Of a DNA stretch of 39,852 nucleotides, positions 1-39,852 are shown piece after piece. The translations under genes and the position numbers were made by a program. This stretch comes from Lachnospiraceae bacterium (GTDB taxonomy: Bacteria; Bacillota; Clostridia; Lachnospirales; Lachnospiraceae): contig JAJQIL010000023.1 of the NCBI GenBank assembly GCA_021199235.1, forward strand, positions 1 through 39,852, given 5' to 3'. The notes under the pieces were generated by a model, which was not told the origin of the DNA, did not search any database, and saw nothing but the letters and a program-made list of their open reading frames with translations. How positions within the stretch are numbered: the first letter of the stretch is position 1; every line of letters begins with the position of its first letter.

Positions 1-174
1 AGCACATCTATTGTACGATTATCTTTTTGGATATTCAACCCCTGTATTTTAATAATCTATGTCAGAGATATTAAGGCTCACTGCCGAATCCCATTCTGTA
101 CCAGCTGAATGGTGTACAGCACCCGCGCCGACTTCCCATCCTCCAGCGTCACATTGCATCAGGAATCCCACCAA

Positions 175-220
175 ACAAAATAAAAACCTCCGGCGCCACC
201 CTCATAGAGACACCGGAGGT
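175..220 (-). terminator. Rho-independent terminator, leftward
   Basis: Perfect 8-bp inverted repeat ACCTCCGG (186-193) / CCGGAGGT (213-220). Read on the minus strand the stem is followed by TTTTTATTTTG. It would end transcription coming leftward from the broken genes at 295-935. The remaining sequence of 1-294 shows no gene I can support. Confidence 0.7.
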
Positions 221-253
221 GCAGTTGCACGTTTTAAGTTAAGAGGCTGAACG

Positions 254-280
254 AGAAAAAGGGCAGCGTCACAACTGCCC
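254..280 (-). terminator. Second leftward terminator just after the stop codon at 295
   Basis: Inverted repeat GGGCAG (261-266) / CTGCCC (275-280) with an 8-nt loop. On the minus strand it is followed by TTTTTCTC. It starts 15 bp past the stop codon of the minus-strand remnant ending at 295, so it is probably the original terminator of that gene. It works in tandem with the one at 175-220. Confidence 0.7.
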
Positions 281-294
281 CAAACTCGTGTGCT

Positions 295-590
295 TTACGC
301 CTGAATCTCCGTCCCATCTTTAAACGTCACCCGGACGTCTTCATTCGAATTGACCGCCTCGTTTTCTTCCAGTGTAGCAGTAAACACGCTGTCCCCAATC
401 TGAACCTTCATATTCAATATTTTCTCCTCAGCATTTTCTTCCGCTGTTTCAGTATCATCGGATTGTTCTTCCGTTTCTGAATCTTCATCTTGAACCGCAG
501 CCGTCAAAGACATTTCCTGCTCACCAGAATTTGATGCAGCGGCTCCATTTTCTACGGTGTCGTTTGATTCCACAACCTCAGAAACAGGGG
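295..590 (-). pseudogene. Truncated cyclophilin-like-domain protein
   Basis: The reading frame codes for an acidic, low-complexity linker rich in Glu, Ser, Thr and Asp, followed by KVQIGDSVFTATLEENEAV. That is the opening strand of the small cyclophilin-like domain found in many gut Firmicute lipoproteins. The rest of the domain is missing: after NEAV the frame runs only 18 more residues. An in-frame stop (TAG) lies just upstream where the aldo/keto reductase sequence begins, so no signal peptide or lipobox is left. A GTG at 573 could be read as a start, but there is no good ribosome site. I read it as a decayed gene with both ends lost and perhaps an internal deletion. The domain assignment is from pattern memory and is moderate. 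Confidence 0.5.
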
Positions 591-596
591 TATCCT

Positions 597-935
597 ACAG
601 TCCCCGGCGGTTTTCTCCAGCGTCAGGTAGTGCTCCCTTGCCAGATTATCGCCCAGCATCATCAGGTCATAATACTTATTGATCAGCGCAATATCAAGAC
701 CGGCTGGGCATGGATGACAGTGCTTACAGTAAACACAGACACCTTCTGTTTCCTTTGGTGTATATCCGGCAATCACAGAGTAATCCTTCTGTTCCTCCGG
801 GACGCTGAAATATTCCAGCACTTCATTCAGCTCTGATTCGTTGCCATATCCGGGGACAACGGTCAGCACTCCAGGCTTATCCAGGGCGTACTGAATACAT
901 TGATATTTTCCAGGTGCTGCCCCAAATGGAGACTG
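597..935 (-). pseudogene. Aldo/keto reductase C-terminal fragment (4Fe-4S type)
   Basis: The translated fragment runs from AEQSPFGAAPGKYQCIQYAL through KPGVLTVVPGYGN to VCVYCKHCHPCPAGLDIALI and HYLTLEKTAGDC. This matches the last third of the clostridial aldo/keto reductases that carry a ferredoxin-like tail: the QCIxYAL helix, the VxPG strand and the first CxxCxxCxxC cluster. The barrel with the catalytic Tyr and Lys is absent, and the second Cys cluster is cut after its first Cys, where the frame runs into the cyclophilin-like remnant. The upstream break coincides with the start of the plus-strand recombinase fragment near 930-945. It is a gene relic made by recombination, not a functional enzyme. 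Confidence 0.75.
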
Positions 936-1466
936 CTCTGCATGGATAAGAAGACAGTCAGGATTGAGCGGCAGATTACAGCAAATCCTATTGTGCCGAA
1001 AGGACAGTCGAAAATATCCGAATACCAGGTGATTGAAAAAGACCCCAAGACGCCGAACAGCTGCCGAACGCTCCGGGTGCCGGATGCGATACTGGATGAG
1101 CTGAATAAGAGGAAGGTTTTGACGGGTATGTGGAAGGAGATGTCAGGGGAAGCGTATATTGACCGCGATTATGTATCGTGTGCGAAGAATGGACTTTCCC
1201 ATGCGACTTCGTCCTTTAATACGGCGCTGACGAAGCTCTGCAAAAGAAATGGTCTTCCACATCTGACGGTACATAGTCTGCGCCATATGTACGCGACGAT
1301 TCTGACGGAACAGGGCGTGCCGCTGGTAAAGGTAAGCGCCCTGCCAGGGCACAGCTCTATCCATACGACGTTTGAATATTACTGTGAGGTGATGGATGAG
1401 AACGAACGCATTATAAATTTTATGAATGATTCTTTTGTTGCGAAAGGAGACAGTGAGAGTGTTTGA
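930..1466 (+). pseudogene. Tyrosine recombinase (integrase), C-terminal fragment
   Basis: The frame starts abruptly with DKKTVRIERQI, which in phage and transposon integrases follows the first catalytic Arg. It keeps the end of the catalytic domain: HSLRHMYATIL (the HxxR pair), LPGHSSIHTT (normally LGHSS) and the nucleophile Tyr within FEYYCEV. The N-terminal SAM-like and arm-binding domains and the first catalytic Arg are missing, so it cannot be active. The Leu-to-Pro change before GHSS also suggests decay. It overlaps the start of a second recombinase gene by a few bases, the layout of tandem integrase pairs in integrative elements. An ATG at 933 exists but has no good ribosome site. Confidence 0.8.
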
Positions 1467-1686
1467 TCTGAAATTACAGAACTATATCGACTGGAATGTA
1501 AAACCTGTATTTAAACGGAAAGAACGCGACAGATATGCTTATCGGGTCGTCCTCATTTTTGGGGACGGCTCGAAGCATATAAAGCAGCATTCCGGTTTTA
1601 TGACAAAAAAGGAAGCAAGAAAACTTATATGGAGAAGGTCATGCCGCATAGAGAGGAGGCAGAGGATGACGATATTTCTAAAATAG
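1459..1686 (+). pseudogene. Second tyrosine recombinase, N-terminal fragment
   Basis: A GTG at 1459 is preceded by AAAGGAG at 1443-1449. The product begins with VFDLKLQNYIDWNVKPVFKR and continues to GFMTKKEARK. This resembles the arm-type DNA-binding N-terminus of Lachnospiraceae element integrases. After about 50 residues the match stops near 1620, and the frame ends in a short unrelated Arg-rich tail. The core-binding and catalytic domains are missing. It overlaps the end of the previous integrase fragment, which fits one eroded integrative element with tandem recombinase genes. Confidence 0.65.
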
Positions 1687-1751
1687 AGATTGACGTAAGC
1701 AGATTTTTGCAGGAAAATAAGAGTGCTGGCTGTAAGAAGGACACTGCCTGA
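1629..1751 (+). pseudogene. Short acidic ORF tail of unknown origin
   Basis: A frame beginning at ATG 1629 codes for 40 residues including MEKVMPHREEAEDDDISKI and ends at TGA 1749-1751. It starts exactly where the integrase similarity stops, in another frame. There is no ribosome site of its own. It looks like the C-terminus of a third mobile-element gene joined by deletion, but I do not recognise the family. Confidence 0.25.
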
Positions 1752-1799
1752 GAAAACATTTCCGGGAGATCATACATGCCGGACAGACTGCGGGTAATA

Positions 1800-1811
1800 G
1801 AACCCATGTTC
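1800..1811. promoter_or_regulatory. LexA (SOS) box upstream of uvrBA
   Basis: The palindrome GAACCCATGTTC fits the Firmicute LexA/DinR core GAAC-N4-GTTC exactly. It lies 10 bp upstream of the -35 hexamer of the uvrB promoter. uvrBA is a known SOS operon in Bacillus subtilis, so motif and gene agree. The site is slightly further upstream than is ideal for direct occlusion of polymerase. Confidence 0.75.
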
Positions 1812-1821
1812 GATTTGTATA

Positions 1822-1850
1822 TAGACATGTATGATAAAATCTGTTATACT
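1822..1850 (+). promoter_or_regulatory. Promoter of uvrBA
   Basis: TAGACA (1822-1827), a 17-bp spacer, then TATACT (1845-1850) with an extended -10 TG at 1842-1843. The predicted start near 1857 gives a leader of about 150 nt before uvrB. Confidence 0.75.
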
Positions 1851-1904
1851 GTCTGCATGGTTTTACTACTTCCGCACAGTCTGAAAAAATGAAAGTGGTG
1901 ACCA

Positions 1905-1958
1905 AAATTCGTCGAGAGCGGATTTTTCCAATAACTGAGAATGTGGCTCGACGAATTT
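1905..1958. repeat. 12-bp perfect inverted repeat in the uvrB leader
   Basis: AAATTCGTCGAG (1905-1916) is repeated in inverse as CTCGACGAATTT (1947-1958), with 30 bases between. One more CC/GG pairing is possible outside. A run of six T starts about 18 bases after the right arm, too far for a standard terminator. No known element is recognised. Confidence 0.6.
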
Positions 1959-2006
1959 CTGGCACATACGCGAACTTTTTTACTATGGAATTTCGAGGTG
2001 ATTTTT

Positions 2007-4007
2007 GTGCAGTCTGAACAAAAACCTTTTGTCTTACACAGTGAATACGAACCCACCGGCGACCAGCCACAGGCCATTGCCGAATTGGTCAAAGGCTTCA
2101 AAGAAGGCAATCAATTCGAGACTTTGCTGGGTGTGACGGGCTCCGGGAAGACGTTCACGATGGCGAATGTGATCGAGCAGCTGCAGAAGCCGACTCTGGT
2201 CATTGCGCACAATAAGACGCTCGCGGCTCAGCTCTATTCGGAGTTCAAGGAGTTTTTCCCTGAAAACGCGGTTGAGTATTTTGTGTCTTACTACGATTAT
2301 TACCAGCCGGAGGCGTATGTGCCGTCCTCAGATACTTATATTGCGAAGGATTCGGCGATCAATGACGAGATTGACAAGCTGCGGTTGTCGGCGACTGCTT
2401 CGCTGGTGGAGCGGCGGGATGTCATCATAGTGGCGAGCGTTTCCTGTATTTACGGTCTGGGCAGTCCGGCAGATTATAAGGATCTGGTGCTGTATCTGCG
2501 GCAGGGGCAGGAGCGCGACCGGGATGAGATCCTGCGGAAGCTGATTGATATTCAGTACGACCGCAATGAGATGGATTTTCACCGCGGTACGTTCCGCGTG
2601 CACGGGGATGTGCTGGAGATTTTCCCGGCGAACGCGGACGACTATGCGTACCGGGTGGAGTTTTTCGGGGATGAGATCGACCGGATCACGGAGATCGACG
2701 TGCTGACCGGTGCGGTGAAAAAAGGTTTGGAATTTATTGCGGTCTTCCCGGCGTCGCATTATGTCGTGCCGATGGAGAAGATCTTGCGGGCGGCGGACGC
2801 GATTGAAGAAGAGATGAAGGAGCGTGTCGAGTATTTTAAGAGTGAGGATAAGCTGATCGAGGCGCAGCGAATCGCGGAGCGGACGAATTTTGATGTGGAG
2901 ATGCTGCGGGAGACGGGCTTCTGCTCGGGCGTGGAGAATTATTCGCGGCATCTGGCCGGACTTCCGGCGGGGGCGACGCCGCATACGCTGATGGATTATT
3001 TTGGGGATGATTTTCTGATGATCATTGACGAGTCGCACAAGACTGTGCCGCAGATCCGGGCGATGTACGTGGGCGACCAGTCGCGCAAGACGACTCTGGT
3101 AGATTACGGGTTCCGGCTGCCCTCGGCGAAGGACAACCGCCCCTTGAATTTCGGGGAATTTGAAGATAAGATAGATCAGCTTTTGTTTGTCTCGGCGACG
3201 CCGGGCGAGTACGAGGAGGAGCACGAGCTGATGCGTGCGGAGCAGATCATCCGGCCGACCGGGCTTCTGGATCCGCGTGTGGAAGTGCGCCCGGTCGAGG
3301 GACAGATTGATGATCTGATCAGTGAGATCAATAAAGAAACGGCTGCGGGCAACAAGGTGCTGGTGACAACGCTGACGAAGCGGATGGCGGAGGATCTGAC
3401 CGATTATATGAAGGAAGTCGGTATCCGCGTGCGGTATCTGCACTCGGATATCGACACGCTGGAGCGGACGGAGATCATCCGCGATATGCGGCTGGATGTG
3501 TTTGATGTGCTGGTCGGGATCAATCTTCTGCGTGAAGGACTGGATATCCCGGAGATTTCTCTGGTGGCGATCCTCGACGCGGACAAGGAAGGCTTTCTGC
3601 GTTCTTCGGTGTCGCTGATCCAGACGATCGGCCGCGCGGCGAGAAACGCGCAGGGTCATGTCATCATGTATGCGGATGTGATCACGGACTCGATGCGCAT
3701 AGCTATTGATGAGACGCAGAGGCGCCGCGAGCTGCAGCAGAAATACAACGAGGAGCATGGCATCACGCCACAGACGATCAAGAAGGCAGTTCGCGATCTG
3801 ATCAGCATTTCGAAAGAGCTGGCGAAGCAGGAAGTGCAGATGGAGAAGGATCCGGAGTCGATGAACCGCGAGGAGCTGGAAAAGCTGATCGGCGAGGTGC
3901 AGAAGAAGATGAAAAAGGCTGCTTCGGAGCTGGATTTCGAGACGGCGGCCGAGCTGCGTGATAAGATGATTCTGCTGAAGAAGCATCTGCAGGAGATTGA
4001 GGAATAG
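2007..4007 (+). CDS. uvrB: Excinuclease ABC subunit B
   Basis: UvrB is the damage-verifying helicase-like subunit of nucleotide excision repair. It is loaded on DNA by UvrA and recruits UvrC. The 666-residue product has the Walker A motif GVTGSGKT (42-49), the strand-separating beta-hairpin [12 protein letters not shown] (about 95-106), a DESH Walker B box (about 341-344), helicase motifs including QTIGRAARN, and a C-terminal UVR domain (about 627-662) that contacts UvrC. I chose GTG 2007 because GAGGTG (1995-2000) sits 6 bases upstream and the N-terminus then matches the usual UvrB start. The longer frame from 1941 adds 22 unlikely residues. uvrA follows after 15 bp, so the pair forms one operon under the SOS-box promoter at 1800-1850. 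Confidence 0.98.
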
Positions 4008-4022
4008 GAGAGACATTTGATA

Positions 4023-6878
4023 ATGGAGCTTACGAACACAGATGCACCCAAAGACAAAAAACAGTTCATCCGCATCCGCGGCGCGAATGAACACAACCTG
4101 AAAAATATCAGTCTGGATATTCCGCGGAATCAGTTTGTGGTGCTGACGGGACTTTCCGGGTCAGGGAAGTCCTCGCTGGCGTTTGATACGATCTATGCGG
4201 AGGGACAACGCCGTTATATGGAGTCGCTTTCCTCCTACGCAAGGCAGTTCCTGGGGCAGATGGAGAAGCCGGATGTGGAGAGCATTGAGGGCCTTCCGCC
4301 TGCGATCTCGATCGATCAGAAGACAACGAACCGGAATCCGCGCTCGACGGTCGGCACGGTGACGGAGATTTACGATTATTTCCGGCTGCTGTATGCACGG
4401 ATCGGTATTCCGCACTGTCCGAAGTGCGGACGCGAGATCAAAAAGCAGAGCGTGGATCAGATGGTGGATCAGATCATGGCGCTGCCTGAGCGGACGCGCA
4501 TCCAGCTGCTGGCGCCGGTCGTACGGGGCCGCAAGGGCGAGCATGTGAAGCTGCTGGAGCAGGCGCGGCGCAGCGGTTATGTGCGGGTACGGATCGACGG
4601 AAACATGTATGAGCTCTCAGAAGAGATCAAGCTGGAAAAGAATATCAAGCACAACATCGAGATTGTTGTGGACCGGCTGGTGGTGAAGCCAGGGATTGAG
4701 AAGCGCCTGACAGACTCGATGGAGACGGTGCTGCAGCTGGCGGACGGCCTGGGCTACGTGGATACCGGAGACGGCGAGCTGATCAGCTTCAGCCAGAGCT
4801 TTTCCTGTCCGGACTGCAATATCAGCATTGATGAGATTGAGCCGCGCAGCTTTTCCTTTAACAATCCGTTCGGCGCCTGCCCGGAGTGTACCGGTTTAGG
4901 GTACAAGATGGAGTTTGACATTGATCTGATGATTCCGGACAAGTCTTTGAGCATTCTGGACGGCGCGATCGTTGTGAACGGCTGGCAGTCCTGCACGGAT
5001 CCGTCCAGCTTTACCTATGCGCTTCTGACGGCACTGGCAAAGGAATATCAGTTTGACCTCGCGACGCCGTTTGAACAGCTGCCGCCGGATATCCAGCAGA
5101 TGCTGATCTACGGAACGAATGGACGGTCGGTCAAGGTGCATTATAAGGGACAGCGCGGCGTCGGCGTGTACGATGTGGCGTTTGACGGTTTGATCCGCAA
5201 CGTGGAGCAGCGCTACCGGGAGACTTCTTCTGATTATACAAAGCAGGAATATGAAAGCTTCATGCGGATTACTCCGTGCAAGGCCTGCCGCGGGCAGCGG
5301 CTGAAGCCGTCCGCACTGGCGGTGACGGTCGGCGGGAAAAATATTCATGAGATTACATCCATGTCGATCGGCGACCTGCAGAAATTTCTGGAGCAGATGG
5401 AGCTTTCTGAGCAGCAGCTTCTGATTGGCGCGCAGATATTAAAGGAAATTCGCGCACGTATCGGTTTTTTGGTTGACGTGGGGCTGGATTACTTAAGCCT
5501 TTCTCGGGCGACCGGTACGCTCTCCGGCGGCGAGGCACAGCGTATCCGGCTGGCGACACAGATCGGTTCCGGTCTGGTGGGCGTGGCCTATATCCTGGAT
5601 GAGCCGAGTATCGGCCTGCACCAGCGCGACAATGACAAGCTCCTGCGCACGCTGAACAATCTGAAGGATCTCGGAAATACACTGATCGTGGTGGAACACG
5701 ATGAGGATACGATGCGAGCGGCAGATTATGTCGTGGACATCGGCCCTGGTGCAGGCGAGCACGGCGGAGAGGTGGTCGCTGCCGGTACGGCGGAAGATTT
5801 GATGAACTGTCCTGCCTCCATCACCGGAGCATATTTAAGCCGCCGGCGGGTCATTCCGGTGCCGGAGACGCGGAAAAAGCCGACCGGCTGGATTGAAATC
5901 CGGGGTGCACAGGAGAATAACCTGAAGGATATCAATGTAAAGATTCCGCTCGGTGTGATGACCTGCGTGACCGGTGTATCCGGCTCCGGTAAGAGTTCTC
6001 TGATCAACGAGATTCTGTACAAGCGGTTGGCCCGGGATCTGAACCGTGCCCGCACGATTCCCGGAAAACACCGGGCGATCAGCGGTATCGGCCAGCTGGA
6101 TAAGGTGATCAATATTGACCAGTCGCCGATCGGGCGCACGCCGCGCTCCAACCCGGCGACCTATACAGGCGTTTTTGACATGATCCGCGACCTGTTTGCG
6201 TCGACCGCAGACGCGAAAGCGCGCGGCTACAGGAAAGGCCGTTTCAGTTTCAACATTAAGGGCGGGCGCTGCGAGGCCTGTGCCGGGGACGGCATTCTGA
6301 AGATAGAGATGCATTTCCTTCCGGACGTCTACGTACCCTGTGAGGTCTGCCATGGCAAACGCTACAACCGCGAGACACTGGATGTGAAATATAAAGGAAA
6401 GTCCATCTATGACGTGTTGGATATGACAGTTGAGGAGGCATTGAAATTTTTCGAACACCTGCCGCTGATCCGCCACAAGATCGAGACGCTGAACGACGTC
6501 GGCCTTTCTTATATTAAATTAGGACAGCCGTCAACAACGCTGTCGGGCGGCGAAGCGCAGCGTATCAAGCTGGCGACCGAGCTCTCCAGACGAAGCACAG
6601 GCAAGACCATCTACATTCTGGACGAGCCGACGACCGGTCTGCACTTTGCGGATGTACACAAGCTGGTGGACATCCTGCGCCGCCTCACCGAGGGCGGCAA
6701 TACCGTGATCGTCATCGAGCACAACCTTGATGTGATCAAGACCGCGGATTACATCATCGATCTCGGCCCGGAAGGCGGCGACCGCGGCGGTACCGTGATC
6801 GCGACCGGTACCCCGGAGGAGGTCGCGCAGAATCCGGTCTCGTACACAGGGGCGTATGTTGCGAAGTATCTGAAGTAA
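4023..6878 (+). CDS. uvrA: Excinuclease ABC subunit A
   Basis: UvrA is the DNA damage sensor ATPase of nucleotide excision repair, a dimer of tandem ABC modules. The 951-residue product is close to the normal 940. It shows two Walker A motifs, GLSGSGKS (about 43-50) and GVSGSGKS (about 650), two ABC signatures LSGGEAQRI (about 499 and 839), and Zn-binding CxxC pairs including CPKCG, CPDC/CPEC and CEAC/CEVC. The motif [19 protein letters not shown] is typical of the second half. ATG 4023 is given as the start. TTG 4017 is equally possible, because AGGAG at 4006-4010 is spaced better for it. It lies 15 bp after uvrB in the same operon. Confidence 0.98.
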
Positions 6879-6957
6879 GAGCAAAAATCAACGTGTCTGC
6901 GGTGGATGCTGTGGCTGCGTATCTTTTATCTGTCGCAGGCAGCAGGCACACGAAAAA

Positions 6958-6980
6958 ACCTGACTTACGTCAGGTTTTTT
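6958..6980. terminator. Terminator after uvrBA
   Basis: ACCTGAC (6958-6964), a 4-base loop, GTCAGGT (6969-6975), then a run of T to 6980. An A-run before the stem makes it potentially bidirectional. It closes the uvrBA operon. Confidence 0.85.
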
Positions 6981-7061
6981 CAGGAAAGAGAAAAATTTGG
7001 GTTGAAAAATGTTTTGCCCTGTCTGGGTTGGCTTCCCCATTCAGGAAATGTTTGAGGGAGT

Positions 7062-7123
7062 ACTTGGCAGCGTGTGGGGGCTGCCAAGTGTGAGTTATGA
7101 AATATATTAGCTCCTCGCTAATA
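7062..7123. repeat. Two consecutive hairpins upstream of mreB
   Basis: The 411-bp gap between uvrA and mreB holds a perfect 10-bp inverted repeat ACTTGGCAGC (7062-7071) / GCTGCCAAGT (7080-7089) and a perfect 7-bp one TATTAGC (7105-7111) / GCTAATA (7117-7123). Neither has a T-tail. They may be leader structures of mreB or remnants of a repeat. Beyond these and the terminator I see no gene in the gap. A TATAGT at 7230-7235 could be the mreB -10 box, but I found no well-spaced -35. Confidence 0.55.
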
Positions 7124-7289
7124 CATTTCCAATAATAGAGCGAAATTATGAGTAAAGTATGACGAGTTTATAAAAAAAACGGAAAATTCGTTAAGAAATC
7201 CTTGAGAAAAAAGAATTTCCAATTTGCGGTATAGTGTGTTAAGATGATGGGGATATTTATTGTAAAAAGCGTGAAAGGGGTTTGAACGT

Positions 7290-8297
7290 ATGGCAGCATC
7301 AGATGTGGGAATTGATCTGGGAACGGCAAGCATTCTGGTCTACGTCAGAGGGAAGGGCGTAGTCTTAAAGGAACCGTCTGTTGTGGCGTATGACCGCGAT
7401 ACGAATAAGATAAAGGCGATCGGGGAGGAAGCCCGCCTGATGCTGGGCAGGACGCCGGGCAATATCATTGCGGTGCGGCCGATGCGCAAGGGCGTGATCT
7501 CCGATTATACTGTGACGGAACAGATGCTGAAATATTTTATCCAGAAGGCGATTGGGAAGATGTCTTTCCGGAAGCCCAGAGTGAGTATCTGTGTGCCGAG
7601 CAGCGTGACAGAGGTGGAAAAGAAGGCTGTGGAGGATGCGACCTATCAGGCCGGTGCGCGCGACGTGCATATCATCGAGGAGCCGATCGCGGCGGCGATT
7701 GGTGCCGGGATTGATATTTCCCGTCCGTGCGGGAATATGATCGTGGATATCGGCGGAGGCACCTGCGATGTGGCGGTGATCTCACTGGACGGGATCGTGG
7801 TCAGCACCTCGATCAAGGTGGCCGGGGATGATTTTGACGACGCGATCGTCAAATATGTCCGTAAAAAGTATGGACTGATGATCGGCGAGCAGACTGCCGA
7901 GGAGATCAAGATGACGATCGGCACTGCATTTGAGAAACCGGAACCGAAGGTGATGGAAGTCAAGGGACGCGACCTGGTGACCGGATTGCCAAAGACAATC
8001 CGCGTGACTTCAGAAGATACGCGCGACGCGCTTAAGGAAGTGACTTCGCAGATCGTCGATGCGGTACACAGTGTACTGGAGCGCACGCCGCCGGAGCTGG
8101 CGGCGGATGTTGTCGACCGCGGCATTGTGATGACAGGCGGCGGATCGCTGCTGGACGGGCTCGAGGAGCTCATTGAGGCGCGGACAGGCATCAATACGAT
8201 GGTGGCAGAGGATCCGATGACAGCGGTGGCGGTTGGTACCGGGAGATTTGTAGAACTGACGGCGGCTGCAAAAGCGAAACCATTAGAGAATGCGTGA
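7290..8297 (+). CDS. mreB: MreB-family rod shape-determining actin homologue
   Basis: Bacterial actin of the MreB/Mbl group, which polymerises under the membrane and guides peptidoglycan synthesis along the cell cylinder. The 335-residue length is normal. Seen motifs are the phosphate-1 loop GIDLGTASILVYV at the N-terminus, EEPIAAAIGAGI, the phosphate-2 loop MIVDIGGGTCDVAVISLDG, and the adenosine motif IVMTGGGSLLDGLEELI. AAAGGGG at 7274-7280 supports ATG 7290. It is not followed by mreC-mreD as in the canonical cluster but by recD2, so it may be an Mbl/MreBH-like paralogue. The sequence alone does not separate these. Confidence 0.93.
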   Translation: MAASDVGIDLGTASILVYVRGKGVVLKEPSVVAYDRDTNKIKAIGEEARLMLGRTPGNIIAVRPMRKGVISDYTVTEQMLKYFIQKAIGKMSFRKPRVSICVPSSVTEVEKKAVEDATYQAGARDVHIIEEPIAAAIGAGIDISRPCGNMIVDIGGGTCDVAVISLDGIVVSTSIKVAGDDFDDAIVKYVRKKYGLMIGEQTAEEIKMTIGTAFEKPEPKVMEVKGRDLVTGLPKTIRVTSEDTRDALKEVTSQIVDAVHSVLERTPPELAADVVDRGIVMTGGGSLLDGLEELIEARTGINTMVAEDPMTAVAVGTGRFVELTAAAKAKPLENA

Positions 8298-8343
8298 CAT
8301 ACAGGACCGGAGCGGCTGCGGCCGTATGGTAATATGGGGTAAC

Positions 8344-10632
8344 ATGGAGAGACTGGAAGGATACATCGATCATATTATTTTTCGAAACAATGAAAACGGC
8401 TATACCGTGTTTGTACTTGCAGGCGCTGCCGCAGAGACACCCCCGGATTATGTGAAGCCGCAAAAAGGAGCGCGCATTCCGGCACGGACGTCGCAGGATG
8501 AGAATGAAATCACCTGTGTCGGCACGCTCTCCTATATTGGAGAAGGGGAAAAGGTAGAGCTTCAGGGCGAGTTCATTTCTCATCCGTCCTACGGAGATCA
8601 GTTTAAGGTGGCTGAATGCCGCACCATTGCGCCCGACGATGCGGAATCGGTGGAGCGCTATCTTGGCTCCGGTGCGATCAAAGGCGTCGGCACGGCTCTG
8701 GCGGCGCGGATCGTCCGCAGGTTTGGCGACGATACATTCCGCATTATTGAAGAGGAGCCGGAGCGTCTGGCGGAGATTAAGGGGATCAGCGAGCGGATGG
8801 CGAGGGAGATTGCGTCGCAGGTCTGTGAAAAGCGCGAGATGCGTCAGGCGATGATCTACCTGCAGCAGTTCAGGGTTTCGACTGCGCTGGCAGTGAAGAT
8901 TTATCAGAAATACGGCGCGGCCATGTATCAGGTGATCGGTGAGAATCCCTATCGGCTGGCGGACGACATTACCGGTGTGGGTTTCCGTATCGCGGATGAG
9001 ATCGCGAAGCGGGCCGGGGTATCCATCGATTCGGAATACCGCCTGAAAAGCGGTGTTTTTTATGTGCTGCAGCAGGCCGGAGGCAGCGGGCATGTGTATC
9101 TGCCGAAGGAACAGTTGCTCGCCCGCGCGGGAGAACTGCTCGGAGTGGAGATCGAAAGCATTGACCAGTATCTGATGGATCTGGCAGTGGATAAAAAAAT
9201 CGTGGTGAAACAGGAAAAAGACCAGACACGCGTCTATACGGCGTCTTCTTATTACATAGAGATGGAAACGGCCCGCATGCTCTGTGATCTGAATATTACC
9301 TGTGAGATCGATCGGAGCGTAATTCAGGAAAAACTGCGCACGATTGAAAAACAGACCGGTACGGTGCTGGATGAGAAACAGAGGCTGGCGGTCATGGAAG
9401 CTGCCCGCTGCGGTCTTCTGGTGATCACGGGCGGACCGGGCACGGGAAAAACGACGACGATCAACACGCTGATCTCTTATTTTGAATCGGAAGGACTGCG
9501 CATTTCGCTCGCGGCACCGACCGGCCGGGCTGCCAAACGCATGACGGAGGCGACCGGCTGTGAGGCCAGGACCGTGCATCGGCTGCTGGAGATCAGCGGC
9601 CCGGCGGAGGACGGCGCAGGAGAAGGCTTTGACCGTAACGAGGAGAATCCTCTGGAAGCGGATGTGATCATTGTGGATGAGATGTCCATGGTGGACATTT
9701 ATCTGATGCATGCGCTTTTAAAAGCGGTAACGGTCGGTACCCGCCTGATCATGGTGGGGGATGTGAATCAGCTGCCGTCTGTCGGCCCGGGCAGCGTACT
9801 TAAAGACATCATCTCTTCTGAGCAGGTGACGGTCGTGCGGCTGACAAGAATTTTCCGGCAGGCGTCGGAGAGCGATATCGTGGTCAACGCGCATAAGATC
9901 AACCGCGGCGAACACATCCTGCTGGATAATAAGAGCCGGGACTTTTTCTTCCTGAAGCGGCAGGACGCGAACGTGATCATCAGCATTGTGATCCAGCTGA
10001 TCCGGGAAAAGCTTCCCCGCTATGTGGAAGCGGAGCCGTTTGATATCCAGGTGCTGACTCCGATGCGGAAGGGACTGCTCGGCGTAGAGCGGCTGAACCG
10101 GATCCTGCAGGAATATTTAAATCCGCCGGATCGCCGGAAGCGGGAGCATGAGCAGAACGGCACGATCTTCCGCGAGGGTGATAAGGTCATGCAGATTAAG
10201 AACAATTATCAGCTGGAATGGGAGGTCCGCGGACGTTATGGAATCGCGGTGGAAAAAGGAACAGGGATCTTTAACGGCGACATGGGCGTCGTTCGTGAAA
10301 TTAATTTGCAGACAGAGCAGATAACGGTTGAATTTGATGAGCACCGCATGGTAGAATATCCGTACAGCGGTCTTGATGAGCTTGAACTCTCGTACGCGGT
10401 GACTATTCATAAATCGCAGGGAAGTGAGTACCCCGCGGTGGTGATCCCGCTGCTGACCGGCCCCCGTATGCTGATGAACCGCAACCTGCTCTATACGGCC
10501 GTGACCCGCGCGCGTAAGTGTGTGACGATTGTCGGGGATGCGGGCACCTTTGATCAGATGATAGACAACATCGTGGAACAGAGGCGCTATACAGCGCTGG
10601 ATGAGAGGATCCGCGAGCTGTCACAGGACTGA
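8344..10632 (+). CDS. recD2: ATP-dependent DNA helicase RecD2
   Basis: RecD2 is a 5'-3' SF1B helicase of bacteria lacking RecBC, involved in replication fork and mismatch-linked repair. The 762-residue product shows the family N-terminus (MERLEGYIDHIIFRNNENGY), helix-hairpin-helix repeats around 100-200, Walker A GGPGTGKTT (about 362), DEMSMVD (about 444), and the late motif HKSQGSEYPAVVIP (about 688) followed by RNLLYTAVTRA. The frame is open from ATG 8290, overlapping mreB by 8 bp. I prefer ATG 8344 because homologues start at this point and GGGG lies a few bases before it, though neither ribosome site is strong. Co-transcription with mreB is likely. Confidence 0.93.
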   Translation: MERLEGYIDHIIFRNNENGYTVFVLAGAAAETPPDYVKPQKGARIPARTSQDENEITCVGTLSYIGEGEKVELQGEFISHPSYGDQFKVAECRTIAPDDAESVERYLGSGAIKGVGTALAARIVRRFGDDTFRIIEEEPERLAEIKGISERMAREIASQVCEKREMRQAMIYLQQFRVSTALAVKIYQKYGAAMYQVIGENPYRLADDITGVGFRIADEIAKRAGVSIDSEYRLKSGVFYVLQQAGGSGHVYLPKEQLLARAGELLGVEIESIDQYLMDLAVDKKIVVKQEKDQTRVYTASSYYIEMETARMLCDLNITCEIDRSVIQEKLRTIEKQTGTVLDEKQRLAVMEAARCGLLVITGGPGTGKTTTINTLISYFESEGLRISLAAPTGRAAKRMTEATGCEARTVHRLLEISGPAEDGAGEGFDRNEENPLEADVIIVDEMSMVDIYLMHALLKAVTVGTRLIMVGDVNQLPSVGPGSVLKDIISSEQVTVVRLTRIFRQASESDIVVNAHKINRGEHILLDNKSRDFFFLKRQDANVIISIVIQLIREKLPRYVEAEPFDIQVLTPMRKGLLGVERLNRILQEYLNPPDRRKREHEQNGTIFREGDKVMQIKNNYQLEWEVRGRYGIAVEKGTGIFNGDMGVVREINLQTEQITVEFDEHRMVEYPYSGLDELELSYAVTIHKSQGSEYPAVVIPLLTGPRMLMNRNLLYTAVTRARKCVTIVGDAGTFDQMIDNIVEQRRYTALDERIRELSQD

Positions 10633-10656
10633 TCCTGCGGCAGGAGGCTGCGGTCT

Positions 10657-10687
10657 GTTTCGAACCAGTCCGGAGAAGCTTCGAAAC
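10657..10687. repeat. Inverted repeat before comF
   Basis: GTTTCGAA (10657-10664) and TTCGAAAC (10680-10687) form a perfect 8-bp stem with a 15-base loop. It lies 8 bp before the comF start, where it could affect translation. No T-tail. Confidence 0.5.
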
Positions 10688-10695
10688 ATACATAT

Positions 10696-11577
10696 ATGAA
10701 GAATAACAACAATCAAAGACACCTGGCGCGAACAGCGGCGGACATGGCGGCAAGACTTCTGTACCCGCCGCGCTGCCCGCTCTGTGACGAGCTTTGCCCA
10801 ACGCGTAGCGTTTTTACATGGGCAAAGCGATCTTCCGCCTCTGTTACTGTTTCTGATCTCGTCTGCGGCAGCTGCCGCGACAGGCTTCCGTGGGTCAGGG
10901 AACCCGCGTGCATGAAATGCGGCAAGCCGGTGGGCAGCTCCGAGACAGAATTCTGCAGGGACTGTGCGCGGACCAGGCATCTTTTTGACCAGGGGAGGGC
11001 TGCGTTTACCTATACCGGTGCAATGCGTCACAGTGTATACAGGATGAAGGCGCAGAACCGGCGCGATTACCTGGATTTCTACGCCGCGGCGATGGTGCGC
11101 GCCGGCAGCCGGTATCTGGAAGCATGGCGGCCGGAGATGATCGTGCCTGTTCCGATGCATTGGAAGAAACGTGCCGCACGAGGCTACAACCAGTCAGAAC
11201 TGCTGGCGGTCAGGATCAGCCGCCTGACAGGGATTCCCTGTGACCGGAAGCTGCTGCGATGTGTGCGCTATACGGGTGTTCAAAAAGAACTGGGGCGTGA
11301 GGAGCGACTGCGGAACCTGAGAGGAAGCTTTGAGGTACGATTCCCTGCAGAAGGCCTTTGCCGGCCGGAGCGCAGGAATGATCCGCCGGATGCGGGGCAG
11401 AGGATGCCTGCGCGCGTCCTTCTGATCGACGACGTATATACGACCGGAAGTACGATGGACGAGGCTGCAAGGGCACTCCGTGCGGCAGGAGTGCGGCAGA
11501 TTTTTTTCCTGGTGTTATGTACCGGTGCGACCGATGTTCACAACCCGACCACGCACTTGCTGCGTGGTCAGGGTTGA
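10696..11577 (+). CDS. comF: ComF family competence/phosphoribosyltransferase protein, altered C-terminus
   Basis: ComF proteins are cytoplasmic PRTase-fold proteins needed for single-stranded DNA uptake in competent cells. Zn-ribbon cysteines are visible at the N-terminus (CPLC, CGSC, CMKCG, CRDC), then the VPVPMHWKKRAARGYNQSELLA segment and the PRPP-binding loop VLLIDDVYTTGST. After FFLVLCTGATDVHN the protein reads into a hairpin-rich insertion and stops at 11577. Without the 172-bp unit it would end HNRILS at TAA 11729-11731. The conserved fold is complete before the junction, so the gene may still work. The ATG at 10696 lacks a clear Shine-Dalgarno; a later ATG at 10744 is possible. It follows recD2 by 63 bp. 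Confidence 0.88.
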   Translation: MKNNNNQRHLARTAADMAARLLYPPRCPLCDELCPTRSVFTWAKRSSASVTVSDLVCGSCRDRLPWVREPACMKCGKPVGSSETEFCRDCARTRHLFDQGRAAFTYTGAMRHSVYRMKAQNRRDYLDFYAAAMVRAGSRYLEAWRPEMIVPVPMHWKKRAARGYNQSELLAVRISRLTGIPCDRKLLRCVRYTGVQKELGREERLRNLRGSFEVRFPAEGLCRPERRNDPPDAGQRMPARVLLIDDVYTTGSTMDEAARALRAAGVRQIFFLVLCTGATDVHNPTTHLLRGQG

Positions 11578-11717
11578 AAACGTAGTGGCAACAGGCATCC
11601 GGCTCCATCGCCAAGCGATTTCATTGGCCGGATGCCTACAGGTCACGCTTACACAGGTTTGTTAACATGGATTTGGTCTGGGCGTGACCTGTACCGGTGC
11701 GACCGATGTTCACAACC
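11518..11717. repeat. 28-bp direct repeats bounding a 172-bp hairpin-rich unit
   Basis: The same 28 bases, beginning TGTACCGGTGCGACCGATGT, occur at 11518-11545 and 11690-11717, exactly 172 bp apart. Three stems lie within this span: 11541-11555 with 11561-11576 (15 bp, one bulged A, loop CTTGC), 11593-11603 with 11627-11637 (11 bp, perfect, containing a nested ATCGC/GCGAT hairpin), and 11637-11648 with 11682-11693 (12 bp, perfect). There is no ORF of note. Removing one unit restores a shorter comF ending. It could be a small non-autonomous element with a 28-bp duplication, or the product of a tandem duplication. Confidence 0.8.
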
Positions 11718-11747
11718 GCATTCTTTCTTAAGAATGGCAAAAAACGT

Positions 11748-11775
11748 TTGCATGACTCGGAAACTGTGCTATACT
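11748..11775 (+). promoter_or_regulatory. Promoter of the cdaA operon
   Basis: TTGCAT (11748-11753), 16-bp spacer, TATACT (11770-11775) with an extended TG at 11767-11768. It gives a short leader of about 20 nt. A 7-bp hairpin (CATTCTT/AAGAATG, 11719-11736) lies just upstream. Confidence 0.75.
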
Positions 11776-11802
11776 GAAAAATAAAAGGAGGGGGGAAGCA
11801 AA

Positions 11803-12681
11803 ATGAGCGGGTTTCTGTTTTGGCTGAAGGACAGCCTTTCCTGGCTGACCATACCGACCGTGTCGATTACGCTCACGGATATTCTTGAAATTCTGATTCT
11901 GGCTTTCCTCGTTTACAATCTTCTGCTCTGGATTCAGAATACCAGAGCCTGGAATCTTCTGAAGGGTATTGCGATCCTGTCAGCCTGTATTGCGCTTGTG
12001 TATGTGCTCCAGATGACGACGCTGATGTATCTTGTGAACCGGGTGGTGGATATTGCTATTACGGCTGCGGTTGTCGTGTTCCATCCAGAGATACGCAAGG
12101 CGCTGGAACAGCTTGGCGAGAAGCCGATTTTTTCCGGTCTGTTTCAGCTGGGAGACGACGGCAAAAATGTATCGGAACGATTCAGCGACAAGACGGTCAA
12201 TGAGATTGTAAAAGCATCCGTGGAAATGAGCAAAGCCAGGACGGGAGCCCTGATCGTGGTAGAACAGAATATCCGGCTGGAGGAATATGAGCGGACCGGG
12301 ATCATGCTCGATTCCATCGTGACGAGTCAGCTTCTGGTCAATATTTTTGAGCACAATACACCGCTCCATGACGGCGCGGTGATCATTAAGGGGAATCGCA
12401 TCACGGCGGCGACCTGTTACCTGCCGCTGTCTGACAATATGATGCTGAATAAGGCGCTTGGCACCAGACACAGGGCGGGCGTCGGGATCAGTGAGGAGAC
12501 GGATTCGATGACAGTGATCGTTTCGGAAGAGACCGGAGATATTTCTGTCGCGTACAGAGGGGAGCTGCTGCACGGGATTTCCTCAGAAGAGCTAAAGAAG
12601 CAGCTTGAGATTTTACAGAATAAATCTGTTGCCCCAAGGAAATTTAAGCTCTGGAAAGGGCGGGCGAAAAATGAAGCATAA
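11803..12681 (+). CDS. cdaA: Diadenylate cyclase CdaA (membrane, DisA_N domain)
   Basis: Makes cyclic di-AMP from two ATP; in Firmicutes this controls potassium and osmolyte balance and cell-wall stability. The 292-residue product has hydrophobic N-terminal segments (three likely helices in residues 20-90), then the DAC domain with its two signature motifs DGAVIIKG (about 189) and GTRHRAGVG (about 219). AAAGGAGGGGGG at 11785-11796 is a strong ribosome site for ATG 11803. The next gene, cdaR, overlaps its end by 11 bp, the conserved cdaA-cdaR pairing. The usual third partner, glmM, is not next in line. Confidence 0.96.
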   Translation: MSGFLFWLKDSLSWLTIPTVSITLTDILEILILAFLVYNLLLWIQNTRAWNLLKGIAILSACIALVYVLQMTTLMYLVNRVVDIAITAAVVVFHPEIRKALEQLGEKPIFSGLFQLGDDGKNVSERFSDKTVNEIVKASVEMSKARTGALIVVEQNIRLEEYERTGIMLDSIVTSQLLVNIFEHNTPLHDGAVIIKGNRITAATCYLPLSDNMMLNKALGTRHRAGVGISEETDSMTVIVSEETGDISVAYRGELLHGISSEELKKQLEILQNKSVAPRKFKLWKGRAKNEA

Positions 12682-14029
12682 GATCTCTCTCATATTTCCT
12701 GAATTTCCCAAAAAACTCTGGAAAAAAATCAGCGGGAGCCTGCGGAGAAATCTGCCGCTGAAGCTGATCTCCGTGGGAGTCGCGTTTGTCATCTGGCTGG
12801 TGGTTGCCAATGTCAGCAATCCGACCATGTCAAAACTGTTCCGCGACATTAAGATAGAGATTATCAATGAAGACAGTGTGACAGAGATTGATAAGGCGTT
12901 TGATATAGTATCCGAGGACTCAGTGGTGATCAAGGTTACCGAGCGCAGGAGAGTGCTGGAAAGCCTTTCTGCCTCTGATTTTACGGTTGTGGCTGATATG
13001 GAAAACCTGACGGAGATGAATACGGTTCCTCTGACAGTCACCTGTTCCAATTCCGCGGTGACTCTCGACGAGATCACAGTGGTTCCGGCCTCTATGAAGG
13101 TAGAACTGGAACAGATCCAGGAAAGCGAGTTCGTGATCACGGTCGAGACGACGGGAACGCCGCAGAGTGGCTATGAGGTCGGGACGACAGATGTGGTAGA
13201 CGGTAAGACAATCCAGATTGCCGGACCAGAGAGTCTGCTGGAGCGGATCGGGCAGGTGACGGCGTCGATTTCGGTGAATGGGATTTCTACGGATCAGCGG
13301 CTGACGTCCACTCTGACCATTACCGATAAAAACGGCGACGCGCTCAGTGAGACGCAGATGAGCCGGCTGCAGATCAAGAATTCCTCGGGAGTGCTGCTCT
13401 CTGACAATACGGTGACTGTGGACGTGGAGTTATGGGAAGTCCTGTATGAGGTTCCGATTATGATTGAGACCAGCGGGACACCGGCACAGGGGTATGAAGT
13501 GACGGAGGTCACTTCGGTACCGACCACTGTCAATCTGGTGGGAACACAGGAAGCGCTCGCTTTAGTTGAGGTTCTGTCTGTGAGCACGCCTGTCTCTGTG
13601 GCAGGAGCGACGGAGACCTTTTCTCAGGAACTGGATCTTTCGGAAACCATCAGCGCCATGGAGAATGTGCGGCTGGCTTCAGGCACGGATTCGGTGATTA
13701 CCGTGACGGTAGTGGTGGAACAGAGCGGAGATCAGACGCTGCAGATCGCTCTTTCAGATCTGACGGTACTGAACCGTCCGGATAATATGCTGCTTACCTT
13801 CTCTCCGGCAGACGCGATTTCTGTGACTGTTCACGCAGATGATGAGGAGAGCACGATCACGTCCGGTGAGATAGCGGCGACGATTGATTTATCTGTCTGC
13901 TCGGAAGCGGGCGATTACGAGATACCGGTGGAGATTGAGCTGCCGGACGGGTTTACGCTTGTGTCAGAAGTCACGCTGATGGTAAACGCGGCTGTGCAGG
14001 AGCAGCAGGAAGCTTCTACGGAGGATTGA
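12671..14029 (+). CDS. cdaR: YbbR-domain regulator of c-di-AMP cyclase
   Basis: CdaR is a membrane-anchored extracytoplasmic protein that modulates CdaA. The 452-residue protein has a basic start, one membrane helix (about 33-50, LISVGVAFVIWLVVANVSN), and then several YbbR repeats with the usual beta-strand and Val/Thr-rich pattern (for example EVPIMIETSGTPAQGYEVTEV). The C-terminus is acidic. ATG 12671 lies inside the end of cdaA and is chosen because the basic and membrane segments follow directly. The frame is open upstream to 12605 without a ribosome site. Overlap with cdaA implies translational coupling. Confidence 0.93.
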   Translation: MKHKISLIFPEFPKKLWKKISGSLRRNLPLKLISVGVAFVIWLVVANVSNPTMSKLFRDIKIEIINEDSVTEIDKAFDIVSEDSVVIKVTERRRVLESLSASDFTVVADMENLTEMNTVPLTVTCSNSAVTLDEITVVPASMKVELEQIQESEFVITVETTGTPQSGYEVGTTDVVDGKTIQIAGPESLLERIGQVTASISVNGISTDQRLTSTLTITDKNGDALSETQMSRLQIKNSSGVLLSDNTVTVDVELWEVLYEVPIMIETSGTPAQGYEVTEVTSVPTTVNLVGTQEALALVEVLSVSTPVSVAGATETFSQELDLSETISAMENVRLASGTDSVITVTVVVEQSGDQTLQIALSDLTVLNRPDNMLLTFSPADAISVTVHADDEESTITSGEIAATIDLSVCSEAGDYEIPVEIELPDGFTLVSEVTLMVNAAVQEQQEASTED

Positions 14030-14034
14030 TAAGA

Positions 14035-14289
14035 ATGGAGAAGAGACTGACGGTAAATAATGAACTTGGACTCCATTTGCGTCCTGCCGGCGAACTTTGC
14101 ACGCTGGCTATGGAATTTGAGTCGAAGATTACCATACACTTTCGGGAACGCGAATATAATGCCAAAAGTCTGCTCAGTGTTCTGAGCGCATGTGTACAGA
14201 GCGGTGATGAGATTGTCATATGCTTTGAGGGCCCGGATGAAGAAGAGGCGGCTGAGCGGATTTCTGCGTTTATCAACGGGCTGCAATGA
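14035..14289 (+). CDS. HPr-family phosphocarrier protein
   Basis: 84-residue HPr-like protein. The active-site His14 is present in LGLHLRPAGEL with the following Arg-Pro, and the regulatory Ser45 is in NAKSLLSVLS, followed by the family motif SGDEIVI. It could act as a sugar phosphotransferase phosphocarrier or, like Crh, mainly as a regulator through Ser45. GGAGG at 14019-14023 favours ATG 14035. It starts 5 bp after cdaR and belongs to the same run of genes. The central sequence deviates from canonical HPr (HLRPAGEL rather than HARPA), so it may be a paralogue, not the main ptsH; no ptsI is next to it. Confidence 0.85.
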   Translation: MEKRLTVNNELGLHLRPAGELCTLAMEFESKITIHFREREYNAKSLLSVLSACVQSGDEIVICFEGPDEEEAAERISAFINGLQ

Positions 14290-14319
14290 CCGGTAAGCTA
14301 CTGAACAGAAAGGTATTTC

Positions 14320-16542
14320 ATGAAGAGAAGAGAACAGTACAAGAGACTGATCATGTTTATGGCTTCGGTACTGATCGTGGCAATTCAGACAGGCGTATTT
14401 GCGTACACCTGGTTTCATTTTTATCATTCCGCGGATGTGATCGGAAGACGCTACAGCTTCTGGGGGCACTGTGCCCTGATTGCCCTGTATGCGTTTCTGG
14501 TAGTCGTGGTATCAAAGCTGTTTTCCGCGTTTAAGGTCGGCTATCAGAGAGTTCTGGATGTACTGCTGTCGCAGATTTTTTCCGTGATTATTGTAAACGG
14601 AGTCGTTTATATTCAGCTGGCGCTGATCGGGCGCTGGAGATTTCTGGAGCACATACAGCCGATGCTTCGTGTGTGCGGTATCAACCTGGCTGCGGTGATC
14701 ATCTGGGTGCTGTTTATGCGGTGGGTCTATACGAGAATCTACCCGCCGCACGCGATTCTGCTGATCTACGGGGATTTTGACCCGTCTTCCCTGATCAAAA
14801 AGATGGAAGGGCGGAAGGATAAATATACCATTGAGGGGACCATTTCACTGGATGAGGGTGTGGAGAAGATCGAGGAGGAGATACTGAAGCATCAGGCTGT
14901 CATGATCTGCGACATTCCTTCGCATGAGCGCAATCTCTTTTTAAAATTCTGTTTCGAGCACGATATCCGGTGCTACAGTCAGCCGAAAATTTCTGATATC
15001 ATGGTGATGAGTTCAGAGGAAATTAATCTGTTCGACACACCGCTTCTGCTGTTTCGGAACCGCGGACTGACCGTGGAGCAGCAGGCGATCAAGCGTGTCT
15101 TTGACGTGATCATTTCCGCTGTATTTTTAGTTGTGCTTTTTCCGCTCTTTTTGCTGATCGCGCTGCTGATCAAGGCATATGACGGCGGGCCGGTCTTTTA
15201 CCGGCAGAAACGGCTGACGAAGAACGGCCGTGTTTTTATGGTTTATAAATTCCGCAGCATGCGGATGGATTCGGAAAAGCAGGGTGCACGCCTTGCGGCA
15301 AAGGGGGATGACCGGGTGACTCCGGTCGGAAGAGTGCTGCGCAATATTCATTTTGATGAGCTGCCGCAGCTTCTGAATATCCTGGCGGGAGATATGTCCC
15401 TGGTCGGGCCGCGCCCGGAACGTCCGGAGATTGCGGCGGAGTATGAAAAAGAGATTCCGGAATTTCATTATCGCCTGAAGGTGAAGGCTGGTCTGACCGG
15501 TTATGCGCAGGTCTACGGGAAATACAACACGACTCCTTATGACAAGCTGAAGCTGGATCTCACTTATATTGAGAACTTTTCCTTTCTGATGGATCTGCAG
15601 CTGATTGCCACGACTGTCAAGATCCTGTTCCAGAAGGAGAATACAGAAGGCGTGGAGCAATGGCAGAGGACGGCGTCCACGGCTGGTGTGAGGCCGGAGA
15701 ACGCTGCACAGAATGATTTGGTACAGAGAGGCCAGACCGGTGCAGCTTCGAACAGCACTGCAATCGTGTCGGTCATCATTCCGGCCTGCAGCTGCGCGGA
15801 CACGATTGGCCGCGCAATTGATTCGGCACTGGCGCAGGACGTACCGCTGGAAATTCTGGTGATCAATGACAATTCACCGGATGATCTGGACACGGTGATG
15901 GAGCAGTACCGGACGGAACCCCGCATAAAATACTTTAAAAATGAAAGCAGCATGGGAGCTGCGGCGACACGCAACCGCGGCGTACAGATGGCCCGTGGAA
16001 ACTATGTTGCTTTTCTGGATGCGGACGACTGGTGGGGCGAAGATAAGCTCAAAAAACAGCTGGCGATTCTTACAACGGGGGAAGCTGCTCCGGTTTTATG
16101 TTCGACCGCCCGGGAGCTTGTCACATATGAGGGAGAGCTGACCGGACATGTGATTTCGGTTCATGAGACGATCACCTACCGGCGGCTATTGCTGCATAAC
16201 TGCATCAACTGCTCTTCTGTGGTGCTCCGCACAGATGTGGCAAGGGAATTCCCCATGGAACATGAGGACAGCCATGAGGATTATATCACCTGGCTTCATG
16301 TTCTGAAAAAATACGGACAGGCCGCGGCCGTCAATGAGCCGCTTTTAAAATATCGCCTGACCGCCTCCGGCAAATCCGGGGGAAAGCTTCATTCGGCGCG
16401 CATGACCTATCGTGCTTACCGCTATGCCGGATTTGGCAGAGTGGCTTCCGCGGGCCTGTTTTGCGCCTACGCGGTGAACGGGGTACTGAAATATTCCGCT
16501 GCGTTTCTGAGCAGGTGGGACACGGATGAAAGCGAATGTTGA
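14320..16542 (+). CDS. Fused polyprenyl-phosphate sugar transferase and GT2 glycosyltransferase
   Basis: A 740-residue membrane protein. Residues 1-135 hold four predicted helices, about 140-235 a nucleotide-binding-like linker, and about 257-440 the bacterial sugar transferase (WbaP/PglC-type) domain with its re-entrant helix (KRVFDVIISAVFLVVLFPLF), YKFRSMRMDSE, and DELPQLLNILAGDMSLVGPRPE. After a Gln/Ala-rich linker a GT2 (GT-A fold) domain begins at about 483 (VSVIIPACSCADTIGRAI) with AAATRNRG and the metal-binding FLDADDWW (about 564). It could link the first sugar phosphate to undecaprenyl phosphate and add the second sugar. AAAGG precedes ATG 14320. No other polysaccharide genes are nearby, so the polymer is unknown. 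Confidence 0.9.
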   Translation: MKRREQYKRLIMFMASVLIVAIQTGVFAYTWFHFYHSADVIGRRYSFWGHCALIALYAFLVVVVSKLFSAFKVGYQRVLDVLLSQIFSVIIVNGVVYIQLALIGRWRFLEHIQPMLRVCGINLAAVIIWVLFMRWVYTRIYPPHAILLIYGDFDPSSLIKKMEGRKDKYTIEGTISLDEGVEKIEEEILKHQAVMICDIPSHERNLFLKFCFEHDIRCYSQPKISDIMVMSSEEINLFDTPLLLFRNRGLTVEQQAIKRVFDVIISAVFLVVLFPLFLLIALLIKAYDGGPVFYRQKRLTKNGRVFMVYKFRSMRMDSEKQGARLAAKGDDRVTPVGRVLRNIHFDELPQLLNILAGDMSLVGPRPERPEIAAEYEKEIPEFHYRLKVKAGLTGYAQVYGKYNTTPYDKLKLDLTYIENFSFLMDLQLIATTVKILFQKENTEGVEQWQRTASTAGVRPENAAQNDLVQRGQTGAASNSTAIVSVIIPACSCADTIGRAIDSALAQDVPLEILVINDNSPDDLDTVMEQYRTEPRIKYFKNESSMGAAATRNRGVQMARGNYVAFLDADDWWGEDKLKKQLAILTTGEAAPVLCSTARELVTYEGELTGHVISVHETITYRRLLLHNCINCSSVVLRTDVAREFPMEHEDSHEDYITWLHVLKKYGQAAAVNEPLLKYRLTASGKSGGKLHSARMTYRAYRYAGFGRVASAGLFCAYAVNGVLKYSAAFLSRWDTDESEC

Positions 16543-16576
16543 TACACAAATCTATCATCAGACGGAGGAGAATACT

Positions 16577-17596
16577 GTGATACAGAAGCTGATTGAAAAC
16601 ATCAAAAAGACAAACGCACCGATTGTCGTCGGACTGGATCCGATGCTTTCTTATATCCCGGAACAGATTACGAAGGCCGCTTTTGCTGAATACGGAGAGA
16701 CTCTGGAGGGAGCCGCGGAGGCCGTCTGGCAGTATAATAAGAAGATTGTTGATGCCGTCTGGGATCTGATCCCGGCGGTAAAGCCTCAGATTGCGATGTA
16801 TGAGCAGTTTGGTATTCCGGGACTTGCAGCTTTTCAGAAGACCGTCAGCTACTGTCAGGAGAAAGGGCTGGTGGTGATCGGCGACGTGAAGCGCGGCGAC
16901 ATTGGCTCCACATCTGCGGCATATGCTGCGGCGCATCTTGGCAGAATTCAGATCGGCTCGCAATGGCTGACGCCGTTCGGTGAGGATTTCGCGACTGTGA
17001 ATCCATATCTTGGTACGGACGGGATCAAACCGTTTCTGGATGTATGCCGTGAAGAAAAGAAGGGGATTTTTGTCCTTGTCAAGACATCCAACCCGTCCAG
17101 CGGAGAATTCCAGGACCGGCTGGTGGCGGATGCGCCCGCGGATTCCATACAGGGTGAGTCAGCCGCGAAGGCCATGGCCACGGCGGATTTCTCTCAGATT
17201 GGACAGCGCCGTGAGGCTGGCGCAAAGCCGCTGTATGAGCTGGTAGGCGAGAAAGTCGCCGAATGGGCGGATACCTGCATGGGAGAGACCTACAGTTATG
17301 TCGGTGCGGTAGTCGGAGCAACTTATCCGGAGATGGGCAAAACGCTTCGCCGTGTAATGCCGAAGAGCTTTATCCTTGTGCCGGGCTACGGCGCACAGGG
17401 CGGCAAGGCCGCGGATCTTGCTCCGTTCTTTAATGAAGACGGACTGGGTGCGATCGTCAATTCCTCACGCGGCATCATAGCAGCGTATAAGCAGGAAAAA
17501 TATGCTTCTTTCGGCCCGGAGCATTTCGCGGAAGCAAGCCGCGCAGCGGTGACAGATATGATTGAGGATATCAACGGAGCGCTCGGACGGCGCTGA
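16577..17596 (+). CDS. pyrF: Orotidine 5'-phosphate decarboxylase, type 2
   Basis: Last step of UMP synthesis. The 339-residue product matches the long type 2 form: IVVGLDPML near the start, KPQIAMYEQFGIPGL, and the catalytic GDVKRGDIGSTSAAYA (about 100, the D-K-D triad). VPGYGAQGG and NSSRGI near the C-terminus bind phosphate. GTG 16577 is chosen because GGAGGAG (16564-16570) is spaced 6 bases before it. The longer frame from ATG 16526 overlaps the previous gene by 17 bp and adds an unconserved tail. It leads the pyrF-pyrK-pyrD block. Confidence 0.96.
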   Translation: MIQKLIENIKKTNAPIVVGLDPMLSYIPEQITKAAFAEYGETLEGAAEAVWQYNKKIVDAVWDLIPAVKPQIAMYEQFGIPGLAAFQKTVSYCQEKGLVVIGDVKRGDIGSTSAAYAAAHLGRIQIGSQWLTPFGEDFATVNPYLGTDGIKPFLDVCREEKKGIFVLVKTSNPSSGEFQDRLVADAPADSIQGESAAKAMATADFSQIGQRREAGAKPLYELVGEKVAEWADTCMGETYSYVGAVVGATYPEMGKTLRRVMPKSFILVPGYGAQGGKAADLAPFFNEDGLGAIVNSSRGIIAAYKQEKYASFGPEHFAEASRAAVTDMIEDINGALGRR

Positions 17597-17623
17597 GAGA
17601 CAGGAGGCAGGTGACGAAATAAT

Positions 17624-18451
17624 ATGACCCCAAAGAAAACTATGCTTCGTGCAGCAGTCTGTTCACAGGAGCAGATCGCAGACCAGATTTTCAGCATGTG
17701 GCTGCAGGCGGATTCCATCGCCGCTGAGGCCCGCCCCGGACAGTTTGTCTCTGTATACAGCAATGATTCCGGACGGCTGCTTCCGCGGCCGATCAGCATC
17801 TGTGAGACGGATAAAGAGAAGGGAAGAATTCGTCTGGTATACCGGATCGCCGGGAAAGGTACGGCTGAGTTTTCCGGCTGCCAGGCAGGGGATTGCCTGG
17901 ACCTCCTGGGTCCTCTTGGCAATGGGTATCCGCCTGATTGCTGCCAGGCGGGGCGCACGGCGATTCTGATCGGCGGGGGGATTGGAATTCCGCCGATGGT
18001 AGAGCTGGCGAAACAGCTGGAAGGCAAAGTGATCGCGGTCGCCGGATATCGGGATGAACTGTTTCTGACGGATGAGCTTGCGCAGCATGGGAAATTATAT
18101 GTGGCTGTCGAGGATAATGATCTTTGTCAGAAGCTGCAGACTGTTTCCGATGGCAATTATTGCGGTACAGCTGTACATGGCAATGTGCTCGACTGCATCC
18201 GGGAAAATCATTTGAACGCGGATGTGATCTTTGCCTGCGGACCGACACCGATGCTTCGCGCGATTCAGACTTATGCGAAGGAGAACCATATCGAATGCTG
18301 GCTTTCACTGGAGCAGCGGATGGCATGCGGGATCGGCGCCTGTCTGGCCTGTGTCTGTGAGTCTGCGGAGACGGACGCACATTCTCAGGTTAAAAACAAA
18401 CGTATCTGCAAGGAAGGACCGGTGTTTGCCGCGGAGGAAGTTGTTTTATGA
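17624..18451 (+). CDS. pyrK: Dihydroorotate dehydrogenase electron transfer subunit
   Basis: PyrK carries FAD and a [2Fe-2S] cluster and passes electrons from PyrD to NAD+ in class 1B dihydroorotate dehydrogenase. Visible features are the FAD-binding LLPRPISI (about 50-57), the NAD-domain loop IGGGIGIPPM, FACGPTPML, and the cluster ligands in CGIGACLACVC with the last Cys in RICKEGP. The 275 residues are slightly above usual. The stop overlaps the pyrD start in an ATGA arrangement, so translation is coupled. Confidence 0.96.
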   Translation: MTPKKTMLRAAVCSQEQIADQIFSMWLQADSIAAEARPGQFVSVYSNDSGRLLPRPISICETDKEKGRIRLVYRIAGKGTAEFSGCQAGDCLDLLGPLGNGYPPDCCQAGRTAILIGGGIGIPPMVELAKQLEGKVIAVAGYRDELFLTDELAQHGKLYVAVEDNDLCQKLQTVSDGNYCGTAVHGNVLDCIRENHLNADVIFACGPTPMLRAIQTYAKENHIECWLSLEQRMACGIGACLACVCESAETDAHSQVKNKRICKEGPVFAAEEVVL

Positions 18452-19356
18452 TAAATACGAAGGTTTGCATCGCCGGAGTTGAATTGAAAAATCCGGTGAT
18501 GACTGCATCCGGAACATTTGGTTCCGGCATGGAATACAGTGAATTTGTCGATCTCTCCCGTCTGGGAGCGGTCGTCACGAAGGGAGTAGCAAACGTCCCC
18601 TGGCCCGGGAACCCGACGCCGCGCGTGGCAGAGATCCGCGGCGGCATGATGAACGCGATCGGCCTGCAGAATCCGGGCATAGAGACGTTCTGCGCGCGTG
18701 ACCTGCCATTTCTTGCGCAGTATGATACCGCGGTGATCGTGAATGTCTGCGGACATACGGCGGAGGAGTACGTGGAAGTGGTCGAGCGGCTTTCGGATGA
18801 AGCCGCGGTTGATCTTCTGGAGATCAACATCTCCTGTCCGAATGTTCGCTGCGGCGGCATTGCCTTTGGCCAGAATCCGGATTCAGTGGAGTCGATCACG
18901 CGTGAGATCAAACGGCACGCCAGACAGCCGGTGATCATGAAGCTCAGCCCGAACGTAACGGATATCACAGAGCTTGCCCGCGCTGCAGAAACAGGCGGCG
19001 CGGATGCACTCTCCATGATCAACACCCTGACCGGCATGAAGATCGACGTAAACCGCCGCACGTTTGCTCTGGCGAATCACACCGGCGGTGTATCCGGACC
19101 GGCCATACATCCGATTGCGGTGCGTATGGTGTACCAGACGGCGCAGGCAGTAAAGCTTCCCATCATCGGTATGGGCGGGATCACTTCCGCGGAGGATGCG
19201 CTGGAGTTTATCCTCGCCGGGGCGACAGCGGTCGCGGTCGGTACGGCGAATTTCCGCAATCCGCGCGCAACTCTGGATGTGATAGAAGGCATTGAGGACT
19301 ACATGTGCTCTCAGAGGGTGGAGGATATATGCAGTCTGATTGGAGCAGTGAAATGA
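18448..19356 (+). CDS. pyrD: Dihydroorotate dehydrogenase class 1B catalytic subunit
   Basis: Oxidises dihydroorotate to orotate with FMN in the cytosol. The 302-residue product shows TASGTFGSG near the N-terminus, NAIGLQNPG, the catalytic Cys in NISCPNV (about 130), MKLSPNVTD, and the FMN phosphate-binding IIGMGGI and AVAVGTANF. The catalytic Cys and the pyrK neighbour mark class 1B. It ends the pyrF-K-D block; pyrE is 10 kb away in another operon. Confidence 0.97.
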   Translation: MINTKVCIAGVELKNPVMTASGTFGSGMEYSEFVDLSRLGAVVTKGVANVPWPGNPTPRVAEIRGGMMNAIGLQNPGIETFCARDLPFLAQYDTAVIVNVCGHTAEEYVEVVERLSDEAAVDLLEINISCPNVRCGGIAFGQNPDSVESITREIKRHARQPVIMKLSPNVTDITELARAAETGGADALSMINTLTGMKIDVNRRTFALANHTGGVSGPAIHPIAVRMVYQTAQAVKLPIIGMGGITSAEDALEFILAGATAVAVGTANFRNPRATLDVIEGIEDYMCSQRVEDICSLIGAVK

Positions 19357-19414
19357 TCCGAAATATTTCTGCTTTATTTTGTTAAACCATATGTTTTGAA
19401 AACATAAAAAAATA

Positions 19415-19443
19415 TTGCAAATTATATTCACCTGTGTTATAAT
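19415..19443 (+). promoter_or_regulatory. Strong sigma-A promoter with no ORF directly behind it
   Basis: TTGCAA (19415-19420), exactly 17 bp, then a perfect TATAAT (19438-19443) with an extended TGT at 19435-19437. It is the best promoter match in the window. The start is predicted near 19450, only about 36 bp before a terminator stem. Confidence 0.85.
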
Positions 19444-19449
19444 GATCCC

Positions 19450-19530
19450 TGTAAGATCAGAAGAAGTTCCATAATAAGAGAAAACGAAAACCCCGGATGT
19501 TGCGCCATCCGGGGTTTTCTATTCCTTTTT
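19450..19530 (+). ncRNA. Candidate small RNA or attenuated leader
   Basis: Between the promoter at 19415-19443 and the terminator at 19486-19530 there are about 35 bases with no start codon linked to a ribosome site. The expected product is a roughly 75-80 nt RNA: a purine-rich single-stranded 5' part followed by a strong hairpin and U-tail. Alternatively the terminator also serves pyrD and the promoter reads through at low level into spoIIR. I do not recognise a known RNA family. Confidence 0.5.
19486..19530 (+). terminator. Strong terminator after pyrD and the candidate RNA
   Basis: Perfect 14-bp stem GAAAACCCCGGATG (19486-19499) / CATCCGGGGTTTTC (19506-19519), loop TTGCGC, followed by TATTCCTTTTTT. 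It ends the pyr operon transcript as well as any transcript from the promoter at 19415. Confidence 0.92.
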
Positions 19531-19688
19531 TGTGGCGGCTTACACCACAGGCTGTTTTCCGAATTACTTTTTCCCGTCCAGCATTATAATAACATTTATT
19601 GAATAAGCAAGTTGACTTAGAATAAGACTATATGAATAAAAAGAATAATACAGGCAACACTCCGGGATAGAAAAGGAGGTTGCCTGTA

Positions 19689-20405
19689 ATGCTTCAGGAT
19701 CAAAAATATAATTATAAAATCCGGTATCAGTCATGGATCGGCAGGTGCGTTGTATTTCTGCTGCTTGCCGTTTTTCTCAATGCAACAGCGGCTGCTGCGC
19801 GGCAGAACATCCTTCAGCAGGGCATTGCTGAGGAAGTTCTGAGATTTCATGTGCTTGCGAACAGCGACAACGAGGAAGACCAGAACGTGAAAATTCAGGT
19901 GCGGGACGCTGTGCTGGAGTGGATGGAGAAAGAACTGGAGACGGATTCATTGCCGGAAACCTCTGTGACGTCAGCAGTCATCAAGGGAAGCTGCCGGACT
20001 GATCAGAGCGATCGGAGCGGGCGGGACGCAGCAGTGGAGTTTGTGTCCGAAAATCTGACGCAGATAGAAGAGATCGCGAATGCTGTGCTGGAAAAGCAGG
20101 GAATGTCCTACCGCGCCTCCGCGGAGCTGACACAGAGCTGGTTTCCGGACCGCACGTACGGGGACTGCACATTCCCGGCGGGATGGTATGAAGCCCTGCG
20201 TATCTGCCTTGGCGAAGCGGAGGGGCAGAACTGGTGGTGCGTGCTCTATCCGGCGCTCTGCTTTTCCGACTGCCTGCACGCCGTGATCGAGGAAGATGAA
20301 TTGATTCAGCTGGAAGATGTGCTGACAGTCGAAGAGTATGAGAGTCTGCTGCAATCCCCGGGGCAGTGGAAAATAAGCTTTCGGTGGTTTACTGTGCCCT
20401 CTTAA
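19689..20405 (+). CDS. spoIIR: Stage II sporulation protein R
   Basis: SpoIIR is made in the forespore under sigma-F and is exported to trigger SpoIIGA-dependent activation of pro-sigma-E in the mother cell. The 238-residue product has a basic start and one signal-like helix (about 12-33), then the family motifs LRFHVLANSDNEEDQNVKIQVRD (split here as one conserved stretch), YGDCTFPAGWYEALRI, and WWCVLYPALCFSD. AGGAGG at 19674-19679 is 9 bases from ATG 19689, preferred over TTG 19680. A weak TTGACT-17-AATAAA pair lies at 19612-19640; a sigma-F site was not clear. The last 17 bp overlap the 3' end of typA on the other strand. Confidence 0.93.
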   Translation: MLQDQKYNYKIRYQSWIGRCVVFLLLAVFLNATAAAARQNILQQGIAEEVLRFHVLANSDNEEDQNVKIQVRDAVLEWMEKELETDSLPETSVTSAVIKGSCRTDQSDRSGRDAAVEFVSENLTQIEEIANAVLEKQGMSYRASAELTQSWFPDRTYGDCTFPAGWYEALRICLGEAEGQNWWCVLYPALCFSDCLHAVIEEDELIQLEDVLTVEEYESLLQSPGQWKISFRWFTVPS

Positions 20406-22218
20406 ATCCGGCCCTCTTTCTTAAGGTCGGATCGAGGATCTTCTTGCGGATACGCAGGCTCTTCGGCGTCACCTCAAGCAGCTCGTCCGTATCGATGAAT
20501 TCCAGTGCCTGTTCAAGACTTAAGACCTTCGGCGGGGTCAGCTTCAGTGCTTCATCGGAGCCTGACGCACGTGTGTTGGTCAGATGCTTGGTCTTGCAGA
20601 CATTCAGCTCAATATCCTCCGGCTTTGCACTCTGGCCGATGACCATGCCGGAGTAAACCTTTTCGCCGGGGCCGATGAAGAGCGTACCGCGGTCCTGTGC
20701 GTTGAAAAGGCCGTACGCGACCGATTCGCCGGTCTCAAAAGCAATCAGGGAGCCCAGGTTGCGGTAGGTGAGGTCTCCCTTGTAAGGACCATAGCCGTCG
20801 AAAATGGTGTTCATGATGCCGTTGCCCTTGGTGTCGGTCAGAAACTCACCGCGGTAACCGATCAGGCCGCGGGACGGGATGGAAAATTCGAGGCGGGTGT
20901 ATCCGCCCTGACCGATGCTCATGCCCTGCAGTTCGCCCTTGCGCAGACTCAGCTTCTGAATGACGGATCCGGAAAACTCTTCCGGGACGTCGATGTAGCA
21001 AAGTTCCATGGGCTCCAGTTTCTTGCCACGCTCATCGGTCTTGTAGATGACTTCCGCCTTGCTCACGGCAAATTCAAAGCCTTCCCGGCGCATGGTCTCA
21101 ATCAGGATGGACAGATGCAGTTCTCCGCGTCCGGACACCTTGAAGGTATCGGTATCCTCCGTATCCTCCACGCGCAGGCTGACGTCGGTGTTCAGCTCCC
21201 TGTACAGACGGTCGCGGATGTGGCGGGAGGTGACATATTTGCCCTCCTGTCCGGCCAGCGGACTGTCGTTGACGATAAAGTTCATGGAAATCGTCGGTTC
21301 GGAAATCTTCTGGAAGGGAATCGCTTCCGGTGCCTCCGGCGCACAGATCGTATCACCGATGTGCAGATCCGAAATGCCGGAGATGGCGACAATAGAGCCG
21401 ATGGTCGCACTCTGGACATCTACCTTATTTAATGCGTCAAATTCATAGAGCCGGCTGATCTTTACCTTGTGTTTCTTGTCCGGATCGTGGTGGTTGACAA
21501 TGACGACCTCCTGGTTGACGGAGATCGTACCGCGGTCCACCTTGCCGACGCCGATGCGGCCGACATATTCGTTGTAATCGATCGTGCTGATGAGCACCTG
21601 GGTCGGGCCGGTCTCATCGCCCTGCGGAGCCGGGATATAGTTTACGATCGTCTCAAAGAGCGGCTCCATATTCGTTCCGGGCACTGCCGGATCCAGGCTG
21701 GCGTATCCGCCTTTAGCGGAGGCGTAGACAAACGGGCAGTCCAGCTGCTCGTCCGAGGCTTCCAGTTCAATAAACAGCTCCAGCACCTCATCGACTACTT
21801 CCGCGGGTCGGGCCTCCGGTCGGTCGATCTTATTGATACAGACAATGACCGGGAGATCCATTTCCAGCGCCTTGCGCAGTACAAATTTGGTCTGCGGCAT
21901 CGCGCCTTCGAACGCGTCGACGACCAGGATGACTCCGTTTACCATCTTCAGCACACGTTCCACCTCACCGCCGAAATCCGCATGGCCGGGAGTGTCAATA
22001 ATATTAATTTTGGTATTTTTATAAGTGACCGCCGTGTTTTTGGACAGGATGGTGATGCCGCGCTCACGCTCCAGATCGTTGGAATCCATGATACGCTCAG
22101 CTACCTCCTGATTCTGCCGGAACACGCCGCTCTGCTTCAAAAGCTCGTCCACCAGAGTCGTTTTGCCGTGGTCTACATGCGCGATGATTGCAATATTTCT
22201 TACATCTTCTCTTATCAT
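20389..22218 (-). CDS. typA: Ribosome-associated translational GTPase TypA/BipA
   Basis: Elongation-factor-like GTPase that binds the ribosome and is needed under stress and in 50S maturation. The 609-residue length is standard. Visible are G1 [15 protein letters not shown] (near residue 14), switch [11 protein letters not shown]3 [16 protein letters not shown]4 [10 protein letters not shown], and the EF-G-like C-terminal domains with [28 protein letters not shown] lies a few bases before the ATG at 22218. It converges on spoIIR with a 17-bp overlap. Its leader is structured; see 22252-22325. Confidence 0.97.
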
Positions 22219-22251
22219 TTCAATCTCTCTCCTGAAATCAATCTTTCCTTA

Positions 22252-22274
22252 ATAGTAAACGACGCAGGCCGTTT
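22252..22274 (-). repeat. 23-bp leader element, copy 1 (before typA)
   Basis: On the minus strand this reads AAACGGC, five variable bases, TCGTTTACTAT, 33 bp before the typA start. 19 of 23 positions are identical to 39602-39624 before traX. AAACG and CGTTT can pair. It could be a leader hairpin, a dispersed repeat, or include a TACTAT -10 box. Confidence 0.6.
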
Positions 22275-22284
22275 TACTGTGCGC

Positions 22285-22325
22285 CTGACGCAGGGTGGCG
22301 TAAGCTGTCATTCCTCGTGCGTCAG
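22285..22325 (-). repeat. Hairpin in the typA leader
   Basis: CTGACGCA (22285-22292) and TGCGTCAG (22318-22325) form a perfect 8-bp stem with a 25-base loop. It lies between the proposed typA promoter and the element at 22252-22274. No T-tail. Confidence 0.5.
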
Positions 22326-22345
22326 TGTGCATTTAAACCTATGCA

Positions 22346-22373
22346 AGTTTATCACAAATCCGATAGAAAACAA
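22346..22373 (-). promoter_or_regulatory. Possible typA promoter
   Basis: On the minus strand, TTGTTT (22368-22373), 16-bp spacer, TAAACT (22346-22351). It would give a leader of about 120 nt that contains the hairpin and the 23-bp element. The match is modest. The rest of the 313-bp gap up to 22531 holds no gene I can see. Confidence 0.4.
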
Positions 22374-22531
22374 GGGCGATTCAAAATTATTTTGCAAAAA
22401 CAGGAAAAAACGGTTCTAAAAGAGGCGTTCGCTGAATAAATATGAATTATACAGAAAGTTTTCCGCGGCGGTTCTGATACAGGACGCTCGGAACTCATTT
22501 CTATGATACGAAGGAAGGGAGATCTTCAGAC

Positions 22532-23158
22532 ATGACAGATAAAATCATTGAAAACAATCAGGTATCCATCATGGGAAAAATCATTTCCGGGTTTTCTTTC
22601 AGCCATGAAGTGTTCGGAGAAGGGTTTTACATGGTGGATATTTCCGTGCAGAGGCTGAGCGACTCGACCGACATCATCCCTGTGATGGTTTCCGAGCGGC
22701 TGATTGACGTTACAAAGGATTATCTGGGTTCTACCATACAGGTCTTCGGCCAGTTTCGCTCGTACAACCGGCATGAGGAAAAGAAAAACAGGCTGGTTCT
22801 CTCGGTATTTGCCAGAGAACTTAAGCTTACGGAGGAGGACAGCGACAGAGTAAAGAGCAATCAGATCTTTCTGGACGGGTATATCTGCAAGACGCCGGTA
22901 TACCGTCGTACCCCGCTGGGCAGAGAAATTGCAGATATGCTGCTGGCTGTCAACCGTCCGTACGGAAAATCAGATTACATTCCCTGTATCTGCTGGGGGA
23001 GAAATGCCCGTTTCGCTTCAGGATTCGAAGTGGGCGGTCATGTGCAGATATGGGGCCGCATACAGAGCAGGGAGTATGTGAAAAAACTAAATGAGGAATC
23101 CGTGGAACGCCGGGTCGCTTATGAGGTGTCGGTGAGCAAACTGGAGTATCTGGGATGA
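22532..23158 (+). CDS. Single-stranded DNA-binding protein with two OB-fold segments
   Basis: 208 residues. The C-terminal half (about 110-208) reads like an SSB OB-fold: NQIFLDGYICKTPVYRRTPLGREIADMLLAVNR, then DYIPCICWGRNARFASGF and GGHVQIWGRIQSREY. The N-terminal half (NQVSIMGKIISGFSFSHEVFGEGFYMVDI) has the same strand layout, suggesting a tandem OB protein. It lacks the acidic DDDIPF-type tail of the main SSB, so it is probably an accessory SSB found in this bacterial family. GAAGGGAG precedes ATG 22532. It is transcribed away from typA. Confidence 0.8.
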   Translation: MTDKIIENNQVSIMGKIISGFSFSHEVFGEGFYMVDISVQRLSDSTDIIPVMVSERLIDVTKDYLGSTIQVFGQFRSYNRHEEKKNRLVLSVFARELKLTEEDSDRVKSNQIFLDGYICKTPVYRRTPLGREIADMLLAVNRPYGKSDYIPCICWGRNARFASGFEVGGHVQIWGRIQSREYVKKLNEESVERRVAYEVSVSKLEYLG

Positions 23159-23282
23159 AAACCGCCGCTTTTTCAGACCGGCATTTTACAACGGCTTCGC
23201 CTGCACGTTGATTTTCCAAAGAAGTTGTAGTAAAATATACGAAACATTGAGCGATGCAGGACATGGCCCTGGAGGGAAAGGT

Positions 23283-23783
23283 ATGAGTGAACGGAAGATA
23301 CATATATTCTGCGGCAGCGGTACGGGAAAGACATCGGCCGCTCTTGGCAAGGGCATTCGCGAAGCGAGCACCGGAAAAAGTGTGATCGTCATCCAGTTTC
23401 TGAAAGAAAAGAACAATGAAGCGACAGCGGATTATTTCAAACGGCTGGAGCCGGAATTCCGGCTGTTCCGGTTTGAAAAATCCCCGGACAATTACGAGAG
23501 CCTGACGGAACGGGAACGGGAAGACGAATGCCGGAATATCAAGAACGGCCTGAATTTCGCGAGAAAGGTACTGGTGACGGCGGAGTGCGACGTCCTGATC
23601 CTGGATGAGATTCTGGGTCTGACTGACCGGGGAATTGTCACTGTGGACGAGCTTCGCGCGCTGATCGACGCCGCTGGCGAGAGCATGGAACTTTATCTGA
23701 CCGGCACCAGTCTCTGCGAGGAACTCTGGCCTTATGTGGATGAGGTGACAGAGATGATCAACCCGACGGTAAAATCCCTGTAG
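23283..23783 (+). CDS. CobO/BtuR-type corrinoid adenosyltransferase
   Basis: 166 residues of the ATP:cob(I)alamin / cob(I)yrinic acid a,c-diamide adenosyltransferase family. Seen are the modified Walker A loop CGSGTGKTSAALG near the N-terminus, VIVIQFLK, and DVLILDEILGL (Walker B), followed by LYLTGTSL, the usual place of the RxxP/TGR strand. ATG 23283 follows GGAGGGAAAGG closely. The longer frame from 23208 has no such site. No other cobalamin gene is in the window, so the role may be salvage, or a related P-loop function. Confidence 0.82.
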   Translation: MSERKIHIFCGSGTGKTSAALGKGIREASTGKSVIVIQFLKEKNNEATADYFKRLEPEFRLFRFEKSPDNYESLTEREREDECRNIKNGLNFARKVLVTAECDVLILDEILGLTDRGIVTVDELRALIDAAGESMELYLTGTSLCEELWPYVDEVTEMINPTVKSL

Positions 23784-23823
23784 ACATCGAAATATTTTTC
23801 GTGATTTTTCGATAAAATAAGGA

Positions 23824-23852
23824 TTGCACAATTTTCCAATACTGTGTACAAT
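23824..23852 (+). promoter_or_regulatory. Promoter of the HD-GYP sensor gene
   Basis: TTGCAC (23824-23829), 17-bp spacer, TACAAT (23847-23852). The predicted start near 23859 puts the palindrome at 23874-23901 inside the leader. Confidence 0.72.
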
Positions 23853-23873
23853 GGAGCTATACAGTTGTTATAC

Positions 23874-23901
23874 GTAATCTGTGAAGGTACTGAACAGTTA
23901 C
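23874..23901. repeat. Dispersed palindrome, copy 1
   Basis: GTAATCTGTGAAGGTACTGA followed by ACAGTTAC. Arms of about 8 bp (one bulge) surround a conserved GAAGGTACTGA centre. The same unit recurs at 29406-29454 and 37518-37544. It lies in the leader of the HD-GYP gene, 48 bp before its start. Confidence 0.75.
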
Positions 23902-23949
23902 TGTTATACGCAGAAACAGACCGAGAGGCCGGTTGGATGGAGGATTATT

Positions 23950-26892
23950 GTGTGCGGGAATAGATCGAAGGTCGGAAGGCTTCTTACGGGCATAGTCTTG
24001 CAGTGCCTGCTGAGTCTTTTGCTGTGGATGTCGGTTTTCTGTGAGGGGTATGCGGAGGAGTCTGCCGCAGATCAGTGGATTAAGACAGTATATAATGAAA
24101 ATAATGGTCTGGACACCGGCGAGGCAAATGCTGTGCTTCAGACGAAAGACGGCTACATCTGGGTCGCCAGCTATGGCGGGCTGCTTCGTTATGACGGCAG
24201 GAATTTTGAGAACTTCAGCATTGGAGACAATGCGGTAGCTTCCTCAAGCATCCGTGCGCTGTACGAGGATGAAAGTGGCCGTCTTTTTATTGGGACAAAT
24301 GACAGCGGCGTTTTTCTTTATGAGAACGGCAGCTTCACGGAGATTTCCGATGAGGAAGGCAGTTTTTACTCCGTGCGTTCTTTTGCGGAGGACCTGACCG
24401 GGACCGTATACGTCGGTACAAGCACAGGTCTGGCTTTTGTGGAAGAAGCGGAGGATGGGACTCTGACTCTTTCCGCGGTTGATGGCACCCAGAGAAGGGT
24501 TGTTTATGATCTGACATGTGACAGCGACGGTGTACTCTGGGGCTGTGCGGACAGCAGTGATCTGTTCCTGGTAGAGGATGGGGTCCTTGTGGGGACTATG
24601 AATGCGGATGCCTGGTTTGAGGATAACTGCTACAGCGTGTTCTGCGCGTCGGACGGCAGCATTTACCTTGGCAGCGGCGGCAGTGAGGCAGTACGTCTGC
24701 ATTGGCCGGAAGAAGACGCGGCAGACGTGCTCGATACCGGCGAACTGTATGCCGTTAACCGTTTTTATGAGACTGCGGATGGAACTGTCTGGGCACTCTG
24801 TGACAACGGGATCGCACAGATAGATGAGAATGACGCATTTCAGACTCCGGGCGGGATGTCCGGGATGATATCCTGCAGCTCGATGATCGAGGATTATGAG
24901 GGAAATTTCTGGGTCACCTCCAGCCGGACCGGCCTTACATATTATTCTGAAGGCAAATTTTATAATTACAATGATCATGCCGGACTTGACGGCATTTCGG
25001 TAAACGCGATCGTGCGGCAGGATGGATATACCTATATCGGCACGGACAGCGGCCTGATCCTTCTGGATGAGAATTATGAACGGGTAGAGAATGAACTGAC
25101 AGAAGCAATGGATTCCCGGCGGGTGCGCCATATCCTGTGTGCCGAAGACGGCAGCTTCTGGTTCTGTGTGTACGGGACAGGCCTGCTGCATTATACTCCG
25201 GAAGACGGGGGAATCCTGCTGATGACAGAAGAGGACGGTCTATTAAGCAATCAGGTACGTGTGACACTGGAGCTTTCTGATGGGAGCATTGCTGCCGCGG
25301 GCAGCGGAGGGATTGATATTATAAAAAACGGGAAGGTTACTGCAAGCTATGGTTCGGAGGAACTGCCGTATTCGTTTATCCTCTGTATGTATGAGGCGGA
25401 GGACGGCACACTGGTGGCCGGCAGCGACGGGCAGGGCTTTTATGAGATTACTGAGGATGGTGTGACACAGTATTATAAGGAAGAAGGACTTTCCTCCGGC
25501 ACGGTCATGCGCATGACTTCAGATGGTGAGGGCGTCTGGATTAGCGCCGGAAGCTCTCTCTATTATCGGGATGAGGATGGGATCCGGGAAATTTCTCTGC
25601 CGGAGAGCGCGGGCAGTGTTCTCGACATTCAGATTGTCGGCGATGAGATCTGGCTGGAAAAAAGCAGCGGAATCCTGATTGGAGACAGAGAGGAGCTGCT
25701 GGCGGGTACGGCTTCCCTTCGTGAGCTTGGCACCGGATACGGACTGACCGGTACTCTGGTCGCCAATTCCTGGAACTGGCTGGACGAGGAAAGCGGGACA
25801 TTCTGGCTGTGTACGAATAACGGCGTCTCGATCATCGACACGGGGCATATTCCCACCAATGAGACGAAGCCTCTGGCTGCTGTCTCCAAAGCCCTGGTCG
25901 ATCAGGAGACCTGTGCGGCCACGGATGAGATCACAATACAGGCCTCGGCGACGCGTGTGACATTTGAGTTTTCTGTGCTTTCATTTACGCCAGGAGAAAA
26001 GACAGTGGAGTATTGTCTGAAAGGCTTTGATGAGGAAATGATCACCGGAAGTGCTTCTTCGGTGACTTCAGTCAGCTATACCAACTTAAGCGGCGGAGAT
26101 TATGAGTTCCATATAGCAGTCTGCAATGAGGATGGTGTGGAGGGAGACGAGATCGTTCTAACGCTTCATAAGGAAATCTATTTCTGGCAGACGACAGCCT
26201 TTCTGATCCTTCTGGCTGTGCTGATCCTGCTGGCGGTGATTCTGATTTTCATGATGGCCTATCGGTACCGTGTCAACAGCCTGAAAAAACGGCAGGCCGA
26301 ATATAAGATGATCATTGATCAGTCTTTGCGGACGTTTGCGAACGCGATCGATGCGAAGGATAAGGATACCAACGGACATTCCATACGCGTTTCGAAGTAT
26401 TCAAAGGAAATTGCCCGCCGTATGAATTTTTCCGAGGCGGAGCAGGAAGAGATTTCCTATATGGCGCTGCTCCATGATATCGGAAAGATCGGAATACCGG
26501 ACAGTATTCTGAAAAAGACCGGCAAACTGACGCCCGAGGAGTGGGATACGGTCAAGACGCATCCGCGCATCGGCGGCGAGATACTGAGTGAATTTACTGT
26601 GATTCCGGATATCGCGGACGGGGCGAAATACCATCATGAGCGTTATGACGGAAAAGGCTACTGCGAAGGCCTGAAAGGAGAGAACATTCCGCTTAAGGCC
26701 CGCATTATCGCCATTGCCGATTCATTTGACGCAATGTGCAGCACACGCCGCTATCAGACCGGCAATACACTGGAATATGCGAGAGAGGAGCTGCTGCGCT
26801 GCAGCGGGGCACAGTTTGACCCCAATATCGTTGGGTTCATGATCGCCATGATCGACGACGGGTTTGTGGAGCAGGTGAAGCAGGAAAATTGA
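23950..26892 (+). CDS. Beta-propeller / Y_Y_Y sensor with HD-GYP output domain
   Basis: 980 residues. A signal-anchor helix is followed by a long extracytoplasmic part of repeated WVASYGGLLRYDG- and FIGTNDSGVFLYENG-type strands (two-component regulator propeller repeats, residues about 50-610). A Y_Y_Y-like domain follows (YCLKGFDEE, SYTNLSGGDYEF), then a membrane helix at about 750-772 and a cytoplasmic HD-GYP domain: HSIRVSKYSKEIARRM (about 810), LLHDIGKIGIPDSIL (about 839), HHERYDGKGY (about 894). This is the layout of hybrid sensors with a c-di-GMP phosphodiesterase in place of the kinase. The signature reads GYC, not GYP. GTG 23950 has GGAGG 6 bases upstream; the frame is open from 23881. 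It probably senses a carbohydrate. Confidence 0.88.
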   Translation: MCGNRSKVGRLLTGIVLQCLLSLLLWMSVFCEGYAEESAADQWIKTVYNENNGLDTGEANAVLQTKDGYIWVASYGGLLRYDGRNFENFSIGDNAVASSSIRALYEDESGRLFIGTNDSGVFLYENGSFTEISDEEGSFYSVRSFAEDLTGTVYVGTSTGLAFVEEAEDGTLTLSAVDGTQRRVVYDLTCDSDGVLWGCADSSDLFLVEDGVLVGTMNADAWFEDNCYSVFCASDGSIYLGSGGSEAVRLHWPEEDAADVLDTGELYAVNRFYETADGTVWALCDNGIAQIDENDAFQTPGGMSGMISCSSMIEDYEGNFWVTSSRTGLTYYSEGKFYNYNDHAGLDGISVNAIVRQDGYTYIGTDSGLILLDENYERVENELTEAMDSRRVRHILCAEDGSFWFCVYGTGLLHYTPEDGGILLMTEEDGLLSNQVRVTLELSDGSIAAAGSGGIDIIKNGKVTASYGSEELPYSFILCMYEAEDGTLVAGSDGQGFYEITEDGVTQYYKEEGLSSGTVMRMTSDGEGVWISAGSSLYYRDEDGIREISLPESAGSVLDIQIVGDEIWLEKSSGILIGDREELLAGTASLRELGTGYGLTGTLVANSWNWLDEESGTFWLCTNNGVSIIDTGHIPTNETKPLAAVSKALVDQETCAATDEITIQASATRVTFEFSVLSFTPGEKTVEYCLKGFDEEMITGSASSVTSVSYTNLSGGDYEFHIAVCNEDGVEGDEIVLTLHKEIYFWQTTAFLILLAVLILLAVILIFMMAYRYRVNSLKKRQAEYKMIIDQSLRTFANAIDAKDKDTNGHSIRVSKYSKEIARRMNFSEAEQEEISYMALLHDIGKIGIPDSILKKTGKLTPEEWDTVKTHPRIGGEILSEFTVIPDIADGAKYHHERYDGKGYCEGLKGENIPLKARIIAIADSFDAMCSTRRYQTGNTLEYAREELLRCSGAQFDPNIVGFMIAMIDDGFVEQVKQEN

Positions 26893-26922
26893 TTATAGAA
26901 TCGAGCAGGAGGAGGCTTGCGC

Positions 26923-26970
26923 AAAGAAGACGCCGGGGAATAAAATCCATCCGGCGCCTTCTTTTCTTAT
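26923..26970 (+). terminator. Terminator between the HD-GYP gene and glgD
   Basis: AAGAAG-A-CGCCGG (26924-26936) pairs with CCGGCG-C-CTTCTT (26951-26963) with one mismatch, followed by TTCTTATTT. It ends the sensor transcript; leftward it may serve glgCD weakly. Confidence 0.75.
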
Positions 26971-27032
26971 TTATGAAACCGTATGCCTCTCTTCACTGCA
27001 GATCGGGAAGTATTCGGCTTCTTTTCGTTTCG

Positions 27033-28175
27033 TTACACTGTGTGTCCCTTGGCAACATAGACCGGGAAACTGTCGGTGCCCTTCATCTCTTTACCCGCGC
27101 TGACCTTCACATTCTTATCTGTGATCAGATAGTCGATGCTTGCTCCGGCCTCGACTACGGTATCCTGCATCAGTACGCAGTTCTTTACGACTGCACCTTT
27201 CTCGATCCGCACGCCTCTGAAGAGAACGCTGTTCTCCACTTCGCCTTCAATCACGCAGCCGTCGGCACACATTACATTGGATACTTTCGCGCCGTTGATA
27301 TAACGGGTCGGGTTGTCGTCACGGATCTTGGTGTAGATCGGAGCGCCGTCAAACAGAGCGTTCAGGTTGTAATCGTCAAGAAGCTTGAGATTCTCGTCAA
27401 AATAGCTCTTCATACCGGTGATGCGTGCGGTATAGCCTTCGTATTTGTAAGCGTGTACATTCCGCCAGGACAGCTGATTCAACAGTACGTCGCGGTTGAA
27501 ATGCTCCAGTCCGCGCACAAATGCGGTGTTGACCATGTTGATCAGCAGCTCGCGCTCCAGCACGTAAATGTTCATCGAATAATTCTGCACGCCGCTGACA
27601 CGCGGATTCACATAAATGTGGTTGATCCGCCCGTTGTCGATCGTGAATGTATAATGGAAGCCTCTGCTGTTATCCTGCGTGCGCATCAGATATTCCGGAA
27701 GCTCTTTTTCACAGTAAGCGATGGAGACGTCCGCTCCGCTCTCAATATGCTCATTGATCATTTTGGTGAAGTCAAAATTCACTGCGATGCTGGAATCCGC
27801 CATGATGACGAAACGCTCTTTCTGCTCACGCAGAAACGGAAGAATGTTTGCCAGCGTGCCGATCCGTCCGTTGTAAACTTTGTTTGACTTCTCCGCATAG
27901 GGCGGGAAAATATGGAGACCGCCGTTCTTGCGGACCAGATCCCACTCCCGGCCGGTACCAAGGTGATCCATCAGTGAATGATAGTTGCTGTTTACCGGAA
28001 CGACAATGTTGTCAATGTCGCAGTTGACCATGCTCGAAAGAATAAAGTCGATCATGCGGTAACGGCTTGCGAAAGGAATGGATGCCATGCTCCGGATAGT
28101 GACCAGTTCAGGAACAAGTGCGTCGTAATGATTCGGGAAAATGATCCCAAGTGCGCTCGTATTTGAATTTACCAT
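27033..28175 (-). CDS. glgD: Glucose-1-phosphate adenylyltransferase subunit GlgD
   Basis: Non-catalytic or regulatory partner of GlgC in Firmicutes, forming a heteromeric ADP-glucose pyrophosphorylase for glycogen synthesis. The 380 residues show the nucleotidyltransferase fold with the start [20 protein letters not shown], in which the catalytic GGxGxRL loop is replaced, [17 protein letters not shown], and a C-terminal left-handed beta-helix. The missing GGxGTRL loop is typical of GlgD. The start overlaps the end of glgC by 7 bp, so the two are coupled. Confidence 0.95.
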
Positions 28176-29377
28176 TGTTTTTCACCGCCCTCCACATTAT
28201 TGTAAATCATTGCTTTCGGGCCGATGACCGCACCCGCGCCAACGGTAAGTCCTGCGCCGACGGTGGCCACACCGTTTTCTTCCTCTGTCGGCATCGCGCC
28301 AACAACCGCGTTCTCACCAATCGTTACATTTTCCGCAAGAATGCAGTGCTTCACGACCGCGCCGGATTTGATGACGGAACCGCCCATGATGACCGCGTCC
28401 TCCACGATCGCACCGGATTCTACCTTTACACCCGCAAACAGAACCGAATGCTTCACACTTCCGCCGATGCGGCAGCCATCCGTGATCATCGAATTCTCAA
28501 CGGTTGCCCCGGCGCTGATCTTGTGACCGGTCATGCCGCTGTTCCGGCTGTAAATCTTCCAGCCATCCTCAAAGAGGTCGATACCGCTGTGTTCCGGATC
28601 CAGAACCTCCATATTCGCTTCCCAGAGGGAAGAAATCGTCCCGACATCCTTCCAGTAGCCGCTGAAATGATAAGCGTACATTCTGCGGTTATCACGCAGC
28701 AGATTCGGGATAATGTTGTTGCCGAAGTCATTTTCGGAATTCGGATCCGCCTCATCCTCGGTCAGATATTTTTTCAGGATATCCCAGTTAAAGATATAGA
28801 TACCCATGGAGGCGAGATTGGACTTCGGATTCTTCGGCTTCTCCTGGAACTCTGTGATCCTGTCGTCTTCACCGGCTACCATCAGGCCGAAGCGGGGAGC
28901 CTCCTCCCATGGAACTTCCATGACAGCGACGCTGAACTCCGCGTTCTTCTCTTTGTGGAAACGCAGGAAATCGCTGTAATCCTGTTTGCAGATCTGGTCG
29001 CCGGAAAGAATGATCACATATTTCGGATCATACCGTTCGATAAAAGAGAGATTCTGGTAAATCGCGTTGGCTGTACCCTTGTACCAGTCTGAGCCGGAAG
29101 CCTGCTGGTAAGGCGGCAGCACATGTACGCCTCCGTGCAGACGGTCCAGATCCCAGGGCTGCCCGTTGCCGATGTACTCGTTGAGCACAAGCGGCTGGTA
29201 CTGGGTCAGTATTCCGACCGTATCGATGCCGGAGTTTACGCAGTTCGAGAGCGGGAAATCGATGATACGATATTTTCCGCCGAAAGGAACCGCAGGTTTG
29301 GCAAGCTTCTGTGTCAGGGCATACAGTCTGGAGCCCTGGCCGCCGGCAAGAAGCATTGCAATCATTTCCTGAGCCAT
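28169..29377 (-). CDS. glgC: Glucose-1-phosphate adenylyltransferase catalytic subunit
   Basis: Makes ADP-glucose from ATP and glucose-1-phosphate, the first committed step of glycogen synthesis. The 402-residue product has the intact [14 protein letters not shown] loop, [35 protein letters not shown] (metal site), [18 protein letters not shown], and the beta-helix tail with [12 protein letters not shown] repeats. It is first in the glgC-glgD operon. AGGAGG lies before ATG 29377 (minus strand CAGGAGGATATCTATATT). Upstream are two tandem copies of the dispersed palindrome. Confidence 0.97.
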
Positions 29378-29405
29378 AATATAGATATCCTCCTGTTATT
29401 TTTGT

Positions 29406-29454
29406 GTAATTATTCAGTACCTTCACCGTAACTGTTCAGTACCTTCACAATTAC
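29406..29454. repeat. Dispersed palindrome, two tandem copies
   Basis: Plus-strand GTAATTATTCAGTACCTTCA (29406-29425) is followed by GTAACTGTTCAGTACCTTCA (29428-29447) and ends ...CAATTAC at 29454. Both units share TTCAGTACCTTCAC. The outer GTAATT/AATTAC can also pair. It lies 28 bp upstream of glgC. The rest of 29455-29690 shows no gene or clear signal. Confidence 0.8.
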
Positions 29455-29694
29455 ATTTTGCATTAATTCAGAGCACCATCAAGTCTCAGACATACGACAC
29501 GCAAGGGTCATGCAGTCTGCAGAGCAGGCAATCTGTGGCCTGTTGGACTGAATAGCTGCTGTTAAGTAGAATTGTACCATAAAAATATGGAAAAGGGAAT
29601 TTATTTGTGCAAATTTTTCAAAAATTTTTCACACATATTACAGACAGATGGAAAAACTGTTTTGAAAAAGGGTATGGAACTGTCTGTCTGTTTA

Positions 29695-29703
29695 TGTTAT
29701 ACT
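29695..29703 (+). promoter_or_regulatory. Extended -10 promoter of the pyrE operon
   Basis: TGTTATACT is an extended -10 box like those before uvrB and cdaA, but no good -35 hexamer lies at the right distance. Transcription would start near 29710, giving a leader of about 115 nt. Confidence 0.45.
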
Positions 29704-29744
29704 TGCTCCATTGATATTTATGATTTCCCAAGGCAATTGAAAAG

Positions 29745-29803
29745 GCATGAAAATGCTGCGGCAAGGCCCGAATCAGAAATCTGAGGGCACCAAAGATGCA
29801 GCA
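29745..29803 (+). promoter_or_regulatory. Structured pyrE leader with alternative pairings
   Basis: GCAT-GAAA-ATGC (29745-29756) is a GNRA-capped hairpin. TGCTGC (29754-29759) overlaps it and can pair instead with GCAGCA (29798-29803). That would enclose a second hairpin: GCCC (29766-29769), TCAG, loop AAAT, CTGA, GGGC (29785-29788), with a one-sided GAA bulge. I do not recognise a known riboswitch or a PyrR-binding loop. Mutually exclusive pairings could be regulatory or chance. Confidence 0.4.
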
Positions 29804-29825
29804 AACAGAAGGAGAATGCAGGATT

Positions 29826-30506
29826 ATGGAGACTTACAAGCAGGAATTCATTGAGTTTATGGTAGACTGTGAGGTGCTTCGCTTCGGCGACTTCGTGACA
29901 AAGAGCGGACGGAAGACGCCGTTCTTTGTAAATACGGGATTTTACCGCACGGGCGCGCAGCTGCGCAGACTTGGCGGTTATTACGCGCAGGCAGTGGAGC
30001 AGAAGTTCGGTCTGGATTTTGACATCCTGTTCGGACCTGCCTACAAGGGCATTCCGCTTTCTGTGGCGGCAACGATGGCCATCAGTGAGAAATATGACAG
30101 GGACATCCGTTACTGTTCCAACCGCAAGGAAGTCAAGGATCATGGAGATAAGGGCATTCTTCTGGGAAGCCCGATCAAAGACGGCGACCGCGTGGTGATC
30201 ATTGAGGATGTGACGACTGCCGGTACTTCCATTCAGGAGACGCTGCCGATCATCCGGGCGCAGGGCGACGTCAACGTGCTTGGCCTGGTCGTATCTGTGG
30301 ACCGCATGGAGCGGGGGCAGGGCACAAAGAGCGCCCTTCAGGAGATTGAGGAGACTTACGGACTGAAGACAACCGCGATCGTTACGATGGCGGAGGTCGT
30401 GGAGCATCTGTACGGCAGAGAGTACAAAGGCAGAGTTGTGATCGACGATGCGATGAAGGCGAAGATTGACGAGTATTATAAGGAATACGGAGCATCGCAG
30501 GACTGA
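29826..30506 (+). CDS. pyrE: Orotate phosphoribosyltransferase
   Basis: Joins orotate and PRPP to give OMP. The 226-residue product has FGDFVTKSGRKTPFFVNTG (orotate site), FGPAYKGIPLSVA, and the PRPP loop VVIIEDVTTAGTSIQET. ATG 29826 matches the usual start. AAGGAG (29809-29814) is 11 bases upstream, a little far. The frame is open from ATG 29796, which lacks a ribosome site. It is the first gene of a four-gene run with three small membrane proteins. Confidence 0.96.
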   Translation: METYKQEFIEFMVDCEVLRFGDFVTKSGRKTPFFVNTGFYRTGAQLRRLGGYYAQAVEQKFGLDFDILFGPAYKGIPLSVAATMAISEKYDRDIRYCSNRKEVKDHGDKGILLGSPIKDGDRVVIIEDVTTAGTSIQETLPIIRAQGDVNVLGLVVSVDRMERGQGTKSALQEIEETYGLKTTAIVTMAEVVEHLYGREYKGRVVIDDAMKAKIDEYYKEYGASQD

Positions 30507-30615
30507 TACAGTGCTTTGGCGGCATTGAGGATGTATGCAGGGGAAAGAAAATCCACAGGTATTATTTACTGCGGGAGTTCTGTTACGACATGACAGGGAA
30601 CAGGAGGAATTCAAT

Positions 30616-30768
30616 ATGAATGAACGAATTGTAAAAGCGACGGCTAAGGCAGGAATATGGAATCTGGTGCTGGGCATTATCGTACTTGTGACGGGCGTAG
30701 TATCCGGCGTCCTGATGATACTGAATGCGGCGAGGCTGTGGAAAGCCGGCACCGGACTGGGGCTTTGA
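30616..30768 (+). CDS. Small membrane protein, 50 residues
   Basis: Begins MNERIVKATAKAGIWNLVLG and continues with one hydrophobic helical segment (about residues 14-40, IVLVTGVVSGVLMILNAARL) and ends KAGTGLGL. AGGAGG at 30602-30607 is 8 bases from ATG 30616, a clear start. Its last bases overlap the ATG of the VanZ-like gene (TGATG), so the two are coupled. I do not know its function. The Gly-rich helix and tight coupling suggest it acts with its membrane neighbours. Confidence 0.75.
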   Translation: MNERIVKATAKAGIWNLVLGIIVLVTGVVSGVLMILNAARLWKAGTGLGL

Positions 30769-31286
30769 TGAGCGAAGAAAGACCCTGGCGAAAACGAATC
30801 CGGATTCTGGGCGCGTGCCTGTTTCTGCTCTATATGGCCGGACTCATCTATTTTTTGTTCCTCTCCGAGGATGCCGGACACGGCGGAGCGGGAGAGTACG
30901 ATTATAATATTCAGCCGTTTCGCGAAATTATCCGCTATATCCGCTACCGGGAGCTTCTGGGCATACGAGCTGTGCTGATGAATCTGGTCGGCAATGTCAT
31001 CGGCTTTATGCCGTTCGGTGCGCTGGTTCCCCTGATGTGGCGCAGTGCGCGTAAAGCATGGCGCACGACCCTGCTGAGCTTTGAGATCAGTGCGCTGGTA
31101 GAGTTTTCACAGCTGATTTTTAAGGTCGGCTGCTTTGACGTGGACGACATGATACTGAACGCTCTGGGCGGACTGCTTGGCTATGCGCTGTTTTTTGCGG
31201 CGAGCTGCTGCTATTATAAGGCGGAGGAACGAAACATGGCTGCGGCGGAAATACGGAAGGCACGTCGGGGCAGAAGGCAAATATAA
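30768..31286 (+). CDS. VanZ-like family membrane protein
   Basis: 172 residues. Contains the VanZ motif pattern: an N-terminal helix (ILGACLFLLYMAGLIYFLFLS), NLVGNVIGFMPFGALVPLM, then SALVEFSQLIFKVGCFDVDDMILNALGGLLGYALFF, with the conserved Glu, Gln and Asp-Asp pair. In VanZ itself these proteins give low-level teicoplanin resistance; for chromosomal family members the role is not known. The start codon overlaps the stop of the 50-residue gene. The longer frame upstream (30657) only reads through that gene. Confidence 0.85.
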   Translation: MSEERPWRKRIRILGACLFLLYMAGLIYFLFLSEDAGHGGAGEYDYNIQPFREIIRYIRYRELLGIRAVLMNLVGNVIGFMPFGALVPLMWRSARKAWRTTLLSFEISALVEFSQLIFKVGCFDVDDMILNALGGLLGYALFFAASCCYYKAEERNMAAAEIRKARRGRRQI

Positions 31287-31295
31287 GGGGATAAG

Positions 31296-31622
31296 ATGGC
31301 GAAAAGAAAAGTATATTCATTTGTCGACAAAAAATATTCTACGAACAGCATCGCGTCAGTTGTGCTGGGCCTGTTCGGTACCGGAATGCTGCTGCTTTTG
31401 CTTCTGGTTTCGTATCTGCTTTCCGGAAGTGCGGGAGCCTGGATCGGAGCCTGCGGCGTGACCGGGATGGTAATGGCCATTATGGGGCTGCGGTATGGTT
31501 TTCTTGGATTTCAGGATGACTGTAAGTCTTATTTTTGCTGTAAGCTTGGTACGATCGTGAGCACAGTGGCGATCGTGGGCTGGTTTTTTGTGGTATGTAT
31601 GGGGATTGTGAGTATGTTGTGA
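31296..31622 (+). CDS. Small membrane protein, possibly DUF6142 family
   Basis: 108 residues. Starts MAKRKVYSFVDKKYSTNSIA, then three hydrophobic helices (about 20-45, 48-70, 82-106) with Gly-rich turns. The N-terminus and size recall the DUF6142 proteins of Lachnospiraceae, an assignment from memory. It follows the VanZ-like gene by 9 bp, with a weak ATAAGGGGATAAG ribosome site. No catalytic motif is seen. Confidence 0.7.
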   Translation: MAKRKVYSFVDKKYSTNSIASVVLGLFGTGMLLLLLLVSYLLSGSAGAWIGACGVTGMVMAIMGLRYGFLGFQDDCKSYFCCKLGTIVSTVAIVGWFFVVCMGIVSML

Positions 31623-31757
31623 TATGAGTGTGAGTATGAGTATTCGGACAACAGGGGGCTGCTGTCTGCAGGCAGTTCCTGTGAGGAAGAGACGGCAAAA
31701 CGAAAACAGAGAAAGATTCAATTGGATGAGATTGAAGACGGTTTGACATTTGCAAGC

Positions 31758-31789
31758 GTCGCTCCCCTCGCGGGAGCGTGGATTGAATT
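31758..31789 (+). CRISPR. Solitary type I-C-like CRISPR repeat
   Basis: The unit GTCGCTCCCCTCGCGGGAGC followed by GTGGATTGAAT has the layout of type I-C repeats: the 5' GTCGC, the GCTCCC/GGGAGC stem, and the 3' handle GTGGATTGAAAT. It differs from my memory of the consensus only in the last bases. No second copy, spacer array or cas gene is in the window. It lies in the leader of the aminopeptidase gene, 21 bp before its start. Confidence 0.65.
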
Positions 31790-31810
31790 ATGGCAGAAGG
31801 AGGATTGTAT

Positions 31811-34012
31811 ATGCAGGAAGAGGAGTTTCAGGATTTTTTAAAGGAGCGGTATGATCTCTCTGTTGCGCGGATTCATGAAATCGGCGGAGAGGAGACTGTA
31901 CAGGCTCCTTTTTCTGATTATTTTAAGCGGACGGCAGAGTTTCTTCTGATGATGGAAGAGTTAAAAAACCGGGTCGATGCGGGGCGCACCAGTATGGTAT
32001 CAGGCTTTGATACGAATCGTGACAGGATACCGGCGGATTGTGCCGACAGCGGCAGGAAGGATGCGCCGCAAATGGACACCCTTCAGCAGTGCGAGGAGTG
32101 GAATGAGCGCCTGTATCAGGATATTCTGCCCGGCAATTATGAGACCAGCTATGCCAATCCGGAATACGCTGAAAAAATGCTCGGCGAGGGGTATGGGAAG
32201 CTGTTAAGCTTTCTGTATACGGAGCTGCGGGGCATGATCGTTTATGTGTACGAGCGGCGCTTTGAGGAGCAGGTGATCCTGCTGGAGCTGTTTATAGAGA
32301 TTTATAACTGTTTTGAAAACACAGAGCCTGCTGACCATTCGGAGAAAGAGAACACTTCGCAGGTGACTGACGCCGAATTACCATCTTACCGGGAGCTGCA
32401 GCAGATTCTTTACTGGTTTGTCAGCGATTACAGCGAGCTGTTTGTGACGCACCGGGTGCGGGAGGCAGTTGACCCGTCGCTTGATTTTGCAACGAGGATT
32501 GTCATGGATTCGGATCTGGAGGATCCGCGTTATCTTTATCAGTATGGAGAATATGTGACAGAAAATGAGCGGAAGATGGCGGAATTTCTGAATTCCCTTC
32601 CGGAGGAAGAGATTGCGGCGATGGCCGATACTTTCACAGAGGGTTACCGGATCGGTTTTCTCGCCGGAGGCAAGGATCTTTCGCGTAAGAAAACAGTCAA
32701 TATCCGGTATCAGCTGGGATTTGAACGCATGATCCGCAGGGCAATTCAGAACTTTGAAAAAATGGGGCTGCGCCCGGTCATTTACCGGGCCGCGGTCAGT
32801 ACGTTAAATAAGAAACAGCATCAGCGCATCGGTTATACGGGGGCCGTGCCGAATCCGCAATATGATTATGATCATCGGGCGGACCTGGCACTTTATCTGG
32901 ATAATAAATTTGTCGAGCGAAGGCTTGGTGTGATGCGCACCGCATATGAGGATAATCGCCAGCCTGCGCGGGAGCACGGCGGACCGGCGGTAGTGGAGGT
33001 GTTTGGCGAGACACCGTTTACTCCTTCTGCAAAGCCGTCTGCGTATCAGCTTTCGGAAAAGCAGCAGAAGCTCTCCAACCGGATGGATAATGAGGCCTCA
33101 CAGATTGTAAACCAGTATATTATCGGAAAAGAACGCAGTTTTACCATCATTGCCTTTCCGGTTCCGCAGATCGGGGAACGGTTCAGAGAGATCTTCCGGG
33201 AGACGATCAGGGTCAACACACTGGATTATGCGCTGTATCAGCGCATCCAGCAGGTGCTGATCGACGCTCTCAATGAGGGAGTGGCGGTTCATGTTCAGGG
33301 ACAGAACGGCAACCGCACAGATCTGACGGTTGCATTGGCACCGCTTGCTGATCCGGATTCACAGTCCATTTTTGAAAATTGTGTAGCGGATGTCAATATC
33401 CCTGTCGGAGAGGTGTTCACATCGCCAAAGCTTACCGGTACGAACGGACTGCTGCATGTGAAGCAGGTTTATCTGGGATCTTTGAATTATGTGGATCTTT
33501 CGGTGCGCTTCACGGACGGCATGGTTACGGACTACGGCTGCGGGAATTTTGCTTCAGAGGAAGAAAATCGCAAATACTTTTTTGAAAATGTGATGTACAG
33601 TCATGAGACGCTGCCGCTTGGCGAGTTCGCGATCGGTACAAATACGACCGCCTATGTGATGGCACGCAAATTTGACATTGCCGGATTGCTGCCGATCCTG
33701 ATCGCGGAAAAGACCGGGCCGCATTTTGCCATTGGCGATACCTGCTACAGCTGGCAGGAGGACACGCCGGTCTACAATCCGGACGGAAAGGAGATCATCG
33801 CCCGCGACAATGAGGTGACGCTACAGCGGAAGGATGATCCTTCCAAAGCTTATTTTGGCTGTCATACGGACATTACGATCCCTTATGAGGAGATTGGTCA
33901 CATTCAGGTCATCCGCGCGGACGGCAGCCGGATTTCCCTGCTGGAGAACGGGCGATTTGTCCTGCCGGGGACGGAGGAACTGAACGCACCGCTGGATGAA
34001 GCGGATTATTAA
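31811..34012 (+). CDS. M29-type (aminopeptidase T-like) metallopeptidase with long N-terminal extension
   Basis: 733 residues. The C-terminal half matches M29 aminopeptidases, cytosolic two-metal exopeptidases: GNRTDLTVALAPL, the first ligand Glu in VGEVFTSPKL (about 533), Glu in LGEFAIGTN (about 603), His in KTGPHFAIGD (about 637), and the His-x-Asp pair in CHTDITI (about 684). All five metal ligands appear present. Residues 1-330 are an unrecognised, Glu-rich, probably alpha-helical region, so the protein is about twice the usual length of 400. ATG 31811 has AAGGAGG (31797-31803) 7 bases upstream; ATG 31790 lies at the edge of the CRISPR-like repeat and has no such site. Confidence 0.85.
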   Translation: MQEEEFQDFLKERYDLSVARIHEIGGEETVQAPFSDYFKRTAEFLLMMEELKNRVDAGRTSMVSGFDTNRDRIPADCADSGRKDAPQMDTLQQCEEWNERLYQDILPGNYETSYANPEYAEKMLGEGYGKLLSFLYTELRGMIVYVYERRFEEQVILLELFIEIYNCFENTEPADHSEKENTSQVTDAELPSYRELQQILYWFVSDYSELFVTHRVREAVDPSLDFATRIVMDSDLEDPRYLYQYGEYVTENERKMAEFLNSLPEEEIAAMADTFTEGYRIGFLAGGKDLSRKKTVNIRYQLGFERMIRRAIQNFEKMGLRPVIYRAAVSTLNKKQHQRIGYTGAVPNPQYDYDHRADLALYLDNKFVERRLGVMRTAYEDNRQPAREHGGPAVVEVFGETPFTPSAKPSAYQLSEKQQKLSNRMDNEASQIVNQYIIGKERSFTIIAFPVPQIGERFREIFRETIRVNTLDYALYQRIQQVLIDALNEGVAVHVQGQNGNRTDLTVALAPLADPDSQSIFENCVADVNIPVGEVFTSPKLTGTNGLLHVKQVYLGSLNYVDLSVRFTDGMVTDYGCGNFASEEENRKYFFENVMYSHETLPLGEFAIGTNTTAYVMARKFDIAGLLPILIAEKTGPHFAIGDTCYSWQEDTPVYNPDGKEIIARDNEVTLQRKDDPSKAYFGCHTDITIPYEEIGHIQVIRADGSRISLLENGRFVLPGTEELNAPLDEADY

Positions 34013-34036
34013 AGACAGAAAGAAGATGTTGGAATC

Positions 34037-34267
34037 ATGAAATGGAATCCGAAGATACTGATGCAGTTAAAAGATATGGAAGAACGCTTCAAAGCCGGAC
34101 ACCCGAGGGTGGAGCCGTTCTGCGCGGCGGCAGCGGCCGTGGTCGATGAAGGTTCGGTGATCGAGGTAACGATGACCACCTCTTCCGGAGAAACGCTCCG
34201 CACCAATATGCGGGTCAGCGCCCAGGATATGGAGATGATCCGCACATTGAAGGAAAGTGCGGGCTGA
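34037..34267 (+). CDS. Small conserved-looking protein after the aminopeptidase
   Basis: 76 residues beginning MKWNPKILMQLKDMEERFKA. A helical basic N-terminus is followed by an Ala-rich stretch (FCAAAAAVVDEGSVIEVTMT) and a beta-hairpin-like TTSSGETLRTNMRV with a final helix. It starts 24 bp after the aminopeptidase and is probably co-transcribed. The ribosome site is weak (AGAAAGAAG). No family is recognised; the pairing suggests an accessory protein of the peptidase. Confidence 0.65.
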   Translation: MKWNPKILMQLKDMEERFKAGHPRVEPFCAAAAAVVDEGSVIEVTMTTSSGETLRTNMRVSAQDMEMIRTLKESAG

Positions 34268-34344
34268 ATCCGGCGGCCAGATCTCTTACCTGACCCTGAT
34301 TTCCAGGTTACAGATCATTTCCGGAATCGAAGCGGAGCGGAGAC

Positions 34345-34380
34345 CCGGGTGCGGCTTTAGCCGCAAAACACCTTGCCCGG
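34345..34380. repeat. Nested hairpin between convergent genes
   Basis: Outer CCGGG (34345-34349) / CCCGG (34376-34380) encloses an inner perfect hairpin TGCGGC-TTTA-GCCGCA (34350-34365), leaving ten unpaired bases on the 3' side only. No T-tail. Between the two convergent genes I see no ORF. Confidence 0.5.
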
Positions 34381-34390
34381 CCGTGCGCAT

Positions 34391-34424
34391 ATAAAAGAGG
34401 GCGCTCTGAAAAGAGAGTGCCCTC
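34391..34424 (-). terminator. Terminator of the GH3 gene
   Basis: 11-bp stem (one G-T pair) from 34397-34407 with 34414-34424. On the minus strand it is followed by TTTTAT. The plus-strand tail (GTATTTACTTT) is poorer but may also stop the aminopeptidase transcript. Confidence 0.75.
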
Positions 34425-34490
34425 GTATTTACTTTCGTTTATGCTCCATTACAAAAGCTGTGAGCTATAACAATGCTGCTTGCGTCTTTA

Positions 34491-37439
34491 TCACCTGCGG
34501 ACATCGCCCACCAGCCGGATCCGCAGAGAATCCAGTTCCAGTCCTCCCTGTGAGAAATAGAACTTCATATAGTGCATCTTCCCGCGCACTTCTTTTTCGC
34601 GGGAAAGCTCTGTCTTCCCGGATTCGCCGTGCCAGGTATAGATATTCAGCACCGTGTTGTCCAGACTTAAGGTCGCGGACATCTGTGCGAGCTCGCTGCC
34701 GTGTGAGGCGGCGGTCAGAGAGAAGCAGAACAGCCCTTCCTGCAGAAAATCTACCGCAATCGTAAAGTAACTGCCCGCGGACGTCCCGCGGCCCGCAAGC
34801 GGGATCACGGTATCCCGGTCAATCGTAAAGTATTCCATGTTTTCGCCGGTCGTCAGATCGAGTGATTCCGGTGTATGGATGTGCGTGACCTCATGGTATG
34901 TGCCGCGCAGCCGCTGCATGGCGGGGGAGGCAATCAGGAAACGGCAGATGTTGGCTGCGTTCCGCACAAGCTCCGCGCGGGTCAGTTCGCCTTTCTTCAG
35001 TGCCTTTTTCTGGTTGTCCGAAAAGGTCAGCGCATCCTGCGTCACCATATAGACGTCATTCTGCGCGCGTACCATTGCGGCCAGATTGTTGCGGGAGGCC
35101 GGTTCTCCTTCGTCATTGATGTGTGCCCACCAGTCTGTCATGACCATGCCCTGATAGTTCCATTCGTCATGCAGAATTGTCGTGTTCAGGTCGTAACTGC
35201 CCGCAGTCCAGATGCCGTTCACCGGTCCGTAGGTCGTCATGATGGAACGGGTATGTCCGCTTCTGACGCCCATCTCAAAAGGCTTCAGGTAGATTTCGCG
35301 CAGTGCGCGTTCGGATATGACACTGTTGGCGGCATGGCGGTAATATTCCTGATTGTTTGCACAGAAATGCTTCATCGTGCCGCTGACCGCATAGTGGTCC
35401 ATGCCGGTTACCTGAGCGACTGCCATGCGGCCGGTCAGATAAGGATCTTCTGAGTGATATTCAAAATTCCGTCCGTTTAAGGGGCTGCGGTGAATGTTAA
35501 TGCCGGGGCCCAGGAGCGCATCGATCTTGTTGGCGTAGAGCTCCAGTCCTTCCATGGCAAAAAGCTCCGTGACCAGCGCTTCATTGAATGTGCAGGCAAG
35601 CAGCGTACCGTTTGGCAGACAGAAAGCGCTTGTGCCGCAGTCCATGCGGATGCCGGACGGCCCGTCCGCACAGCAGCCGGCAGGGATGCCAAAGTCCTGC
35701 AGACGCTTTGTAACGCCACCGAATGCGGATGCTGTGCCCGGCGTAACCTTCGGACTACACATGCCTTCGCCGCGCGAGATTGCCATCAGATCCTCATCGC
35801 AAAGCTGAGCCAGAAATTCTTCCATGGACACGTTTCCGTCCGCTACATCCGCAAGCCGGTAACCCTGATCATCCGTGTAAGGCAGGCATTCAGGCAGATG
35901 CGCAAGACGCCTGTCCGCAGGAGAAACCGTTCGCTGCGGCACCGACTCATACGTGAGGGTAAGCGGAGCCTGAGTAGCATGATCTGCAGTTGTGTCTGAA
36001 CAAACGGTGTCTTCGCAAGTGCCTGCTGGGTCTGCTGCTGCACAGACATCCAGCTTTTCTAAACTGTTGTTGCCATGATTCAAAGGCCGGAACCGTTCAA
36101 ACGGCGCAGTTGGGGCCATTGCCTCCTGACACTTTGCGGCGACAATCGTCTCATCCAGGGCAAAGCTTCCGGTAAAAGCGGCACTGCGCACACTGTTTCC
36201 TACATAGATTCCGTAGGTTCCCTGTTCCAGTACAAAGCAGTTCTTATGTCCGGTCAACCCGCTGTCGTCATAGGAAGCGAGTTCCTTAAGAGGTACTGTC
36301 AGTGTGATCGTTTCCGTCTCACCGGGGAAAAGCAGGTCTGTTTTTCCAAACGCGATAAGACTGCGCAGCGGCTTGCCAAGCCTGCCCTGCGGCGGATTCA
36401 CATAGACCTGTACGACTTCCTTTCCTGAACAGCTGCCGGTGTTGGTGACCGTAGTCCGGACAGTCATATGCGGCTCTGATGACGGGGCAGCATTTTCGGC
36501 AGACTGTAAATGGGCTGCCTCATCTGCTGTAAAACCAGAACCGGAAGCAGCGCTCACAGAAAAATCTGCAGAAAGAGAAGCCGTGATATCGAACGTTGTG
36601 TAGGACAGTCCATATCCGAACGGATACTGGACTTTTTCCGGCGCAAAGGTCTCAAAATAACGGTATCCGACATAGATATCTTCCTGATAATAATTGATGG
36701 TGTCTGAACCGAAATTGCGCGAGGACGGGTAATCCTCCAGCTCATACGCAATGGTGTCGGCAAGCTTCCCGCAGGGAGTTACGGCTCCGCAAAGCACATC
36801 CGCGACGCCTGCGCCGCCTTCCATGCCGCCCTGCCATGCACAGAGCACGGCACCGGGGCGCACTTCGTCAACCCACTTCATGGAAATGATATTGCCCGTA
36901 TTCAGCACAACAGCGGTGCGCGGGAATGCCGCGCAGACCTTTTTCAGCATGTCCAGCTCGCACTCTGTGAGGTAATAGCTTCCGGGCTGGCCAAAGTTGT
37001 CACGGTCTTCTCCGGCCGTACGGCCTATAATGACTACGGCTGCAGAAGAGTGGTCTGCCGTGTCGCGGACAAGTTCATCCGACAACGGCATTTCTTCCTG
37101 GCTCCAGGGCTCCTGGCCCCAGCCGTTTCCCTTATCAAACGGGTGCTGCTTCACCCACTCGCGGTAGGTTTGAAGAAGCGGCTCATAGATCCGGATATTC
37201 CGGCTTTCGTATTCCATCAGTCCGTCGAGAATGGAGCGGACATAAGGAACATTCACCATGCCGCCCGATCCGGTGCCGCATTTATAATAATCGAACTGAA
37301 TCCGCCCGAATATGGCGACGGTATCTCCCGCAAGAAGCGGCAGTGTGTTATTTTCATTGCGCAAAAGAACGCAGCCCTCGGCAGCTGTCTGCCTGGCGAG
37401 CGCGCTGTATTTTTTCCAGTCAAGTGTATAAGTATCCAT
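34491..37439 (-). CDS. Glycoside hydrolase family 3 beta-glucosidase, reversed domain order
   Basis: 982 residues. The alpha/beta sandwich domain that usually comes second is at the N-terminus (AAEGCVLLRNENNTLPLL, IIGRTAGEDRDN near residue 143 with the likely acid/base Glu). A fibronectin-like domain follows (QVYVNPPQGRLGKPLRSLIAF), then the TIM-barrel domain at the C-terminal side (GIPAGCCADGPSGIR, LLGPGINIHRSPLNGRNFEY, KHFCANNQE, and the nucleophile Asp in GMVMTDWWAH near residue 766). This swapped order is known from Ruminococcus albus and Butyrivibrio enzymes. No signal peptide is seen, so it is likely cytoplasmic and acts on imported oligosaccharides. CGGAG precedes the ATG. Confidence 0.93.
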   Translation of the reverse strand: MDTYTLDWKKYSALARQTAAEGCVLLRNENNTLPLLAGDTVAIFGRIQFDYYKCGTGSGGMVNVPYVRSILDGLMEYESRNIRIYEPLLQTYREWVKQHPFDKGNGWGQEPWSQEEMPLSDELVRDTADHSSAAVVIIGRTAGEDRDNFGQPGSYYLTECELDMLKKVCAAFPRTAVVLNTGNIISMKWVDEVRPGAVLCAWQGGMEGGAGVADVLCGAVTPCGKLADTIAYELEDYPSSRNFGSDTINYYQEDIYVGYRYFETFAPEKVQYPFGYGLSYTTFDITASLSADFSVSAASGSGFTADEAAHLQSAENAAPSSEPHMTVRTTVTNTGSCSGKEVVQVYVNPPQGRLGKPLRSLIAFGKTDLLFPGETETITLTVPLKELASYDDSGLTGHKNCFVLEQGTYGIYVGNSVRSAAFTGSFALDETIVAAKCQEAMAPTAPFERFRPLNHGNNSLEKLDVCAAADPAGTCEDTVCSDTTADHATQAPLTLTYESVPQRTVSPADRRLAHLPECLPYTDDQGYRLADVADGNVSMEEFLAQLCDEDLMAISRGEGMCSPKVTPGTASAFGGVTKRLQDFGIPAGCCADGPSGIRMDCGTSAFCLPNGTLLACTFNEALVTELFAMEGLELYANKIDALLGPGINIHRSPLNGRNFEYHSEDPYLTGRMAVAQVTGMDHYAVSGTMKHFCANNQEYYRHAANSVISERALREIYLKPFEMGVRSGHTRSIMTTYGPVNGIWTAGSYDLNTTILHDEWNYQGMVMTDWWAHINDEGEPASRNNLAAMVRAQNDVYMVTQDALTFSDNQKKALKKGELTRAELVRNAANICRFLIASPAMQRLRGTYHEVTHIHTPESLDLTTGENMEYFTIDRDTVIPLAGRGTSAGSYFTIAVDFLQEGLFCFSLTAASHGSELAQMSATLSLDNTVLNIYTWHGESGKTELSREKEVRGKMHYMKFYFSQGGLELDSLRIRLVGDVRR

Positions 37440-37517
37440 TATAAGCTCCGTTCCGCCGCCGTCAGGCAGCTGTTTTTTTATTCAAAATCATTTCATGCTC
37501 TCAAAGTTAAGATTATT

Positions 37518-37544
37518 GTAATTCTTCAATATCTTCACAGTTAC
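37518..37544. repeat. Dispersed palindrome, copy 4 (diverged)
   Basis: GTAATTCTTCAATATCTTCA followed by CAGTTAC, 27 bp like the other units, with the same TTCA-TA-CTTCAC core and GTAA/TTAC ends. It lies between the DUF4317 stop and the GH3 start. Confidence 0.6.
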
Positions 37545-37546
37545 AG

Positions 37547-38782
37547 TTATTCTTCTTCAGCATCTGTATGTATCCCCGTTTGCACCGGTATCCCGTTGAC
37601 CTCCACGGAATCATTTACCGGGATGACAAAGCAGAGCCGTCCGCCGACGACCTGCGTCTCGATCAGGTCAGCACATTCCGGCTTCACAGAAATCGAGATG
37701 TCCGGCGTTTTGATCTCAAACCGGCGGGTGTGCGCCACGTTTGTCACGTAAAGCTCCGCCTGTGTATCGCCGGATGCTTCCGCAAAGCTTTCATCAAAAT
37801 GCTCCAGCGCCTCGTCGTCCGCTCCGCTGTCCGCAAGCAGACGCTTCATATCTCCCTTATCAAGCAGGACCGGGTTCGGGTCGTCTTTGTGCTCCTCCAG
37901 AAGCTCGTTCAGGGAGGAATGGATGTTTTTTACGGTCTCAAATGTGCAGGAGTCGCTCAAGGTCTCGGCGACAAGTGTATTGAAGGTATCCTTCTGCGAA
38001 CCGGCCGTGAGCGGAAGCTCGCATCCCAAGAGCAGCCTGGCGAAATCCGCGTTCAGCTCGTCCGGGTTTTTCGAATAATACAGAAGGCTGTGGATATCCG
38101 CATTGCGGTCCGTAAAGGCCGGGAACAGGAATCCGGTCACCGGCGGTTCGACGAACCAGTCGCGTATGCGTTCGCTGATCGTGTTGGTCTCCTCGTGGTA
38201 GCAAAGTCCCGGTTTGGACAAATGCACCGGGCAGATCGAGCACAGCAGAAATTCATAGACATCCTCCGAGGCATCGTCCATATCCAGTCCGTCGGTGCCC
38301 TTCCCGGGAATGTCATACGCGCCGTGAATTAATATAATGTAATAATTCTCCGGATACAGAAAGGTGTCGATGACCTTGTCATAAAACTCATCCAGCAGGG
38401 TATCATCCTTGAGAGCGCTGGCTTTCAGCTTCATCAGAAAGCCCTGCAGTCCGCCGTCCCGGATCGCACCTGAGGCAGAAAGGTTCGCCGAGGCGGAGTC
38501 GGAATGGTCAGGATCGCTGCCTGTTTGATCCGTGGAAAATTCGTCTGAATGCACAAGCGGAAATTCCATATCCAGAAGATTTTTCCCAATCGTGCCGGAG
38601 AGCGTTTTTTTGAAAATATCAAAATATTTGAACATCTCCTCCTCCGGAAGGGAGAGAAATGCTTCCTTCATTGTAGCCTTTTTTGTTTTTTCCGAGTCCA
38701 CGTAGCAGCCGCAGATTCTTGTGACCGGCGTGCGGTCCGGGTGGAACAGGCGTTTCAGCTCGGAGACTTCTTTCTTATTCAT
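37547..38782 (-). CDS. DUF4317 domain protein
   Basis: 411 residues starting MNKKEVSELKRLFHPDRTPV, followed by RICGCYVDSEKTK and LPEEEMFKYFDIFKKTLSG, the hallmark start of DUF4317, a family found almost only in Clostridia. The middle carries YYIILIHGAYDIPGKG and FLLCSICPVHLSKPGL, also conserved. Function is unknown; no transmembrane segment or catalytic motif is visible. It begins 47 bp after the stop of traX on the same strand and probably shares its transcript. AGAGG precedes the ATG. Confidence 0.88.
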   Translation of the reverse strand: MNKKEVSELKRLFHPDRTPVTRICGCYVDSEKTKKATMKEAFLSLPEEEMFKYFDIFKKTLSGTIGKNLLDMEFPLVHSDEFSTDQTGSDPDHSDSASANLSASGAIRDGGLQGFLMKLKASALKDDTLLDEFYDKVIDTFLYPENYYIILIHGAYDIPGKGTDGLDMDDASEDVYEFLLCSICPVHLSKPGLCYHEETNTISERIRDWFVEPPVTGFLFPAFTDRNADIHSLLYYSKNPDELNADFARLLLGCELPLTAGSQKDTFNTLVAETLSDSCTFETVKNIHSSLNELLEEHKDDPNPVLLDKGDMKRLLADSGADDEALEHFDESFAEASGDTQAELYVTNVAHTRRFEIKTPDISISVKPECADLIETQVVGGRLCFVIPVNDSVEVNGIPVQTGIHTDAEEE

Positions 38783-38829
38783 AGTGTGTTTTCCTCTTTA
38801 TGTAATGTAATGATACAAGGGACAAAAGG

Positions 38830-39582
38830 TCAGGCCTGAAAGAACAGCTTCTCAATCAGAGGTACGCCCCAGGTATTGACCGCATACAGCAGCATCAGAT
38901 GCACCGGATAGAACCAGTAGAAGAAGTATTTGAGCGAGATGCCGCGCTTCCCATTGTAAAAATAAATGGGGATGAATGCGATCGGTGCGGGAAGCTCCCA
39001 GGAGATCGCCGCGGCTCCGCCGATGCACTGGTACAGTCTGGAATTGCGCATCAGATACAGGACCGCGATCAGAAACACGCCCTTGTAGCTGTAATCCGTG
39101 TCGATCCACGCGGCCAGCAGCATCCCGGCTGCGATCGGCAGAATGGCGAGCAGCAGACGCTTCGTTCCATTGTCTGTCAGCCAGCGGATCGCCATCATGA
39201 CCAGCAGCCCGATCAGCAGAGTAAAATAGACGTTCTGCTTGTCCGGGTAAAACCAGCTCCCCTTCAGTGCGATATCGAACGGGATTTCGGAGATCAGCGC
39301 GAACAAAAAAAGCCGCCCTGCGTATTTGCGCGGGCTTCGTGTGTGCAGGAATCCTTCCACCAGCAAAAAGCAGAAGATGGGAAACGCCACCCGCCCGATG
39401 TCACGCGAGAGATTGTAAATCTGCACCCAGGTATTACGAAGCGCTGCATTACCTGTCACCTCAGGGAGACGTGTAATGGAGCGGATTACGGTCGCGCCTG
39501 TGTGGTCAATCAGCATGGTAATGATCGCGATCAGCTTTAAAGTGCTGCCGGAAATACCGAATCTGTTTATTCTTTCTTTCAT
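38830..39582 (-). CDS. TraX family membrane protein
   Basis: 250 residues with about seven hydrophobic helices. The start ISGSTLKLIAIITMLIDHTG is the TraX motif, with FPIFCFLLVEGFLHT and LFALISEIPFDIAL also typical. The name comes from the F-plasmid pilin acetylase, but chromosomal Firmicute members have no link to conjugation and may acylate cell-surface material. AAGGATCC precedes the ATG at 39582. It has a long structured leader and its own promoter at 39743-39771. Confidence 0.9.
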   Translation of the reverse strand: MKERINRFGISGSTLKLIAIITMLIDHTGATVIRSITRLPEVTGNAALRNTWVQIYNLSRDIGRVAFPIFCFLLVEGFLHTRSPRKYAGRLFLFALISEIPFDIALKGSWFYPDKQNVYFTLLIGLLVMMAIRWLTDNGTKRLLLAILPIAAGMLLAAWIDTDYSYKGVFLIAVLYLMRNSRLYQCIGGAAAISWELPAPIAFIPIYFYNGKRGISLKYFFYWFYPVHLMLLYAVNTWGVPLIEKLFFQA

Positions 39583-39601
39583 AGAGGATCCTTAATTCTG
39601 T

Positions 39602-39624
39602 ATAGTAAACGAGTTAAGCCGTTT
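39602..39624 (-). repeat. 23-bp leader element, copy 2 (before traX)
   Basis: On the minus strand AAACGGC, TTAAC, TCGTTTACTAT, 19 bp before the traX start; 19 of 23 positions match the typA-leader copy at 22252-22274. Confidence 0.6.
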
Positions 39625-39629
39625 GTAAC

Positions 39630-39675
39630 GATTTCGCCCAATTTTAAATGCATCTTCGATGCATGGGGCGAAATC
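39630..39675 (-). repeat. Nested hairpin in the traX leader
   Basis: Outer perfect 10-bp stem GATTTCGCCC (39630-39639) / GGGCGAAATC (39666-39675). Inside it is a perfect 7-bp hairpin ATGCATC-TTC-GATGCAT (39648-39664). Confidence 0.7.
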
Positions 39676-39696
39676 ACACATCCGAAACGTGTTCTT

Positions 39697-39725
39697 GCGA
39701 GCCTGACAGCAAGTGTCAGGCTCGC
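39697..39725 (-). repeat. 12-bp hairpin at the 5' end of the traX leader
   Basis: GCGAGCCTGACA (39697-39708) / TGTCAGGCTCGC (39714-39725), perfect, with loop GCAAG on the plus strand and CTTGC on the minus strand. It lies about 11 nt from the predicted start of the transcript. No T-tail on either strand. Confidence 0.75.
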
Positions 39726-39742
39726 CGTGAATAGCAACAAAC

Positions 39743-39771
39743 AGCATACTTGTTTTCCGGCATTTTGTCAA
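39743..39771 (-). promoter_or_regulatory. Promoter of traX-DUF4317
   Basis: On the minus strand, perfect TTGACA (39766-39771), 17-bp spacer, TATGCT (39743-39748). The predicted start near 39736 gives a leader of about 155 nt filled with two hairpins and the 23-bp element. Confidence 0.82.
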
Positions 39772-39852
39772 GAACAGATGTATGGATTGGACGTTTCTGT
39801 ATGGGCCATTTATGATAATGTCCTTATATACCACAAGAGAAAATGTCCCAAA

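Follow-up and report, generated by a model that had tools for sequence, protein, structure and literature searches.

A three-hairpin MITE, most likely of IS66 origin, inserted at the end of comF in a Lachnospiraceae bacterium

Several groups of short, palindromic, dispersed and mostly intergenic repeats are known from bacteria, among them ERIC, Correia/NEMIS, RUP and BOX, although these differ from the unit reported here in sequence and in host. Bacterial MITEs such as MITEPsy1 of Pseudomonas syringae (PMC3189936) and MITEAba12 (PMC6382973) are likewise short and transposase-free, with terminal inverted repeats and a target duplication, and MITEPsy1 shares its ends with an IS (PMC3189936). MITEPsy1 is 100 nt long with a 4-nt duplication, whereas the present unit has an 8-bp duplication and three covarying hairpins and is found in many genera of one family. 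An ISBst12 subgroup of the IS66 family is listed in PMC8024623, and PMC9769881 lists an IS66 and draws no link to the MITE of that paper. IS66-like elements found in this study have ends GTTACTRTTCA(C/G), which resemble those of the MITEs, and 8-bp duplications in two cases of three, but they measure about 2.3 kb and carry, besides a transposase gene of 520-558 aa, a small ORF upstream of it. Hairpin 2 of the unit resembles the hairpin of GA-cis RNA (RF02987) in its outer stem, its inner stem with CGAAG and its T-rich stretch ending in AATGG, but the GA-cis match falls elsewhere, inside comF of the relative G013, and the unit itself has none. Searches of the literature on MITEs, IS66/ISBst12 and Lachnospiraceae yielded no description of the element that we recognised among the matches listed, and a search on GA-cis found no paper.

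The insertion lies at the 3' end of comF in the window, by which we mean the whole 39,852-nucleotide stretch of DNA that was analysed. The family to which it belongs is new but of a familiar type, the bacterial MITE, and is not described in the literature and Rfam as searched; the surprise is the depth of its structural conservation, not the kind of element. Copies with the same ends are dispersed over other loci and genomes, they are bounded by 8-bp duplications, comF occurs without the unit, and the fold is kept by compensatory changes. The MITE family is most likely of IS66 origin, and we consider the explanation as a whole, that the unit is a MITE copy moved by a distant IS66-group transposase with its hairpins kept as DNA palindromes, to be probable. 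The odd comF insertion is one copy of an apparently undescribed kind of transposon, carried by at least roughly a fifth of the genera sampled from a single bacterial family.

The insertion at the end of comF

Relatives of comF were found by protein search in 45 of the 47 genus genomes, the window's own included, and the gene downstream, which we take to be cdaA (diadenylate cyclase) from its appearance, follows on the same strand (Table 1). The stop codon of comF at 11577 lies inside hairpin 1 of the unit. The initial annotation had described the unit as lacking any ORF, which holds for ORFs of transposase length, none being present in the 164-bp unit in the ORF list, but not for ORFs in general: at a limit of 50 aa, three plus-strand ORFs extend into it (comF itself and two of 61 and 50 aa, the latter two unsupported), as does one of 132 aa on the minus strand. 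The two identical 28-mers set 172 bp apart are present as first described. A model (R1) built without the window copy matches 11530-11691 with an E-value of 8.4e-11.

Table 1. Coordinates of the insertion and of the adjoining genes in the window
Feature	Position	Strand	Basis or remark
comF (293 aa)	10696..11577	+	ORF list; last codons extend into the element
First 28-mer	11518..11545	+	TGTACC + duplication GGTGCGAC + 14-bp left end CGATGTTCACAACC; decomposed by us from aligned copies
Target duplication GGTGCGAC, left copy, 8 bp	11524..11531	+	Same 8 bases in the uninserted comF of G007
F1-type MITE, 164 bp	11532..11695	+	85% identity to the F1 consensus
Hairpin 1	11541..11576	+	Fold; covariation
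Hairpin 2, with inner stem-loop	11593..11637	+	Fold; covariation
Hairpin 3, with the right terminal repeat at its end	11638..11692	+	Fold; covariation
Second 28-mer	11690..11717	+	Identical to the first
Target duplication GGTGCGAC, right copy, 8 bp	11696..11703	+	Aligned copies
Downstream gene, cdaA-like	11803..12681	+	ORF list; 811/879 bases identical in G013

To compare filled and empty sites, 30 comF loci were taken from the 45 comF-bearing genomes, and in 29 loci the 3' region could be read. The unit is absent from 27 of these regions, present in that of the window, and in that of G013 the sequence breaks off at the insertion; it is therefore neither a fixture of comF orthologues nor confined to them, since copies were found at other loci. 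In G007, which has no insertion, GGTGCGAC stands at the right place. The earlier suggestion that removing one unit restores the natural end of comF was not confirmed: the resulting tail, which we read as CTGATDVHNRILS, is absent from the 27 other complete tails, 7 of which end in exactly CTGKGKKSLHDTKSVLY; those of the two relatives nearest after G013 end in CTGQGKKRLHDTETVLY and CTGATERDRIMPRSIAD. The spacer has been altered by more than a single insertion of the unit.

The proposal of a 28-bp target duplication is most likely wrong, as copies elsewhere have duplications of 8 bp and the window fits an 8-bp duplication, GGTGCGAC, with end-like flanks. The 28-mer can be divided into 6, 8 and 14 bp, and it is longer than 8 bp because its flanks resemble the ends of the element: the 6-bp part, TGTACC, which also occurs in some uninserted comF genes, resembles the right end, and the 14-bp part, CGATGTTCACAACC, which also stands to the right of the second duplication, resembles the left end. 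The ends of the window copy are degenerate (CGATGTTCACAACC...GACCTGTACC, against GTTACTGKTCACAMCC...GACCTGTAAC in most copies), and boundaries placed by the consensus give a duplication matching at only 2 of 8 positions; once the left boundary is shifted by 2 bases, the element is flanked by GGTGCGAC at either end. The degenerate ends of this copy count against the MITE reading, as do the 14 bp of identity beyond the duplication, which are unlike the product of a simple transposition. Such flanks could have come from a partly deleted second left end, from insertion beside an end-like sequence, or from conversion between the repeats.

In G013 the element occupies the same comF site and is split over two contigs because another insertion has broken its first repeat. 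The edges of that insertion (the end of L086 and L057) resemble a group II intron, but these short edges had no intron match in Rfam. The G013 spacer has also received a copy of a sister family, F2, whose duplication, GAAAGAAT, occurs a single time at the corresponding position of the window. The comF end of G013 as shown is identical to that of L005, a metagenome record from Lachnospiraceae, which makes this the probable bacterial family. Both 28-mers of G013 show the same two changes relative to the window (TGTACT and GGC), which are silent in comF, and the second shows one extra change; the shared changes suggest conversion between the repeats, or the elements in the window and in G013 may instead be independent insertions. 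The bodies of the two copies are identical at 152 of 154 positions, whereas third codon positions differ at 76 of 276 in comF and at 61 of 293 in cdaA. Functional constraint on the window copy was considered as an explanation and set aside, since the identity profile shows a similar patch of high identity running into the start of cdaA, which makes a recombined patch as likely as selection.

Dispersed copies and the conserved fold

A search of the rest of the genome and of relatives, as the initial annotation had advised, recovered dispersed copies with locus-specific duplications, and its description of a small, non-autonomous, structured mobile element is borne out by these copies together with the terminal inverted repeats, the unit-free comF genes and the strong covariation. 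The copies fall into F1, of about 165 bp, in genus relatives and F2, of about 134 bp, in the window's own genome; F2 has its parts in the same order as F1 with different stems. Both have terminal inverted repeats of the GTTAC/GTAAC type, clear in F1 and F2 copies and degenerate in that of the window, and an 8-bp target duplication; most left ends read GTTACTGGTCACA or GTTACTGTTCACA and right ends TGTGACCTGTAAC. Matches to the unit at E<=0.001 were found in 15 of 47 genus genomes, the window's own included. Seven genus genomes hold at least 14 to 20 matches each (as a rule 17 candidates were scored per genome), and the window's own genome has three further partial matches to the unit and at least 45 to F2 (40 of 281 candidates scored).

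Duplications were counted in near full-length copies from all loci in the study, 51 of F1 (among them that of the window) and 32 of F2. An exact 8-bp duplication flanks 36/51 and 24/32 copies, respectively, rising to 43/51 and 29/32 when one mismatch is allowed, so that a good duplication is missing in 8 F1 and 3 F2 copies; for any of the lengths 5, 6, 7, 9 and 10, no more than one F1 copy and no F2 copy has an exact duplication. Across the bacterial family, the F2 covariance model matches 56 of 299 genomes (56 of 298 genera), the window's own included, which is a lower bound because 11 candidates were scored per genome and the filters were strict. At 29 such family-wide loci (L230-L258), where ends of type GTAACTGTTCAG are common, the 8-bp duplication is exact in 13 when the ends are allowed to shift by up to 6 bases. 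Copies identical over 132-133 bp stand at different places in G295 (L274/L275) and in G267 (L286/L287 and L288/L289), and movement in these genomes must therefore have been recent; in G157, copies at different places differ at 2-6 positions. Among the few shared flanks, L214 and L216 are one orthologous pair with the same duplication, while L082 and L203 lie at nearly the same site with the duplication shifted. By a rough ORF rule, the gene context of the copies shows mixed orientations and no clear rule. A plasmid search with one copy gave no match and a scan of viral contigs for one exact 25-mer found none; five unannotated phage records from human faeces match the G295 copy at 80-84%.

The three long stems noted between and across the 28-mers, which take in parts of both repeats, were reproduced by folding (Table 1). 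The 200-base fold has an energy of -104.2 kcal/mol, compared with a shuffled mean of -65.9 (z -8.0; none of 200 shuffles as good), and folding the same bases as DNA gives a z of -6.6. The covariance check proposed at the outset showed that the stems do covary, so that neither of the two outcomes named beforehand as refuting the mobile element (presence in every comF orthologue, or stems that do not covary) came about. Three alignments were used: 48 of the 51 F1 copies, excluding three aberrant ones (A2), 29 of the 32 F2 copies, excluding two long ones and a duplicate of another (A3), and a wide alignment of 68 distinct rows fitted to the model; one analysis step was given 64 loci of our own choosing. 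Double changes affect 7 of 38 predicted pairs in F1 alone and 9 of 42 in F2 alone, and in four of five measures the F2 value lies above that of every one of 500 shuffles, the exception being the number of further pair types, in which 434 of 500 shuffles score as high. In the wide alignment, 94.7% of cells are paired, double changes occur in 40 of 42 pairs, and the covariation score is 0.451, against 0.123 for shuffled alignments (0/500 as high) and at most 0.081 for slid versions. The folded shape is thus kept in relatives even where most of the paired letters have changed, which provides an extensive natural collection of compensatory changes in a structure that looks to be of DNA and not of RNA.

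Mobiliser and alternative explanations

Three full-length IS66-like elements carry ends that resemble those of the MITEs. The G009 element (2267 bp, ends GTTACTATTCAC, 8-bp duplication ACTATTTT) encodes a 520-aa distant IS66 transposase, which matches PF03050 above the cut-off (E 1.9e-10) and NF033517 below it (140 bits against 180); the transposases of the G009, G150 and G343 elements together score 140-162 bits against the NCBIfam IS66 cut-off of 180. The G150 element is 2358 bp long, with ends GTTACTGTTCACACCC and GTTACTGTTCAGACGC and the 8-bp duplication GCCGGAAT, and its left end shares 16/16 bases with F1 copy L186, while that of G343 has similar ends and no target duplication; two of the three thus have the 8-bp duplication of the MITEs. 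The 13-nt inner motif AGTGAAAACGTAG lies at base 45 of the G343 element, nearly the same offset as in F1 copy L209 (44), and occurs in this one of the three full-length IS elements. We presume these IS66 relatives to be ISBst12-like; the scores below the cut-off, the missing duplication of the G343 element and the presence of the motif in a single IS element speak against them as partners. MITE-type ends with at most one mismatch were found within 700 bp downstream in 7 of 11 stretches of this IS66 group (the one stretch of the 11 with less than 450 bp to search, a miss, had 54 bp of sequence), a count that is partly circular because some of the patterns derive from these very IS elements. Ordinary IS66 elements were rejected as partners: end-like hits occurred at 3 of 19 loci (4 of which had less than 450 bp to search), each with two mismatches, which by our estimate is about chance. 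An IS66-group element is likely to be the mobiliser. A distant IS66-group transposase, presumably ISBst12-like, would act on the GTTAC/GTAAC-type ends, and the element would insert at a staggered 8-bp cut, in comF between the two GGTGCGAC repeats; the three hairpins would be kept as DNA palindromes that aid end pairing, allow the folded strand to be recognised, or permit one arm to be corrected against the other.

It is rather unlikely that the same MITE owes its movement to a different transposase family, one that likewise uses similar ends and cuts with an 8-bp stagger, a proposal that would also be compatible with an RNA role of the fold. It draws on the distribution of the proteins: L173-like proteins occur in 5 of 41 and L259-like proteins in 10 of 50 searched genomes, fragments included, so that most searched MITE-bearing genomes lack an ISBst12-like protein. 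Any PF03050 match was found in 11 of 20 MITE-bearing genomes, and in neither G157 nor G267 despite their near-identical copies, those of G267 including identical ones; the window's own genome gave no match to the IS66 transposase family. However, among the IS66-type transposases searched, such ends and 8-bp duplications were found solely in the ISBst12-like group. Draft assemblies often lack IS copies, and this may explain part of the absence. Tandem duplication of local sequence by replication slippage, the dull alternative of the initial annotation, could account for a unit flanked by direct repeats and for the two changes that the G013 28-mers share, but it cannot account for the origin, since the unit is not unique to comF: homologous units sharing its ends stand at many further loci, each with an 8-bp duplication specific to that locus; we regard it as highly improbable, although later conversion or slippage between the window repeats is possible. 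Site-specific recombinase integration at a 28-bp core, which the long identical flanks might suggest, is extremely improbable given that the flanking duplications vary by locus in the copies read and share no core.

That the unit acts as a structured RNA of a regulatory or terminator-like kind, spread by transposition and with selection on its fold acting in the transcript, is improbable, even though the covariation is very strong. Pairing is nearly all Watson-Crick, with G-U in 88 of 2680 cells, and an opposite-strand model with its own structure (38 pairs) scores the same copies about equally; together these suggest DNA hairpins. Rfam gave no match in the window or at 8 carrier loci at gathering scores and none for 11400-11800 at E<=1, and when 17 further carrier loci were searched with a limit of E<=1, the sole hit above the gathering score was a THF riboswitch outside the element. 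In favour of an RNA, G-U exceeds A-C on the plus strand by 87 to 23 cells in pairs that are mostly Watson-Crick, and in 26 against 14 columns (F1 has 46 to 7 and F2 has 14 to 7), but the alignment was fitted by RNA rules and the opposite-strand model likewise has more G-U than A-C (61 to 35), an excess on both strands that is expected if fitting favours G-U. In raw folds 39 of 67 copies have the more stable structure on the plus strand and 25 have the less stable one there, and the mean gap between strands is smaller than that of mononucleotide shuffles. A function of the RNA strand was accordingly rejected, the plus-strand G-U excess being weakened by the smaller opposite-strand excess and by the raw folds, while a mild lean towards the plus strand possibly remains. 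In our reading it is at the DNA level that the palindromes are maintained, either through a function or through template-switch correction, and the family gives a caution that covariation by itself is no proof of a functional RNA. Whether IS66-type transposases use folded DNA becomes testable here: it is conceivable, though we hold it to be doubtful, that across this bacterial family the three-hairpin DNA fold is selected more than the sequence because an ISBst12-type transposase recognises the cruciform or the folded single strand, which if true would make it a shape-recognised substrate of a DDE transposase.

Related hairpins in the window and nearby

Further hairpins were seen in the window and its relatives. 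A divergent copy at 39605-39738 on the minus strand (R1, E 4.9e-11) differs in its stems, which are its own, but shares the loop ACTTGCTG. At 23874-23901 on the plus strand, a lone 28-bp right-end hairpin, GTAATCTGTGAAGGTACTGAACAGTTAC, stands between 8-bp repeats, TGTTATAC, and is a minimal derivative or a deletion remnant; at 29428-29673 on the minus strand, two F2-type right-end-like hairpins lie in tandem with a weak model match (E 0.0002). The copies L035, L041 and L056 in the window's own genome are of F2 type and carry further inserts in the hairpin-2 region, those of L035 and L041 being hairpin-rich. Within comF itself, an in-frame hairpin at 10788-10830 is built like hairpin 2, and the corresponding region of G013 comF (L086, 1589-1668) gives the Rfam GA-cis match, at 53 bits. 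An extra stretch of about 12-30 residues in this region is present in the window and in three of eight aligned relatives; four lack it and one has it in shortened form, a pattern that looks like the entry of a palindromic element into a coding gene.
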